Origin: Actinomycetes bacterium
GTDB lineage: Bacteria > Actinomycetota > Thermoleophilia > BMS3ABIN01
DNA: 64,000 bases
Reading direction: 5' to 3'
Assembly (NCBI GenBank): GCA_021791195.1
Contig: JAJYXB010000004.1
Location: forward strand, 124,001 to 188,000
Of this stretch, positions 1-64,000 are shown piece after piece. The position numbers were made by a program, and so were the translations under genes. Positions within the stretch are counted from its first letter, which is position 1. The number at the start of each line of letters is the position of its first letter. The notes under the pieces were generated by a model. That model worked only from the letters and a program-made list of their open reading frames with translations, was not told the origin of the DNA and ran no database searches.

Positions 1-353
1 TTGAAGAGTCCGGCCATGAGCGGATTGACCTCGACGACACCCTGCGACAGGGCTCGCGCCGTCAGCAGCGAATCCATCACGTTGAAGATGACCAGTGCCG
101 CGGCCATCAGCAGCGGCGTGGCCGCCGTGCTCCGGCGGGGGGCAGCGGTGACGGTCCCCCTGCCCGCACCGGCGCCGGCAAGGCGCAGCGAGTAGGGTAC
201 CCAGGCGTTCAGATGGCGCCGTTCGGCCGCGTTGCGCAGATAGCTGGCAGCCTGCCGGCGGCGGTCTGGCATCAGCAAGCCGCAGTGCTCGCACGTGGAG
301 TCGCAGGCGAACCTCGCCTGTTTGTTTCCGGTACATACCAGCGCTGCAGCCAC
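1..353 (-). CDS. DUF5658-like membrane protein, 3' end off the window
   Basis: Read on the minus strand from a GTG at 353 that has GAGGAG five bases upstream (359-364). The visible 117 codons have an N-terminal Cys cluster (CDSTCEHCG, pattern C-x3-C-x2-C, zinc-ribbon-like), a basic linker, then a membrane segment with the motif NVMDSLLTARALSQG followed by EVNPLM. The pattern of N-x2-D, T-x3-L and E-x-NP-L/M is that of DUF5658, a small integral membrane family of unknown function. The gene continues past base 1, so only its first part is visible. It is divergent from the ROK kinase. The family call rests on one motif block. Confidence 0.65.
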   Translation of the reverse strand, partial: MAAALVCTGNKQARFACDSTCEHCGLLMPDRRRQAASYLRNAAERRHLNAWVPYSLRLAGAGAGRGTVTAAPRRSTAATPLLMAAALVIFNVMDSLLTARALSQGVVEVNPLMAGLF

Positions 354-386
354 ACACACTCCTCAGCTAAAAAACACGTTGTTACT

Positions 387-416
387 TTGTACCACCGTCG
401 GCGTTAAGTTTATATA
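387..416 (+). promoter_or_regulatory. Candidate promoter for the ROK kinase
   Basis: TTGTAC at 387-392, an 18-base spacer and TATATA at 411-416 resemble a housekeeping promoter reading toward the kinase. The -10 hexamer overlaps the left arm of the inverted repeat at 414-430, as expected for a repressor-blocked promoter. Confidence 0.4.
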
Positions 417-430
417 CCCTGTGGGGGTAT
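414..430. promoter_or_regulatory. CsoR-type operator
   Basis: ATACCC-TGTGG-GGGTAT is an inverted repeat with 6-base arms and a 5-base centre. It has the same arms and spacing as the known copper-responsive CsoR operator of Bacillus subtilis copZA. It overlaps a putative -10 box. No csoR, copA or copZ gene is in the window; the nearest downstream gene is a ROK sugar kinase, so the regulated target is unclear. Confidence 0.5.
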
Positions 431-485
431 TATTTGGCCCGCCCGCATTGAAAAGGAGCCGTCATTCTATTAAACTCGCTGCGGT

Positions 486-1457
486 TTGGCATCCACGGCT
501 TCCACCTCAAAAAAACTGGTCATCGCGGTCGATCTGGGCGGTACCAAAACCGCCGCCGGCCTGGTTAACGAGCGCCTCGAGGTGCTCGACTCCATCGAGA
601 CAAAAACGGTCACCTCCAGCCAGCAGGCCCTGCTGGACAGCATCGTGGCGGCGGTACGCAAGCTGATGCAGCGCGCTCCCGCCCCGGTCGCCGGCGTCGG
701 CTTCGGCATCCCCTCGATGATCGACCAGGTCCATGGCCGCGTCGTCATGTCCGTCAACGTGCCGCTGGCCGACTTTGATTTTGTGTCCTGCATGAAAGCG
801 GAGCTGAAGCTGCCGGTCTTCATCGACAACGATGCCAACCTGGCGGCGCTTGCCGAGGTCCGCGCCGGCGCCGCCCGCGGTGTCCGCGAGGCGCTGATGA
901 TCACCATCGGCACCGGCATCGGCGGCGGCGTCATCATCGGCGGCGAGGTCTACCGCGGCTCCACCGGCAGCGCCGCCGAGCTGGGACATATCGTCATCGA
1001 TGTCAATGGCCCGCCGTGCCAGGGGAATTGTCCCAATAACGGCTGTTTCGAGACGATGGCTTCGGGCACGGCGCTGAAGCGCTACGCCGGAGAGGCTGCC
1101 CGCGAAAAACCGCAGTCGGCGCTGGGAAAGGCAGCGACCCGCGGCGCGACGCTCGACGGCGCCCTGGTGTCGCAGCTTGCCGCCAAAGGGGACGCAGACG
1201 CCCGCGCCGTGCTCGACAGGATCGGTTTCTACGTCGGCGCCGGCATCACCGGCCTGATTAATGTTTTCAATCCGGAGGTCTTCGTGCTCGGTGGCGGCAT
1301 CATGCAGGCCGGAGACGCGATCCTGCGGCCCGCTATCGATTATCTCCACGCGCGGGGACTGAAGCCCAACCGCGACCTGGTCAGGGTCGTTCCGGCCAGC
1401 TTCGGCCCCGAGGCAGGCATGCTGGGGGCCGCCTGCATGGTCCTGGAGAACACTTAA
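486..1457 (+). CDS. ROK-family glucokinase
   Basis: A 323-residue cytoplasmic sugar kinase of the ROK family, probably ATP:glucose 6-phosphotransferase. The N-terminal phosphate-binding loop is D16-LGGTK, the catalytic aspartate lies in DNDAN (D116), and a glycine-rich loop follows at 141-149. The zinc site has H168 and three cysteines (C178, C182, C187), a slightly longer spacing than the usual CxCGxxGC. The start is TTG at 486, because a TAA in the same frame at 471-473 prevents extension. The only good Shine-Dalgarno, AAGGAG at 453-458, is 27 bases away, which is unusually far. The DUF362 gene follows 14 bases downstream. Glucose specificity is inferred from family membership; other hexoses or N-acyl hexosamines are possible. 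Confidence 0.85.
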   Translation: MASTASTSKKLVIAVDLGGTKTAAGLVNERLEVLDSIETKTVTSSQQALLDSIVAAVRKLMQRAPAPVAGVGFGIPSMIDQVHGRVVMSVNVPLADFDFVSCMKAELKLPVFIDNDANLAALAEVRAGAARGVREALMITIGTGIGGGVIIGGEVYRGSTGSAAELGHIVIDVNGPPCQGNCPNNGCFETMASGTALKRYAGEAAREKPQSALGKAATRGATLDGALVSQLAAKGDADARAVLDRIGFYVGAGITGLINVFNPEVFVLGGGIMQAGDAILRPAIDYLHARGLKPNRDLVRVVPASFGPEAGMLGAACMVLENT

Positions 1458-1471
1458 AGAGAGGTCATATT

Positions 1472-2650
1472 ATGTCAAAAGTTTATTTTATATCAAGTCG
1501 AGCCGACAGCCGCGACCGCAGCCTCGACAAGTACAGGCGGCTGCTGAAAACCCTGGATCTGGGCCAGGTGGTTGACCAGGGCGACCTGGTGGCGATCAAG
1601 ACCAGTTTCGGTGAGCATGGCAATTTCACTTATTTGCGGCCGCAGTATGTGCGTGTGGTCGTCGACGAGGTGAAGCGGCTCGGCGGCCGGCCTTTCCTCA
1701 CGGACGCCAACACGCTTTACGCTGGCGGCCGCCACAATTCCCGCGACCACCTGATCACGGCGATGGAGAACGGCTTCGGCTATGAGGTCACCGGGGCCCC
1801 CATCGTCATTGCCGATGGCCTGGTCGGCCGCGACTACCGGTTGGTGCCGGTCCAGGGCGTCCATTTCCAGGAGGTCAAGGTGGCTTCAGTGCCGCTGGAC
1901 GCCGACGCCCTCATCTCGCTGGCGCACTTCAAGGGCCATATGGTCTGCGGCTTCGGCGGCACGATCAAGAACCTGGGGATGGGCTTCGGCGCCCGCCCCG
2001 GCAAGCAGATGATGCATTCGGATGTCCACCCCGAGGTCAACGCCGGGCAGTGCGACGGCTGCGCCCGCTGCCGCAAGTGGTGTCCTGAGGGCGCCATCAC
2101 CATGGTGGAAGCTTCCGAGGCGGCCGGCGGCGGCAGGGGCCGCAAGGTGGCGCTGATCGATGACGCCGCCTGCATCGGCTGCGGCGAGTGTGTCGCCACC
2201 TGCGTCACCGGCGCCATCGGCATCGTCTGGAAGTCCGACCCCGGCATCGTCCAGGAGAAGACGGCCGAGTACATGGCCGGCGTCCTCAGCGAGAAGGCGG
2301 GCAAATTCGCCGCCATCGACTACATCCTCAGCGTCACGCCCGACTGCGACTGCCTCGGCTGGAGCGACAACGCCATCGTCCCCGACATCGGCATCGCCGC
2401 CTCGACCGACCCGGTGGCGCTGGACAGCGCCGCCCTCGACCTGGTGAACGCCGCCATGGGCATCGCCGGCAGCGCCCTGCCGGAAGCCGAGCTGGGCGCC
2501 ACCGACAAGTTCGGCGCCATCCATCACGGCATCGACCCCACCGCCCAGCTGGTCCACGCGGAGAAGCTGGGACTGGGCAGCCGCGCCTATGAACTGGTGA
2601 ATCTTGACAAAAGTGATTCTAAGAGGCATAAAAAGAGTAATGATGAATGA
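1472..2650 (+). CDS. DUF362 protein with two [4Fe-4S] ferredoxin motifs
   Basis: A 392-residue soluble protein. The DUF362 region occupies about residues 5-190 and 250-350, with GTIKNLGMG near 163-171. A bacterial ferredoxin insert carries two cluster motifs: C194-x2-C197-x2-C200-x3-C204P and C234-x2-C237-x2-C240-x3-C244. The family is common in anaerobes and its biochemical role is not established; an electron-transfer function is inferred from the clusters. The ATG at 1472 follows GAGAGG. It sits 14 bases after the ROK kinase and 48 bases before a separate small ferredoxin, so these genes probably share a transcript and an electron-transfer task. Confidence 0.88.
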   Translation: MSKVYFISSRADSRDRSLDKYRRLLKTLDLGQVVDQGDLVAIKTSFGEHGNFTYLRPQYVRVVVDEVKRLGGRPFLTDANTLYAGGRHNSRDHLITAMENGFGYEVTGAPIVIADGLVGRDYRLVPVQGVHFQEVKVASVPLDADALISLAHFKGHMVCGFGGTIKNLGMGFGARPGKQMMHSDVHPEVNAGQCDGCARCRKWCPEGAITMVEASEAAGGGRGRKVALIDDAACIGCGECVATCVTGAIGIVWKSDPGIVQEKTAEYMAGVLSEKAGKFAAIDYILSVTPDCDCLGWSDNAIVPDIGIAASTDPVALDSAALDLVNAAMGIAGSALPEAELGATDKFGAIHHGIDPTAQLVHAEKLGLGSRAYELVNLDKSDSKRHKKSNDE

Positions 2651-2698
2651 GAAGCGCGTCACCGGACGCGTCGCAACAATCACGGAGGAGGTAACCGG

Positions 2699-2869
2699 AT
2701 GGCCTTTGAAATCACCGATGAATGTCTCGCCTGCGGCGTCTGCATGGACGAATGCCCGGTCGAGGCTATATCCGAAGGCGAAGACATTTTTGTCATCAAC
2801 GCGAACGAGTGCACCGACTGCGGTTCGTGCAGCGAGGTCTGCCCGAACGAAGCCATCGTCGAGGGCTGA
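2699..2869 (+). CDS. Small 2[4Fe-4S] ferredoxin
   Basis: A 56-residue clostridial-type ferredoxin. Two cluster motifs are complete: C9-x2-C12-x2-C15-x3-C19P and C38-x2-C41-x2-C44-x3-C48P, which normally ligate two low-potential [4Fe-4S] clusters in the cytoplasm. The ATG at 2699 has a very strong ribosome site, GGAGGAGG at 2683-2690. It follows the DUF362 iron-sulfur protein by 48 bases and ends about 60 bases before a strong intrinsic terminator, so it is probably the last gene of the ROK kinase-DUF362-ferredoxin unit. Its redox partner is not visible; the DUF362 protein is the obvious candidate. Confidence 0.93.
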   Translation: MAFEITDECLACGVCMDECPVEAISEGEDIFVINANECTDCGSCSEVCPNEAIVEG

Positions 2870-2930
2870 GTGGCCGGCGGCCCCCATGCCGTCAGCACGG
2901 GCCGCAAGCCTCGTATTTTCGCCATATCCG

Positions 2931-2961
2931 GAGCAGGGCGCGCGCCCTGCTCTTTTTCTTT
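2931..2961 (+). terminator. Rho-independent terminator after the ferredoxin gene
   Basis: A 22-base perfect inverted repeat (GAGCAGGGCGC and its complement) at 2931-2952 is followed directly by TTTTTCTTT. It ends the ferredoxin transcript and lies just before the rsmI start at 2975. Confidence 0.85.
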
Positions 2962-2974
2962 AGCCGGCGGAGCG

Positions 2975-3826
2975 ATGCTATCGGTCTGCCCCACTCCGAT
3001 CGGCAATCTGGGCGACATCACCCTGCGGGTGCTCGATACCCTGAAGGCGGCCGATCTGATCGCGGCCGAGGACACCCGCCGCACCCGCCAGCTGCTGACC
3101 CACTTCGGCATCAGCAAGCCGCTGGTCAGCTTCTTCGAGCACAATGAACTGAAGCGGCTGCCTGACTTGCTGGAGCGGCTGCATCGTGGTGAAAAGATCG
3201 CGCTGGTGTCGGACGCCGGCATGCCGGCGATCTGCGATCCGGGCTACAGACTGGTGCGGGCGGCGCTGGACGCTGGCCTGCCGGTCGAAGTGCTGCCCGG
3301 GCCTTCGGCGATCGAGACCGCCCTGGTGGCCTCCGGTTTCACCACCGACACATTCATGTTCGCCGGTTATCTGCCGCGGAAGAAGGGTGATCTGCGGAAA
3401 GCATTGGCGCGGATCGCCGCCGAGCCGGCCACCTGCGTGGCTTTCGAATCCCCGCACCGGCTGCGGGCGACGCTGGCCGCCGCGGCCGACACGCTCGGTG
3501 AGCGCCCGGTCGCCATCTGCCGGGAACTGACCAAGCGGTTTGAGGAGATCTCCCGCGGCAGCGCCCGCGAGCTGGCCACCAGCCTGCCGGAGAAAGTGAA
3601 GGGCGAGATCGTGCTGGTGTTCGCCGGCATGGCGGATGCAGCCGCGCCTGAGACCGCGGCTTCAGCCATGCCGGACCCGGCCGTCCTCGAACAGGCCCTG
3701 GAGACGATGCTCGCCGGCGGCCTCTCCGCCCGCCGGGCGGCGGACGTCATCGCTGCCCTCACGGGCATGCCCCGCAACCGGACGTATCAGGCCGCGCTGG
3801 ATGTAAAAAAGAAAACTTCGCCCTAA
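2975..3826 (+). CDS. rsmI: 16S rRNA 2'-O-ribose C1402 methyltransferase
   Basis: A 283-residue SAM-dependent methyltransferase of the tetrapyrrole-methylase fold that modifies C1402 of 16S rRNA in the decoding centre. Family motifs are PTPIGNLGDIT near the N terminus, the AAEDTRRT motif, SDAGMPAICDPG in the middle and FESPHR further on. The ATG at 2975 is chosen because it begins at the conserved N terminus and follows GGCGGAG; the open frame extends to 2870 but that stretch holds the upstream terminator. The length matches the family (about 280). The C-terminal 40 residues (Ala-rich, ending in a basic tail) are typical of actinobacterial forms. Confidence 0.95.
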   Translation: MLSVCPTPIGNLGDITLRVLDTLKAADLIAAEDTRRTRQLLTHFGISKPLVSFFEHNELKRLPDLLERLHRGEKIALVSDAGMPAICDPGYRLVRAALDAGLPVEVLPGPSAIETALVASGFTTDTFMFAGYLPRKKGDLRKALARIAAEPATCVAFESPHRLRATLAAAADTLGERPVAICRELTKRFEEISRGSARELATSLPEKVKGEIVLVFAGMADAAAPETAASAMPDPAVLEQALETMLAGGLSARRAADVIAALTGMPRNRTYQAALDVKKKTSP

Positions 3827-3829
3827 CTG

Positions 3830-3858
3830 CCGGCGCCCGGAGACCGGCGCGGCGCCGG
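3830..3858. terminator. Possible hairpin between convergent genes
   Basis: CCGGCGCC at 3830-3837 pairs perfectly with GGCGCCGG at 3851-3858 across a 13-base loop. It lies between the ends of rsmI and the convergent methyltransferase gene. No U-tract follows on either strand, so termination is only suggested by position. Confidence 0.35.
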
Positions 3859-3864
3859 GAGCGA

Positions 3865-4557
3865 TCATTCTTCCCCTTTGCGCCCCGTCAAAATCTCGAA
3901 AAATCCCTTGCCCACGATCCGCCGCCGCCGCTGGCCGAACCCGGCCTGTCCGATCTCATGGAAGAGCCCATCATGCCACATGTCGGGCAGAGTGTCAGTC
4001 TCGCCCAGCCGGACCACGCTCATCCCCAGCCTGGTGATCGGTGTATCGGGCGGCCGCATGTCGGCAATCACGATCCTGCCGCCGGGACGGAGCATCCGGT
4101 GCATCTCCGCCAGCACGTTGGTGCGCCCCTGCCGGTTGAGCTCGTGGATCGCCAGCGACGCGGTGGCGCAGTCGAAGCCGGCATCGCCAAAAGGCAGGTC
4201 TTCAGCGTTGGCCTGGATGAATTCAAGCTGCGGCGGCCACAGCCCCTGGGCTTCCGCCTTGCGCCGGGCGACGCCGAGCATCCGCTCCGAGATGTCGACG
4301 CCCGTCACCCGTCCGCCGGGACCGGCGCACCCGGCCAGCAGTTGCGCCAGCGTGCCGGTGCCGCAGGCCACGTCCAGCACCGCCTGCCCCGGGCTCACAT
4401 CCGCGGCCTCAACGATGCCGCAGCGGAACATGATCTCGCCGCCCACCCACTTGAACGCCTGCCGCACGCCGAAATCGTAGAAGCGGGCCACCCTGCCGAA
4501 CTCTTCGCGGTAGTAGCCCGAGAGCTGCCGCCCTTCCCGATTCTGCTTTTCCGCCAC
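3865..4557 (-). CDS. Class I SAM-dependent methyltransferase (UbiE/COQ5-like)
   Basis: A 230-residue cytoplasmic methyltransferase. Motif I is VLDVACGTGTLAQLL near residue 62, followed by VTGVDISERML (the acidic residue that binds the ribose of SAM) and a motif II region around FDCATASLAIHEL. This arrangement fits the Methyltransf_11/UbiE group acting on quinones, lipids or small molecules; the substrate cannot be read from the sequence. The start is GTG at 4557 with GGGGGGAG just upstream on the minus strand. It is convergent with rsmI and divergent from the radical SAM gene, so it is probably monocistronic. Confidence 0.75.
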   Translation of the reverse strand: MAEKQNREGRQLSGYYREEFGRVARFYDFGVRQAFKWVGGEIMFRCGIVEAADVSPGQAVLDVACGTGTLAQLLAGCAGPGGRVTGVDISERMLGVARRKAEAQGLWPPQLEFIQANAEDLPFGDAGFDCATASLAIHELNRQGRTNVLAEMHRMLRPGGRIVIADMRPPDTPITRLGMSVVRLGETDTLPDMWHDGLFHEIGQAGFGQRRRRIVGKGFFEILTGRKGEE

Positions 4558-4805
4558 GTCTCCCCCCTCATTTTGCCTGCTTGGCCCGGGGAGGCAAAAA
4601 GACCGGATGTCTTCCGCCCATGCTTACTTTCTTTTCCCGGGGAATCGATTCAAAACCAGCCGACGCCCGGGCCATGGTAATCCCATCTTGCCACCGGCTA
4701 GCAGAAAAAACTCCGAATGCAGTATGATTGATGCGTACCTCGCATTCAACAGGATCGTGAAAACGCATCCATACGGTTTCCAGGAGTTGTTTTAAAACGA
4801 AAGTC

Positions 4806-6293
4806 TTGATGATATATCCGGAATATCCAGAAACTTTCTGGAGCTTTAAGAAAGCACTCCCGTTTACGGGACGCAAGGCCGTCTTCCCGCCGCTGGGCCT
4901 CCTGACGGTGGCAAGCATGCTCCCGGAAAACTGGGAGAAAAAGCTCGTCGATCTGAACGTGTCAAAGTTAAAGGACAGTCACATCGAATGGGCTGATATC
5001 GTCATGATCTCGGCCATGCTGGTGCAGGAGGAGTCAGCCAAAAAGATGATCAGCCTCGCGAATGCAGCGGGAAAGACCGTGATCGCCGGCGGGCCACTCT
5101 TTACCAATCAGGAGGAAGAAACACCCGGCGTGGACCACTTTGTCCTCGGGGAGGCGGAGGTGACCTTGCCGCTTTTCCTGGACGATTTTGCCCAGGGAAA
5201 AGCCGGGCACCGCTATGAGCAAAATGGCGTTTGGCCGTCGCTGGAACTGACGCCACTGCCGGACTGGTCGCTGATCGATTTCAATTACTACACGACCATG
5301 GCCATCCAGAACTCGAGGGGCTGCCCGCACAAGTGCGAGTTTTGCGACATCCGTATCATGCTCGGGCAGAAGCCGCGGCTGAAAAGCAGTGAAAAGCTCG
5401 TGAAGGAGCTTGAAAATCTGTATGAGGCAGGATGGCGGGGCACGATCTTCATCGTGGATGATAATTTCATCGGCAACATTCCGAAAATCAAGGCAACCTT
5501 GCCACTGATCGTCAGCTGGCAGAGCGCCCGTGGCTATCCGTTCAAGTTCATGACCGAAGCCGATATCCGTCTCGCGGAGCATCCGGAACTGATGGCGCTC
5601 ATGTCATCGGCGAACTTTTACAAGGTTTTTATCGGCATCGAATCGCCGTCAGAGGAAAGCCTGAAGGAATGTGCCAAGCTCCAGAATGTGAAGATCAATC
5701 CGCTCAAGGCTGTCCAGACGATCATGAGTTACGGCCTGGGCGTGATGATCGGTGTGATTGTTGGCTTTGACGCGGACGCTGAGCGAACGGATATCTTCGC
5801 AGATCATGTCCGTTACATACAGGAACTGGGGACTCCCGCGGCGATGGTCGGCCTGCTCGCGGTGCTGCCAAAGACCGATCTGGAGGAGCGGCTCAGGCGG
5901 GAAGGCAGGCTGCTTGAACGGTCGCGAGGTGAAAACGCGGGTCAGCTTACCTTTGTTCCCAGGATCCCGGCGGAAAAACTGATCGCCGGGTATCACCGGG
6001 TGCTGACCGACATCTATTCCCCAAAGATCTACTACAAGCGGGTAGAAGCATTCCTGAAGTATTACCGGCCGACTGTCAGGAAAAGCGCGGGGCGCCATAA
6101 TCTGCGCGACATCAGGGCATTCATCATCAGCATCTACAAGATCGGCCTCTTTTCCAGGAATGCCTATCGTTACTGGCACCTGTTGATAAAAGTGCTGATT
6201 ACCAAGCCGAAAGCTTTTTCAGAGACCGTCGAGTTGATTATCTGGGGATTTCATTTCCAGGAAGTGACACAACGGATTGTCCGCGAAGGTTAG
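4806..6293 (+). CDS. B12-binding radical SAM protein, DUF4070 family
   Basis: A protein of about 495 residues. The N-terminal part (about 1-140) is a cobalamin-binding Rossmann-like domain without the classical DxHxxG histidine loop. The radical SAM core has the cluster motif CPHKCEFC at about 173-180, followed by IVDDNFIGN and FIGIESP; the C-terminal region matches DUF4070. Relatives include HpnP-type hopanoid methylases and many uncharacterised methyltransferases; the substrate is unknown. The start is uncertain: TTG 4806 and ATG 4809 have poor ribosome sites, while an in-frame ACG at 4797 sits 10 bases after AGGAG (4782-4786) and would restore the usual N terminus MKVLMIYPEYP-like reading. 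The next gene begins two bases after its stop. Confidence 0.82.
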   Translation: MMIYPEYPETFWSFKKALPFTGRKAVFPPLGLLTVASMLPENWEKKLVDLNVSKLKDSHIEWADIVMISAMLVQEESAKKMISLANAAGKTVIAGGPLFTNQEEETPGVDHFVLGEAEVTLPLFLDDFAQGKAGHRYEQNGVWPSLELTPLPDWSLIDFNYYTTMAIQNSRGCPHKCEFCDIRIMLGQKPRLKSSEKLVKELENLYEAGWRGTIFIVDDNFIGNIPKIKATLPLIVSWQSARGYPFKFMTEADIRLAEHPELMALMSSANFYKVFIGIESPSEESLKECAKLQNVKINPLKAVQTIMSYGLGVMIGVIVGFDADAERTDIFADHVRYIQELGTPAAMVGLLAVLPKTDLEERLRREGRLLERSRGENAGQLTFVPRIPAEKLIAGYHRVLTDIYSPKIYYKRVEAFLKYYRPTVRKSAGRHNLRDIRAFIISIYKIGLFSRNAYRYWHLLIKVLITKPKAFSETVELIIWGFHFQEVTQRIVREG

Positions 6294-6294
6294 C

Positions 6295-7674
6295 TTGCCA
6301 CCAGCCGGGTCAAAACGCCTGACCGAAATAATCCCTTTTCGCGGACTGCGCTACAACCAACAGCTCGTGCCGGATCTGTCAGCGGTCGTCTCCCCTCCCT
6401 ACGACATCATCGGTCCGCGGGCGCAGCTTCATTTCCACGAAAAGCACCCGGACAACGCCATCCATCTCGATTTCGGCCTGGCCTTTCCCGGCGACGGTGA
6501 CAGCGAGAACCGCTACACGCGCGCCGCGGCTCTGCTTCAGCAGTGGCTGGCCGGGGATATCCTGCGGCCCGAGCCCCGGCCGGCGATCTACTTCCTGCGC
6601 GAGGAGTACCAGACGCCCGGCGGCGCGCAAGCGGTACGTGAAGGATTCATCTGCGCCGTGCGGCTGGCCGATTTTTCCGAAGGCAGGATCCTGCCGCACG
6701 AACAGACCGCCCCGGGACCCAAAGAGGACCGCTTGCGCCTGATCGAGGCCACCGAGGCCAACCTGAGCCCCATCTTCCTGCTCTACTCCGATCCGGAGAA
6801 CGCGGTCGCCCGTCAGGCGGCAGAATCCGGCGGCACGCCGGCGCTTTCCCTGACCGATGAGGCCGGGACACGCCATACGCTCTGGGTGCTGGACGAGCCG
6901 GAGGAAGCCGAAGCGCTCAGCGACGCGCTCTCCCGGGGTACGCTGCTGATCGCCGACGGCCACCACCGCTACGAGACGATGCTGGCCTACCGCGACCAGC
7001 GCCGCGCCGCCGAAGCCGGCAGCGACCGGTCAGGCAGCGAACATCCGGGCGGCAGCCGGCCATACGACTTCACCATGGCCTACCTTGCCAACATGGACAG
7101 CGACAGCCGCTCGGTGCTGCCGATCCACCGGTTCGTCTCCCGCCTGAGCGCGGCGACTGTCGGCGGCGTGGCGGAGCTGCTGGGCGAACATTTCGAGGTC
7201 CTGGATGTCCCCGGCGCGGGGCAGGCGAGGCAGCAGCAGATGATTGAGATGATGGCCGCGCACGGCCGCGAGCGCAACGCTTTTGGCATGTACCTGCCTG
7301 CCAGCGATGATTTCCGCGTGCTGGCGGCGCGCCGGCCCCGGCCACTGCTGGCGGCGGACGACGATCCCCATTCAGCGGCCTATCGTTCGCTGGATGTGAC
7401 CGTGCTGGACCGGATCATCCTTGCCGGCGCCCTGGGCATCCGTCCTGGAGGGGCCAACGCGGACGCCCGCATCCGCTTCGTGGAGCGCACCGAGGCCGCT
7501 TTCCGCCAGATCGACGCAGGCGAAGCCGGCGCTCAGATAGCCATCTTTGTCAACCCCACCAGCATGGAAGAGATCAGGGACGTGGCCGAAGCCGGCGAGA
7601 AGATGCCGCGCAAATCCACCTACTTCTACCCCAAGCCGCTCACCGGCCTGGTGTTCAGAAGCCTGAAATTCTAG
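6295..7674 (+). CDS. DUF1015 family protein
   Basis: A 459-residue soluble protein of the DUF1015 family, whose function is not established. Recognisable blocks are the N-terminal IIPFRGLRYN, the AVVSPPYDII segment near residue 30, ILPHEQT with GPKEDRL, and the signature IADGHHRYETMLAYR in the middle. The TTG at 6295 is preferred because GAAGG lies five bases upstream; the frame is open to another TTG at 6277 inside the radical SAM gene. The start two bases after the previous stop implies translational coupling. The histidine-rich signature suggests a metal or nucleotide site, but this is inference. Confidence 0.85.
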   Translation: MPPAGSKRLTEIIPFRGLRYNQQLVPDLSAVVSPPYDIIGPRAQLHFHEKHPDNAIHLDFGLAFPGDGDSENRYTRAAALLQQWLAGDILRPEPRPAIYFLREEYQTPGGAQAVREGFICAVRLADFSEGRILPHEQTAPGPKEDRLRLIEATEANLSPIFLLYSDPENAVARQAAESGGTPALSLTDEAGTRHTLWVLDEPEEAEALSDALSRGTLLIADGHHRYETMLAYRDQRRAAEAGSDRSGSEHPGGSRPYDFTMAYLANMDSDSRSVLPIHRFVSRLSAATVGGVAELLGEHFEVLDVPGAGQARQQQMIEMMAAHGRERNAFGMYLPASDDFRVLAARRPRPLLAADDDPHSAAYRSLDVTVLDRIILAGALGIRPGGANADARIRFVERTEAAFRQIDAGEAGAQIAIFVNPTSMEEIRDVAEAGEKMPRKSTYFYPKPLTGLVFRSLKF

Positions 7675-7712
7675 ACGGTCCGCGATGCCCTGAACGGAGG
7701 ATTTATCCCGGT

Positions 7713-8642
7713 TCATTTGTGCCCGGGATGCTCGTGCTCCTCGTGCGGCTCGATGCGGCAGGCAGGCTCGGCATGAACCAGCGCATCCGTCACCTGCGGT
7801 ATCTCCCGCTTGATCTGCTCCGCGACCTCATGCGAGATCTCGTGCGCGGGCCCCAGGCCGGTGCTCTCGTCCAGCTCGATGCAGACGTCCAGCAGGATCT
7901 TGCTGCCCGCCTGGCGCGCCCGCAGCGTGTGAAAGTTGATGATCTCGGGATGTGCCCGCACCACCTGCGCCACCCGGTCGATCATCGCCTGATCGGGGCT
8001 CTTGTCCATCAGGATGGCGGCAGTCCGCACGCCCGAGCGCACCGCGGTGCCACCGATGACAATGGCGACGGCGATGGCGGCGATCGGGTCGGCGATCTTC
8101 AGCCCCAGCGCCGCCAGAGTCAGCCCGATGACCACCGCCACCGCTCCCCACATGTCAGAGACGAAGTGCAGCGCGTCCGCCTCCAGCGCCACGCTGCCGC
8201 CGGCATGATGCGCGGTTTTATGCAGATAGCGGCTGATCCAGAAATCGAGCACGATGGAGACAGCCATCACCGCCAGCGCGTACCAGGTGACATTGATGGA
8301 AAAACCGGTGACCATCCTTTTGACAGCTTCATAGAATATGACAGCACAGGTAGCACCCAGCATCAGCATCTGCAGGCCGCTGCTCATGTTCTCGAATTTC
8401 TCGTGGCCGAAGGCATGGCTGGGATCGGCCGGCCGCTCCGCCCAGTGGATCCCCAAAAAGGCGAGCACGCTGGCGACCAGGTCCAGCAGCGAATGGGCCG
8501 CCTCGGCGAGGATGCCGATGCTGCCGGTAAGGACGCCGATAACTACCTTCAGCGTGATCAGGAAAAGATTGACAAGCACGGAAACCAGCGCCGCCCCCAG
8601 CTTGGCGCTGCGATCCTCGTGCCCGTGGGCATGCGCGTTCAT
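7713..8642 (-). CDS. Cation diffusion facilitator (CDF) metal exporter
   Basis: A 309-residue inner-membrane proton-coupled divalent-metal exporter. Six membrane segments lie at about residues 15-220. The metal-binding residues of the family are visible as HSLLDLVAS in TM2 and HFVSDMWG in TM5, with HAFGHEKFE in the loop between. The C-terminal cytoplasmic domain (about 220-300) has the ferredoxin-like dimer fold and ends in a His-rich tail (EPHEEHEHPGHK), with another His-rich stretch (HAHGH) at the N terminus. The HxxxD pair points to Zn or Co rather than Mn. It is convergent with the DUF1015 gene 38 bases away. Confidence 0.93.
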   Translation of the reverse strand: MNAHAHGHEDRSAKLGAALVSVLVNLFLITLKVVIGVLTGSIGILAEAAHSLLDLVASVLAFLGIHWAERPADPSHAFGHEKFENMSSGLQMLMLGATCAVIFYEAVKRMVTGFSINVTWYALAVMAVSIVLDFWISRYLHKTAHHAGGSVALEADALHFVSDMWGAVAVVIGLTLAALGLKIADPIAAIAVAIVIGGTAVRSGVRTAAILMDKSPDQAMIDRVAQVVRAHPEIINFHTLRARQAGSKILLDVCIELDESTGLGPAHEISHEVAEQIKREIPQVTDALVHAEPACRIEPHEEHEHPGHK

Positions 8643-8732
8643 TTGGCCCTCTGGCTCAGATTCATGGAGAATATTGCTTGTCTATCGGCAGTTCAAACCA
8701 CGCCGTCAAGCGCCGGCGCGATGGCGCGATGC

Positions 8733-8738
8733 TATAAT
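8733..8738 (+). promoter_or_regulatory. Possible extended -10 promoter
   Basis: TGCTATAAT at 8730-8738 is a perfect extended -10 element, with no clear -35. It lies upstream of the exchanger gene at 8861, but two REP-like copies separate them. Confidence 0.3.
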
Positions 8739-8743
8739 CCGTA

Positions 8744-8796
8744 AAAACCGGGGACACCTTAAATTCTTTCCACTTGTAAAAATTCGGGGACACCTT
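8744..8796 (+). repeat. REP-like repeat, two direct copies of CGGGGACACCTT
   Basis: CCGGGGACACCTT ends at 8760 and TTCGGGGACACCTT ends at 8796, in the same orientation. The same core recurs as a near-perfect palindrome at 39935-39978. Short intergenic repeats of this type are usually mobilised by REP-associated Y1 transposases; none is encoded in this window. Confidence 0.65.
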
Positions 8797-8860
8797 CCAT
8801 AATTTCGTCCGCAGATGAAGTATACCTGTTGCTGAACGATTCCAACGACTCCGGCAAGCG

Positions 8861-9859
8861 ATGACCGTCCTGCTGCTTGCCGCCAGCCTGATAGTCATCC
8901 TCACCGGCTGCGAAGGCTTCACCAACGGCATCGAGTGGTTCGGGAAGAAACACGGCCTGGGTGAAGGCGCGGTTGGCAGCATCCTGGCCGCGGTCGGCAC
9001 GGCGCTGCCGGAGACGCTGGTGCCGCTGGTGGCGATCGTGCTCACTGGCGGCAACCACGGCGAGGATATCGGCATCGGCGCCATCCTCGGCGCGCCATTC
9101 ATGCTCTCGACGCTGGCAATGTTTGTCACCGGCGCGGCGCTGGTCATCTTCCACTTCACCAGAAAGCGGCAGCTCAACCCTCGTGTCAACTCGCGTATCG
9201 TCGGCCGTGACCTGACCTTTTTCCTCTGCTTCTACACGCTCGCGATCGCGGCGGGTATCCTGCACCTGCGGCCGCTCAGCCTGGCGCTGGCGCCACTGCT
9301 GTGGCTGGGCTATGTGGTTTATGTCTACCTCACGCTCAAGACGGAAGGCGACCTCGACGGTGAAACCCGCGAACTCTATTTCCACCGGAACCATCTGCCG
9401 GAACTGCCGCATCCGCCCCGGATCATAGCGCAGATCGTGTTGTCACTGGCGGCGATCGTCCTGGGAGCGCGCCTGTTCGTCGACGCGGTGGGATCGGTGG
9501 CCGACTTCCTTGGCCTGCCGGCGCTGGTGGTTTCGATGCTGATCACGCCGATCGCCACGGAGCTGCCGGAGAAATTCAACAGCGTCATCTGGATCCGCGC
9601 GCGCAAGGATACGCTGGCGTTGGGCAACATCACCGGCGCCATGGTCTTCCAGAGCGTATTCCCGGTGTCGGTGGGCCTGCTGCTGACCGACTGGCGGCTG
9701 AGCGGCGTCGCGGTCGTCAGCGCCGCGCTGGCGCTCGGCTCCGGACTGATGCTGCTGCTGTGGATGTGGCTGAGAAAGACGCTCGCCTGGTGGATGCTGC
9801 TGCTCGGTGGCGCCTGGTACACCGTCTTCGCCGTCTACGCCGTGGTTTCGAACCTGTGA
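8861..9859 (+). CDS. Sodium/calcium exchanger-family membrane protein
   Basis: A 332-residue integral membrane protein with two CaCA repeats. The first alpha repeat is GSILAAVGTALPETLVPLVA near residues 40-60 and the second is TPIATELPEKFNSVIW near residues 227-242, each with the conserved acidic residue in a P-E-x2 context. About ten hydrophobic segments are split by a cytoplasmic loop at roughly 165-190. Members exchange Na+ or H+ for Ca2+; direction and ion cannot be settled here. It starts at ATG 8861 with a weak ribosome site. The tRNA-Lys gene follows after about 150 bases. Confidence 0.83.
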   Translation: MTVLLLAASLIVILTGCEGFTNGIEWFGKKHGLGEGAVGSILAAVGTALPETLVPLVAIVLTGGNHGEDIGIGAILGAPFMLSTLAMFVTGAALVIFHFTRKRQLNPRVNSRIVGRDLTFFLCFYTLAIAAGILHLRPLSLALAPLLWLGYVVYVYLTLKTEGDLDGETRELYFHRNHLPELPHPPRIIAQIVLSLAAIVLGARLFVDAVGSVADFLGLPALVVSMLITPIATELPEKFNSVIWIRARKDTLALGNITGAMVFQSVFPVSVGLLLTDWRLSGVAVVSAALALGSGLMLLLWMWLRKTLAWWMLLLGGAWYTVFAVYAVVSNL

Positions 9860-10006
9860 GGCCGAGGATTCAGTTCGAGCGCGGATGAGGTAATCCGCCC
9901 ATGAGAATCCCGACCGGGCGGTGATTTCACCCGCGCCCGCGGGTATGCTAGACTATCCTTTCGGCCCGCCAGACGGGCCGTTGAAAGTTAATGCACCACC
10001 ATATTT

Positions 10007-10082
<76 letters not shown>

Positions 10083-10114
10083 GATATTTTGCCTGCTAAT
10101 AGCGGAATTCCATG

Positions 10115-10146
10115 AAAAAAGGCCGTTCGCATTGACGGCCTTTTTT
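10115..10146 (+). terminator. Intrinsic terminator at the left end of the element
   Basis: GGCCGT (10121-10126) pairs with ACGGCC (10135-10140) across an 8-base loop, flanked by six A and followed by TTTTTT. Because of the A-run it can work on both strands. On the plus strand it would end the tRNA-Lys transcript. Confidence 0.8.
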
Positions 10147-10149
10147 GCG

Positions 10150-10173
10150 TTTTGACCCTTATTTTGACCCTTA
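10150..10173 (+). repeat. Tandem 12-bp repeats, left (probable integrase arm sites)
   Basis: Two exact head-to-tail copies of TTTTGACCCTTA, at 10150-10161 and 10162-10173. The identical tandem pair occurs at the right end in the same orientation. Position just inside both att cores is typical of arm-type sites for tyrosine integrases. Confidence 0.7.
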
Positions 10174-10257
10174 CCAGGATCATTTAAGGGCATTTCTTAT
10201 GTGTTTACCGCCTTGGAACCTCGTTCCTAGGCTTCCGTCATCAACCGCTAAACGGGC

Positions 10258-11253
10258 TTAACTATGGAAAAAGCTTTTCCATTGCCCAGACTCATTAACA
10301 AGATGCATCGTCTCGTGATCAGTCTCTGGCTGGCCTTGGCCAATAGCAGCGGTGACAGAGTAAGAAACCACAGCTACATGGCGATAAGTTGTCTTAGTAT
10401 TCGGGTCAGTGAACGAGTCTATAAATGAGACATTGTCTATATTAAAGCCGGAGATGTTTAAATTCCCGGCGTCATTACTCTCCTTCTTGACATAATCAGC
10501 CTCGGAAATATTGTGCTGACTTTCCGCGTTAAATGTTTGGTAAAGCGCTATCCAGTCGTGATACTCCCCATCATGCAGCACACCAGCGGCCGCCTGCGCC
10601 ACGGCGGTGATTTCCGAATCGTTGCTTATAGTTCCCGTTTGTGTCGTGTTGGTACTGGCCTGCTCCGAAACCGATGTAGTAGATTCACCACCAGTTGGAT
10701 TGTCTGACGACATACCCTGTGTTTTTCCGCTTGCCGAGAAGTAACCACCGAAAGCTATCCCTATCGCCAACAAGATCATCAACACTAATATGACCTTATT
10801 TTTCTTTGAAATCTCCCCCAGTTTATAGAAGGTGTCCTTGCTCAGATTGGCAATCAAACTGATGCTTCCCAAGACAGATAACACGCCGCCAAGAAAGACG
10901 ACGTAAATTCCCGTGCCGACACCGGCGGAAATAATTGCACTTCCTGAGTTGCTAACGTTTGTGCCGTCGTAGCTAGTAACGAAAATGGTAAAGAGGCCAA
11001 CTAAGAAACCAATCGTAGTTATGGCAGTGTTCCTTTTTTTAGCACTGTAAACGAAAAGGACAATTATCAATGAAACTGCGCCAGCAATCGCCGTAAACTT
11101 TCCGTCTCCTGAAGAACCAGAGACAGAGAAAACCCCCAGGTTCGCCCACGACATGAATGAACCAGCAATGCTGAGAACGGCTCCGACTATCAACAGCACA
11201 GAACCGAACGTCAGTTTTTCTTTGAAACCAGATGAAGGAATTTCGCCAGACAC
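10258..11253 (-). CDS. Element-borne membrane protein of unknown function
   Basis: A 331-residue protein with about five hydrophobic segments: near residues 15-35, 50-70, 75-95, 105-140 and 150-172. A Ser/Thr-rich linker (about 175-215) leads to a predicted extracytoplasmic domain with alternating beta-strand pattern (about 215-331) that resembles small NTF2-like folds. No family is recognised with confidence. It is the last leftward gene of the element and is preceded by a gap of about 100 bases, so it may have its own promoter. It is AT-richer than the core genome and is likely cargo rather than a mobility gene. Confidence 0.6.
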   Translation of the reverse strand: MSGEIPSSGFKEKLTFGSVLLIVGAVLSIAGSFMSWANLGVFSVSGSSGDGKFTAIAGAVSLIIVLFVYSAKKRNTAITTIGFLVGLFTIFVTSYDGTNVSNSGSAIISAGVGTGIYVVFLGGVLSVLGSISLIANLSKDTFYKLGEISKKNKVILVLMILLAIGIAFGGYFSASGKTQGMSSDNPTGGESTTSVSEQASTNTTQTGTISNDSEITAVAQAAAGVLHDGEYHDWIALYQTFNAESQHNISEADYVKKESNDAGNLNISGFNIDNVSFIDSFTDPNTKTTYRHVAVVSYSVTAAIGQGQPETDHETMHLVNESGQWKSFFHS

Positions 11254-11359
11254 AAGTTCCCCCGGTGCGCGATTATTAATGAGTTTCTGAAGAGGATGCG
11301 ATTTTACATCGAATCATGAAATAAGTAAATTCTTCGTCGTTGGCTACGTTCCCCACTTC

Positions 11360-12088
11360 TCAGGTGTTCTCAATACCTGCGCTCGGGCTTGCAGCGCTCC
11401 GTTCGACGTTTCCTGCTACTTGGTCCACTACCCTACCCAGGCCGCTCTGGTCCACTGGCTCCCCGGTCATTGCCGCTTCGACGAAGTTATCAAGATGTGC
11501 GCGCACCATCGGAAGCTGGCTTTTAATGCTGCTGGCCGCCGCCAGGGTTTTATCTCTTTCCGATTCCTCCGGCGTCCTGAGCGCCATCCTGAGCGCTTTG
11601 AAATCCGGTCCCTCGATTCGAGGCTCGATCAGCCGCGCCAGATGCTTGGCCCTTGTCCGATCGCCGCTTTCTTGCGTCTGCTGGTAGAGATCAAACATCG
11701 CCTTCTCGTTTGACTGCCTGGCTTCGATGTCTTGAGAGGCCGTGACGGCTATTAGTTGTTCTTCCGCCGGCGTGATCGCTGGCAGCGCGGCCCGGTCCTT
11801 GGCGGTAGATACCGCCGCCTGGATTCGGCTTGCCATTGCGCCGTCCTCTCCAAACGCCGCATCTAGGTGCTGATTTAAGTTCTCGCGTTCCTTGGTGATT
11901 TGATCGTCCTTGTAGGCGGCCGAATAAGACTCGTTTCCCTGGATTTTTTCGATCTGCTTGGCGAACTTCTCGATGCTTGAAGCCGCGTTGCTGGTTTCGG
12001 ACCTCAGGCGTGCAATCATTTCACAAATGTAAACATTGCTGGTTTTTGTTGTTCCGTTGTTCACTATGTTTTCTCCTTCGATTGTCAT
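11360..12088 (-). CDS. Element protein, coiled-coil, function unknown
   Basis: A 242-residue soluble protein, not recognised. It is rich in Glu, Ala, Arg and Gln with long helical segments (about 22-110 and 115-215), suggesting an extended coiled coil; no catalytic motif or signal peptide is seen. It lies 21 bases downstream of the HTH protein in the leftward operon. In phage-derived elements helical proteins at this place can be scaffold or packaging accessories, but nothing here demonstrates that. Confidence 0.55.
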   Translation of the reverse strand: MTIEGENIVNNGTTKTSNVYICEMIARLRSETSNAASSIEKFAKQIEKIQGNESYSAAYKDDQITKERENLNQHLDAAFGEDGAMASRIQAAVSTAKDRAALPAITPAEEQLIAVTASQDIEARQSNEKAMFDLYQQTQESGDRTRAKHLARLIEPRIEGPDFKALRMALRTPEESERDKTLAAASSIKSQLPMVRAHLDNFVEAAMTGEPVDQSGLGRVVDQVAGNVERSAASPSAGIENT

Positions 12089-12109
12089 TTTGTCTATCCG
12101 GTGCTGCTG

Positions 12110-12766
12110 TTATGCTTTTTCCATCTCCCCTTTTTCGTCACGATCTGCCCACAATTCTTCGATCACCTTCTGACGGTCTTCCGGGCTCGGATTCGGCTTT
12201 CCAAACATCGCTTTGTTAAAGCCCCCCGGATCGGGGCCTTCAGGATTTCTGAGATATTCGGCTATCTGTTCCGGTGTTCGGACTGCACCGGAAATCCAGC
12301 CCAGCCATAAACCGACTTGTGAATGATCCTGTTCGCCCGAGTCTTGAGCCTTCGGCGGTGCCTTGCCCTCTTCAAGTCGGAGCTTATCCAGAAGGATTCC
12401 TACTCCGGTTGCCAGCGCCAGGGTGTCCTTCGCCGGCGGCACAGGGTATTCGACCCTGCGGGCCTGCTGTCCTTTGAAGTCGATCTGAGGCGCTGTCATT
12501 CGTTCTAGCAGGAGGTCGATACGTGCCAGAAGTTTTTCCTTGACTTCTTCGCGGCGGGCCTCGTTTCTAACCCTATTGGCTTCGTTTGCCGCCTGCGTTT
12601 TTTTGCTTGTCACCGGTGTCATGTTAGTGAGTCCGGAGCGATGCGCCCACTTGCGGATCGTGGCTTTAGGGATGCCAGTCTGTCTGCCGGCCTCAGCCGG
12701 GCCGACATCGGCATAAAGAGCCAGCGCCTCTTCCTTCTCTGCTGTCGTGTAGGTTCGGCGGTTCAC
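12110..12766 (-). CDS. Helix-turn-helix protein, terminase-small-subunit-like
   Basis: A 218-residue protein with an N-terminal helix-turn-helix of the type found in transposase and terminase small subunits: YTTAEKEEALALYADVG then TGIPKATIRKWAHRSGL at about 29-45. A charged helical centre (60-90) follows, then KDTLALATGVGILLDKLRLE, seen in many phage and plasmid HTH proteins. It starts four bases inside the preceding 63-residue gene (ATGA overlap), so the two are translationally coupled. DNA binding is well supported; a packaging role is only one possibility, and replication control is another. Confidence 0.65.
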   Translation of the reverse strand: MNRRTYTTAEKEEALALYADVGPAEAGRQTGIPKATIRKWAHRSGLTNMTPVTSKKTQAANEANRVRNEARREEVKEKLLARIDLLLERMTAPQIDFKGQQARRVEYPVPPAKDTLALATGVGILLDKLRLEEGKAPPKAQDSGEQDHSQVGLWLGWISGAVRTPEQIAEYLRNPEGPDPGGFNKAMFGKPNPSPEDRQKVIEELWADRDEKGEMEKA

Positions 12767-12954
12767 TTCTCCGCCCGCCCATCCAGGCTCCTGTTTAGTG
12801 CTGCTAGGATTTCATCCAGCGGCCCGATGATCTTCATTAGCCCCCGGCCCGCTCCCGGGAAACCGCTCGTGTTATCCAGATATTTGATTAAAACTCCACG
12901 CGCCTTTAGCAGAGTTTGCCGATCTTGTTGGAAGTTGAGTTTTGGTTTGCTCAT
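12763..12954 (-). CDS. Small element protein, 63 residues
   Basis: A short, basic, largely helical protein that I do not recognise. It is supported as a gene by ATGA overlaps on both sides: its start overlaps the end of the RepA-like gene (12951-12954) and its end overlaps the start of the HTH gene (12763-12766). No motif is visible apart from a Gly-rich turn near residues 30-37. Confidence 0.6.
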   Translation of the reverse strand: MSKPKLNFQQDRQTLLKARGVLIKYLDNTSGFPGAGRGLMKIIGPLDEILAALNRSLDGRAEK

Positions 12955-14189
12955 AATGTCAGCCTTTCTTGATTGCCTTCTTCGATTAGACGGCCCGCCT
13001 CTTCCCAGGTTTGCTTTTCCGATGATTCCGGCTCCCCAAGGTGCTCAAGGTGTTCAAGGTTTTCATTATGGGAATCTTGAGCATCTTGGGGATTTTGTGA
13101 GCATCTTGGAAGCTCCCAATACCAGGGGCCGGGGATCACCGGATGGATGCTTTTTACCTTGAGAGCGTCTTTTGCTCTCCTGGCAGTGGCGTCACTGATT
13201 CCGGCTTGGCGATATTGCTTCTTAACTTCGTCAGCCGGTACTTGCCCCGCCTCAAGGATGGATTTGAGGACTTCTGCTGCCTCTTCGAGCGCTCCCCGCT
13301 CGCTGTCATCGACTTGGGCAAGAAGCGTGTTCGCGTCATGGGAACTTGCGCCATCCCAGACGATCCGGCTTGTGGGTATCCCATTGACCTCCGCTGCCTC
13401 AAGGTGGAACGACAGGCTTTCAGGCTTGGCGGCCAGGTTGCATTTCGTGGAGGCTAGCACCCGGCCTTCCCCGTTTTCCTCCTGGCCGGGATCGCGGCCT
13501 ACCAGAAGGCCGCTCCTGGCTGCCCCTATGATTCCAATAGAGCCGCCACCGCGATAAAGCGCGCTTCCGCCGCTCATTTTGTTCAAGTGTCTGATGACAA
13601 GGATTGCCGCGCCGGTTTCTTCTGCAAGGTCCGCCATCCGAGCGAGCGCCCGCCTAACGTCCTGATCCCGGTGAGCATTGGTTTTGCTGCTGAGATATGC
13701 CATCAGCGGATCAATGATGACTAGCTTTGCATCGACGCGCTCAATTGCCTTTTCGATCCACTCAAGATCATCCGGCAAAACCGGCGGATGACCGCCGTTG
13801 TCATCCGGGCAGGTGGGAAGTGAATTGATCTTGGCCAGGTCCGCCCCGGCTGCTTCCAGACGTGGCCGGATAGTATCCCCTAAACCGTCCTCAGCGGAGA
13901 GGATCACAACGCCGGCAGGCTCCCCGCCGCCGGAGCTGTCCGGCATAGCATGGCCCCGGCTTACCCTGGCCGCGATGTTAAAGGCAAGTGTGCTTTTTCC
14001 TTGGCCAGGATCGCCGTCAAGGACTGTGAGCTTGCCTTGAGGAATGAGACCCGGCCAGAGCCACGAAACACGTTCCGGTATAACCTCGGACATGAGAACG
14101 CCGACCGGCGGCGCGGTGTCTGCTTGAGCAGCAGCGCCTTCCTCATGCGCCGCCGCCTCGTATACCTGGCGAATATCAGCGCCGCTCAT
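12951..14189 (-). CDS. RepA-like RecA-fold ATPase
   Basis: A 412-residue AAA_25/RepA-type ATPase, the hexameric helicase type found in plasmids, satellites and phages. Walker A is GDPGQGKSTLAFN (about residues 58-70), Walker B is LVIIDPLMAYL (about 155-165), and the sensor region AAILVIRHLNK is near 195-205. The C-terminal 120 residues include a predicted winged-helix stretch. The likely role is replication initiation or primosome loading for the excised element. It overlaps both neighbours by four bases (ATGA), in the middle of the leftward operon. The DUF3987-like C-terminal extension found in some relatives is absent. Confidence 0.8.
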   Translation of the reverse strand: MSGADIRQVYEAAAHEEGAAAQADTAPPVGVLMSEVIPERVSWLWPGLIPQGKLTVLDGDPGQGKSTLAFNIAARVSRGHAMPDSSGGGEPAGVVILSAEDGLGDTIRPRLEAAGADLAKINSLPTCPDDNGGHPPVLPDDLEWIEKAIERVDAKLVIIDPLMAYLSSKTNAHRDQDVRRALARMADLAEETGAAILVIRHLNKMSGGSALYRGGGSIGIIGAARSGLLVGRDPGQEENGEGRVLASTKCNLAAKPESLSFHLEAAEVNGIPTSRIVWDGASSHDANTLLAQVDDSERGALEEAAEVLKSILEAGQVPADEVKKQYRQAGISDATARRAKDALKVKSIHPVIPGPWYWELPRCSQNPQDAQDSHNENLEHLEHLGEPESSEKQTWEEAGRLIEEGNQERLTL

Positions 14190-14413
14190 GCGGCACGCCG
14201 CAATTTAGCCCCGCGAGCTGCGAGCAGGTAAAGCCGCTGCCGAAGATAGGAGCGGTTGAGCATATCCGCTTCGAAGATCAATCGCTGCCGTGCCGCGTAA
14301 ATGTCGGCCTGAATTTCGGCAAGACTCATTTCGGGAATGTCCAGGTTGAAAGCTCGCTGGCTTCCCCGGCAAGGCATGGAATAAATAGCATCTAGGTCAA
14401 CCGTGAAGATCAC
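14186..14413 (-). CDS. Small element protein, 75 residues
   Basis: An unrecognised small protein between the Xis-like and ATPase genes, overlapping each by four bases. The sequence is helical and basic toward the C terminus (LRQRLYLLAARGAKLRRAA), which would suit a nucleic-acid or protein contact. No known domain is visible. Confidence 0.55.
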   Translation of the reverse strand: MIFTVDLDAIYSMPCRGSQRAFNLDIPEMSLAEIQADIYAARQRLIFEADMLNRSYLRQRLYLLAARGAKLRRAA

Positions 14414-14616
14414 CGAGATGCAGCCTCGCTTTCGATTCCAGCTTCTTCCACGAGTCTTTTTATCAGCGCATCCAGCGCTGATTCAGGCACCCGCAACGCT
14501 CCGCCCGGCAGGCGCACCGTGGGAAGCACTCCTGCTCTGGCGGCTTGGTACGATTTCGCCCGTTTCCATCGGAGCCTTGCCCCCGCTTCGGGGATTTTCA
14601 AGAGATTTTCCGCCAT
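14410..14616 (-). CDS. Excisionase-like HTH DNA-binding protein
   Basis: A 68-residue protein with the fold pattern of HTH_17/MerR-type excisionases: LLKIPEAGARL, then a basic recognition region and the wing LPTVRLPGGALRVPESALDALI. The ATG at 14616 is chosen because AAAGGA lies eight bases upstream; the frame is open to 14682, but there is no ribosome site there. It is the first gene of the leftward operon, facing the rightward integrase unit across about 150 bases. The likely role is directing excision or acting as a repressor. Confidence 0.72.
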   Translation of the reverse strand: MAENLLKIPEAGARLRWKRAKSYQAARAGVLPTVRLPGGALRVPESALDALIKRLVEEAGIESEAASR

Positions 14617-14764
14617 CTGTTCCGTCCTTTCTTCAAGATATAATTGGGCTTGCATAGACGCACCGTTTCCAGTATCATCCACTTGTATTTATCATCGTAA
14701 GAGTCTTACCTTGATATTGCAATACGCCAGACAAAGTCCATGTTTTTTATCAGGAGTGTCAAAA

Positions 14765-15553
14765 GTGATAAGCCGAAAGAGACCGAAGCCTATTAAGTCG
14801 AAAAGCTTGGCCGAAATTCAGGCTCTAAGAAGAGAGGCTCTTTCGGTCTTGTTCGCGCAGCTTGCCAGTAAAGACAGGGAAGTTAAGAATTTCCGGGAGA
14901 AGGTTCTTAACAGCAAGTTTCCTCTCGCTGCTAAGAAAGTTGAAAACTGGCTAAAGTCTCAGGACAAAGAAGATGAGAAGAATGCGGGTGAAAGCCCCGA
15001 ACGCGGTGAAAGGATTGATTATTTCGTACCTAAGGACGAATACGAGCGCGGATTCTATCCTTACAAGGGCGAGAAACTCGATCATTTAGCAAAGATCAGT
15101 GAGAGGCTTTCTGACACTTACAATTGGAGCAAGGCCCAAGCTGTAGATTTTGTTTTAACTGGCAATTCCCCGTTTATTCCTCAGCTAGATGTTCAGTGGA
15201 AATACAGCCTTTCTTTACCGGCTGCTTCCAGGATCGTTCTGACGGTGGACCCTGCCATGACAGCAAGGGAGGTAGCTGAAATTTACAGAAGCGCCCGGCG
15301 AGATATGCTGAAAAAGGACAAAAAGGACAAGGCTAGATTTCGTCTTCAAAGTGAGAAGCATTTACACCTTGCAATCTTCGACGCGCAACAACCCGATGGG
15401 GATACCTACCGGAAAAAGATGAAGGCCTGGAATGACCAATGCCCCAAGCAATGGAAGTACACGCAGGAAAGCAATTTCGGACGAGATTGCAAAAAGGCAA
15501 TCGAGCGCTTGCTTCAACCTGACTATTTCGATCACCCTCTAATGAAAGGCTAA
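14765..15553 (+). CDS. Element protein of unknown function, upstream of integrase
   Basis: A 262-residue soluble, charged protein that I do not recognise. Residues 1-75 are Lys-rich and helical, 85-150 and 200-262 look like mixed alpha/beta with several aromatic residues. The GTG at 14765 is supported by AGGAG at 14752-14756 with an 8-base gap. The integrase starts four bases after its stop, so they form one transcript. A repressor or integrase-accessory role is suggested only by position. Confidence 0.6.
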   Translation: MISRKRPKPIKSKSLAEIQALRREALSVLFAQLASKDREVKNFREKVLNSKFPLAAKKVENWLKSQDKEDEKNAGESPERGERIDYFVPKDEYERGFYPYKGEKLDHLAKISERLSDTYNWSKAQAVDFVLTGNSPFIPQLDVQWKYSLSLPAASRIVLTVDPAMTAREVAEIYRSARRDMLKKDKKDKARFRLQSEKHLHLAIFDAQQPDGDTYRKKMKAWNDQCPKQWKYTQESNFGRDCKKAIERLLQPDYFDHPLMKG

Positions 15554-15557
15554 CATC

Positions 15558-16670
15558 ATGAAACGAGGCTCCGGAGAAGGCACCTACCGAAAGCGCCCTG
15601 ATGGAAGGTGGGAGGCAAGAATTTATATACAAGGGAAGCAAAGAAGTTTCTATGCAAAGACATTGCGGGACTGTCAACAAAAGCTCAACACTGCCCGCCG
15701 CGCAGCGGAGCAAGGATTACCGATTGCCGATGAGCGGCTAACAGTTGCGAAGTTCCTAGACGATTGGCTTCAATCCGCTCAGTCAAGTTTGCGGCCTTCT
15801 ACCTTTCGCAGTTACCAAGATATTATTAGGCTCCATATTAAGCCAGAGCTGGGCAAGATAAAGCTGGCTAGACTTTCCCCCCGACAAGTCCAGAATCTTT
15901 TAGATAAGAAGCTCAAATCGGGACTTTCACGCCGGCGCTGTGAATACATTTACGCAGTATTGCACCGGGCGCTAGGGCAGGCCGTCAAATGGGGGGTTAC
16001 TTCCCGCAATGTGGCAGGACTCGTGAACCCGCCGCGTCCGAAAAAAAAGGCCGCCAAGTTTCTCACTCTCGATCAGGCGCAAAAGCTACTAAAGGCGGCG
16101 GAAGAAGATCGCCTGAAGGCCATTTTGGTAGTCGCCATGAGTACCGGTCTTCGACGTGGGGAAATCATGGCGCTTCGGTGGGAAGACATCGACCTGAGTG
16201 CTGGAACGCTCCAGGTAAGGCATAGCTTGCAGCGAATAGACGGCAAACTCAGGCTGGTAGAGCCAAAGTCGGCGGCTGGCTTGCGCACTATCGTTCTTCC
16301 CGAAATGACTATCCAGGCGCTCAGACGGCACCGCAAACGCCAGCTCGAAGAAAAAATAAAGGCCGGCCCGGATTGGCAGGAATACGGCTTCGTCTTCACG
16401 TCCATAATCGGTACGCCTCTTGACGGTGACAACGTTTATACGCGATACCAAGCGCTTCTAAAAAAAGCTGGCCTCCCGGCGACACCTTTTCATTCGCTCC
16501 GGCATACCGCCTGTAGCTTCCTGGCGGCTCAGGGGGTTCATCCGACTACCGCCAGGGACTTCATGGGTCATTCTCAGATTTCGCTTACGATGGATGTTTA
16601 TTCTCACGCAGCACTAGGGGCAAAAAAGGATGCCGCCAGTAAGATTGACGAGCTTTTCCAAGGGCTGTAA
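15558..16670 (+). CDS. int: Tyrosine recombinase (phage-type integrase)
   Basis: A 370-residue tyrosine integrase. The N-terminal arm-binding domain (about 1-55) begins GSGEGTYRKRPDGRWEA; the SAM-like core-binding domain spans about 60-150. The catalytic set is complete: R199 in TGLRRGE, K237 region, H312/R315 in HSLRH, H338 in GHSQ and Y348 in DVYSH. It catalyses site-specific integration and excision between the 47-bp att cores. It lies next to attR, as is usual, and is preceded by a coupled unknown gene. Nothing suggests inactivation. Confidence 0.95.
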   Translation: MKRGSGEGTYRKRPDGRWEARIYIQGKQRSFYAKTLRDCQQKLNTARRAAEQGLPIADERLTVAKFLDDWLQSAQSSLRPSTFRSYQDIIRLHIKPELGKIKLARLSPRQVQNLLDKKLKSGLSRRRCEYIYAVLHRALGQAVKWGVTSRNVAGLVNPPRPKKKAAKFLTLDQAQKLLKAAEEDRLKAILVVAMSTGLRRGEIMALRWEDIDLSAGTLQVRHSLQRIDGKLRLVEPKSAAGLRTIVLPEMTIQALRRHRKRQLEEKIKAGPDWQEYGFVFTSIIGTPLDGDNVYTRYQALLKKAGLPATPFHSLRHTACSFLAAQGVHPTTARDFMGHSQISLTMDVYSHAALGAKKDAASKIDELFQGL

Positions 16671-16716
16671 TTCATCATCAGAATCTAGGAAAAGCCATCT
16701 GAAAGGTCAAGCGGAA

Positions 16717-16740
16717 TTTTGACCCTTATTTTGACCCTTA
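16717..16740 (+). repeat. Tandem 12-bp repeats, right (probable integrase arm sites)
   Basis: Two exact copies of TTTTGACCCTTA at 16717-16728 and 16729-16740, identical to the pair at 10150-10173 and in the same orientation. They lie 47 bases after the integrase stop. Confidence 0.7.
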
Positions 16741-16845
16741 CGAGTAAAGACGGCTTCAGATAACGGCAGACTGTCTTTCAGCAAATTCCCTGCAAATCAA
16801 AAACGTTTCAGATAGGCATGGCAACAGGCAGACTGCCTTTTGACA

Positions 16846-16892
16846 GACTCTTAATCCCAAGGTTAGAGGTTCGATTCCTCTCGGGCGTACCA
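16846..16892 (+). repeat. attR, 47-bp copy of the tRNA-Lys 3' end
   Basis: An exact copy of 10036-10082 from the anticodon stem to CCA. It lacks the 5' half of the tRNA and cannot form a cloverleaf, so it is the displaced copy left by integration. Confidence 0.93.
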
Positions 16893-17101
16893 CCATTCTC
16901 AATCTCTCCGCAAACCGGTTCACCCGTATATTCAAATCAGCAGTGCGCTTATTTCACTCTTGCTTCCGCGGCAGACATATCAATCCAAATATCAATTTCA
17001 TCCAGGGATCAATCCCGGCCTCGGGCCTTGACGACAATTCTTCTGACAAATAGATCGAAACCGGTCCAGTCGGCAGGCCGTTGTGCTGACGCCCAGACTG
17101 A

Positions 17102-17272
17102 CGGCTGGTGGCTCAACCTCTCGCTGCTGCGGTGGTGCTTTCGCTTCTCTCCTGGAGCTGCGTGATGGGACCGCTGGGCGCCATCCTCGCCCTGCCGATG
17201 ACGCTGCTGGTCAAGGAACTGATCCTGGAAAGATTCACGGCTTCGCGCTGGCTGGCCCGGCTGATGGAGTAA
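17102..17272 (+). pseudogene. C-terminal remnant of an AI-2E family transporter
   Basis: A 57-codon open stretch with no start and an in-frame TGA just before it (17099-17101). It reads VVLSLLSWSC, then GPLGAILALPMTLLVKELIL and ends ARLME. The block resembling GPxGAILAxPxT is the conserved C-terminal membrane segment of AI-2E/PerM-type permeases. Everything upstream is missing. It sits just outside attR and was probably truncated by past insertions at this tRNA site. The rest of 16893-17514 holds nothing recognisable. Confidence 0.7.
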
Positions 17273-17514
17273 TCAAGCGGCTGCGAGCAGCGCATACGTC
17301 GTCACAGCGTAATTCCTGATGGAGCGCTGCTGGAAGCTGCGAGCCTCTCCAACACCAGGGCCTCAATATGCGACCCGACGGTCAGGAACAGATCATTACA
17401 GAGATGAGGGGACTTACAGAAACATCTGCACTTGGCCGAAAACAGACGACATGTTATATTTCTTACGAGTCTATCTTCATGTAAACTGAAATTTAGCCAA
17501 TCTTTATTTATAAA

Positions 17515-18387
17515 TTGACAAAAGCTTCTCTCAAAATTTTATTTGACAATGCGGTTGATAGATTATACCGGGATACATTTAATGCCATACCCTACAAAAT
17601 TTCTTATTTCAGGGTAAGGAGCAAAAAAGATCATGATTCAAAAACGGTACTTTTTTATCCGGAAAAACCGGTAAGCTTTCATGTCATCTATAAAATCTGC
17701 CACATTCTTGGCTATAAAATAACAAATAACGTTAATGCTAGAGCCGATCTCGTCATTAAATTCGAAGATAAGACCTTCAGCCCAGTTGATAATATTCTAT
17801 TTCGTATCTCTGAAAGTAACAAGATCTTAAACTTGCGCTGTGACGACATCAGTAAGGAAAAAGTGGATCGTATTTTTAAACATGTTTTTGGCTATGGTTT
17901 ATGCATCGACCCCGAGAAACATGAAAATTATGTTCGTAAATCAAACTATAACGGCAAACACGACGGCGTGATAATCGCCGAACCTACAAAACCGGAAACT
18001 GGATTTGTTTATCAACTGCTTATTAATAATCGTCATGGTAGCCACGTGAAAGATATGCGTGCTCCCATTATCAACGGGGAGATCCCGTTTATACTCCTTA
18101 AATACAATAGTATTGAAGACCGTTTCGGCCATATGAAAGAGTCTGTAATGGCGGAAGCCGGCGCAGAATTCAATCCAATGGAAATAAACAAAATCTTGGA
18201 ATTTACATCAATGATGGGGCTGGATATTGGAGCATTGGACATTTTGCGTGATCGGGATTCCGGCAAGATTTATATCGTAGACGTGAACAATACACCCTAC
18301 GGACCGGCAGGCCATAGAAGTGATATCGGGTTTAAAAAGGCGCTTACCACCTTGGCCGAGTCATTTAAAGAAAATTATTTCACCTAG
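17515..18387 (+). CDS. ATP-grasp domain protein
   Basis: A 290-residue protein with a C-terminal ATP-grasp core. The metal-binding end of the fold is clear: GLDIGALDILRDRDSGKIYI then VDVNNTPYGPAGH near residues 235-270. The N-terminal half (1-130) is Lys- and Ile-rich. Related proteins lie in polysaccharide clusters and may form an amide or ester bond on a sugar or tail, but the substrate is unknown. It starts at TTG 17515 without a good ribosome site. The gene is markedly AT-rich against its surroundings, which suggests recent transfer. It is convergent with the ligase-like gene. Confidence 0.7.
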   Translation: MTKASLKILFDNAVDRLYRDTFNAIPYKISYFRVRSKKDHDSKTVLFYPEKPVSFHVIYKICHILGYKITNNVNARADLVIKFEDKTFSPVDNILFRISESNKILNLRCDDISKEKVDRIFKHVFGYGLCIDPEKHENYVRKSNYNGKHDGVIIAEPTKPETGFVYQLLINNRHGSHVKDMRAPIINGEIPFILLKYNSIEDRFGHMKESVMAEAGAEFNPMEINKILEFTSMMGLDIGALDILRDRDSGKIYIVDVNNTPYGPAGHRSDIGFKKALTTLAESFKENYFT

Positions 18388-18512
18388 TCAACCAACGAAA
18401 GCGCCTTGCGGCGTTTTTGTTATATCAGCAGTCAGCGCCAGCGAAGCACCCCGAGCGGATAGCGGCAGGCGACTTCTCCCCTTTCCAGAGCCAGGGACAG
18501 ATCAAAAGCAGG

Positions 18513-19805
18513 TCAGCAGCTGGTATTGTTGCTCCAGGCGATGCCGTGCAGTATGCCCGCCGTCATCCAAAAGATCAGGTAGTTGGGCCATTGCAGAAAC
18601 GCGTCAACGGTGAAGGCGTTCAGACAGATTGCGGTGATGCCCACCAGCGCCATCAGCGCCCACGGCCGAGATGGCCCGCGGATCCGGGCCACGCTTATCC
18701 CTTCGCGAAATATCATGATCATCATCGCAATCCAGATGATGAACCCGGCGATGCCGGCCTCCAGCGGCAAGTCCAGATAATAGTTGTCGACCGCCAGCAT
18801 CCGGCCCCAGGCGGCGCGCCAGACCGGTTCCAGCTGGTTTTGCATCTCCGTAGAGCCCTGAAAAAGCCCGACGCCTAACGGATGCTGCTCGATGCCGGCG
18901 AAGGCAGCTCGCCAGGCAATCTCTCGCCCTTCGATGCTGCTGTAACTGCGATAGTCGATCTCGCGGGTGACAGTGGCCCAGAATGCCGCAAGCGCAATTA
19001 TCACGATCACCAGCATGATCGTGGCCGGGAAAGCGGCCTTCCGGCTACGGGCACGCGGAATCAACAGCAGCGCCCCTGCAACCAGAATGCCACCCACCAT
19101 CCAGCTTCCTTTCGAATAGGAAAGAAACAGGGCCAAAACCGCCAGGGACATGGTTAAGAGAGCCAGCAGGCGCTTCCACCAACGGCGTGAGATTACTAGC
19201 AACATTCCGGAGAAAGGGGCGACCTGCAGCAGAAAGGCGCCAAAAGGCACGGGGTGCGCCAAAGTCGAACCGATGCGGTGGACTCCATGCAAAGGCTCAG
19301 GAACACTCTGGCTGATAAGAGCCGCGAAGATCACGTTTTTCTGCAGCGCATACTCCAGCAGGCCGTACGCGCATGTCAGCAGTGTCAACCCGATGACGGT
19401 ATACAGCAACGGCTTCCTGAGCGACTCTCCCTTGACCGCCAATAAGGTGGTCAGGTAATAAATCCCGAGGCCCAGCGCCACATATTTCAGCGTCACCAGC
19501 GTCGTAGGACCCAGGATGACGTTCTGTGCCACGAGATAGGCAGCGAAGACAAGGACCAGCGCATCAACCACGCTTGCCCGGAAGTATTTCCTGCGGACTT
19601 TCAGACAGACTGCCCCTGCCAGCGCCAGCGGCGCCACCATCGCCGCCAGCGGATCCAGCCATTTGTTTCCCAGCAGCGAATCCGGCGAAAAAAAACTTTG
19701 AGGATATAACACCGCAATGGCTATGGTCATGCACACCAGCAATGCCATGACCCGATCAAGGAATGAAGTCCTGGTCACAATCTGCGATCTTTCAACGAAA
19801 AGCAT
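18513..19805 (-). CDS. O-antigen ligase/polymerase-like membrane protein
   Basis: A 430-residue polytopic protein of the Wzy/WaaL family, with about eleven hydrophobic segments. The large periplasmic loop carries GREIAWRAAFAGIEQHPL followed by GVGLFQG, the typical motif region of the ligase domain (about residues 305-330). Such enzymes polymerise or transfer glycans from undecaprenyl carriers on the outer face of the membrane. No outer-membrane genes are seen, so a capsule or exopolysaccharide polymerase role is more likely than O-antigen ligation. The nearest upstream gene on its strand is far away; the gap 19806-20195 probably holds its promoter. Confidence 0.85.
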   Translation of the reverse strand: MLFVERSQIVTRTSFLDRVMALLVCMTIAIAVLYPQSFFSPDSLLGNKWLDPLAAMVAPLALAGAVCLKVRRKYFRASVVDALVLVFAAYLVAQNVILGPTTLVTLKYVALGLGIYYLTTLLAVKGESLRKPLLYTVIGLTLLTCAYGLLEYALQKNVIFAALISQSVPEPLHGVHRIGSTLAHPVPFGAFLLQVAPFSGMLLVISRRWWKRLLALLTMSLAVLALFLSYSKGSWMVGGILVAGALLLIPRARSRKAAFPATIMLVIVIIALAAFWATVTREIDYRSYSSIEGREIAWRAAFAGIEQHPLGVGLFQGSTEMQNQLEPVWRAAWGRMLAVDNYYLDLPLEAGIAGFIIWIAMMIMIFREGISVARIRGPSRPWALMALVGITAICLNAFTVDAFLQWPNYLIFWMTAGILHGIAWSNNTSC

Positions 19806-20195
19806 TCTGCCATATTTGCGCTACATATCAGCATGTCATCAGCAACAGCGGTATTTATACTCGACATTTGCCCAGTCCAGTGCGTACAGAATGCACGCCA
19901 TCGTAAAGGATTTGCGCCATATTATTTTACACATATGTGCCCTGCATTTCTTCGGTTTTCCCGGGCTTGCCACAATCAGGGCTGAATTGACGGTCTTAAT
20001 GAAATCTGAGAAGATATTAATGGATGAAAGAATCATGACTATTTACATGTAGCGTCAGCAATGACGCTGATAACTGCTTGTTGCCGGTCCATTGCGAGCG
20101 ACCTGCCAGCAAGATACATTCGATTCTGAACGAAAGGTTAATACTGACAGCGCTCACGACCCTCCGCCGGAAGTTCGGGGGAACTGTCTTGAACC
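19806..20195. other. Divergent intergenic region with a small hairpin
   Basis: A 390-base AT-rich gap between divergent genes. AGCGTCA-GCAA-TGACGCT at 20051-20068 is a perfect hairpin without a T-run. No coding signal or clear promoter pair is recognised. Confidence 0.4.
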
Positions 20196-22037
20196 GTGCT
20201 GGTGATGATATTGCTGGAATCCTGGTTTAGGCGAAGCGATAAAGTCACCGTAACAACCAGCTGGGATGACGGCCACGTAATGGACTTTCGCGTGGCCGAT
20301 CTTCTGGACAGATACGGTCTTCAGGGCACTTTCTACATCTCTCCGTCCGCCCGTGAAATCGATCCGGGCGCTCGCCTCGACGCAGGGCAGATCACCCTCC
20401 TCGGTCAGAGATTCGAGCTCGGCGCTCACACATTTTCCCATCCGGACCTGACCGCGATCTCTCACGATCAGGCTATCTCCGAGATCACGCGAGGCGCTGA
20501 CGTTCTGGAGGAAGTTTCCGGGACAAGGCCAACCTCTTTCTGTTATCCCTACGGCAAGTTCAGCCGCCGCCTCTCCAGAAGCCTGGGCGGCCTTGGCTTC
20601 ACCTACGCTCGCACTGTCAGGCAATTCGAGACCGGAATAACCGATCCGCTGACCGCCGGCACCACTGTACACGCATACCAGCACCGCACCGGCCTTTCTG
20701 GATACCTGCGCGCTACCGGATTCAATCCCGCCAGGGCGGCACGCTTCCTGGACTGGAGCCTCGTGGCAGCCGACCTGTTCGACGTGTGTGTGAAAAACGG
20801 CGGAATTTTCCATCTCTGGGGCCATTCATGGGAGATCGACGCGCACGGCGACTGGGATAAGTTGGAGCAGGTCTTTGCTTACATCGCCGGCCACAAACAA
20901 GCCGATTACGTGGCAAATTGCTCCCTGGGCCGTCCTCTCCGGACCAGCCTGTTGCTGGCCTCGTCATATTTTCCCCCTAAAGCAGGCGGACTGGAACACT
21001 ACGCCTTCGAAATGGCCAAAGGAGCGGCCCGGGCCGGTGTGGAGGTAAACGTCATCACCTCGGGGACGTCGCAACAACTCGAGCATGAGCAGTCACCGGA
21101 AGGCATGGTCATCCACCGGCTGCCTGTGCAGTTCAAGATCAAGGACACGCCGCTGAACATTCGCTGGCTGCTTGATATCCGCCGCCTGGTTCGCGACATC
21201 AACCCCGATGTCATCAATATCCACCTGCCGGTGCCTTTTCTCGCCGATCTGGTGGCGCTTTTTTCTCGCGGCGCACCGGTCATCGTCACCTACCATTGCG
21301 GCTCGATGAAGGGCAATGGTTTCGTGCTGGATCGCCTGGTAGATCTTTACGAGCGGTTGATCCTCCCGCTGGCTTTGAATAAAGCCCGCCGCATCGTCTG
21401 CACCTCGGAATACGTGCGGCAGGGCTTCCTCAAGCGCTTCACCGGCAAGTCGGTGACTATCAACCCGGGCGTGGACACCTCGATGTTTACAAAAAGGGAC
21501 AACCGGCCCAATGGGAAGTCAGTGATTTTCGTGGGCGATTTCAGAACTGGCCGGAAGGGGCTCGATCATCTCAGGGAAGCGATCAGGCTGGTGCCGGGAA
21601 CGACCCTGCACGTGGTGGGCAGGGGTCCCCAGATCGACTCCCCCGGAACAGTGTATTACGGAGAATTACACGGCAAGGATCTGGTGGCCCGGATCCATGC
21701 CAGCCAGGTGCTGGTCCTTCCCAGTGATTGGCCCGAGGCTTTCGGCATGGTTTTGCTGGAAGCAATGGCCTGCGGAGTGCCGGTCATCGGCACGGATATC
21801 GGCGGCATCTCGGAAGTGATCCGGAACCGCGAGGACGGCCTGCTCGTGGCTCCCGGTAGCGCCAAGGCCCTCGCTGATGCAATCAGCTATATTATTAATA
21901 ATCCCGGCGAGGCCGAAGAATACGCGGCGAAGGCTTATAAGAAAGTGATGACGTCGTACCGATGGGAGAAAATCATCGAAAAATATCGCGCCGAGTTATC
22001 AGATATCACGGAATTGAAAATGACAAAGCCCGCATGA
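20196..22037 (+). CDS. Polysaccharide deacetylase-GT4 glycosyltransferase fusion
   Basis: A 613-residue two-domain protein. Residues about 15-245 are a NodB-type deacetylase: TTSWDDGHVMDF carries the metal aspartate, LGAHTFSHPDL gives the HxxxH metal pair and FCYPYGKF the following motif. Residues about 250-605 are a GT4 transferase starting SSYFPPKAGGLEHY, with PEAFGMVLLEAMACGVPVI as the nucleotide-sugar-binding E-x7-E region. The fused enzyme could de-N-acetylate a sugar and act in the same glycan's assembly. No signal peptide is evident, so the deacetylase would be cytoplasmic. Start GTG 20196 is tentative; ATG 20205 also fits. Its end overlaps the GT2 gene by four bases. Confidence 0.87.
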   Translation: MLVMILLESWFRRSDKVTVTTSWDDGHVMDFRVADLLDRYGLQGTFYISPSAREIDPGARLDAGQITLLGQRFELGAHTFSHPDLTAISHDQAISEITRGADVLEEVSGTRPTSFCYPYGKFSRRLSRSLGGLGFTYARTVRQFETGITDPLTAGTTVHAYQHRTGLSGYLRATGFNPARAARFLDWSLVAADLFDVCVKNGGIFHLWGHSWEIDAHGDWDKLEQVFAYIAGHKQADYVANCSLGRPLRTSLLLASSYFPPKAGGLEHYAFEMAKGAARAGVEVNVITSGTSQQLEHEQSPEGMVIHRLPVQFKIKDTPLNIRWLLDIRRLVRDINPDVINIHLPVPFLADLVALFSRGAPVIVTYHCGSMKGNGFVLDRLVDLYERLILPLALNKARRIVCTSEYVRQGFLKRFTGKSVTINPGVDTSMFTKRDNRPNGKSVIFVGDFRTGRKGLDHLREAIRLVPGTTLHVVGRGPQIDSPGTVYYGELHGKDLVARIHASQVLVLPSDWPEAFGMVLLEAMACGVPVIGTDIGGISEVIRNREDGLLVAPGSAKALADAISYIINNPGEAEEYAAKAYKKVMTSYRWEKIIEKYRAELSDITELKMTKPA

Positions 22038-23011
22038 GTGATCCCGGCATCGCCCTGATCATAACCCTGCTCAACGAGGAGAAGGGCCTCCCTCTCCTGC
22101 TCGAGTCCATCGATCACCAGTCCCTGAAGCCTGACGAGATCGTTGTCTGTGAAACCGGCTCAGAAGACGGAACGATGCGGATCCTGCGGGAATGGCAAGA
22201 ATCCCACCCGCGAAGCATGACCATAATCGAGAAGAAGGGGCTCAACATAGCCGAGGGCCGCAACCAGGCGATCAGCGCCTGCGGCTCGCCAATCGTCTGC
22301 GTCACAGACGGAGGCTGCATTCTGGAAAAGGACTGGTTGCAGAAGATAACCCTTCCACTAAGAACCAACGGCGAAGAGGTGGGCATTGTCTACGGCGATA
22401 CGGTCGCCGTGGGTAAAAACAGGATCGGCAGACAATTTGCCGTGCTGTACTCAATAAAGACCATGGGCATGGAGTCCTCCGGTTATGCGCATTCCAGCAG
22501 ATCGGTGGCCTTCAGGCGGTCGGCCTGGGAAGCGGTGGGAGGATACCCCGGGTGGATGACACTGGCCGGTGAAGATACATACTTCTTCAGGCAGGTGGAA
22601 AAAGCATTCGAGAGCCGCCACGCACCCGGCGCCAAAGCCTATTGGCACCACGGCGAGGAATCGTTGATAGCGGTATTCAAGAGACACCGCAGAAACAGCG
22701 AGGGTGATGGTGAAGCCAATCTCTGGCCCTACCGATATCTGGCCCTGATCGGCGCCTACCTGGCCGCCGTCACTTCGCTGCTGCTGTCTTTTTTCCACCT
22801 GGGCCTGCTGCCACCATCACTGCTGCTTGTCATTGGTTTATGCTTCCGGCACACACCGTCCGCGCTGAAAAAAAAGATCGACCTGATTGACGCATTTGCC
22901 GTGATGCCCGCTATTACGCTGTTTCGCGATCTGGGCATGGCCACCGGTTATCTCCTGGGCATGAAGAACAGAGCGTCGAAGAGGTTAACAGAAAGCCCTG
23001 TTGAAACTTGA
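22034..23011 (+). CDS. Family 2 glycosyltransferase
   Basis: A 325-residue GT2 enzyme. The N-terminal GT-A domain begins IALIITLLNEEKGLPLLLES, with CETGSEDGT for the nucleotide and VTDGGCIL for the DxD-equivalent (here TDGG). GEDTYFFRQVEK near residue 185 supplies the catalytic-base region, and two or three membrane segments follow at about 240-310. The ATG at 22034 overlaps the preceding stop (ATGA), so it is coupled to the deacetylase-GT4 fusion. The acceptor is unknown. Confidence 0.85.
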   Translation: MSDPGIALIITLLNEEKGLPLLLESIDHQSLKPDEIVVCETGSEDGTMRILREWQESHPRSMTIIEKKGLNIAEGRNQAISACGSPIVCVTDGGCILEKDWLQKITLPLRTNGEEVGIVYGDTVAVGKNRIGRQFAVLYSIKTMGMESSGYAHSSRSVAFRRSAWEAVGGYPGWMTLAGEDTYFFRQVEKAFESRHAPGAKAYWHHGEESLIAVFKRHRRNSEGDGEANLWPYRYLALIGAYLAAVTSLLLSFFHLGLLPPSLLLVIGLCFRHTPSALKKKIDLIDAFAVMPAITLFRDLGMATGYLLGMKNRASKRLTESPVET

Positions 23012-23048
23012 GGGATAAGCTGTAATTCCACACCGAGGTCGCCGATCC

Positions 23049-23510
23049 ATGCCCAATCCACTGAAAGCTCACTCACGTGGGCGATACAATGCCTTGATAA
23101 CCCTGCTTGCTGGCCTGGTCATCCTGGGCCTGCTCATTTTTAACTACGGAGCCGTCTCGGAAGCCCTCTCCCCCTATTTCACCCGAAAGCCGGAGCGGCT
23201 CACAGAGCTTTATTTTACGGACTACGGATCCTTGCCCAAATTAATGGACGCCGGCCATAGATACCAGTTCGATTTCACCGTCGTCAATCATGAAAACCAG
23301 AACCACACATACCTGTATCGCGTTACCGCGATCGAGGACACCCAATCCACGATCCTGACGTCCGGCCAAATCTCCGTAAAAGATGGAGCAAGTGCGAAAA
23401 AAGAGATTTTTTTTACTCCAACGCGGCCAGGGAAAAAAGACAAGATCATCGTTGACCTGCTCGACAAAAACCAGCGCATCACTTTTAGCGCCCAAAACAA
23501 TTTTCAGTAG
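23049..23510 (+). CDS. Small membrane-anchored DUF1616-like protein
   Basis: A 153-residue protein with one N-terminal membrane segment (about 14-36) and an extracytoplasmic beta-rich domain. The segment TELYFTDYGSLPKLMDAGH and the later VVNHENQNHTYLYRV resemble the C-terminal part of DUF1616 proteins, which often sit with surface-glycan genes. It is a single-domain version without the usual multi-pass part. It lies 38 bases after the GT2 gene and 52 before the large membrane protein. Function unknown. Confidence 0.6.
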   Translation: MPNPLKAHSRGRYNALITLLAGLVILGLLIFNYGAVSEALSPYFTRKPERLTELYFTDYGSLPKLMDAGHRYQFDFTVVNHENQNHTYLYRVTAIEDTQSTILTSGQISVKDGASAKKEIFFTPTRPGKKDKIIVDLLDKNQRITFSAQNNFQ

Positions 23511-23561
23511 TCAGGTGAGCCTGGTGACCACGTTTTTCGAAGTTATAGCGACGGCAATAAA

Positions 23562-26030
23562 TTGAGCTCCTTAGGTCCCAAGCCACCGAGGCTGCCCCTC
23601 GAACTTTCGCAGACTTACGACCGCGTGCCAGCGCCAGAGCGGGCGGCCCGAGGCTGGCGTCTGACCAGCCACAATACGCTGCAGCTGATAGTCATAACCG
23701 TAGCCCTCTTTGCCATCACGCTGCTTGCCGGGTTGAAATTTATCCCGGCCATCCTGTTTCCCTCGATCATTTTCGCCCTGCCGGTCTCCCTGTTACTGCC
23801 TGGGTATATGCTGATCAGGCTGCTGGACATCAGCTGTCGCCGGCTGTCGGAGTGGATCCTCTATTCGGTCGGCGTCAGCATCTTTCTGCTGTTTGCCACC
23901 GGCCTGCTTATCAACACCTTGCTGCCAATGGTGGGAATTGCCCGGCCCCTGGACACCCTGCCGGTAATCCTCCTGGTAATCCTGGTGAATCTTCTTCTGG
24001 CTGCTGCCTGCTACCTGCGCTCTGTCGACCTCACGCTAGAGCTCAGGACGCCGCACCCCTCCGCCCTGGCGATCGCGGCTTTTGTCTTGCCGCCGCTTTT
24101 CGTCGTTGGCGCAGTCATGGGTGCCGTGGGCCTCAACAACCATGCCGGCAATCTGCCGGCAATGATCGTGCTTGGCGGTATTGGTGCTTATGCCTTGCTA
24201 CTGCTCCTTCTGAGGAAGCGGGTGCCGGATTCCCTGTTTCCTTACTCCCTCTTCTTTTTGACGCTGGCGCTGCTCCTGGGCACTTCACTAAGGGGATGGG
24301 TGATCTCCGGACACGATATTCTGTACGAATTCGCGGTTTTCGAGATGACGAAAAGCTTCGGCGTCTGGAGCATGTCCCATTATCAGGACGCATATAACGC
24401 CTGCCTGAGCATAACACTGCTGCCTACCATGCTAAGTGCGGTACTGCCAAAAATACCGGATCAGCTCATACTCCGCGGACTTTTCCAGATTATCTTCGCA
24501 TTGACGCCCGTGGCTCTTTTCCTCTTTCTGAAGAAATATGTCTCCAACGCCATCGCTTTTCTGGCCTGTCTTTTTTTCGTTTCCCAACCACCCCTGCTGC
24601 AGGACTTCGCCTTTCTGACCCGGCAGGAAATAGCGATGCTGTTCTACATGCTGGCGTTGTTGGCATTCTCCTCGAAATCGCTCTCGCGGCCGCAGCAGTA
24701 CCTTCTGGCCCTGTTTTTCGGCGCCGCCATGGTCTGGTCCCATTACTCGACGACCTACATCGCGATAGCGGTTCTGCTGTCCGTGCTGGTTTTCAGAAAC
24801 CGTATTATGGCAAAATTTGTAAATCTCATCAAAAGACCAGTGACAGCGGTGACAGCAGCGATTGTCTCCAGGCCGCCGGTTGGCAAGGATACAGTTGTCG
24901 CCACCGCGCCGTTCCGGCAGCTGAGCGGCAGGAGCTCAACATTTGCCAGCGGCGCCAGGTGGTTGCCCGGCTGGAGTTATGTCGTACTGCTGATTCTGAT
25001 GACTGCATCCTGGAACGTATGGATCACCGGGACCCAGAACAATTTCACCACCTTCGTCGCTTCCGTTTATCGAAATGTTTCCGAGGGAGGTTTTAGTGAG
25101 TATAAAACGGGCTTGACCGATCAGCTCAACATCTACAACAACTCCAGGATCCAGTCATCGGCTATCGACACTTTCGTCAGTTCTCACACAGGCGGGGATA
25201 ACACAGCCGACTCGCCCCGGTATTCCTCCGTTGACTACCAGGGCTATAATCCGAGCGCCAAATCAGACATCATGTTCAATCCCAACAACAACGTGGCGCA
25301 GACGCTTTATTCATACGGAGAAATCTACAAGAAGTTTGCAAAGATCTTCATTATCGCCGGCATAATGTGGCTGGTCCTCTCCGGGATTGGCTCATATATC
25401 GTCGACGACGATTTCAAGCTTTTCATGTCGATGAACATCCTGGTGCTGGGCCTTGCCATGGTCATGCCATTATTCTCCAAGGACTACAGCCTGTTAAGAG
25501 CCTATCAACAATTGCTGATCGGCCTTGGCCTCCCGGCGGTGGTGGGCGCGTACGCCATCTTCAGGTTGCTTTTACGAAAATATGTCTTCATCGGCCTCGG
25601 TCTTTTCTTCGTCGTCTACTTCCTGCTGCTGTCATCATTTCTGCCTGAGCTGCTTGGCTTCGGTTATGCCCAGCTGAATCTAAACAACTTTGGCCTTTAT
25701 TATGAAATCCATTATTCGCACAGATCGGAACAGGAGGCGATATCATGGCTCACCAGGAACAGCGACCCCAATTATCCTGTGTTCGCCGACTTTGATGCCA
25801 AGAAGAAAATCGATCTCTTCGGCAACAGACCGGTATGGGTGGTGCCGAATGTACTGCCTCAGAACATCAACCGCAATGCTTACGTCTTTGCTGATTACAC
25901 GAATTTGCGTGACGGTCTGTCTTATTCCCCGTTTGGTGGGGATGTGTTTGCTTATTCCTTCCCCAATGATTTCTTGAATCTGCATAAGGACATCATCTAT
26001 TCCAACGGCCAGACCGAGATCTTTAAATGA
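23562..26030 (+). CDS. Large DUF2206-like membrane protein, probable GT-C fold
   Basis: An 822-residue polytopic protein with about fifteen hydrophobic segments between residues 30 and 690 and a C-terminal extracytoplasmic region. The segment SGHDILYEFAVFEMTKSFG near residue 250 and FFVSQPPLLQDFAFLTRQE near 335-353 match the DUF2206 type of predicted integral membrane protein and resemble GT-C transferases, with the acidic residue in an extracytoplasmic loop. It may transfer sugars from a lipid carrier on the outer face. It starts at TTG 23562. The next GT4 gene overlaps its stop by four bases. Confidence 0.7.
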   Translation: MSSLGPKPPRLPLELSQTYDRVPAPERAARGWRLTSHNTLQLIVITVALFAITLLAGLKFIPAILFPSIIFALPVSLLLPGYMLIRLLDISCRRLSEWILYSVGVSIFLLFATGLLINTLLPMVGIARPLDTLPVILLVILVNLLLAAACYLRSVDLTLELRTPHPSALAIAAFVLPPLFVVGAVMGAVGLNNHAGNLPAMIVLGGIGAYALLLLLLRKRVPDSLFPYSLFFLTLALLLGTSLRGWVISGHDILYEFAVFEMTKSFGVWSMSHYQDAYNACLSITLLPTMLSAVLPKIPDQLILRGLFQIIFALTPVALFLFLKKYVSNAIAFLACLFFVSQPPLLQDFAFLTRQEIAMLFYMLALLAFSSKSLSRPQQYLLALFFGAAMVWSHYSTTYIAIAVLLSVLVFRNRIMAKFVNLIKRPVTAVTAAIVSRPPVGKDTVVATAPFRQLSGRSSTFASGARWLPGWSYVVLLILMTASWNVWITGTQNNFTTFVASVYRNVSEGGFSEYKTGLTDQLNIYNNSRIQSSAIDTFVSSHTGGDNTADSPRYSSVDYQGYNPSAKSDIMFNPNNNVAQTLYSYGEIYKKFAKIFIIAGIMWLVLSGIGSYIVDDDFKLFMSMNILVLGLAMVMPLFSKDYSLLRAYQQLLIGLGLPAVVGAYAIFRLLLRKYVFIGLGLFFVVYFLLLSSFLPELLGFGYAQLNLNNFGLYYEIHYSHRSEQEAISWLTRNSDPNYPVFADFDAKKKIDLFGNRPVWVVPNVLPQNINRNAYVFADYTNLRDGLSYSPFGGDVFAYSFPNDFLNLHKDIIYSNGQTEIFK

Positions 26031-27238
26031 GGATACTGATGATTCATGACATCGGCGCCCTGGTGGGCGGTGCGGAACACAGCCTGTATAATATTCGCCG
26101 CGAACTGGTGCGCCGGGGGCATGAAGTGAGGGCGGTCACCGGCGACCGCCCAAGGCCCCAGCCAGGTTTCAGCGACTACACGTTCTCAAGCCGGGACGCA
26201 ACCGTGCCTGGCAAGCTAGTGCATTACCTATACAATCATTCCGCAAAGACAACTATTTCTTTCGCGATCCGGGATTTCCGGCCAGAAGTAATCCATGCCG
26301 GCACGGTGACCAAAATTTCACCCGCAGGCGTGAAGGCGATGAAAGGAACCCCGACCATCATGGACCTTCGTGATTATGGTTTGATGTATCCAGCCCTGCA
26401 CAAATACCTGCCCAAAGACGAATTTTGCAGATATGGCGACGACGCCTGCTGTCCGCTTCACGCGGGATACTTCCGCTATTATTTTGAGCTGCTGCGCATC
26501 TATCTTCATCGAAAAAGATTCGACCAGATAGCAGCATTTGTCGCCGGCAGCGAGCATATGAAACGGTTGGCTGAGCAGCTGGGAATGAAACCGGCCGTTG
26601 TTCTAAACAGCCCGATCGAGACCATTCCGGAGCAGTTGCCCGGCGTACCAAAATTGCCTGACAGTATCCTCTACGCCGGCCGGCTGGAGCCGGAAAAGGG
26701 AGTACTGGAGCTTGTGAACAGCTTCGAACTAGTGCGAAAGTCGCTTCCAGACGCCAAACTGCTGATAGCCGGCAGTGGTAGTCTCAGTGATGAGATTGAC
26801 TCCCTAATCATGGACCGGAGGCTCTGCGGGTCCGTGACATTGCTCGGTCACATCAATAGGCAGGAGCTGCAGCAGTGGTACGTGAAAACGCGCATCGTGG
26901 CAATTCCTTCGCTTTGGCCGGAGCCCTTCGGTCGAGTGGGACCCGAGGCGATGGCATTCGGGGTTCCGGTAGTGGCCTCTGGAAGGGGAGGAATGACGGA
27001 CTGGCTGAATGACGGCCAAAACGGGATAATCGCCGATCCCTCGGACGTAAAAAGCCTGGCTGCTTCCCTCGTGAGACTGCTTCAGGATGAAACTTTATAT
27101 CAGCTCATGTCAGAAAATGCGCGCCAGAGCGCGCACCGATTCCGCGTGGAAAATTACGTCGATGAATTGGAGGCGCTATACCGCGGCGCAGCTGCGAGCA
27201 GCAAGCGTCTCCGGTCAAGAAAAATCAAGGCGCCGTAG
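26027..27238 (+). CDS. Family 4 glycosyltransferase
   Basis: A 403-residue retaining GT-B enzyme. The N-terminal domain begins MIHDIGALVGGAEHSLYN, and the C-terminal domain starts at ILYAGRLEPEKGVLELVNSF (about 211). The EPFGRVGPEAMAFGVPVVAS region near residue 304 is the conserved E-x7-E nucleotide-sugar site. It overlaps the previous gene by four bases (ATGA), so it belongs to the 20196-27238 operon. Its last 85 bases overlap antisense with the flippase gene. Confidence 0.9.
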   Translation: MRILMIHDIGALVGGAEHSLYNIRRELVRRGHEVRAVTGDRPRPQPGFSDYTFSSRDATVPGKLVHYLYNHSAKTTISFAIRDFRPEVIHAGTVTKISPAGVKAMKGTPTIMDLRDYGLMYPALHKYLPKDEFCRYGDDACCPLHAGYFRYYFELLRIYLHRKRFDQIAAFVAGSEHMKRLAEQLGMKPAVVLNSPIETIPEQLPGVPKLPDSILYAGRLEPEKGVLELVNSFELVRKSLPDAKLLIAGSGSLSDEIDSLIMDRRLCGSVTLLGHINRQELQQWYVKTRIVAIPSLWPEPFGRVGPEAMAFGVPVVASGRGGMTDWLNDGQNGIIADPSDVKSLAASLVRLLQDETLYQLMSENARQSAHRFRVENYVDELEALYRGAAASSKRLRSRKIKAP

Positions 27239-28506
27239 CAGACCAGCGAGACCGCTTCTCCCAAAAATTTGGCATACCCGACACCATTCAAGCCATACCC
27301 CCGGAAAAAATAACTGAAACTGATAATCAACACTGCGCCGAAAAAACTAATGACTGTCAACGGAAGTGTGCGATAGTTGATCCTGAAGATCGTGCGCGCT
27401 ATCGAATTGAAAGCGTTAACAACCGCGGCGACAGCCAGGATACGCAGTAACCCCGTAGCTTCCGCGGCATATGACGATCCAAAGACTCTGAGCAGATATG
27501 GGCTGAGCACCATGAGAAATATTATGCCAGGCACCAGCAGCAAGCCCAGGAATTTTAACACCTTCCCGATCATCTTTGTTAACGTGACACCGCCGTGTGA
27601 GGCTTCCGCCAGCAATGATTGCGTTGCTGATGCTGAGATCGTGAACAGGAAGGTCGCAAACATCATGGCGATGTAGTAATAAGCGCTCATTTCGGGACCG
27701 TAAACATTTATAATCAGGATAGGCAGCACAATGACCGGCAGACCCTCGACGAAGCTGGCCAAATAATTGCCGAAAGAGTATCTGATCATCCCTCTGAGCG
27801 GAGCAATTCCGAGACGTGGCATCAGGGAGTGATTGAAGCGCCTGGAAAGCACGACCATGCTATAGATCACAGCCGCGCCCAGACTGAACATCCAGGATGA
27901 AAGGATGCCGTAAGCGCCAAAGGCGATTAGAAAGAACGGAAATATCAGTTTACCAACGCTGAATACGAGGTTCTTGCGCAGGTTGAACTTCGATTTGCGG
28001 TAAGCGATAAAGGTGTTATTAAACATATAGTCGGAGACTGAAATCAGCACGAACAGGATAAACAATAACCGGGTGGCGATGCTGGAGGTGACAACGTCAA
28101 GGTCACTGTGAAAGTGAGGCAGAATCACCATGAATAGCAGCGAAAAGAATACCCCAAAGACTGTCACGGTGGAAAGGCAGACGTTGAAGAGCGTGTTCTT
28201 GTCAGGATGCTCCGGGAGCACCCGGATGATCGACAATTCAAAGCCCATCAGACTCAGACTGGAAATCAGATTCAAAGCGGCCAGCAAGGCTGTGGCGATT
28301 CCCATCTGGGCGTCGGAATATAGATGAGCGCATATTGTCCAGAAAAGCAATCCGAATGCCGACAGAAGGACCCAGCTGAAAAGCAGATATAAAGTATTGA
28401 TGTAAATTGATTCTTTTATGAACCGCCTGATGAATCTTTTCACAGCATTCTCATTTGATAAGAGCACGATTCCTTCAGCTAACAGACAGAAATAACCAGC
28501 AGTCAT
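27154..28506 (-). CDS. Wzx-like polysaccharide flippase (MOP superfamily)
   Basis: A 450-residue inner-membrane protein with about fourteen hydrophobic helices, matching oligosaccharide flippases that move undecaprenyl-linked repeat units outward. N-terminal features are SIYINTLYLLFSWVLLSAFG and then NLISSLSLMGFELSIIRVLP, typical for the family. The open frame begins at 28506, but the first 21 codons look extraneous; GTG 28443 just before KRFIRRF is a credible start and would leave room for a divergent promoter. Its stop lies 85 bases inside the convergent GT4 gene. Confidence 0.88.
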   Translation of the reverse strand: MTAGYFCLLAEGIVLLSNENAVKRFIRRFIKESIYINTLYLLFSWVLLSAFGLLFWTICAHLYSDAQMGIATALLAALNLISSLSLMGFELSIIRVLPEHPDKNTLFNVCLSTVTVFGVFFSLLFMVILPHFHSDLDVVTSSIATRLLFILFVLISVSDYMFNNTFIAYRKSKFNLRKNLVFSVGKLIFPFFLIAFGAYGILSSWMFSLGAAVIYSMVVLSRRFNHSLMPRLGIAPLRGMIRYSFGNYLASFVEGLPVIVLPILIINVYGPEMSAYYYIAMMFATFLFTISASATQSLLAEASHGGVTLTKMIGKVLKFLGLLLVPGIIFLMVLSPYLLRVFGSSYAAEATGLLRILAVAAVVNAFNSIARTIFRINYRTLPLTVISFFGAVLIISFSYFFRGYGLNGVGYAKFLGEAVSLVCYGALIFLDRRRLLLAAAPRYSASNSST

Positions 28507-29653
28507 GGTAATAAAAACTTATCAGCGGAATTCCATCATAGCATTTTGTTTTTTGGCGGTGATTGCCCTGGCATTCACGGGCTGCAGTTCGGGAGAGGGC
28601 GGAACCGGTGCATCGATGGCCGGAGCCTCAACCGGCCAGACCGAAGCCGGGACGAATCCGAATGGAACATTGAACCTGTCCTCCAAGAAGATAGGGTTCA
28701 GTGTGGGCGGAAGTCTGAAATCACTGAGCAACCAGGAACTTGACCAGGAGTTGGCTGATATATCCAGCCTGGGGATAAAATGGCTGAGAATTGATATTGG
28801 CTGGGATCTGGTACAACCAGTCGATAACGGTCAGTACGACTGGACGTCCACCGACCGCATCGTGCTCGCGGCCAGGAAGTACAACCTCCAGCTGCTGCCT
28901 GTGCTGGCCTATGCGCCCGAATGGGCCAGGCAGCCCGCCTGCAAGACTAACTTCGTCTGCGCCCCCGCTGACAACGCGGCGTTTGCCAATTTCGCCCAAC
29001 AGGTCGTCAGACGCTACACGCCTATGGGCGTGAACACCTGGGAGATTTGGAATGAACCGAACAACAACTCTTTCTGGCTGCCTCAGCCGGACGCGGCGGC
29101 TTACGTGGAACTGCTGAAGGCAACCTACACCGCCATTAAACAGGTCAATCCCAACGCCACCGTGCTTAGTGGCGGCCTGTCGCCAGCCGAAAACATTTCC
29201 GGACATATCGCTCCGCGTGATTTTCTGACGGCGATGTACCAGGACGGCGCCAGGAACTACTTTGACGCCCTCAGTTATCACCCTTTTTCGTATCCAGTAC
29301 TTCCCGATGACGTGACGGCCTGGAGCAGCTGGTCGCAGATGTCCGATCTGGACCCGAGCATCCGCAGCATCATGGTCGCAAACGGCGACGGCAACAAACA
29401 GGTTTGGGCCACAGAGTACGGGACGCCCTCGGGCGGCGCCAGCAATCTCAACGAGACGCTCCAGGCGCTGTCATTCAAGCAGGCGCTCGAGCAAATGGGC
29501 AACAAGCCCTGGCTGGGCGCCATGTTCTTCCATACATACAGAGATAGCCCGGGGGACCCGAATCAGGCAACCAACGATTTCGGCATCATCCGTACCGACG
29601 GCAGCAGAAAGCCTGCTTACGGGGAGCTTCAGAATATGCTTCACCAGCAGTGA
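28505..29653 (+). CDS. Secreted GH-A clan glycoside hydrolase (lipoprotein)
   Basis: A 382-residue protein with a lipoprotein signal (AFTGC, Cys27) and a catalytic TIM barrel from about residue 62. The acid/base sits in WEIWNEPN (E184) and the likely nucleophile in WATEYG (E304), the two-glutamate pattern of clan GH-A enzymes such as GH39 or GH5. Family and substrate cannot be fixed from sequence alone. It faces its longer paralogue at 29703 convergently and shares a 76-base identical inverted stretch with it. Its start overlaps the flippase frame by two bases. Confidence 0.83.
   Translation: MVIKTYQRNSIIAFCFLAVIALAFTGCSSGEGGTGASMAGASTGQTEAGTNPNGTLNLSSKKIGFSVGGSLKSLSNQELDQELADISSLGIKWLRIDIGWDLVQPVDNGQYDWTSTDRIVLAARKYNLQLLPVLAYAPEWARQPACKTNFVCAPADNAAFANFAQQVVRRYTPMGVNTWEIWNEPNNNSFWLPQPDAAAYVELLKATYTAIKQVNPNATVLSGGLSPAENISGHIAPRDFLTAMYQDGARNYFDALSYHPFSYPVLPDDVTAWSSWSQMSDLDPSIRSIMVANGDGNKQVWATEYGTPSGGASNLNETLQALSFKQALEQMGNKPWLGAMFFHTYRDSPGDPNQATNDFGIIRTDGSRKPAYGELQNMLHQQ
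29328..29403 (+). repeat. 76-base inverted repeat, copy in the first GH gene
   Basis: Identical to the reverse complement of 29956-30031. It covers the codons from GWSQ/SWSQ through GDGNKQ just before the nucleophile motif. Confidence 0.85.
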
Positions 29654-29702
29654 CGGACGCGGCCCCAGTCAGTCCTGAAGCTCACGTTCCAACCGCAGCG
29701 GC

Positions 29703-31460
29703 TCACCGGCCCAGGAGATCGTTCCTTAGCTCGTAGTATGCGGGTTTCTTCGAGCCATCGTGACGGACGAGGCCGAAGAAGTTCTGGATTGTGCTGGTGC
29801 TGGTGCCCAGGTCCTTGTAGCTGTACAGGAACAGGCCCGCCACCCATGGCTTGGTGCTCACCTGCTGGATGGCATCCTTGACCATCGCCGCCTGCAGCAG
29901 TTCGTCGCCTTGCCAGCTGGGGCCGTTGGTGGGACAGCCGAACTCGGTGGCCCAGACCTGTTTGTTGCCGTCGCCGTTTGCGACCATGATGCTGCGGATG
30001 CTCGGGTCCAGATCGGACATCTGCGACCAGCCGCTCCACGAGAGCAAGCTCGACGGCAGCGCGGGGAATGAATATGGATGATCACCGACCGCATCCATGT
30101 AGTTCCTGGCGCCGTCCTGGTACATCGCCGTCAGGAAATCACGCGGGGCGATATGTCCGGTTGTGTTGTCTGCAGGTGACAGGCCGCCGCTGATTACCCT
30201 GGCCTGAGGATCCACTGTTTTGATGGCCGTGTAACTCGCTTGCAGCAGCCGTGTATAGGCGGCAGCATTCGGGGTTGGCAGCCAGAAAGCATTGATATTC
30301 GGCTCGTTCCAGATCTCCCAGGTATGGATCCCCATCGATGCGTAGTGACTGGCTGCGGCCGCCGCAAAGGTGGCGAACTGGTTGGGATCGGCTGGCCCGC
30401 ACTGCCAGCTGGTACACCCTGCCGGCCTGGCCCAGGCAGGCGTATAGGCCAATATCGGCACCAGCTGCAGATTGTGCCGGTTGGCCGCCGCGACGATGCG
30501 ATCGAACTGGGGCCAGTTATAAGAACCGGGACCGTTGGGCTGCGCCAGGTCCCAGGCCATTTCGAACCGTACCCAGCCGATACCAAGGCTGGCGATATCA
30601 GCCATGGAACTATCCAGATCCTGATCGCTGAGATTGGCGAAATTGTCGCCGACAGAGATGCCGATCTTCCCATTCGGATTCACGGTCTGGGACGGCTGAT
30701 AGCTATAGGTGTTGCCATTGATATCCTGGGCCGATGCATTGATCAGCTGCCGGAAACTGGCGGTGCCGACTGGCACCACGAACTTGTAAGTCTGATTGGC
30801 CGTCGAGTTGGGAGCGATGTTGCCGACAACCAGCGGCAGCCGCGTCTTCAGCGTGACGCCGGAGCTTGCTGACGAGCCGGTGATAGTGACATTGTAGGCT
30901 CCATTCGGGCTGGAGTTGCGCAACGTGCTGGTTACAGTCAACTGCCTCTGGGTGTAATCGTCGTAACTGCCCCAGAACGCGACCATGGAATCGATGCTGA
31001 GATTGGGCCGGGCATTCTGGGATGGCTGAAAGCTCCAGCTGACAGGCGCGGTCCCGGTGCCATCACTCACCCATCCGGTGATGTTATAGGTACTGTTCCA
31101 CTTAAGCCCGGACACGTTGCAGTAATAGTCAGTGCTGTTGACGGTACAACCGGAAAGGGTAGCGCCGTTGTTGATCACCAGCGAGCCGCCGGTAAGCGCG
31201 GAGCCAGACTCGGCGACCACCCCCACGACACCCGGAAGGCTGCTCTGGGGCCCGATGGGCCAGGCAGTCACCGAGGGGCCGGGGCCGCTTGCTGAGGCGG
31301 CGGAGGCCTGAAGTGACAACAAAAGCGCGACGGTCAGCGCCGCGGCTGTGATGGTTATAATAGTCTTGGTCCGCTGATGAACGAACCCCTGAACGGCACC
31401 GAATACAGGCATTTCCTTGATTCCAATCCATGTCGGTGCCTCCCCCGTTACTATTTGCAT
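29703..31460 (-). CDS. Secreted GH-A hydrolase with CARDB-like domain
   Basis: A 585-residue paralogue of the 28505 product. A membrane or signal segment lies at about 33-52. Residues about 65-130 form a small Cys-containing beta domain, about 138-245 a CARDB-like adhesion domain (LSIDSMVAFWGSY, VGNIAPNSTANQTYKFV), and about 250-585 the TIM barrel with WEIWNEPN (E near 385) and WATEFG (E near 505). It lacks a lipobox, so it is secreted or membrane-tethered. A likely role is trimming or releasing the glycan built by the neighbouring cluster. The start is uncertain; ATG 31412 is an alternative. Confidence 0.83.
   Translation of the reverse strand: MQIVTGEAPTWIGIKEMPVFGAVQGFVHQRTKTIITITAAALTVALLLSLQASAASASGPGPSVTAWPIGPQSSLPGVVGVVAESGSALTGGSLVINNGATLSGCTVNSTDYYCNVSGLKWNSTYNITGWVSDGTGTAPVSWSFQPSQNARPNLSIDSMVAFWGSYDDYTQRQLTVTSTLRNSSPNGAYNVTITGSSASSGVTLKTRLPLVVGNIAPNSTANQTYKFVVPVGTASFRQLINASAQDINGNTYSYQPSQTVNPNGKIGISVGDNFANLSDQDLDSSMADIASLGIGWVRFEMAWDLAQPNGPGSYNWPQFDRIVAAANRHNLQLVPILAYTPAWARPAGCTSWQCGPADPNQFATFAAAAASHYASMGIHTWEIWNEPNINAFWLPTPNAAAYTRLLQASYTAIKTVDPQARVISGGLSPADNTTGHIAPRDFLTAMYQDGARNYMDAVGDHPYSFPALPSSLLSWSGWSQMSDLDPSIRSIMVANGDGNKQVWATEFGCPTNGPSWQGDELLQAAMVKDAIQQVSTKPWVAGLFLYSYKDLGTSTSTIQNFFGLVRHDGSKKPAYYELRNDLLGR
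29956..30031 (-). repeat. 76-base inverted repeat, copy in the second GH gene
   Basis: Reverse complement identical to 29328-29403. The surrounding paralogous sequence is similar but not identical, so this block stands out. Confidence 0.85.
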
Positions 31461-31752
31461 CGGACGAAAGCGTGCCGTCTTTAGAAAACGGTTCCATTAC
31501 TTTCGTTTTACTGGGGGAATCGGCGCAAGGCGGGGAACCGCGGAATCAAAGCAGCAGACGAATCTGGCTCTGGATGTTGAACTTTCTGCTGTTATTTATT
31601 TAATTCGAAGCGCAATAGCAGATACGGATCAATGGGGAGGTCGATCCAAAACTATTGCTTGTAGTAGAACACTACAGGCGCCGGGAAATTCCCGACCTTA
31701 TCGGGATTGGCGCTAATTGGGGATTTATTCCATCAAGCGGCTACGCTACTAT

Positions 31753-33864
31753 TCATACCAGCAGTTCATTGAAATCTGCAGCCGCCCGGTTCCAGTTCAT
31801 GTTGCCAAATTCATGCAGGAAAGTCTCCCGCGGTCTCAGCCTGCCGGGCTCATCCAGCAGACGGCCTATCTGACTGGCCAGATGCTTCTCGCTGGCCGCC
31901 GTCAGATAGCCGTTCTTGCCCTCGACGATCAGATGGCGGGCGGCATTGTTTTCATGATCCGTAGTGATCACGGGAACGTCACAGGCATTGGCTTCGGCAA
32001 CGATCAGGCCGAACCCCTCCCGCACGCTGGGCAGCACCAGCATCTTGCTGGCCTTGATCAGCCCGTAGAGATCGCGATGGCTGGGCAGAAAGTCCTGCAG
32101 CTCAACATTTTCCTTGAGCCCCAGCGTGTCCACCAGGTTCTCCAGGGAAGATTTCTCCGGGCCCTCGCCGATCACCACGCACTTGATCCCCGGATGGTTC
32201 CGTTTGACCTTGGCGATTGCCTTGATCAGCAGGTCGACGTTCTTGTGGTCGATCAGCCGGCCGGCATAGATGACATCGCTGGAATAATCGAGCCTGGGGA
32301 TGGTAGTGATCGGATCGAGATCGACGCCGGGCAGCACCGTCTCCACCGGCTGGCTCACCCCCGCCGCCAGCAGCCGCTCGGTCGTTTGCCGCGAGATGGA
32401 AATAAATACATCCGGCATCTTCATTGCCATTTTTTCAACCAGATAGCCAATCCGGCCGCCGACGCCCTCCAGATATTCCAGCCAGTATTCCCGGCCCCAG
32501 ACCTCGTACCAGGTCGCATAAAGTTTCTTCCGCCTCAGCCAGCAGACCAGCCGCATGCTGAATAGCGGGAAAAAGGGGATGTGGTCCACATTGACCACAT
32601 CAAAGGATTTCCAGGTCAGTTTCAGGCACGCCAGCGAGAAAAGCAGTCCCTGCCTGATTGACCGGCGCTTGCCCTTATAAAGCGCATGATTCCGGCAGAT
32701 CGCGTGATAATAAATGCCGTCGAGCTCGATATTTTTCTCCCCGGGCCACCATTTCATCGTGTAGATGTGGACTTCGCGGCCGTGATCGACCAGGCGCTTG
32801 GAAACCTCATGCAGATGTTTTTCCTTGCCACCCTTGTGAAACGGCTCCACGGCGTCGGAGACAAAGGCGACGATCCGTTTCTCACGCGGACGCCAGAACA
32901 GCTGCCGGGCGAACATCGTCAGGATCCGCCGGCCGTCCGTGAGCGGCCGCAGGCTGGACTCGCCGATGCGGGGAGCATAAGTGATGGGGACGGAATAGAT
33001 CTCATAACCCAGCCGCGACATCTTGGTGATCATCTCCATCTCGATGGCGAAGCCGGAGCTCTTCAGATGCGGACGCAGGTTCCTGATGACTTCATGGCGC
33101 CAGGCGAAGTAGCCGGAGAGCGTGTCGGTGATGTTGACCTTGAACATGTGCCGGACCAGGGAGGAAAAAAACCAGTTGCCCAGGCGGTTGAGGAACTTCA
33201 TCGAGCTCTTGCGCATCCGCCCCGCCAGCCGGGAACCCAGCACCACGTCACAGAAGCCGCTCTCCAGCGGTTCGATAAGGCGCATGATCTCGGCCGTCTT
33301 GTAGGTATCGTCGCCGTCGATCATGACCACGTAATCACAGTCGTCGTCGATTACGGACATGGCCGTCTTGATAGCCTGACCTTTTCCCCTTTTTGGCTCA
33401 TGGATGACATGGGCGCCGTGGCGCCGCGCCACCGCTTCGGTATTGTCGCTGGAATCGTTGTCGACCACGATCACATCAATGGAGCAGCCCGCTGCCTTGA
33501 TTTTCTCATGCGGTATGCCATCGATAACATGGCCGATGGTGTCGGCCTCATTGAAGCAGGGGATAATCAGGGTGATTTTCTTGGTCGCCTGTTCGGCGCG
33601 GGAAATAGCTTCCCTGAGCGAAGCGCCGGCATTGAAGAAGTCGCGCCGGCCCGCCCAGACACCGGGCGAAACATGGGTTTCGGTTGCTATGCTCGCGGTA
33701 GCGATGCTCGCCTGATATACACCTAAATTACCATCACGGCAGTCCGCCGACGCATAATACGGGTGCCAGCCGGTCAGACCGGAAATTTTCTCATCGTTGC
33801 TCACGCAGCCCCTGGGGTTAGGCTTTTTTTTCTTATCAGAATATCCGTCACCGCAGTCGAGCAA
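31753..33864 (-). CDS. GT2-GT4 bifunctional glycosyltransferase fusion
   Basis: A 703-residue fusion. Residues about 95-320 are a GT2 domain of the dolichol/polyprenyl-phosphate mannose synthase type: TLIIPCFNEADTIGHV, VVDNDSSDNT, MIDGDDTYK (DxD) and DTLSGYFAWRHEV. Residues about 330-700 are a GT4 domain beginning RIVAFVSDAVEPFHKGGKEK, with the donor site REGFGLIVAEANACDVPVI near residue 625. One protein could therefore make a polyprenyl-linked sugar and extend a glycan. The first 90 residues look disordered; GTG 33804 is another plausible start. It is transcribed away from the GH26 remnant. Confidence 0.88.
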   Translation of the reverse strand: MLDCGDGYSDKKKKPNPRGCVSNDEKISGLTGWHPYYASADCRDGNLGVYQASIATASIATETHVSPGVWAGRRDFFNAGASLREAISRAEQATKKITLIIPCFNEADTIGHVIDGIPHEKIKAAGCSIDVIVVDNDSSDNTEAVARRHGAHVIHEPKRGKGQAIKTAMSVIDDDCDYVVMIDGDDTYKTAEIMRLIEPLESGFCDVVLGSRLAGRMRKSSMKFLNRLGNWFFSSLVRHMFKVNITDTLSGYFAWRHEVIRNLRPHLKSSGFAIEMEMITKMSRLGYEIYSVPITYAPRIGESSLRPLTDGRRILTMFARQLFWRPREKRIVAFVSDAVEPFHKGGKEKHLHEVSKRLVDHGREVHIYTMKWWPGEKNIELDGIYYHAICRNHALYKGKRRSIRQGLLFSLACLKLTWKSFDVVNVDHIPFFPLFSMRLVCWLRRKKLYATWYEVWGREYWLEYLEGVGGRIGYLVEKMAMKMPDVFISISRQTTERLLAAGVSQPVETVLPGVDLDPITTIPRLDYSSDVIYAGRLIDHKNVDLLIKAIAKVKRNHPGIKCVVIGEGPEKSSLENLVDTLGLKENVELQDFLPSHRDLYGLIKASKMLVLPSVREGFGLIVAEANACDVPVITTDHENNAARHLIVEGKNGYLTAASEKHLASQIGRLLDEPGRLRPRETFLHEFGNMNWNRAAADFNELLV

Positions 33865-34076
33865 AAGCTAGAACCCGGATTATTTTAGTCGGTTATCATA
33901 TTGTAATCTTTCCCCGCCATTTGTCAATAACCAAATATTTGGAATTTGTCAAAAACTGGGGTCTTCTGGCGAATTGATCAGCTTTAGGATCAGATCATGC
34001 AGGTCCAGGTGGGATGACCAAGCGCTCCCGGTGCGGTCAAGGAAGCGCCCCCCTGTTACCTCATCCACCGTTATGG

Positions 34077-35735
34077 TCAGGGCAGCGCCCGTCCTGCCAC
34101 CTCGTCGAACGATCCGTAGTAGATCACCCGTTCGCTGGTGATCAGGCTGCTGCCGGCACTGCCGGTTACCTCGACCGGTCCATTGACCTGTCCGGAGAAT
34201 ACTGGTGTTATGCGGCCGCCGGCCGGGATGATGTAATGCCCAACGACGTTGCCGGCGATCCTGACGTCGACGGCTGTCTCAGCCTGCCCCTGGTTTCCGA
34301 CCAGCAGCCAGGTCAACATGCCGGGAGTGCCGCTGTCGTACCAGGCGAACCACTGGTCACTGGACTGGCGGGCGGGCGAGGTGCCGGTCACCTCAGCGAA
34401 GCCAGCCTTGAAAAGCGTCCGCTGGCTGGCGATCAGCGGCTGGCCGCCGGTGGCAACCACCCGCACCGGTCCGTCAACCGTGCCCGGGTAACTCGGGGTG
34501 ATCCGGCCGCCGGCGGGGATATTGTAGTTTCCCATCAGCCTGCCGGCCACGTAGACATCGACCATGGCCGCCTGCCCTGACGGGTTTGCCACCAGGGCCC
34601 AGCTGCTCATGCCGGGGCTGGCGTCGTCATACCACGTAAAGTCATTCTCCGCGGTCAGCGACTGCGCCGTCCGGGCCAGGGTCTCGTTGAAGGCGGCGTC
34701 GAACACCGTCCGTTCGCTGACGGTGAGCGGCTGACCGTTGGAGCAGGTGACGCGCACCGGCCCGTTTATGACGCCGTTGAACTGCGGCGTGACGCGCCCG
34801 CCGGCTGGCACCGTGTAGTGACCCTGCTCCTGGCCGGCGATCGTGACATCCACCTGCGCGTCCGCATTGCCCTGATTGCCGATGATCACCCAGCTGGCCA
34901 TCCCCGGTGAGCGCTGATCGTACCAGGTAAGGTAATAGTCGGTGGCCGGTCCGCTCGCGGGCGCTGCGGGCAGCTCGGTGAAACTGCCGTTGTAGAGGCT
35001 GCGCTCGCTGACCAGCAGACCGCCGCCCGTGGTGGAAACCACTTTCACGGGGCCGTTCATTACGCCGGCAAACATGGGCGTGACCCGCTGGCCGGGACCG
35101 ATGTCATACTCTCCTGACAGCCGGCCGCCGATGTAGACCTGCGCGTGCTGCGCCGCCGGCCCGGGGTTGCCGATCACGACCCAGCACTGCATCCCGCTGG
35201 AAGCGTCATCATACCAGCCAAAATAATAGCTGCGGTCGGAGGGGTTTTTAACATTTAAGTTTATCTGTGATGTTGATGAGTTCCCCGCGGCGTCATATGC
35301 TTTGGCGGTCAGGGTTGCGGCGCCGCCGGCCAGCCCTCTGGTGTCGAGGTTGAAATCGTATGGCGCCGCCGTGGCACTGCCAACCAGACTGCCGCCGGCG
35401 TAGAGCTCAACCCGGGTCACACCGACGTTGTCGGAGGCGCTAACCGTTACGCCCACAGCGCCGGAGACGTCCGCTCCATCCGCGGGCGCAGCAAAGCTGA
35501 CCGCCGGCGGCGTAGTGTCCGCCGGAGCCACAGCTGCGCGGAAAGCCGCCAGGCTGGCAGCCGAGCTCTCCACACGCCAGTCGGTTTCCTTGTTGATATT
35601 GAACCAGGTGACACCGACGATGCGCGGAAACCGCGACGGCAGCCGGGCGAACATGTCGCTGATCCACTGGGCCTTGTCGCCGCCCTGCTCGGTGGAAGCC
35701 GTCTCACAGATGATCACCGGTTTGGCTGTCGGATC
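34077..35735 (-). pseudogene. Truncated GH26-type gene with Ig-like domain and four tandem repeats
   Basis: The frame is open from 35894, but recognisable protein starts near 35735. KPVIICETASTEQGGDKAQW and RIVGVTWFNINKETDWR are the C-terminal end of a GH26 beta-mannanase-like barrel, including the nucleophile glutamate region; the rest of the barrel and the signal peptide are missing. Next come an Ig-like domain (about 130-217 of the frame) and four repeats of about 97 residues starting near 223, 319, 418 and 515, each with WYD, PGM, a W and IPAGGR-x-TP followed by NGPV. The missing end abuts the signal peptide of the divergent DUF2334-GT2 gene. It may be a pseudogene or a secreted tail. Confidence 0.7.
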
Positions 35736-38526
35736 GGCGGTTATCGCCGGATTGTTTGCTGTCCTTTTTGGGACGCCGGCATTGGCTGATAATACCGCCG
35801 TCCCGGCTGCGGCCGGCGCTGAGGCGAACGCTGCGATAGCAGGCGGAGGAGCGCAGTTGCGCGTGCTGGTCGTACATGACGGCGGCACGCACAACCAGCA
35901 GGATTTGCTGCTTCAGGATTTGCTGGGCCATTTTTCAATTAAACCCAGGATCGTCACCGAATCCGCTTACCGCGCTGGCAACCTGGAGGATTATGATGTC
36001 ATTTTTTATCTGAAGCGCAACGACTCCCCCGCGCCGGGCGACCTGCTGGCGGACATCGCCCGAACCGGGAAGACGGTGGTGTGGATCGGCGCCGGTTTCA
36101 ACCAGTTTGCCGCCGGCCGGCCGATGACCGAACGCTACGGCTTCACGTTCGTCAAGAGCGTCAGCGGCACATTTACCGACGTCCGCTACGGCGGGCAGAA
36201 GATGACCAAGCCCGAGCCACAGGCGGACCTGGTCTCCATCACAGACCCCGGCAAGGCAGTCTTGTGTGCCGACATGATCGGCACCGACCCTGACGCCCCC
36301 GCACCCTATATCGTCCGCGGCGCCAACCTCTGGCATGTCGCCGACAACCCGCTCACCGGGGTATCGCAGTACACCAGCTACATGGCCTTTGCCGACCTGC
36401 TGCACGAGATGGTCGGCGTCCCGCACTCGACCCGGCATCAGGCGCTGATCCGCATCGAGGACGTACACCCCATGGCTGACCAGCAGAAGCTGCGCGCCAT
36501 CGCCGACTACCTTAAATCGCAGAACATTCCGTTCGCGGTGGCGCTGATTCCGGTATATGTCAATCCGGCCACGGGCCAGCAGGTTTCGATGTCGGACAGT
36601 CCGGGCTTCGTCGGCACCATCCGCTATATGCAGGACCGCGGCGGCGCCATCGTCCTCCATGGCTATACTCACCAGTACCGGGGCGAGACCGCGATCGATT
36701 ACGAGTTCTGGGACAGCGAGGCAAACGCGCCGCCAGCGGCGGAATCCGAGGGCTGGATCAAGAGCCGGCTGGCGGCGGCCCTGGATGAGACGCACCGAAA
36801 CGGCATCTATCCAATCGCCTGGGAGACGCCGCACTACACAGCCGACCCGTTCACCGCCACGATCATCGCCCGCTTCTTTCCGGTATATTACGGCCGCCGC
36901 GGCGACGAGGCGGCTCCTTTCATACTGGACACCGACCGCTACGGGCAGGAAGTGATTCCGGAGAACATGGGATACGTGCAGCTTCCTTCCGCGATCCACG
37001 GCGATTCGCCGGTGCCGGAGACCGGCGGCCTGGTGACGGTGCGCGATGGCGTCGCCAGCGCCTTCTTTCATCCATTCCTCAACATCTCCTTTCTGAAGCA
37101 GCTGGTAGCCAATATCCGCAATACCGGTTTCACCTTTGTTTCGCTCGATTCGCTGGTGCCCAAGGAACGGCTGCCGCACCCGGTCGATATATCTGTGCGG
37201 GACCGCATCCAGAACCTGGTGTCCGACATGAAACAGACTGCGGATAACAAGGGAATGCCGGGGATTAGCTGGTTCTCGCTCGTGGGCCTGGGCATCCTCA
37301 TTTATTACGGGGTCGTCTTCGGGTTGGGACGGCGCGTGCACTACCCTTTGCCGGCGACCGACCCGCGATTGATGTTTATCTTCGTGATCCCGGCGCTTAA
37401 TGAGGAAGAAGTGATCGCCGGCACGCTCGATCGCCTGCTGGCGCTGCCGGACCGCAATGTGCGCATCATGGTGATGAACGACGATTCCAGCGACCGCACC
37501 GCCGAGATCGTTGGCGGCTACGCTGCCCGCAGCCAGCGCGCCGATCTGGTCAACCGCCCGCCGCAGATCGCCCGCCGCGGCAAGGGAGCAGTCCTCAATC
37601 ACGCCTTCCGGCTGGTGAAAAACTCGCCGCTGGCGGCGGAATTCGGCACGGAAAACATGGTGCTGTGCGTGCTGGACGCCGACGGGCAGGTGGCGCCCAA
37701 CATCATCTCCAGCGTCACGCCCTATTTCGAAGACCGGCAAACCGGCGCAGTGCAGGCGAGCGTGCGCATCTATAATGCGTACGTAAACGTGCTCACCCGT
37801 TGGCAGCAGTTCGAGTTCCTGACCTTCAACCGCATCTTCCAGCGCGGCCGTGAATCGATGGGCAGTGTCGGCCTGGGCGGCAACGGCCAGTTCGTGCGCC
37901 TGAGCGCTCTCGCTTCGCTCGGAGAGGAGCCGTGGACCGATTGCCTGACCGAAGACCTCGACATCGGCCTCAGGCTGATGCTTTCCGGATGGACCAACCA
38001 TTTCGCCGGCCGCACGTTTGTCGCACAGCAGGCGGCCACGCGGCTGCGAACGCTGCTACGGCAGCGCTCCCGCTGGTTCCAGGGGCATGTCACCTGCTGG
38101 AGCCACATCCCCGGGATCCTGACCAGCAGCCTGCGGCTGGCGACGCGCATCGACTCGACCTATTATCTGACAGGGATAGCGCTGGTCTTCCTGTTCTTCC
38201 CGGCCTCGTTCCTCCTCCTGGCGATCACCGTCTATGCGCTGCTTTCGGGCGCAGCCACGGTCGGCGACCTGTTATACGGCGCTTTCTTGCCTTATCTGCT
38301 GCTCTTTTACGTGCTCTCGTTCGGGCCGCTGCCGGTGATGGCTTTCATCTACTGGCGCGAGGACGGCAAAGTGAGCCTCCCGGGAGCCCTGTTGTGGGCG
38401 CACATCTTCGCCGTCATATATAGTGTCTGGTTCGCGGCCGGCTGCGTCGCGGTAGGACGCCTGCTGTCGGGGAAGTCGTCCTGGACCAAGACGCCGCGTT
38501 CTTACCCGGTCGAACCGCCCGGATGA
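35710..38526 (+). CDS. DUF2334 deacetylase-processive GT2 synthase fusion
   Basis: A 938-residue membrane protein. The start at ATG 35710 gives a clean signal peptide ending near PALADN; the open frame further upstream is only antisense to the GH26 remnant. Residues about 50-500 are an extracytoplasmic DUF2334 (polysaccharide-deacetylase-like) domain with RIEDVHP near 247 and LHGYTHQY near 316. A membrane helix (about 520-540) leads to a cytoplasmic BcsA/PgaC-type GT2 domain: DDSSDRT, LDADGQ (about 654), EDLDIG (748) and QRSRW (785), then four C-terminal membrane helices. All processive-synthase motifs are present. It resembles a one-chain PgaB-PgaC pair. Confidence 0.88.
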   Translation: MITGLAVGSAVIAGLFAVLFGTPALADNTAVPAAAGAEANAAIAGGGAQLRVLVVHDGGTHNQQDLLLQDLLGHFSIKPRIVTESAYRAGNLEDYDVIFYLKRNDSPAPGDLLADIARTGKTVVWIGAGFNQFAAGRPMTERYGFTFVKSVSGTFTDVRYGGQKMTKPEPQADLVSITDPGKAVLCADMIGTDPDAPAPYIVRGANLWHVADNPLTGVSQYTSYMAFADLLHEMVGVPHSTRHQALIRIEDVHPMADQQKLRAIADYLKSQNIPFAVALIPVYVNPATGQQVSMSDSPGFVGTIRYMQDRGGAIVLHGYTHQYRGETAIDYEFWDSEANAPPAAESEGWIKSRLAAALDETHRNGIYPIAWETPHYTADPFTATIIARFFPVYYGRRGDEAAPFILDTDRYGQEVIPENMGYVQLPSAIHGDSPVPETGGLVTVRDGVASAFFHPFLNISFLKQLVANIRNTGFTFVSLDSLVPKERLPHPVDISVRDRIQNLVSDMKQTADNKGMPGISWFSLVGLGILIYYGVVFGLGRRVHYPLPATDPRLMFIFVIPALNEEEVIAGTLDRLLALPDRNVRIMVMNDDSSDRTAEIVGGYAARSQRADLVNRPPQIARRGKGAVLNHAFRLVKNSPLAAEFGTENMVLCVLDADGQVAPNIISSVTPYFEDRQTGAVQASVRIYNAYVNVLTRWQQFEFLTFNRIFQRGRESMGSVGLGGNGQFVRLSALASLGEEPWTDCLTEDLDIGLRLMLSGWTNHFAGRTFVAQQAATRLRTLLRQRSRWFQGHVTCWSHIPGILTSSLRLATRIDSTYYLTGIALVFLFFPASFLLLAITVYALLSGAATVGDLLYGAFLPYLLLFYVLSFGPLPVMAFIYWREDGKVSLPGALLWAHIFAVIYSVWFAAGCVAVGRLLSGKSSWTKTPRSYPVEPPG

Positions 38527-38737
38527 CAGGCCCCGCCAGGATGTCCCCTTCGGACGGCGCTTTAGGCAACATCGCAGGATTGCTGAAGGTCAGGGATTCC
38601 GTTTAAGTAATTCTGCAAATGGGTAATAATAAGATGTTCTTAGTCGCGTTTCGCTGGTCTCTCCTGGATTCTTTTCCCGCCGATAACTTATTGGTGTGCT
38701 TTTTGCCCTGAGTGGGGGAGCAAGCTTTGCGCGACTG

Positions 38738-38746
38738 TGGTACAAT
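38738..38746 (+). promoter_or_regulatory. Possible extended -10 promoter of rpoD
   Basis: TGGTACAAT (TG-n-TACAAT) lies about 80 bases before the rpoD start, without a recognisable -35. The surrounding region 38580-38817 is AT-rich relative to the flanks and has no coding content. Confidence 0.4.
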
Positions 38747-38817
38747 GGCCGCTTGGTATTTGCTTGAGATGGGCAAATAAAGGATAAGACAAACGTAACT
38801 AGAAAGATAAAATCAAA

Positions 38818-39900
38818 GTGACATCGATGACAGAACTTCCAAACGAATTGACGCAAAACTTGATAACAAGAGGTCAGGAAAAGGGATTCCTCTCTCTGGA
38901 TGACATCGCCGACGCCTTGCAGGAGGCAGACCTCTCGACCGAGCAGATTGAAGAGGTGTACGCTCGCATCACCGATCAGGGCATCGACATCGTCGAACAG
39001 GACGAGATCGAAGAACTCGGCGAGCCCGATGATTTCGTCGAGGAGCCCACACCGGTGGAGCCAGAGCGGCCGACGGCCACTGATGACTCGCTGCGAATGT
39101 ACTTGCGTGACATCGGCCGCATTCCGCTGCTGTCGGCGGCTCAGGAGGTGTCGCTGGCCAAACGCATGGAGCGCGGCGACATGGACGCCAAGAGCAGGCT
39201 GGTGGAAGCCAACCTGCGGCTGGTTGTCAGCATCGCCAAGCGGTATCTGGGCCGGGGGCTGTCATTCCTGGACCTGATCCAGGAAGGGAATCTGGGATTG
39301 ATCCGCGCGGTAGAGAAATTCGATTACCGCCGCGGTTACAAGTTCTCGACGTACGCCACCTGGTGGATCCGCCAGGCAGTGACGCGCGCGATCGCCGACC
39401 AGGCGCGCACCATCCGCATCCCCGTGCATATGGTGGAGAAGCTGAATCACCTCGTGCGCGCGAAGCGGCAGCTGGTGCAGGATATGGGCCGCGAGCCGAC
39501 GCCGGAAGAGATCGCCGCGGCGATGGATACCACGGTTGAGAAGGTGCAGCACCTGATCAAGATCTCACAGAGCCCGGTAAGCCTCGAGAAGCCGGTCGGC
39601 GACGAAGAGGAAGCGGAGCTGGGAGATTTCCTCGAGGACGAGGGCACTCCCAAACCGCTTGACGCCGCGATGGTCGAGATCAAGAAGGACGACCTCAACA
39701 AGGTGCTGAATTCGCTGCCGCACCGGGAGCGCAAGATCCTCGAACTGCGTTACGGGCTCAACGGCGAGCACCCGCGCACGCTGGAGCAGATCGGCCGCCG
39801 GTTCGGCGTCACCCGCGAGCGCATCCGCCAGATAGAGGCAAACACGCTGGCACGGCTCAAGGAACTGCAGGAGACGCAGCACCTGCGCGAAAGCGCCTGA
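38818..39900 (+). CDS. rpoD: Primary RNA polymerase sigma factor (sigma-70/RpoD)
   Basis: A 360-residue housekeeping sigma factor. A short acidic N-terminal part (1-80) has a region 1.1-like helix. Region 1.2 starts at [16 protein letters not shown], regions 2.1-2.4 include [20 protein letters not shown] and [17 protein letters not shown] (the -10 recognition helix), region 3 carries RELVQ-type helices and region 4.2 ends with [18 protein letters not shown] (the -35 recognition helix). The compact size matches actinobacterial and clostridial forms. The start could be GTG 38818 or ATG 38827; neither has a strong ribosome site. Confidence 0.96.
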
Positions 39901-39934
39901 GGCTGGACGAAAAACCGGGGGACGAAAAACCGGG

Positions 39935-39978
39935 AAAAACCGGGGACACCTTACATATGTAAGGTGTCCCCGGTTTTT
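39935..39978. repeat. 44-base perfect palindrome with the GGGGACACCTT core
   Basis: The arms AAAAACCGGGGACACCTTAC and its complement meet at a central CATATG; the right arm ends in TTTTT, so it can serve as a bidirectional terminator for rpoD and the convergent TPR gene. A further half-copy, AAGGTGTCCCCGG plus seven T, follows at 39981-40000, and degenerate left fragments lie at 39911-39934. The same core occurs twice at 8744-8796. Confidence 0.85.
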
Positions 39979-39998
39979 CTAAGGTGTCCCCGGTTTTT

Positions 39999-40640
39999 TT
40001 AGGGCGTAACCGGCACCAGGTTCTGGGTGCCGCCGTTATTGGCCTGGTCCAGCAGCTGTTTGGCATCCTGGCCGTACTGGCTGCTGGCGCCAAGAGCGAT
40101 CGCCTTCTGCAGCGGAGCCTTGCTTTCATCCACCTTGCCCGTCTGCAGGTCGAGATAGCCGATGTTGAGCCAGCCGCGCTGATTGTTCGGCTGCTGCGCC
40201 ACCGCCGTCTGCAGTTCCCGCATGGCCACATCGCCCATGTTCAGCTGGGTGTAAGTATAGCCCAGGTCGATTCGCACCTCGGTATCGTCCGAATTCAGCT
40301 TCAGGTACTGGCGATACTGGTCCACCGCCCACTTGTAACTCCAGGCGGCGTCATTGATTTTCCCCTCCTGCGACTGCAGGTCGCCAAGATCCGCGAAGGT
40401 GTCCCCCAGCTTCCTCAACGCCAGTTGATCTTTTGGATTCTTCTTGGTTAGATCCTGGTAATTGGTGATCGTCGTCTTGTCCTGATCGATCTGCTGCTGC
40501 ACCACCTGGTTATTCTGGGATGTGGAGGATTTGTCACTGGCACCGCTGCCGCTGCTGACAAGCCGGGGAACAAATATGGCCAGCACGACCACGACCCCCA
40601 GGACCGGCAGCAGGACCAGCCATTTCAGATTATCTTTCAT
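39999..40640 (-). CDS. Membrane-anchored TPR protein
   Basis: A 213-residue protein with one N-terminal membrane segment (about 8-28), a Ser/Gln-rich linker and three or four TPR repeats from about residue 70 to 205, such as AWSYKWAVDQYRQYLKLNSD and RGWLNIGYLDLQTGKVDES. TPR proteins at the end of cytochrome-c/thiol-redox operons often act as assembly scaffolds (compare CcmI/NrfG), which fits its position. Its ATG overlaps the tlpA stop by one base. It shares the lgt-ccdA-tlpA transcript by inference. Confidence 0.85.
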   Translation of the reverse strand: MKDNLKWLVLLPVLGVVVVLAIFVPRLVSSGSGASDKSSTSQNNQVVQQQIDQDKTTITNYQDLTKKNPKDQLALRKLGDTFADLGDLQSQEGKINDAAWSYKWAVDQYRQYLKLNSDDTEVRIDLGYTYTQLNMGDVAMRELQTAVAQQPNNQRGWLNIGYLDLQTGKVDESKAPLQKAIALGASSQYGQDAKQLLDQANNGGTQNLVPVTP

Positions 40641-41233
40641 CAGTTGCTCACTAACTGTTGGATTAACGCGACGTTGGGTGACGAGGCGTCGGTCCAGGTG
40701 TCCGGACCGATGATGTGTTTCGCGACCTTGCCCTGCTTGTCGATAATGAAGGTCTCCGGCTGTCCCGTCGCCTGATAGAGGTCATAAACATTCTTGCCCG
40801 GGTCGAGCAGGATGGGGAACGTCAGCCCTAGCTGCCTGGCGAACTGGTCGGCGTCGTTCTTTTGTGCGTCGATGCTGACGGCAAGGATCTCAAAGGGTTT
40901 CCCCTTCATGCTCTCGTAGAATTTTTCCATCGAGGGCATCTCCTGACGGCAGGAGTTGCACCAGCTTGCCCAGATGTTGATCATGACGACCTTGCCGCGG
41001 TAGTCGGCCAGGCTCACGCTGGGGCCGTTGAGCCGGGGCAACGAAAAAGCCGGCGCCGCCGAGCCATCCGTGATCGGCGCGGGACGGGTCGACTCGTAAT
41101 AGAAATAGCCGCCGATGGCAATCGCCACGATCGCTACAAAAGCGCCCAGCGCCAGAACTATGTCAAGCGGCCGCCAGCCATCGTCATCACCGATGGGAGT
41201 AAGGTCTTCTGTTTGCTGTTCGGTATTCATCAA
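40640..41233 (-). CDS. TlpA/ResA-like membrane-anchored thioredoxin
   Basis: A 197-residue extracytoplasmic thiol-disulfide oxidoreductase. One membrane segment lies at about 24-46, and the thioredoxin domain from about 58 carries WASWCNSCRQEMP, with active-site Cys92 and Cys95. GQPETFIIDKQGKV near residue 160 holds the cis-proline-equivalent region. It probably receives electrons from the neighbouring CcdA and reduces haem-binding CxxCH motifs or other extracytoplasmic thiols. No cytochrome gene is in the window. Confidence 0.92.
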   Translation of the reverse strand: MMNTEQQTEDLTPIGDDDGWRPLDIVLALGAFVAIVAIAIGGYFYYESTRPAPITDGSAAPAFSLPRLNGPSVSLADYRGKVVMINIWASWCNSCRQEMPSMEKFYESMKGKPFEILAVSIDAQKNDADQFARQLGLTFPILLDPGKNVYDLYQATGQPETFIIDKQGKVAKHIIGPDTWTDASSPNVALIQQLVSN

Positions 41234-41399
41234 ACCAGGCCAGGCCTCAGGCGGCCGGTGGCAAAAAAACCGCCGGCAAGCAGAGATTGCCTGGCGGAAA
41301 AGGACGGATCAGGAAACCAGCGTCTGCAACGTGAGAAGTAACCGCGTAACGAAAACATACTAACATCCGGCCGCCCGAGCTTCAACAAAAAGAGCAGAT

Positions 41400-42146
41400 T
41401 CAGATATTGATGCCCGGCAGCCATTTCTGCATCCAGGCCGACAGCACCTCGATCTGCCCGGTAGCGAGGATCAGTCCGAAAAGAACCAGCATCGACCCGG
41501 ATACGATCTTGAGCACCGCAAAGTGTCTCTTGATGAAGCCAAAAGCTCCTATCAGCCGGGCGAAAAGAAAGCCGGAAAGTACAAAAGGCACACCCATGCC
41601 CAGCGCATAGACGAAGAGGAGGCTGGCGCCCGCAGCCGGGTTCTGCGTGCCGATGGCCAGCATGTAGATCGAGCCCAGCAGCGGACCCGTACAGGGACCG
41701 ATGCCCACCGAGAACACCATCCCCGCCAGCACGACGCCGATCGTGCCGGCCGGTTTCCGGATCAGGCGCAGACGCCGTTCCTTCTGGAACCACATCGGAT
41801 TGAAGATGCCGAGCGCGAAGATGCCGAAGATGATCAGCACCACACCGCCGAAGATCTCCAGGATGCGGTGATCGACTCCGCCCGGACTGATGATATTGGT
41901 CAGCGACTCCCCCATCCCCCCCGCCACCGCTCCCTGCAGGCTGAACAGGATGACGAAGCCGACCACGAAAGTGCCGCTGGCCATCGCCACTTTTTTGGCG
42001 CGGACGCCCAGCTCATCCACGCCGACGCCGGAGATAAACGAGAGATAGCCTGGCAGGAGCGGCAATACGCAGGGGGAAAGAAATGACGCAAGCCCGGCGA
42101 TGAAGGCCCAGATAAAAGCGACGAATGTTACTTGGGTGATCTCCAA
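41400..42146 (-). CDS. ccdA: CcdA-type thiol-disulfide transporter
   Basis: A 248-residue protein with six to seven membrane helices that passes electrons from cytoplasmic thioredoxin to outside thiol proteins. The first conserved cysteine is in LASFLSPCVLPLLPGYL near residue 26, and the second in FSVGIGPCTGPLLGS near residue 152, both with the typical prolines. Start is TTG 42146. It lies 46 bases after lgt and 166 before tlpA, consistent with one operon. Confidence 0.93.
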   Translation of the reverse strand: MEITQVTFVAFIWAFIAGLASFLSPCVLPLLPGYLSFISGVGVDELGVRAKKVAMASGTFVVGFVILFSLQGAVAGGMGESLTNIISPGGVDHRILEIFGGVVLIIFGIFALGIFNPMWFQKERRLRLIRKPAGTIGVVLAGMVFSVGIGPCTGPLLGSIYMLAIGTQNPAAGASLLFVYALGMGVPFVLSGFLFARLIGAFGFIKRHFAVLKIVSGSMLVLFGLILATGQIEVLSAWMQKWLPGINI

Positions 42147-42192
42147 AGGGTAACCTTAAAGCGCATCCTTCAAAGGCATGCCCGGCTGGCTG

Positions 42193-42984
42193 TCATCGCG
42201 CCGGGTCGGGCTGATCCTGATCCTGCGACCGCCGTTTATATATCAGAACCAGCGCGCCGGCGGCCAGCACGGCAACGATGACCGAGATCACCTGCGCCTG
42301 CAACTGCCCGTCGCGGTGCATGCGCACGAACTCGACCAGGAAGCGCTCAGTGCCTGCCATGACCAGGTAGGCGCTGATCATCGCGCCCGGACGCTTCAGC
42401 CGCCCCCTGAGGACATACATCAGAATCAGGAAGATGACCACGGATGAGAAAGATTCGTACAGCTGTGTCGGCTGCACGGCGATGCCCGGAGGAGTCGGCG
42501 GCGAGCCCTTCGGGAACTGCAGCGCCCAGGGCAGGTGAGATGGCTGGCCATAGTCATCGCCGTTGAGAAAGCAGCCGATCCGCCCGAAAGCATAGCCGAT
42601 CGCCATCGCCGGCGCGGCCGCATCCAGCACCCTTACCCAGGACAGCCGGTAGAGCCTGACCACCAGCAGCGCCGCGATGGCGCCGCCGATAACGCCGCCG
42701 TACCATACCAGGCCGGCGCCGCTGAAAGCCGCGGCCAGAGGGCTGTCGCGCAACTCATCCGGATGCTGGATCAGATAGTTGATCTTGCTGCCGACGAGTC
42801 CGCCCACCGCTGCCGCGATCACCAGCCAGTAGATGCTCTCAGTGTCCAGACCCTTGCGCCTGAATTCGTAGAAAGCCGAGATCCCGGCGGCAATGAAAGC
42901 TATCGCCATCATCAGGCCGAAGGAATGAACTGAGAAAGGACCGATGGAAAAAAGATCAGGATACATACATATATACCTTAACAC
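42193..42984 (-). CDS. lgt: Prolipoprotein diacylglyceryl transferase
   Basis: A 263-residue inner-membrane enzyme that attaches diacylglycerol from phosphatidylglycerol to the lipobox cysteine of prolipoproteins. Seven helices are expected. The signature GYAFGRIGCFLNGDDYG near residues 139-155 holds the essential arginine and asparagine; GTERFLVEFVRMHRD lies in the C-terminal part. The usual HGG motif appears as WYGG near residue 94. Substrates in this window include the GH lipoprotein at 28505 and the DUF3558-like lipoprotein at 50267. It is the first gene of the lgt-ccdA-tlpA-TPR set. Confidence 0.93.
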   Translation of the reverse strand: MLRYICMYPDLFSIGPFSVHSFGLMMAIAFIAAGISAFYEFRRKGLDTESIYWLVIAAAVGGLVGSKINYLIQHPDELRDSPLAAAFSGAGLVWYGGVIGGAIAALLVVRLYRLSWVRVLDAAAPAMAIGYAFGRIGCFLNGDDYGQPSHLPWALQFPKGSPPTPPGIAVQPTQLYESFSSVVIFLILMYVLRGRLKRPGAMISAYLVMAGTERFLVEFVRMHRDGQLQAQVISVIVAVLAAGALVLIYKRRSQDQDQPDPAR

Positions 42985-43048
42985 ACACCGAAAACGACTA
43001 ACAAAGTGCTAAAGCTATTCATTGCAATGACGATAATCCTGTCAAGTT

Positions 43049-43134
43049 ACGCATCTACGAAAAGGCAAACCCGTTGTGAGACGGGGACGCAAAGCCAGGG
43101 GTCTCCGTAGAGACAGCCCAGCCGCCGAAGCTTT
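43049..43134 (+). ncRNA. Cyclic-di-GMP-I (GEMM) riboswitch
   Basis: The aptamer core is clear: AAAGGCAAACC at 43061-43071, a stem CCCGT/ACGGGG with a TGTGAG-type loop, then GGGACGCAAAGCC at 43083-43095, and the closing P3 side ending in CAGCCGCCGAAG (43119-43130). These are the conserved GEMM-I blocks in correct order. Downstream, AAAGCTTCGG (43203-43212) is complementary to CCGAAGCTTT (43125-43134) at the aptamer's 3' end, offering an alternative pairing for switching. A T-rich stretch follows near 43228-43240. The first gene, a secreted beta-rich protein, begins at 43322. Confidence 0.92.
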
Positions 43135-43321
43135 TCAGCGCAAGCTCTTAGGTTTTGGAACTGGGCATTTATTATGCCCATGACTGGGCATGCCGGTCCA
43201 AGAAAGCTTCGGTCGCACACGAGCGTTTTTGGGCCTTTTTTGATGCGTGGGATAAGGGAGAAGGTCATTATAAAGCCCGGATTAACCGGGGAAAAGGGTA
43301 AAGGGAAGGGGGTGTGGCCAG

Positions 43322-43885
43322 GTGAGACTTCCAGCGAAAATCCTGCTCTTGGGCGCAGTTTCGCTGCTGGTGTTCCTGGTTTTATCGTCGGTAAGCTTTG
43401 GCGCGGCGCCTTCACCGGTAAGCGATCCGGTGAACGTCAATGTCAATGTCGGCGACTTCATCGCGATTGACAATCCCAGCAACCTGCAGCTGCCGGACAT
43501 CATTGGTGACAACATGTCCGTCGGCGGCAACGTGACCTGGAACGTCAAGACCAACAACGCCACAGGATACAATCTGCAGATCGCTTCCGCGCAGCCAGGC
43601 GCAGCCATGACAGACGGCGCCGGCAACAGCTTCGCGGACTTCAGCGGTCCGGCGGCATGGTCGGTAGCAGGCAACACGTCTGCATTCGGCTGGAGCACGG
43701 ACAATGCCACTTTCAACGGTTTTAGCGGCATTTCCAAACTGCCGGTGAAAACCACCAGCAGCGCTACTCCAGACGGCGGTGACAGCACCACTTTGTACTT
43801 CAAGGCGGGAGTCGGCGCAGGGCATATCCAGCCCGCCGGCGCATATACCGCCAACGTGACGGTTACGGCGACGGTTCAGCCGTGA
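43322..43885 (+). CDS. Secreted WxL-like beta-sandwich surface protein
   Basis: A 187-residue exported protein. The signal peptide (about 1-27) ends near SFGAAP. The mature part alternates beta strands: VNVNVNVGDFIAIDNPSN, NVTWNVKTNNATGYNLQI and a terminal GAYTANVTVTATVQP. The last block is the usual end of WxL or pilin-like surface domains, though the Trp-x-Leu motifs are not conserved. GTG 43322 has a strong ribosome site (GGAAGGGGG). It is the first gene behind the c-di-GMP riboswitch, so its level should follow c-di-GMP. A role in adhesion or matrix is inferred. Confidence 0.75.
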   Translation: MRLPAKILLLGAVSLLVFLVLSSVSFGAAPSPVSDPVNVNVNVGDFIAIDNPSNLQLPDIIGDNMSVGGNVTWNVKTNNATGYNLQIASAQPGAAMTDGAGNSFADFSGPAAWSVAGNTSAFGWSTDNATFNGFSGISKLPVKTTSSATPDGGDSTTLYFKAGVGAGHIQPAGAYTANVTVTATVQP

Positions 43886-43933
43886 TTGCATAACAACTGA
43901 ATAGCAACACGTCAACGCAAGATTGACGGCTTT

Positions 43934-43959
43934 AAGCCCTCCCTGCCAGAGGGCTTTTG
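43934..43959 (+). terminator. Intrinsic terminator between the two surface-protein genes
   Basis: AAGCCCTC (43934-43941) pairs with GAGGGCTT (43949-43956) across a 7-base loop and is followed by TTT. It lies just before the DUF916-like gene and may lower its expression relative to the first gene. Confidence 0.7.
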
Positions 43960-45477
43960 CCGTTGGCCAGTATGGCCGATGCAGGAGATCCCGTCCTGGA
44001 AGGCGAAGAAAAAAATCGAACCCGTAAGGAAGGCCTTAAAACCATCACTCACATCGACGACCAAGCGATAAACGGCCCCGGACCCGCTCCGCCGGCCGCC
44101 AGCCAGGCCGGCCACCGCCTGGCTGCCTTGCTGCTGGCCGCCGTCACGGCGGCGGGGCTCGTGATGTCAGTGGTATTCCCGGCGCTGGCGGGAGCCTTCA
44201 CGATCCAGAAAAGCGGCGATCCTCCCAACGAGCAGATGGTCATCTCTCCCACCAAGGTGGAACTGAACCTGAATCCCGGCGAAAACGCCTCCCGCGACAT
44301 CACGCTGGCAAACCGCACCAGCAGCGTCAAGGACGTCCAGTTCAGCGTCGAAGATTTCGAGGGTTCCCAGGACCCATCCCAGGACACAATCTTCCTCGGT
44401 GACAAGGACGGCCCTTTCAGCGCCCGGCACTGGATGGATCCTGAGGTGAGCAGCATCACGCTGCAGCCGGGCGAGAGCATCGATTTCAACGTCAAGATCA
44501 ACGTTCCGCGCGATGCGGAGCCCGGCGGCCATTATGCGGTGCTGTTCGCCTCGGCGAAGAATGACGCCAGCCAGAGCCAGGGCGGCACGGTGAACCTCAC
44601 CGAGCGGATGGGCACGCTGTTCCTCATCAGCGTAGCCGGCAACGTCAACGAACAGGGAACACTAAACGCGCCGGAAGTGCCGTCCTTTACCGAGTACGGC
44701 CCCATCAATGTCGGCATCGTTTTCAACAACCAGGGTAACATCCACGTCAAACCCCACGGCAAGATCTACATCAGCAACTTGCTGGGCCAGACGGTGGCTG
44801 AGCTCGATGTGCCGCCGGCGGAGATCCCCGAATGGGTGGTGCTGCCAGCGTCCTCGCGGCGGATAAACATCCCCTGGAACAGCGGCTTTCTCTTCGGCCG
44901 CTACACCGTGCGGGCCGAAATCGAGTACGGAGCCGACAACACCAAACTGGTGATGACCAGCACTTTCTGGACATTCCCGTGGAAAATCATCCTGATGATC
45001 GTCTCGGCGCTGATCATCATCCTGATCCTGCTGGCCTGGGCAACGAAGGGCAAGCGCGCCGCCAGAGACGCGAAGCGGCAGGCGGCGGAGCCGGTTGCCA
45101 CCGCGGGAGCCATGGCCGAGGAGCTGAAGCAGGTCCCGGCTGAGGCTGCCCCGGAGATGGCGCCAGCCGGGCAGGCCCCGGCGGATGAAACGCTGGCCGC
45201 GCCTCCGGCGGCGCCGGCTGCTCCCAGCACACATGTGCCGCTCAGCGAGATCTTCCCGTCGATTCAGGACAACCGCATGATCGACATCGGCGATGAAGAG
45301 ACTCGCAAGCTGATGCGGACGATGATCGACAACCAGCTGGATCTGGCCCGGGCGTACATAGCCGAGGGCAAGACGGAAGAGGCCCGGCTGCAGCTGGAGG
45401 AAGCGCGCAACGCCGCCCAGCGCCTAAGCCTGCTGTTCGAGGTGGGTCTGATCGACGACATGCTGCAGTGGGTCTAG
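43957..45477 (+). CDS. Membrane-anchored DUF916-like protein
   Basis: A protein of up to 506 residues; ATG 43972 is a likelier start than TTG 43957, which lies in the terminator. An N-terminal membrane segment (about 50-75) is followed by a DUF916-type domain: MVISPTKVELNLNPGENASR, then ITLQPGESIDFNVKINVP and PGGHYAVLFASAK. A C-terminal membrane helix (about 345-365) precedes a long cytoplasmic tail with an Ala/Pro-rich linker and a helical TPR-like end (about 440-505). DUF916 proteins bind WxL partners and peptidoglycan, so it probably docks the 43322 product. The cytoplasmic tail is not usual for the family. Confidence 0.78.
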   Translation: MPLASMADAGDPVLEGEEKNRTRKEGLKTITHIDDQAINGPGPAPPAASQAGHRLAALLLAAVTAAGLVMSVVFPALAGAFTIQKSGDPPNEQMVISPTKVELNLNPGENASRDITLANRTSSVKDVQFSVEDFEGSQDPSQDTIFLGDKDGPFSARHWMDPEVSSITLQPGESIDFNVKINVPRDAEPGGHYAVLFASAKNDASQSQGGTVNLTERMGTLFLISVAGNVNEQGTLNAPEVPSFTEYGPINVGIVFNNQGNIHVKPHGKIYISNLLGQTVAELDVPPAEIPEWVVLPASSRRINIPWNSGFLFGRYTVRAEIEYGADNTKLVMTSTFWTFPWKIILMIVSALIIILILLAWATKGKRAARDAKRQAAEPVATAGAMAEELKQVPAEAAPEMAPAGQAPADETLAAPPAAPAAPSTHVPLSEIFPSIQDNRMIDIGDEETRKLMRTMIDNQLDLARAYIAEGKTEEARLQLEEARNAAQRLSLLFEVGLIDDMLQWV

Positions 45478-45598
45478 CGCCAGCCCCGGCGCCGCTTATT
45501 TACTGAATTTCTTCTTCGTGCTACCATTACTCCTCCGTTAATCATGACGGGGGAAGAAAACGCTTCCGCATCCACACACGTCATCGCTGCTCAAACTG

Positions 45599-45808
45599 AT
45601 GCTGGCCACGGGCGCCGGCTGCGCCCTTGCGCTTGCCGCGGCGGCTCCGGCACTGCCTTCGGATGCGCATGCGGCTGTCAGGGTCAGCCTCCAGGTGCGC
45701 GGCTACCTGGCGGTGAAGGACGACGGCGAGGCGCATGCCAGCGGCCGCGTCATCGCCCTGCGCGACCCGGATGGCGGCGTCGCAACCTATGTTGTGCTTG
45801 ACGACTGA
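45599..45808 (+). CDS. Small secreted protein, unknown
   Basis: A 69-residue frame with a signal-peptide-like start (MLATGAGCALALAAAAPALP, cleavage near DAHA) and a mature part of about 43 residues with beta-strand pattern (VRVSLQVRGYLAVKDDG). No family is recognised. There is no clear ribosome site and another frame (45544-45801) is also open, so the call is tentative. It lies between the DUF916-like gene and the convergent DNRLRE protein gene. Confidence 0.4.
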   Translation: MLATGAGCALALAAAAPALPSDAHAAVRVSLQVRGYLAVKDDGEAHASGRVIALRDPDGGVATYVVLDD

Positions 45809-45868
45809 TGCCTTTCAGTCCCCGCAGTCAACGGATGCAAGCCGCCGGATAGGTACCTGGTCCTAAGG

Positions 45869-48800
45869 TCAGCCCGCGGATGCCGCTGTATACACGACTT
45901 TTGTGTTGTAAGTGCCCGGCGTTGCCACGTTGGGGATGTTCAGTTGAAAATCATAGCCGAAAGTCTGCGGGGCCAGGCCCGGATAGCCGCTGGTGATGGG
46001 GTCGCTGGTAGTCTGAAACGGGCGCCAGGGATCGGCGCTGCCACTTGCTTTCCAGGCCAGGTTGGCGATGTTAATGGTGTCGGCCGGGTTTGACTGCAGC
46101 GTCAGGTCGCTGCTCGCGGCGACGCTCAGGCTCCAGAGCGCGTTTGACTGCAGGCTCAGCTGGACCGCATAAGGCGTCGGCGGCATCCCGCCGCTGCCGA
46201 TGACATACGGCTTCAACGGAGCCACCTGCCCAAAATCGATACCGGCGCCGCCGCCACTGCTGCCATCCCGGTTGTATGTGCCGCTGACCGTCATCGTGAT
46301 CGACACCGGCGCCGGCACATACTCGACCACCAGCTTCGGCCGCAGCATCGCCGTAGAATAATCCGCCGAATAAAAGCTTTTGAAATCGGCGGCGCCGCTG
46401 CCGGAGATCTTCCTAATGAGGACACCGTTGTTGGCAACAGCGCCGCTGATCCAGGATTGCGCCAGTCCGCTCACGTCCCAGTTTAGCCAGCCGGCCCCTC
46501 CGGAGACATCCAGCGCGCTGGCGGTGGCGCTGGCGGTGGCGTTGAAGTCGCCGTCGCCGCCGGGGCTCGACCAGGTGTCTGCGCCAGGTCCGTCGTAACT
46601 GAGCCAGGTGGCCCCGTCACCGCTGGCGGTGCCGGTGCCGCTTCCTGCCGTCCAGAGCTTCGCCGGCAGGACATAGTAGACGCCCAAGGCCGGCATTGAT
46701 GTATCTGCCTGGGCGTGCTCATACAGAGACAGCGTGGCGTTGTTGATCGTGGAGCCGTAGGGAATCGCGGAAAGGTCGAATCTCAGCAGGCCGCGGCGCA
46801 CTTCCGCGGCCCCGTTCTCGCCGGCGTCGATATCGGTATCCCCCCCGTAATTGAGATACTGTTTCGACGCGGCGCTGGATATCCAGGTATCCTGCGTCGC
46901 GGTGATGGTGATCAGCCTGGCGGTGTGGAACACCTGATCTGCCGACTGGGCGCTGTTGCCGGCAGTGTCAGTGGACACCACCTTGTAGTGATAATCCTGG
47001 TCAGCCGCCAGGCCGCTGAGTGAAACCACGTGCTGATTGACGCCGCCGGCGTCGGTCACGGCGGTGCAGGCGCCGTAACTGGTGGTGGTGCCGTAGCACA
47101 CCTGCGAAGAGGCATTTTCATCCGTGGACCATTTGATTTCCGCCGAGGAGGCATGGATGTTCTCGGCGCGCACCTCGCCGATTTTGGGCGCCGTCTGGTA
47201 GCCCACGGTGGCCGGCCGCCAGACCACGACCAGCTTGGGCCGCAGAGTGGCGTCGCCGGTGTAATCCGAGGAGTAGAACTTCTTCAGGTCGTTGCCGCCT
47301 GAGTTCTCGAACAGGTTCTGGACGATCAGACCGTAATTCGTGGCCGGGTTGGCAACCCATCCCTGGACGGCGGCGGTGTCGAGGCTCCAGCTAAGCCAGG
47401 CGCCGGTGGAGTTGGCGCCGATGGTCCAGCCGAGGAAGGCGCCGTAGTCGCCGCCGGGAGAAGCCCAGGCGGACGTGCCGTCGGCTGTATTCCAGGTGGC
47501 GCCGTCAGCCGGCTGCGACCCTGTCAGGGTACCTGGTGTCCAGGCCCGCGTGAGCCCGAATGCCACCAGGAACGGCGTGCTGGTGTCGCCCTGAGCCATC
47601 TGGTAAAGGGAAAGGTTGGCGCTGATGATGCTGGCATTGGCAGGGATGCCGGAAAGGTCGAACTTCAGGGCGCTGCGCATGGTCATGATATTGGGATCGG
47701 CGGCCAGGTCGCCGATGCGCAGGTGCTGGTCGGCGCCCCAGTTCCAGTCCGGCTGGCCGGTGCCGAACCCGGTGTCATCGCCGATGCCGGCGAATGGTTG
47801 CAGAACTGTTACATATTCGGTAGTGAAGGTGGATTCCGCGGAGCAGGCGTTGTTGCCACCCCCGTCAGCGGAGCAGACTTTGTAATAATATTTGGTGCCG
47901 GGGATGAGCCCGCCCAGATTCTGGGAGTGGCTGGTGACCTGGGTGGTGTCCAGCGCGGTCGATTCCGGATAGTTGCCGGAGCTGGTGCCATAGAAGACCT
48001 GCGAGCTTGCGGTCTTGTCGGTGTTCCAGGCGACCGTCGCCGCCGTGCCGGTGACCGCGGAGACGGCCACGTTCGAGATTACCGGCGGATTGTTGTCGAC
48101 ATTGACGAGAACCGTGACTGTCGTAGGCGCGCTCGGATCCCAACCGGCGCGGTCCCAGACCCGCAGCCGCAGGGTATAGGCGCCATCGGCCGTTGCGGTG
48201 GTGTCCCAGGCGCCCAGGGAGCCGTTTGTCACCGGCGAGCTGCCGGTAGCGATGGCAGTCCAGCTGCCGGGCGAAGCACCGGCGCCGTAGTCCAGCTGAT
48301 ACTGGTAGAAGCTGGTGGCGTCGCTGGCCGTGCCGCTGACCGCCACTGTTCCCTTGACAAAATCGTTCGCAGCCGGCGAGGCGATTGCACCAGTGGGCGG
48401 CGTACTGTCGATCTGGATCATGTCCGACATCCACTCGATGACGCCTCCGCCAGTGTTTTTCAGCAGCGTCCGCAGGTCGTACCAGTCGCGATCATTGAGG
48501 CTGCCAGCGCCAGGAAGCTTCAGCAGGAAATTATACATCTTGCCGTTTTGTGTTACAGCCGGCGCCGCCCACGAATATTTGGCCGCGTTGGTGAAATCGT
48601 AGAGCCGGTTGTTGCTGCCGGTATTCGAACCCGAATAGGTGGCGCCGCTGCCGTAGGCGGAGACGTATATAACGGCGCCGGGGCGGAAGGTGTAGCTCTC
48701 ATCGGTCCGGGCCGGGTCGGCGTAGAACTTCATGTACTGGGCCGTCAGGGTGGAGATATCCAGCTGCACTTCAAAATCCAGCGCAGTCATGCTGTTCTTC

Positions 48801-49231
48801 ACCCGGCCAGTGAGTTTCAGGTAATTGGGGGAACTGGCGGGGATGAGCACCGAGCCAGTGTAGACATAGGGCGAGCTGGATGAAGTCCGGGTCCAGACGC
48901 CGCTGGCCACCCACGACTGCAGGTAGTTCCTTAGCTGGATGTTTCCCGAAGACCTGCTGCTCACCCTGGTGGTGGTCACGCGCACATACACGCGCTGGCC
49001 GGGAGCAAAGGCGGTGGTATGGCTGGTGCAGGCGGCATCGGCGCAGATCTCGATCATATCGCCGTTTGCCTCGGTGAAGATGCCGGTTGCCGGCGCCAGG
49101 ACCGCGGCGCCGCGGGCGGCCATAAATACCGCGGCGATCAGCAGGGCCGCAAAAAAAGCCAAGCCCGGCCAGGCCGCGACCGGCAGCATCCGATTACCAG
49201 CAAAGCTGTCCTGAGACCCACGTATAGGCAA
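45869..49231 (-). CDS. Giant secreted protein: Ig/FN3, two DNRLRE domains, WxL-like end
   Basis: A 1120-residue exported protein. The signal segment lies at about 20-42. After an N-terminal beta domain (to about 260) come an Ig-like domain (about 278-375), an FN3 domain (about 383-470, ending TTE), a DNRLRE domain (about 478-690; SLYQMAQGDTSTP), a second FN3 (about 695-775) and a second DNRLRE domain (about 778-965). The last 150 residues carry ITMTVSGTYNRDGSSGGGAG and end GTYNTKVVYTAASAG, as in the WxL-like 43322 product. A surface fibre or adhesin role is inferred. The DUF916-like gene at 49292 lies immediately upstream. Confidence 0.82.
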   Translation of the reverse strand: MPIRGSQDSFAGNRMLPVAAWPGLAFFAALLIAAVFMAARGAAVLAPATGIFTEANGDMIEICADAACTSHTTAFAPGQRVYVRVTTTRVSSRSSGNIQLRNYLQSWVASGVWTRTSSSSPYVYTGSVLIPASSPNYLKLTGRVKNSMTALDFEVQLDISTLTAQYMKFYADPARTDESYTFRPGAVIYVSAYGSGATYSGSNTGSNNRLYDFTNAAKYSWAAPAVTQNGKMYNFLLKLPGAGSLNDRDWYDLRTLLKNTGGGVIEWMSDMIQIDSTPPTGAIASPAANDFVKGTVAVSGTASDATSFYQYQLDYGAGASPGSWTAIATGSSPVTNGSLGAWDTTATADGAYTLRLRVWDRAGWDPSAPTTVTVLVNVDNNPPVISNVAVSAVTGTAATVAWNTDKTASSQVFYGTSSGNYPESTALDTTQVTSHSQNLGGLIPGTKYYYKVCSADGGGNNACSAESTFTTEYVTVLQPFAGIGDDTGFGTGQPDWNWGADQHLRIGDLAADPNIMTMRSALKFDLSGIPANASIISANLSLYQMAQGDTSTPFLVAFGLTRAWTPGTLTGSQPADGATWNTADGTSAWASPGGDYGAFLGWTIGANSTGAWLSWSLDTAAVQGWVANPATNYGLIVQNLFENSGGNDLKKFYSSDYTGDATLRPKLVVVWRPATVGYQTAPKIGEVRAENIHASSAEIKWSTDENASSQVCYGTTTSYGACTAVTDAGGVNQHVVSLSGLAADQDYHYKVVSTDTAGNSAQSADQVFHTARLITITATQDTWISSAASKQYLNYGGDTDIDAGENGAAEVRRGLLRFDLSAIPYGSTINNATLSLYEHAQADTSMPALGVYYVLPAKLWTAGSGTGTASGDGATWLSYDGPGADTWSSPGGDGDFNATASATASALDVSGGAGWLNWDVSGLAQSWISGAVANNGVLIRKISGSGAADFKSFYSADYSTAMLRPKLVVEYVPAPVSITMTVSGTYNRDGSSGGGAGIDFGQVAPLKPYVIGSGGMPPTPYAVQLSLQSNALWSLSVAASSDLTLQSNPADTINIANLAWKASGSADPWRPFQTTSDPITSGYPGLAPQTFGYDFQLNIPNVATPGTYNTKVVYTAASAG

Positions 49232-49291
49232 AGCCCGCCTCCAGGGCTGAAAAATCCACTACCCGGTTTTCGCCATTTTGGAGGGAAAACC

Positions 49292-50191
49292 TTAGCGAAA
49301 ACCCTTGCCGAGGAAAAATCCCGCGGTAGTGGTGAAGGCGAGCCCAATAAGCATCAGCCCCAGCTTCCAGGGAAAGAAGATGATCAGGGCGGTGCTCCTG
49401 ACCGGCGACCCTGCTCCGGCGCTGAGCTGCATGGTCACCCGGCCGATGCCGAAGGTGGGCGGATCACTCCAGACTTCCCGCAAAGCGGCGCTTTGTCCGG
49501 AGGCAAGCTCGGGGCTCTGGCCGGACAAGCCGGTGCCGCTGAGCAGGCCGCCGACGCTGACGCTGCCGTCAAGGCGCGCCGGGAACCTGTTGTTGTTGCT
49601 GCCCCGCAGTGAGAAGACGGCCGGCTCGCCGCCGTCGACGACCAGGGGAGCGGAGAAGCCGGGGCCAACGACCGGCTGGATGACGTTCACGTCGAGGATG
49701 ACGTCCACGCCGCTACCAACCGAAATCTCGCCGCCTCCGGACGGCTGCGCCTGAATGGCCACCAGACCCCGCACCGATCCCGGAGGCGCCTGCGCGCCGG
49801 TTGTGATTCTGATAGCGACTGTCGCCGACTGCCCGGGGCGGAGGTTAAGCCTGCTGGGCTGGACGGCGATGCTGACGCCGCCGCCGGGCTTTCCACCGGC
49901 GCCAGGCTGAACCGCCACTGTGACGGCCACACCGGACCGGTTGGTGATGGTGACAGATTCGGCGGTCTGGTCGCCGGCCGCGATCGTCGGCGATATCTTT
50001 GCCGGTGTCACGGTGACGCCGATACTGTTTTTTGCCTGCGGCGGGGAGGCCGAGGCGGCCGCGGGTGAAACGGCTGCCATGGACGCTGCGCCGCCGGCGC
50101 GTGCCAGCGCCCGCGGCGCCGGCAGCGTCAGCGACACAATGAACGCCGCCAGGCTGGCGATCAGCAGGCCGGATCTTTGTAACGGCGGCAT
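49292..50191 (-). CDS. Second membrane-anchored DUF916-like protein
   Basis: About 299 residues from ATG 50191, chosen because a typical signal peptide begins there (LLIASLAAFIVSLTLPAP); the frame is open to 50254. The mature domain starts IGVTVTPAKISPTIAAGDQ and includes SRLNLRPGQSATVAIRI, the DUF916-type first beta sheet. A C-terminal membrane helix (KLGLMLIGLAFTTTAGFFLG) anchors it. It ends about 60 bases before the giant WxL-like protein gene on the same strand, so the pair mirrors 43322/43957. Unlike 43957 it has only a tiny cytoplasmic tail. Confidence 0.75.
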   Translation of the reverse strand: MPPLQRSGLLIASLAAFIVSLTLPAPRALARAGGAASMAAVSPAAASASPPQAKNSIGVTVTPAKISPTIAAGDQTAESVTITNRSGVAVTVAVQPGAGGKPGGGVSIAVQPSRLNLRPGQSATVAIRITTGAQAPPGSVRGLVAIQAQPSGGGEISVGSGVDVILDVNVIQPVVGPGFSAPLVVDGGEPAVFSLRGSNNNRFPARLDGSVSVGGLLSGTGLSGQSPELASGQSAALREVWSDPPTFGIGRVTMQLSAGAGSPVRSTALIIFFPWKLGLMLIGLAFTTTAGFFLGKGFR

Positions 50192-50266
50192 GAGCGCCTT
50201 TCGTCGACGACAGGAGATGGACGGTGGTCCGGCGGGGCGAGACCCTGCCGGCACATGGCCGCCGGC

Positions 50267-50767
50267 TCAGCCCTGGACCTGGTCGGCTGCTTTCTTTGCC
50301 AGCGCCTGCAGCTGGTCCGCGGGGACGCCGAAACCGGTTATGTTGATCAGTACGTCTTTCTTCAACGCCACGATCTGCGTATCGGTCAAAAAGGCGGCCG
50401 CGTCGCCAATGCCGCCTACATCCCTGGCCTTGTTGTCGCCCAGAACCTTTTTCTGGTAATTAAAGTCATCCATGGTGCCAGCTTGCGCCACCACCAGCAC
50501 GCTCTGGAAGTTCGTCGCGTTGTTGGAGTCATAGCTGCAACTGGTGCCGGTGCGCCGGGGATCCTGGACCTTCTGACCGATGATCCCGGCCACGTCCTCC
50601 TTGCTCAGCAGCGAGCAGGGATCCAGATTCTTCGCCTGCTGGGATATCACCGGGATCGTCGGGGTCTGGCCTGTGCCGCCGCCGGCCGGGGAAGAGCCGC
50701 ATCCGCTGGCAACAGTCCCCAGCGCCGCCAGCAAACATAGCACCACAAACATCCTGACAGATTTCAT
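50267..50767 (-). CDS. DUF3558-like lipoprotein
   Basis: A 166-residue lipoprotein. ATG 50767 is chosen since AGGAGC lies just upstream; the frame runs to 50785. The signal ends in the lipobox ASGC, followed by a Gly/Ser/Pro linker. The domain begins LDPCSLLSKEDVAGIIGQKV and has a second Cys in TSCSYDSN, a pair seen in DUF3558 lipoproteins of actinobacteria. No enzymatic function is known. It is probably cotranscribed with the DUF916-like gene 75 bases downstream. Confidence 0.72.
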   Translation of the reverse strand: MKSVRMFVVLCLLAALGTVASGCGSSPAGGGTGQTPTIPVISQQAKNLDPCSLLSKEDVAGIIGQKVQDPRRTGTSCSYDSNNATNFQSVLVVAQAGTMDDFNYQKKVLGDNKARDVGGIGDAAAFLTDTQIVALKKDVLINITGFGVPADQLQALAKKAADQVQG

Positions 50768-50848
50768 CTGAAAGCTCCTTGTCATACCGGTAAAAAATGC
50801 ACCAGCCGATTTTAAGGCCCCGCCGGGAGAAAGTCGAGCCTCGTGGCC

Positions 50849-53656
<2,808 letters not shown>

Positions 53657-53982
53657 GGAAACTCGCTGGTAACTTCGCGTTTATGGGACTCAATCGATTA
53701 TAGAGGAAATTACGGGTTTATCCGCTGGCGCGAATGGTGCCCCGGGTTTATCCGGATTGAGAAAGTCTGAATAGTCTGCCTCTAACCACCGGAGCCGAAT
53801 GCCGGCAAGCGGTTTAGCTCGCCCGGCTGCTGATGAAAAGCGGGCATGCTGCGAAAGGGGAACCTTGGGACGTCTGCCGGCTGGAGAACAAATAGGCCTT
53901 CAGGGATGTCCATTTTCCAGCGAGCGCTTTGACCAATCTTAATTAACATAATACAATTCGTTCTTAAACAAACATCTTTCTT
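53657..53982. other. Intergenic region with a possible structured RNA
   Basis: A 326-base gap. GCCGGCA (53801-53807) can pair with TGCCGGC (53875-53881), enclosing an inner stem GCCCG/CGGGC (53821-53825 with 53840-53844) and GGGGAACC. The stretch does not match a riboswitch class I know. 53890-53982 is AT-rich and probably carries the promoter of the downstream gene. Confidence 0.35.
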
Positions 53983-55731
53983 TTGACGGTATACAAAAAA
54001 ATAATATTAATCCTGGCCAGCTTGATGGCCGTGCTGATTTTCGCCTTCGTTTTTTATTTCCGTGTCCTGCAAAGTTTTTTTACCGGCTCTGATACCCTTT
54101 GGCAAATTGACGACAGCCGTATCAGATCAATTCATGATTTTTTCCGCATAGTCTCAGAGCCACAGCTTGGCCATCGCCTTGATATTGGCGGCGGCATTAT
54201 GTACAGGCCCCTTACCAGCCTGCTTAGTAGCGCAGATTACGCTCTTTGGGGCTCTAATCCTTTCGGTTATCACTTAGTTGACCTCTTGCTACACCTGCTC
54301 GCAGTAATGCTACTTTTCGTCGTGATATCGCATCTGGTTAAATCAAGGTTCGCGGCCGGGATCGGAGCATTTGTTTTCCTGGTTCATCCGGCAGTTGCAT
54401 CCAGCCTGAGTAGCTCCATCGGGGCGGGAGACATACTGATGACTGTGTTATTCCTGGCATCTTTCTACGCCTTCCTCCGATATTTTGAGAACTTGAAAAT
54501 AATCATGATGCTGGCTTCTTTAGGTTTCTATTTGCTCGCTCTTTTTGCAAAAGAGACTGCTGTGGTCTTATGGCTTTTGATGTTCGTCTATGTTTTGCTT
54601 TTTCAGAGTCGGGAGCACGGATTCAAAAGCTGGATGATTACCTCGATTCGAAAAATCTGGATGTTTGCGGCACTCGCGGCGGGCTTCTTCATTCTCAGGC
54701 TGGGCGTTCTCAATGGCTTGGGCGGCTATAAACATGAATCGCCAGGGCTGGCAAGCATGGTAGAGGCGTCTTTACATATCTGCCGGGAGACTTTCCTGGG
54801 CTTGCTATGGTCACCATCGTTTCTGGGAACATTGAGCCTCGGCCAAATGCGAGTCCGGATACTTGTTGTATTCCTGCTGCTGGCCAGCCTGACCGTATAT
54901 TTCTTTTCTTTGTACCTCATTATCCTTTTTATCAAAAAGCTGCAGTCCACCCTTGTCGCATGTTTATCACTTGCAGCGATTGTGCTGGCTTCCGGCGTAC
55001 AGATATTGCGAGCCCCTGACCTGTCGTACTGGACGATATTACAGAACCTGATGCTAATGCGGTGGGTGGTGTTGGTCGCCATGCTCGCGGGGAGTTCACT
55101 TATCATTTACCATTTTAAGCCTGCGAGGATAATTCACTACCTGAAATGGAACAAAGACGCAAACGTCTTGATATTTCTTGTTTTCTGGATAATGCTGCCT
55201 TTGGCGCTATCTGTAATAACCCAGACTTATTCTGCTCATAATGAGTATTTGATCGCGGCTCCTTTTTGCGGTCTCGTTGCTTACGTCTTCACCCAACTAT
55301 TTGCCATCAAAAAGGAACCAGACAAAAGGCGACTTGCCGCAGTATCACTAGCCAGCCGCAATTTTTGTCTGCTTTCAATAGCACTGATATTCTCAATTAT
55401 TTTCGTTTCTGCATTTGCTGAAATCAACGCGCAATCAACATATCAGAACAGCCGGCTGTTTCTGCAAAAAGTCTCTAGCGCCGCGGCCGCTCTGCCAAAA
55501 TCTAGTCAAATTGATATATACAACTTTCCAAACGCGGCCTTTTTCCCGGGGTTTAGCAGAAATTATAATGACTACGAGATTAAGACCTGGTTAGACATCA
55601 CATTTCCCAATAAACAACTGTCCGTCGTGATCGTAAGCAGTGATGGAAAAAGTACATTTCCGAAAAATCTGACCCTGATACCATTAAAAGAAGACAGCCA
55701 TCATATTGGTCTTTTTTCCCGCAGGAAATGA
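53983..55731 (+). CDS. Polytopic GT-C-like membrane glycosyltransferase
   Basis: A 582-residue protein with about eleven to twelve hydrophobic helices through residue 480 and a soluble outside C-terminal part. The first loop holds DDSRIRSIHDFFRI and GGGIMYRPLTSLLSSADYAL, with YHLVDLLLHLLAVMLL following; this loop pattern (acidic residue, then YRPL and H-x2-N/D-x2-LH-type helix) is that of GT39/TMTC-like GT-C transferases. A substrate cannot be assigned. The start is TTG 53983 with no clear ribosome site. The gene is AT-richer than uvrA and may be acquired. Confidence 0.7.
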   Translation: MTVYKKIILILASLMAVLIFAFVFYFRVLQSFFTGSDTLWQIDDSRIRSIHDFFRIVSEPQLGHRLDIGGGIMYRPLTSLLSSADYALWGSNPFGYHLVDLLLHLLAVMLLFVVISHLVKSRFAAGIGAFVFLVHPAVASSLSSSIGAGDILMTVLFLASFYAFLRYFENLKIIMMLASLGFYLLALFAKETAVVLWLLMFVYVLLFQSREHGFKSWMITSIRKIWMFAALAAGFFILRLGVLNGLGGYKHESPGLASMVEASLHICRETFLGLLWSPSFLGTLSLGQMRVRILVVFLLLASLTVYFFSLYLIILFIKKLQSTLVACLSLAAIVLASGVQILRAPDLSYWTILQNLMLMRWVVLVAMLAGSSLIIYHFKPARIIHYLKWNKDANVLIFLVFWIMLPLALSVITQTYSAHNEYLIAAPFCGLVAYVFTQLFAIKKEPDKRRLAAVSLASRNFCLLSIALIFSIIFVSAFAEINAQSTYQNSRLFLQKVSSAAAALPKSSQIDIYNFPNAAFFPGFSRNYNDYEIKTWLDITFPNKQLSVVIVSSDGKSTFPKNLTLIPLKEDSHHIGLFSRRK

Positions 55732-56056
55732 TGGAACAACGCCGTCACGGTTCCTGCAACTCTTGGCGAGGAAGAGAAATTCACGGCGTTTGTTCCAAGG
55801 CTGGTCACGAACGGGCGCCAGCAATAGCCGCGGCCCTGCCTGGTTGTCGGCGAAAGCAGCTTCGTATCCTGTCATTCCGGCGCGCAGCTATAATAACTGG
55901 ACCTGCCAACGTGAGGAGCCCTTCTCGCGCAGCTATATTCCCAGACAAACAATGACCGAAGTGATATTCTTATCGACATCTTTCGTTCTCTACATGCACC
56001 GCAAATAGATTTTGTGGGCACGGTCCTCGGGTAACTTACAGGAATGGGAGTCAGGT
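55732..56056. other. Intergenic region without a supported gene
   Basis: A 325-base gap. TATAAT occurs at about 55889-55894 but without a matching -35. Short open frames on both strands lack ribosome sites or recognisable domains. Confidence 0.4.
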
Positions 56057-56343
56057 ATGGATGCCAAAAAGATACTCACGCTGCTGGCTGCGCACAGATC
56101 TGATCTTGACAGATTTAGAATAAATTCACTCTTTTTGGCTCATTCGCGAGAAACGAAGCCGGGCCCGAAAGCGACATCGATATTTAAGTGGACTTTTCTT
56201 CTCCAGCGACATTCGACAACTTCATGGATCTTAAATTTTTCCTGGAAGATATTTTTGGCAGACGCGTGGATCTTGTGACTGTCAGGGCACTCAAGCCGAG
56301 AATCCGTCAACGTGTCGAGAAAGAAACCAGATATGTCGCGTGA
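56057..56343 (+). pseudogene. Decayed MntA-type antitoxin nucleotidyltransferase
   Basis: A broken gene of the minimal nucleotidyltransferase family. The ATG at 56057 reads about 24 codons, then the frame changes near 56129. In the new frame LFGSFARNEAGPESDIDI gives the conserved G-S-x-A-R and D-x-D residues, directly followed by a TAA where the family has Leu (TTA to TAA), then VDFSSPATFDNFMDLKFFLE to RYVA and TGA at 56341. One frameshift and one nonsense change show loss of function. In intact MntA-HepT modules it AMPylates and neutralises HepT. Confidence 0.85.
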
Positions 56344-56566
56344 TTTCCGTCTTTATCGTGAAGACGTCGAGGTGGCTTGCGAGAAGATTATCCGGTTCAC
56401 GACAGGCTTGTCCGCATCTCAATTTGCTGAAGATGAAAAGACTCTGGATGCCGTGGTACGAAACCTGGCGGTAATAGGCGAAGCGGTAAAAGGTCTTCCC
56501 GCTGAAATGCGTGAACAATATGACTATGTTCCCTGGCGCAAGATTGCCGGGCTTCTCCGAAAATGA
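56333..56566 (+). pseudogene. Truncated HepT-type toxin
   Basis: A 77-codon frame starting at ATG 56333, overlapping the mntA remnant by 11 bases as in intact pairs. It encodes FRLYREDVEVACEKIIRF and VVRNLAVIGEAVKGLPAEM, typical of HEPN-fold HepT (DUF86), but breaks off after WRKIAGLL with a premature stop. The R-x4-6-H-x-Y ribonuclease motif should come right after this point, so the product cannot be an active RNase. Confidence 0.82.
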
Positions 56567-56588
56567 CTGAACCCGGCCGAGCCACAAA

Positions 56589-57302
56589 ATGATCAACGCG
56601 GAAAACCTCGATTTTACGGATGCCCAGGAACTGCGCCTGAAGCGGTTCCTGGCATCGCATCAGCGCCCTAAAGGAACATTGAGCTATCACGCCGTTGCCG
56701 GGCTTCTGTTCGCCATCAGCAACGCGCCAGACCTGGTCCCGATGTCGGAATGGCTGCCGCTGGTATTCGGAGGCGATGAGGAGGGATTTGAAAATGATGA
56801 GGAGGCCCGGGAAATATTGTTCTGCATGATGAGTTTCTATAACTCGGTCAACGGCGCGTCGCTGGATGACTGCCGCGGCCTTCCTCCGGGTTGCATTATA
56901 AGCAGTAATCCCATGGATAATCTGCTGGTCAATTCGCCTTTGAGTGAATGGTCAAAGGGTTTTTTGCGCGGCTATGCCTTCTCCAGAGAGGCCTGGGATG
57001 TGCGCCTGGATGATGGAAAAAGGACTGAACTCGATAAGGCCCTGGTGGTGTTGACATTTTTCTCTAGGCGTGAGCTCGCTGAAAACATGGCATCGTTGGT
57101 TGAGAACACGACACTGGCTGAGCTTTCGACCGCCATGCTGGGGTTTTTTCCGGGAGCGATCGAGACTTTCGCCAATCTGGGCCAATCAGCCTTTCGGGAA
57201 CTGCTGGGGGAAGAGCTGGCTCGCACCAGGAGCCTGCAGATCGGCAGGAACGATAGCTGCCCCTGCGGCTCGGGGAAGAAGTATAAGCGGTGTTGTGGGT
57301 GA
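56589..57302 (+). CDS. YecA/UPF0149-like protein with SEC-C zinc motif
   Basis: A 237-residue soluble protein. Residues about 10-185 are helical and match UPF0149/YecA: LSYHAVAGLLFAISNAPDLV, WLPLVFGG and WSKGFLRGYAF. The C-terminal SEC-C motif RNDSCPCGSGKKYKRCCG (about 220-237) binds zinc, as in SecA and YecA, and usually mediates contact with ribosomes or SecB. Its role here is unknown. It lies 22 bases after the HepT remnant and is separate from the cas operon, which begins 257 bases later. Confidence 0.88.
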   Translation: MINAENLDFTDAQELRLKRFLASHQRPKGTLSYHAVAGLLFAISNAPDLVPMSEWLPLVFGGDEEGFENDEEAREILFCMMSFYNSVNGASLDDCRGLPPGCIISSNPMDNLLVNSPLSEWSKGFLRGYAFSREAWDVRLDDGKRTELDKALVVLTFFSRRELAENMASLVENTTLAELSTAMLGFFPGAIETFANLGQSAFRELLGEELARTRSLQIGRNDSCPCGSGKKYKRCCG

Positions 57303-57460
57303 TGGGCGATGGAGCACTGGGAGGGCTGGAGTGCGCGGCGCTCAGTTTTTCTGTCCGGGGTGGATGGTACGATGAAAAAAATTGCGAGCTTCCATTCTGC
57401 ATCGATACATAGCCGCAGGCAATATAAAATTGGCGCATATGCAGGTGATTTCGAGGTAGT

Positions 57461-57466
57461 TTGACT
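57461..57466 (+). promoter_or_regulatory. Possible -35 element before cas3
   Basis: TTGACT is a strong -35 hexamer about 95 bases upstream of cas3 in the AT-rich stretch 57410-57559. A matching -10 is weak (candidates within GCATACATT). No CRISPR repeat is seen in this gap. Confidence 0.3.
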
Positions 57467-57559
57467 CCATCAAAGATATTTAAGCATACATTACTGATGG
57501 AAATCTCGTGCGATCATTAAACTAGCCTGACCAAAGATAATCAGCAACCAAAAAAGATC

Positions 57560-59998
57560 ATGAAGCCGATGGACTACAACGATTTCTTCAGATGCGCTTT
57601 TAATAAAGAAGCTAAGGAAGACTTTGCGCCCTTTGATTACCAGCGAAGGCTGGCAACGGGTCGCTTTGGGACTGATAACGATCAATCGTGGCCCGATCTC
57701 CTGGATGTACCAACTGGCATGGGCAAGACTGCTGCAGTTGTACTCGCATGGTTGTGGAAGCGTGGGTGGCGGCTTGATAAGAGAGCCGACAAACCTGATT
57801 CTGGTACACCCCGCCGGCTTGTGTACTGCCTGCCAATGCGGGTGCTAGTGGAGCAGACCGAACGCCACGCCTGCAATTGGCTAGAAAATATCGGGGTAAG
57901 AGGTGAAGTGGGCGAAGGAAAGGTATCCGTCCACGTGCTGATGGGTGGTGCTGACGATCTCAAAACCTGGGCTGAGTACCCAGAGGAAGATTTAATTTTA
58001 ATCGGCACCCAGGACATGCTCCTCTCTCGTGCGCTTATGCGTGGCTACGGTATGAGCCGCTACCAATGGCCTGCACACTTCTCGTTATTACATAACGATT
58101 CGATGTGGGTGCTTGATGAAGTGCAATTAATGGGCGCTGGCCTGGCTACTTCAGCACAATTGGAAGCATTTCGCCGCAACTTCCCGTTGGCTCGCGGGAG
58201 CCGCTCGATGTGGCTCTCAGCCACACTTAATCCTGCTTGGCTGGCCACAGTGGACATGAAACCCCATCTGGATTCACTCACACAACTAACCATCAGCAAA
58301 CAGGATCGAGAACAAGCCGGGGACCGTCTGCAGGCGGTCAAAACCATCGATCAAACGCCTCTTACGTTGACGAAAGAAACGAAGAGCGAGAAAGGCCAGA
58401 AAGCCTACCTGGAAGCTTTGTGTGGTCTTGTTCTCAATGCACACGACCCAAGTGGACAAACGCTTGTAATCATTAACCAGGTGAAACGAGCGCAAGGGCT
58501 TTTCCGTTTGCTGCGGGCGAAACGATTAGACCAGAAAGATTTGCTTATCCACTCGCGCTTTCGCGCGGTGGAACGCACCGAGCAAGCCCGGCGTTTACGC
58601 GAAGAGGCGGACTCGGATCGCATCGTGGTGGCAACGCAAGCCATCGAAGCCGGTGTGGATATCTCTTCCAAAGTATTGGTGTCGGAACTTGCTCCATGGT
58701 CTTCGCTTGTTCAACGCTTTGGCCGCTGTAACCGCTATGGTGAACATAACTCGATGGGCGGCGCACACATTCTCTGGATCGATATCGAAGATGAAGCCGA
58801 TGCGTTGCCGTATGCAATTGAGGAGCTAGCCGACGCGCGCGGTAAGCTCGCTAAGCTGATAAGTGCGAGCCCCGCAGACTTGCCGCCCACCGATTCTGAG
58901 CGGCCTCTAACCGCAGTTCTGAGGCGAAAGGATCTGCTAGACCTGTTCAACACTGATCCAGACCTGTCCGGCTTCGATGTAGACGTCTCCGATTACATCC
59001 GCGACAGTGGCATACCGAGCCTACAGGTCTTTTGGCGAGACTTTGACGATCCCAACCAGCCGCAGAAGCAAGAAGCTCCGAATCGAAACGAACTTTGCCC
59101 CGCTTCAATCAGCCAAGCAAAGGGTTTGAAAAAGCGTGATGCATGGCGCTGGGACGGTCTTGAGGAAAGATGGGTCAAGCTGGATAAGGACCCTCGACCA
59201 GGCATGACATTGATGCTTTCAGCAGCTTATGGTGGCTATGACTCAGAAATTGGTTTCGATGTCAACGCGAAGGACGCCGTCCCGCTCGTTCCGGCCGGGG
59301 TCCCTACTGCTGAGGCTGCCTATGGTGATGACTGGCGCTCTCGTCAAACCTTACCAGTTATGCTAACTGACCATCTAGGTCATGTCGCCGAACAAGCAAA
59401 GCGATTGTGCACAGCAATCGGTGAGGCCGCATATGCACCGGCCTTGATTCATGCCGGCCGCTGGCATGATGTTGGTAAGGCGCATGATGTTTTTCAATCA
59501 ACCTTGCATTCATGTGATCGAGCACCGGTTGGTTTACTGGCCAAGTCACTTTGTGGCGGTCGTCACGCAAGAAAATATTTTCGCCATGAACTCGCCTCAA
59601 TGTTGGATTGGCTTGATCAACATAGCACTGATTCCAACGGTGACCTCATCGCCTACCTGATCGCCGCTCACCATGGAAAGGTACGCATGAGCCTGCGCGC
59701 GATGCCAATGGAGGAAGCGGACGTCGGTATCAAACGTTTCGCCCGCGGCGTGTGGGAGGGTGATGTTCTTCCCGCAATTAAGTTCGATGGTGAGGAAAGT
59801 GCTGAGACAACTTTAAGGCTTGCCCTCATGGAACTAGGCGACGGTGAACAAGGTCCTTCCTGGACCGCTCGTACATTTAAACTTCTAAATGAGCACGGGC
59901 CGTTTCAATTGGCTTGGTTGGAAACTATCGTACGCTTGGCTGACTGGCGCGCTTCTGCCGCAGAGCAGGAGCAGCAAGGAGACACTTTAAGTGAATGA
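57560..59998 (+). CDS. cas3: Type I-G (I-U) Cas3 helicase-nuclease
   Basis: An 812-residue Cas3. The SF2 helicase comes first: Walker A PTGMGKT (51-57), DEVQ (about 186-189, replacing DEVH), SATLNP, ATQAIEAGVDIS and QRFGRCNRYGEH as motif VI. The HD nuclease comes last: WHDVGKAH (about 634-641) and AYLIAAHHGKVRMS near 705. This helicase-then-HD order, reverse of most Cas3 proteins, is characteristic of type I-G. It unwinds and degrades target DNA after Cascade recruitment. All key residues look intact. csx17 starts inside its last codons. Confidence 0.95.
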   Translation: MKPMDYNDFFRCAFNKEAKEDFAPFDYQRRLATGRFGTDNDQSWPDLLDVPTGMGKTAAVVLAWLWKRGWRLDKRADKPDSGTPRRLVYCLPMRVLVEQTERHACNWLENIGVRGEVGEGKVSVHVLMGGADDLKTWAEYPEEDLILIGTQDMLLSRALMRGYGMSRYQWPAHFSLLHNDSMWVLDEVQLMGAGLATSAQLEAFRRNFPLARGSRSMWLSATLNPAWLATVDMKPHLDSLTQLTISKQDREQAGDRLQAVKTIDQTPLTLTKETKSEKGQKAYLEALCGLVLNAHDPSGQTLVIINQVKRAQGLFRLLRAKRLDQKDLLIHSRFRAVERTEQARRLREEADSDRIVVATQAIEAGVDISSKVLVSELAPWSSLVQRFGRCNRYGEHNSMGGAHILWIDIEDEADALPYAIEELADARGKLAKLISASPADLPPTDSERPLTAVLRRKDLLDLFNTDPDLSGFDVDVSDYIRDSGIPSLQVFWRDFDDPNQPQKQEAPNRNELCPASISQAKGLKKRDAWRWDGLEERWVKLDKDPRPGMTLMLSAAYGGYDSEIGFDVNAKDAVPLVPAGVPTAEAAYGDDWRSRQTLPVMLTDHLGHVAEQAKRLCTAIGEAAYAPALIHAGRWHDVGKAHDVFQSTLHSCDRAPVGLLAKSLCGGRHARKYFRHELASMLDWLDQHSTDSNGDLIAYLIAAHHGKVRMSLRAMPMEEADVGIKRFARGVWEGDVLPAIKFDGEESAETTLRLALMELGDGEQGPSWTARTFKLLNEHGPFQLAWLETIVRLADWRASAAEQEQQGDTLSE

Positions 59999-62375
59999 AA
60001 TCGTCCTATCCGGCTGTACAACTACACCGCTAGCCAGTTACCTCAAAGGGCTTGGGGTGCTGCGGCTATTATCAGAACAAAAGTGCACAGTTCAATTTAT
60101 GGGATTTTGGAAGAATGGTGTTTTTGTTCTTCAATCTTCCGCCTTCTCCGGCCAAATCGGGCATGACCGAGAAATAATCTATTCATTCTTTCAGAATGAT
60201 TATCGGCCCAGTCCTCTGGTAACGCCGTGGAATGGTCGTGGCGGTTTTCTCGAAGGCGAAGAAGAGAATGGCAAAGAATCGTCACGAGCAGGTGCGCAAA
60301 TGGTTAGGCTGTTTTCTGCTGACTCCGTCGCAGCACGATTCTTAATTTTATCTACTGTCTTAAACTATATCAAAGAGATGCCCTCTTTAACCCGGTTGAA
60401 TTCAGAGCGCACAAGTCTGAAAAGATTTCAAGCAATAGAAAAAAGGAAGGGGAAGAAGAATCTTACAGACGAAGAAAAAGAAGAAATTACTCGTCTTAAC
60501 AAAATTGTGAGGGCGGCGAAATCAGCACTTCTTCAGGAATTAAGAAATCAACTACCAGAGGAGATTTTGGATTGGTTCGATGCCTGCTTATTACTCACCA
60601 ACGAATCGTCCTATGCGCAAACTGAGAAAGCGATTGCAGCCCCATTGCTTGGAGCTGGAGGTCTCGATGGCAGCATGGATTTCGGAGTTAATTACCTAAA
60701 ACGCCTTAATGATATCTTCGATCCGCAAAGTGGGAAACCCAGACAGGAATCCGAAGCATGGTTACGCCATGCACTCTTTGGACACGCTACCAGCGGATTA
60801 ATTTCCGCATCAGCTCAAGACAAGAAGAAGGTCTCGGTTGGACAATTTGATCCGGCAAGCGCCGGCGGCTGCAATGCTGATGCCGGTTATTCTGCCAACG
60901 CGTTATTGAATCCCTGGGATACGCTTCTGCAATTAGAAGGCTCCCTGCTGTTTTCGGGTTCAGCGGTGCGAAGGTTGGACGGATCGGGAGATATCTATGC
61001 GAGCCTACCATTCACTGTGGCTCCGTATGCGGTCGGTGAATCATTTGTAACTTCGGATGAGTCACCAAAGGGTGCGAAAAGAAAAACTGCAGAAATGTGG
61101 CTTCCCCTTTGGAATCAACCTACAACACTTCAAGAGCTCAAAGGAATTTTAAGAGAGGGTCGCATCATGCTTCAAGGCAAATCTGTAACTAATGGGTTTG
61201 ACTTTTTTAGGGCGATTGGCAGTCTTGGGGTGAATCGCGGAATAGCTGGTTTTCGTAGAACTGCATTTCTTAAACGCTCTGGCGATGCTTTCTTTGCGGT
61301 AGATTTGGGACATTTTGATGTTCAGCAAAGTGCCTATTCTGGTTTGATTGACGAGCTTGGAAAAAACAGCTTTCTTTTCAAATTGCACCGCTATTCTCGG
61401 AGCAAGACCTCATCCGGAGGATGGCGTGCCAGTTCTAAGTTAAGGAATCTAACTGCACGATTAGATGCCGAACTTATCCGCGTTCTCAGGTCGGAAAACT
61501 ATCATTCATTCCAAAATATAATAATAATACTTGGTGAAATCCAGTCATCACTGTCAAAGAGTAAACGAGCACAGGAATCGGTTCCGCCCGTTCCGCGCCT
61601 ATCTGAGCGTTGGGTGCAAGCTGCCGATGACGGTACACCCGCGTTTCGCATAGCCCGTGCACTGGCTGGGCTGAGCGGCACAAAAGACGCGCCCGTGCCC
61701 TTACGCTCTCAATTGTTTCCCCTTCATCCCAGATTCAATAAATGGTTACAGGCAAAGGATGCCACCACCGAGTCAGCCTGTCGCTATCGAATTCAGACTA
61801 AGGCGAAAAGCAATTTGCCTGACACGCTGATTGCTTTGTTATGCCGACGCCTCTGGCTAGCCGAACAGCTTGATATGCCTGACAAACCCCTGCGCAGCCC
61901 GGCCGGCATTGATCTCGACGACCTGCTCGCATTCTTGCATAGCGATCATATGGATCGAAGCATCGCCAGTTTGTTGCCCAGTTTGAGTCTGTGCAGCATC
62001 CCACGAGATACCGAGCACACCGCCGGAGAAGGTGTTGCGCCTGCTGCCTTTGCTGTTCTTAAGCTTTGCATGACACCCAATTCTACTTTGCGCGCCCTGA
62101 ATCTGATGGGTGAACGAGACCGCCTCCCAGTGCCTTCCGGTCTCCTGGCCCAGTTGGTCGCCGGCAATTCAGGAAACCGGGCCATCCGTCTTGCTTGGCG
62201 GCGCCTGCGTGCGTCTGGATTGTCGCCTTTGTTTGCTTCCGATGCACTCCCGGAGTTGGCAGGAATCGGCCATAGCCGTGCAGCCGCAGCATTATTGATA
62301 CCGTTACGTTTCGGCGCAACCGGCACTTTAGGCCGCATCGCGCTGAACAGCCCTGAAACTGCAAACGCTCACTAA
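59991..62375 (+). CDS. csx17: Csx17, large subunit of the type I-G effector
   Basis: A 794-residue protein of the Csx17 (Cas8u2) family, the putative large subunit of the type I-G Cascade. Family features are the N-terminal IVLSGCTTTPLASYLKGLGV, PWNGRGGFLEG, and the central NPWDTLLQLEGSLLFSGSAV and LWNQPTTLQELK. GTG 59991 has AAGGAG nine bases upstream and overlaps cas3 by eight bases. No catalytic motif is expected; PAM recognition is inferred by analogy with other Cas8 proteins. The reading frame is complete. Confidence 0.93.
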   Translation: MNEIVLSGCTTTPLASYLKGLGVLRLLSEQKCTVQFMGFWKNGVFVLQSSAFSGQIGHDREIIYSFFQNDYRPSPLVTPWNGRGGFLEGEEENGKESSRAGAQMVRLFSADSVAARFLILSTVLNYIKEMPSLTRLNSERTSLKRFQAIEKRKGKKNLTDEEKEEITRLNKIVRAAKSALLQELRNQLPEEILDWFDACLLLTNESSYAQTEKAIAAPLLGAGGLDGSMDFGVNYLKRLNDIFDPQSGKPRQESEAWLRHALFGHATSGLISASAQDKKKVSVGQFDPASAGGCNADAGYSANALLNPWDTLLQLEGSLLFSGSAVRRLDGSGDIYASLPFTVAPYAVGESFVTSDESPKGAKRKTAEMWLPLWNQPTTLQELKGILREGRIMLQGKSVTNGFDFFRAIGSLGVNRGIAGFRRTAFLKRSGDAFFAVDLGHFDVQQSAYSGLIDELGKNSFLFKLHRYSRSKTSSGGWRASSKLRNLTARLDAELIRVLRSENYHSFQNIIIILGEIQSSLSKSKRAQESVPPVPRLSERWVQAADDGTPAFRIARALAGLSGTKDAPVPLRSQLFPLHPRFNKWLQAKDATTESACRYRIQTKAKSNLPDTLIALLCRRLWLAEQLDMPDKPLRSPAGIDLDDLLAFLHSDHMDRSIASLLPSLSLCSIPRDTEHTAGEGVAPAAFAVLKLCMTPNSTLRALNLMGERDRLPVPSGLLAQLVAGNSGNRAIRLAWRRLRASGLSPLFASDALPELAGIGHSRAAAALLIPLRFGATGTLGRIALNSPETANAH

Positions 62376-62405
62376 CCCTGTAGCACCTTGAAAGGAGAAT
62401 AGAAC

Positions 62406-63398
62406 ATGAGTCTTGATCTATCCACCATAAATGATGCGCCGCGCATTCTGATAGAAGCAGAGCTGCAACCACTGCAGGGCACACGTTTTCAGCCCACCGG
62501 ATTTCCCGATATTGGCGCGGCTCAATATGAAGGCCCGGACGGCACGCAGATGCTGCTGGTAGAATCACCGCAAAGCATGGCCAACCGTATGGAGGCAGTG
62601 TGTTGGGACACAATCGCTGATGATTGGGTTCCGCCGCTCAAAGGTCTACCTGTTGTCAAAGTTGTGGACGAGGATGGTCAGCCTTTGACAAATTCTGTTC
62701 TTGAAGCACATCGTCTCAATTCAGAGTACATCGCGCGAACAGATGACTTCGAGCCCATCAAGGCTGCTATAAACCATCAAAAAGATCGGCCCTTTTCTAT
62801 CCGAGACCAGTTGGCTCCTGTGCTGTTGGATTTCGATATCAATTCACTCATTCACGGAATATTTCTCGAAGAGATCGCGGGTGTCATCCGTCTTCCGCGA
62901 GCACTATCTGCATTTATCGAAGCAAGCAAGGTAGCAGTGGCTTCCAGCGGTGGGGTGAAAAAGGGAATCGAACCCGGGAAAAAAGGCGGTGAGGGCAACG
63001 TCATTTTTTCGCGAGATGAATTCGTATCACCTGACATCAGGGGCTACTTCAGCATCGATCTCGCACAATTCCGTAGCTATGGCTTCTCGGAACATGTGTA
63101 TCAACTATTGGTTGCGCTGACTCTCTATAAAATTCGTGCATTCTTGGAAACGGGATTACGCTTACGTACGGCCTGCGACTTGGAGCTGATGAACATCATC
63201 GTTAAGCAGCCAAACGGGTTTGCTTTACCAGAACTGTCAGAACTCGATGCCTCATTACCTAACCTTATTGAAGCAGCACGGCCCGATGCAAATTTTCAAG
63301 CAACGACGGTGACATATCGGACTGGCGGCAAGAGTAAAAAGAAAGAGGGGAACAAGAACCAAAAGGAGGCTTCCCCAAATGCCAATGATGAGGATTGA
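62406..63398 (+). CDS. csb1: Csb1/GSU0053-type Cas7 backbone protein
   Basis: A 330-residue Cas7 of type I-G. The conserved N-terminal block is RILIEAELQPLQGTRFQPTG and ALLVES-type MLLVESPQSMANRMEAVCWD; then SLIHGIFLEEIAGVIRLPRA near residues 148-167 and TACDLELMNI toward the end, all typical of the GSU0053 family. It should coat the crRNA spacer as repeated RAMP-fold subunits. ATG 62406 follows AAAGGAG. A Lys-rich tail ends the protein. csb2 follows after three bases. Confidence 0.95.
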   Translation: MSLDLSTINDAPRILIEAELQPLQGTRFQPTGFPDIGAAQYEGPDGTQMLLVESPQSMANRMEAVCWDTIADDWVPPLKGLPVVKVVDEDGQPLTNSVLEAHRLNSEYIARTDDFEPIKAAINHQKDRPFSIRDQLAPVLLDFDINSLIHGIFLEEIAGVIRLPRALSAFIEASKVAVASSGGVKKGIEPGKKGGEGNVIFSRDEFVSPDIRGYFSIDLAQFRSYGFSEHVYQLLVALTLYKIRAFLETGLRLRTACDLELMNIIVKQPNGFALPELSELDASLPNLIEAARPDANFQATTVTYRTGGKSKKKEGNKNQKEASPNANDED

Positions 63399-63401
63399 GC
63401 G

Positions 63402-64000
63402 ATGCTTGCTATTTCCTTCACTTTCCCAGCCGGCAGATATCACGCCACGCCATGGGACCGGCACGTTAACGAAGGCGCTGTTGCGTGGCCACCGGAACCG
63501 TGGCGTTTTCTGCGCGCGTTGATCTCCACCTGGCATCACAAGATCAAATATTCCGAAAAACATCAGGAATCCGCCTTGCGGGCATTGATCGATTCACTTG
63601 CTGTGGAATTGCCACAGTATACTCTGCCAGCAGCAAGTCATAGCCATACCCGTCATTACATGCCACAGTGGAAAGCGGGCTCAACCTCTCTCGTGTTTGA
63701 TGCCTTCGTTGCCGTAAGCCGTAACGAACATCTTTATATAACTTGGCCCAACCTTGATTTGCCGAATGATCAAGCGAGGTTGCTGGAAAACCTGCTGGAA
63801 GTCATGTCATACCTCGGCCGCGCGGAGTCGTGGGTCAAAGGCCGTCGTGTCCTAGAATCACCAGCTCCAAACTGCATACCAGGAGACCAAACACTAGATC
63901 AGACTACAGGCGAAATTTTGGGAGAGATAGTGACTCTATTTGCGCCGCTGCCTGCTGACGAATATCTGATACTGCGCGAACAATTTCTATCCGACAAGCG
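63402..64000 (+). CDS. csb2: Csb2 (Cas5-Cas6 fusion of type I-G), cut by the window end
   Basis: The first 199 codons of the GSU0054/Csb2 family, open to the right edge. FTFPAGRYHATPWDRHVNEG and WPPEPWRFLRALISTWH at the N terminus are the family signature, followed by LPAASHSHTRHYMPQW, which holds histidines of the Cas5-like part. The full protein, usually about 500 residues, joins Cas5 with a Cas6-type crRNA endonuclease in its C-terminal half, which is not visible. The ATG at 63402 lies three bases after the csb1 stop. Confidence 0.94.
   Translation, partial: MLAISFTFPAGRYHATPWDRHVNEGAVAWPPEPWRFLRALISTWHHKIKYSEKHQESALRALIDSLAVELPQYTLPAASHSHTRHYMPQWKAGSTSLVFDAFVAVSRNEHLYITWPNLDLPNDQARLLENLLEVMSYLGRAESWVKGRRVLESPAPNCIPGDQTLDQTTGEILGEIVTLFAPLPADEYLILREQFLSDK

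Follow-up and report, generated by a model that had tools for sequence, protein, structure and literature searches.

The question raised by this locus is whether an RNA that senses the second messenger c-di-GMP controls a pair of genes for surface proteins, by which mechanism, and in which direction. The locus lies in a 64-kb window, which is the whole stretch of DNA that was analyzed. A cmscan search of the whole window found a single riboswitch, an aptamer at 43055-43130 on the plus strand, with 65.6 bits against RF03167 (c-di-GMP-I-GGC; gathering threshold 59, E 2.9e-13) and 62.6 bits against RF01051 (gathering threshold 35). An earlier note on this DNA had placed a GEMM-I aptamer before the gene pair, with coordinates that proved right to within a few bases, and had proposed a covariance-model search with RF01051 as the check, which the aptamer passed. 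The two genes that follow on the same strand are called g1 and g2 here. It is likely, with a probability of roughly 0.66, that this class-I riboswitch governs the g1-g2 operon by transcription attenuation and is OFF at high c-di-GMP, in the layout of the Cd1 riboswitch.

The leader and the sign of control

An intrinsic terminator lies between the aptamer and g1 at 43195-43241 on the plus strand (GGTCCAAGAAAGC...GCGTTTTTGGGCC) and has a T6 tract; its 5' arm is called strand T and its 3' arm strand H. It has an energy of -20.1 kcal/mol, and 1 of 300 shuffles was as good. Intrinsic terminators stand about 100 nt past the aptamer in all ten intact orthologous leaders, each equaled by at most 5 of 300 dinucleotide shuffles, and the consensus stem carries changes on both sides at 8 of its 15 pairs. 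The leader terminator was missed by the general terminator scan, probably because its irregular loop and stem fall outside the limits of that scan.

Strand A is the 3' strand of aptamer stem P1 (GCCGAAGCTTT, 43124-43134, plus strand), and it can pair with the 5' arm of the terminator. In the window, A and T form a perfect 10-nt inverted repeat (43125-43134 and 43203-43212) with a duplex energy of -21.7 kcal/mol, which was equaled by 5 of 2000 shuffles. Complementarity between the P1 3' strand GCCGAAGC, which contains C92, and the terminator 5' arm is present in nine of the ten leaders (at most 10 of 300 shuffles; missing in G011), and the pairing is kept in the window's own genome (G000) and in G004 despite an altered terminator stem. 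A conserved terminator together with a complementary P1 3' strand, an expression platform able to couple aptamer and transcription, occurs in nine of ten leaders; these come from related genomes and are not ten independent tests.

A published parallel is Cd1, in which the terminator is built from T and H, the antiterminator uses A and T, and the aptamer and the terminator can coexist (PMC9262584). Because A is complementary to T in the window and the terminator consists of T and H as in Cd1, transcription attenuation is likely and the switch is probably OFF, a sign that is rated at about two in three. In C. difficile, every one of the seven functional class-I c-di-GMP riboswitches is an OFF switch (PMC6366702), and pilM is an ON switch in which strand A builds the terminator (PMC9262584). 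At low c-di-GMP, the P1 3' strand would be available for pairing with the 5' arm of the terminator, no terminator would form, and RNA polymerase would continue into g1 and g2. Upon binding of c-di-GMP, P1 would be held and strand A occupied, so that the terminator would form and transcription would end.

An ON switch, which is possible but rather unlikely, would use a second alternative fold. In the ligand-free RNA, an anti-aptamer hairpin (GCCCAGC.GCCGAAGC with GGTTTTGG..CTGGGC) would capture the aptamer and the terminator would form, while c-di-GMP would free downstream strands that block the terminator; the surface pair would then be made at high c-di-GMP, like the Cap adhesin under the control of Bc2. 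This hairpin, formed by the 3' strands of P3 and P1 with the adjoining downstream segment, is predicted in most of the leaders examined and does not preclude the terminator, so an ON switch would be allowed. The Bc2 RNA is itself an ON switch ahead of a cell-wall-anchored adhesin (PMC4933901), and adhesins are usually produced at high c-di-GMP. However, the sequence that strongly complements the terminator 5' arm is the P1 3' strand of the aptamer, which predicts OFF, and folding revealed no clear antiterminator that forms only with bound ligand. When truncated leaders were folded as ensembles, protecting the aptamer or leaving it free made no consistent difference, and no uniform sign emerged across genomes.

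Other elements of the leader were also observed. A small hairpin, CCCGG-ATTAA-CCGGG (43276-43290, plus strand), was found in the inverted-repeat listing and the aligned leaders 5' of the g1 ribosome-binding site, and a hairpin with another sequence occupies this place in the other leaders. The 5' flank of the aptamer, ACGCATC (43050-43056), is complementary to GATGCGT (43242-43248) just past the T tract, and by inspection this complementarity is also visible in several relatives. A sequence scan recognized no promoter upstream.

The gene pair and its junction

The earlier note had described the pair as WxL/DUF916-like. For the second gene this description holds. g2 (43957-45477, plus strand) is an ORF of 506 aa for which hhalign, a PDB fold match, and a structure model indicate a signal sequence, two Ig-like domains, a transmembrane helix, and a helical cytoplasmic tail. 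Pfam gave no significant match in g2 itself, PF06030 (DUF916) included; 2 of 15 g2 orthologues match PF06030 with E values down to 2.8e-4, and g2 does not reach the curated cut-off. In an hhalign comparison, the 15 family members aligned with PF06030-positive proteins of the phylum at 99.95% (E 8.5e-38) over 300 columns, which span both Ig-like domains and the transmembrane helix. Those phylum proteins in turn match a WxLIP of Enterococcus faecium (EfmWxLIP1, E 7e-12). The best PDB matches of the g2 model (m14abfa879647, pLDDT 81.3) are 9i1y and 9i25, the E. faecium WxLIP, with E 1.3e-12; after WxLIP, the nearest solved folds are usher chaperones. A search with the g2 profile against the sequences of solved structures returned nothing useful. 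WxLIP proteins have a conserved NQIDKxxxYFDLK motif near the N-terminus (PMC10599100), and g2, with ISPTKVELNLNPGE in that region, does not match it. The hhalign homology and the fold match to 9i1y and 9i25 together identify g2 as a divergent WxLIP with an extra helical tail beyond the membrane helix.

The first gene does not fit the WxL part of the description. g1 (43322-43885, plus strand) encodes 187 aa with a signal peptide, and the ORF, the alignment of nine orthologues, and an AlphaFold2 model (pLDDT 83.6) predict a secreted beta-sandwich protein. Its best solved folds are chaperone-usher pilins, with a weak E of about 1e-3, and the TasA fiber is among the nearest; the WxL complex 9i25 is not among the 50 structure matches listed. 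PF13731 (WxL) has no match in g1, its nine aligned orthologues, or the rest of its own genome. The dual Trp-x-Leu motif is absent from the g1 family, most members of which have one W-x-V or W-x-I and two of which have none; g1 itself has a single W-x-V. When g1 was compared by hhalign with the small WxL-type partners of PF06030 genes, the match was 87% with signal peptides and 7% without them. The g1 profile gave nothing useful against the sequences of solved structures. Thus, neither Pfam, nor the motif, nor the comparison free of signal peptides supports g1 as a WxL protein, and g1 appears WxL-like in position and not in sequence.

The note had also held that such a surface system is otherwise known mainly from Firmicutes. 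WxL and WxLIP proteins have indeed been described almost wholly from Lactobacillales and Bacillales (PMC10599100). The claim is nevertheless overstated, because PF06030 was matched in 27 of 296 sampled genomes of the organism's own phylum, 19 of them above the curated cut-off.

After export, g1 would be located outside the cell, and the membrane-anchored g2 probably holds or presents it at the cell surface. With chaperone-usher pilins and the TasA fiber as the nearest solved folds of g1, and usher chaperones as those of g2 after WxLIP, a more speculative idea, and quite an improbable one, is that g1 is the subunit of a pilin-like surface polymer outside Firmicutes and g2 its chaperone or presenter in the membrane, the two being switched at the RNA level by c-di-GMP together with type IV pili.

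The junction of the two genes contains a conserved hairpin (AAGCCCTC...GAGGGCTT, 43925-43964, plus strand), in which 9 of 14 pairs show compensatory changes across ten genomes. The TTG start of g2 at 43957 overlaps this hairpin, so the true start of g2 is probably further downstream. The hairpin could reduce g2 expression compared with g1 or end a part of the transcripts; in the proposed mechanism it probably holds the level of g2 under that of g1. g2 may also own a promoter.

It is doubtful, but conceivable, that the riboswitch governs only g1, while the intercistronic hairpin acts as a terminator and g2 is expressed from a separate promoter. Four genomes keep g2 without the riboswitch or g1, which implies that g2 has its own expression there, and in G016 the region directly upstream of g2 outlived the loss of g1. 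The covariation of the hairpin, and the short T4 tract after its inner stem in the window, are also consistent with such a terminator. Against this, a clear T tract is missing from most of the intercistronic hairpins, the two genes lie close together in the same orientation, and no promoter was found between them on the plus strand. Control of both genes by the riboswitch is the preferred reading.

The binding pocket and the other aptamers of the genome

In the Vc2 structure, the ligand is contacted by G20, A47, and C92 (PMC4744006). The window aptamer has G, A, and C at positions 20, 47, and 92, which are located in GGCAAAC, GACGCAAAG, and GCCGAA, respectively. A47 is present in 14 of 14 aptamer copies inspected and G20 in 13 of 14. 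Because the pocket is canonical, c-di-GMP is the expected ligand, and the family name GGC is no sign of an altered one; as far as its sequence can tell, the window aptamer is a standard c-di-GMP-I riboswitch. The "GGC" in the RF03167 name denotes the G that replaces A47, as its middle letter. It is very improbable that the aptamer is a true GGC variant sensing another signaling molecule, because the higher score of RF03167 over RF01051 in the window copy and most relatives stems from other positions, and the RF03167 consensus GACGCGAA has G at position 47, where every copy inspected, the window's included, has an A, which speaks against a GGC-variant ligand.

The single copy without G20 belongs to G016, in which g1, g3, and g4 are missing (g3 and g4 are described below). 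This orthologous aptamer (L015, G016:C24:25540-25616, minus strand) has A at position 20 and has lost its terminator along with g1, which may reflect either decay or a switch to another ligand; an A at this position is the mark of cGAMP-type GEMM-I aptamers. To us, the G016 copy looks like decay.

RF01051 found four class-I aptamers in the 2.15-Mb genome, the window copy included, and the genome has 13 GGDEF matches. Class-II c-di-GMP riboswitches had no match in this genome, and the control genomes likewise gave none. Of the other three class-I aptamers, one stands before a type IV pilin operon (C14), one before a secreted protein of 610 aa that, judged by reading, resembles a glycoside hydrolase (C17), and one before a gene for a small secreted protein (C25). 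With the GGDEF gene next to the last of these, the DNA can be read as encoding a putative surface regulon under c-di-GMP control.

At the pilin locus (L007:4972-5563, G000:C14), a class-I aptamer and a strong intrinsic terminator lie directly 5' of the type IV pilin gene, and the same order of aptamer, terminator, and pilin recurs in relatives (L051, L052, and L064). At the C25 locus (L006:7444-10016, G000:C25), a class-I aptamer and terminator are followed by the small secreted protein gene, then by a gene of 220 aa and one with GGDEF; since these genes come after the aptamer, feedback of c-di-GMP on a diguanylate cyclase is possible. The pilin and C25 leaders both have terminators, but their A:T complementarity did not reach significance, being equaled by 146 and 779 of 2000 shuffles, respectively. 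In the family, the top-scoring class-I aptamers (L036, L039, L045, and L056) precede a secreted protein that by eye resembles a GH26-type glycoside hydrolase, and in several genomes these loci share a contig with rpoD-lgt-g2 on the opposite strand. Class-I aptamers in family f3 of the class (L044, L046, L048, L050, L053, and L057) precede secreted proteins that, also by eye, resemble subtilisin-type peptidases.

Conservation of the block and comparison with known systems

The family sample consisted of 19 genomes, the window's own included, and g2 is present in 16 of them. The aptamer lies upstream of g2 in 11 of these 16 genomes, with g1 between them in 10 of the 11, so the riboswitch precedes the same genes in related genomes, as the earlier note had proposed to look for. 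This recurrence of the pair with the riboswitch is far beyond chance. In four genomes (G001, G002, G003, and G007), the aptamer, g1, g3, and g4 are all absent and lgt-g2-uvrA stays; in G017, the contig ends.

g3 (45869-49231, minus strand) encodes a large surface protein with fn3 and DNRLRE/CBM96-type domains, according to Pfam/NCBIfam and synteny. It is convergent with the pair and thus lies outside the control of the riboswitch at 43055-43130; its protein is perhaps also held or presented by g2. g4 (49292-50254, minus strand), the partner gene of g3, encodes a second Ig-like, DUF916-related membrane protein, as indicated by similarity and by synteny with g3; it matches regions encoding g2 homologues with E 7e-7 and 8e-5. 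The aptamer, g1, g3, and g4 are mostly kept or lost as one block. This block resembles a WxL cluster of small protein, large protein, and WxLIP, and would not be classed as one by sequence.

In a g2 search of the genomes of 84,980 species, one relative was found, bacterium BMS3Abin01, which is the closest named relative and has the same arrangement. The NCBI listing places BMS3Abin01 among unclassified Bacteria, and GTDB places it in Actinomycetota. In the sample of the organism's class, full-length g2 orthologues occur only in this family, and 117 of the 299 genomes sampled have class-I aptamers. No aptamer was found beside genuine PF06030/WxL loci elsewhere in the phylum (20 loci, flanks of about 1.5 kb). 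A different family of the class has a class-I aptamer that is about 3 kb distant from a g2-like segment and points away from it (G418:C67 and G485:C99).

The locus links a surface system of the WxLIP type to a second messenger that controls attachment to surfaces. It points to a biological context for DUF916 proteins beyond host-associated Firmicutes, and the regulation it predicts can be tested directly. The components are known, their regulatory pairing is new, and no new principle is introduced. c-di-GMP riboswitches before adhesins are already known from Bc2 and Cap (PMC4933901), and surface proteins of C. difficile are under class-II c-di-GMP switches (PMC6366702). A literature search found no paper that joins WxL, c-di-GMP, and riboswitch, which is weak evidence of novelty since most subscription papers lay outside the search.

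Among known systems, Cd1 of the C. difficile flgB operon shares with this locus a class-I aptamer, a downstream intrinsic terminator, an A strand that can pair with T, and an aptamer and terminator that are compatible (PMC9262584). In contrast to Cd1, whose target is flagella, the target here is a surface-protein pair; the linker is longer, there is a second, anti-aptamer hairpin, and the putative switch belongs to a different organism. Bc2, which precedes the gene for Cap, a collagen adhesin of Bacillus thuringiensis, is likewise a class-I c-di-GMP riboswitch with terminator control and a cell-surface protein as its target (PMC4933901). However, Bc2 is an ON switch, and Cap is a cell-wall-anchored adhesin, whereas a WxLIP-like membrane protein and its small partner are the target here. 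The WxL clusters of Lactobacillales and Bacillales consist of a small WxL protein, a large WxL protein, and a WxLIP with the order DUF916-DUF3324-TM (PMC10599100). The present locus is like them in the fold and order of g2 (signal peptide, two Ig-like domains, and transmembrane helix), in the small secreted neighbor, and in the large modular protein nearby. It differs from them in that g1 has neither the dual WxL motif nor any match to WxL, g2 is extended by a helical cytoplasmic tail, an extra DUF916-related gene (g4) is present, and the host belongs to another phylum.
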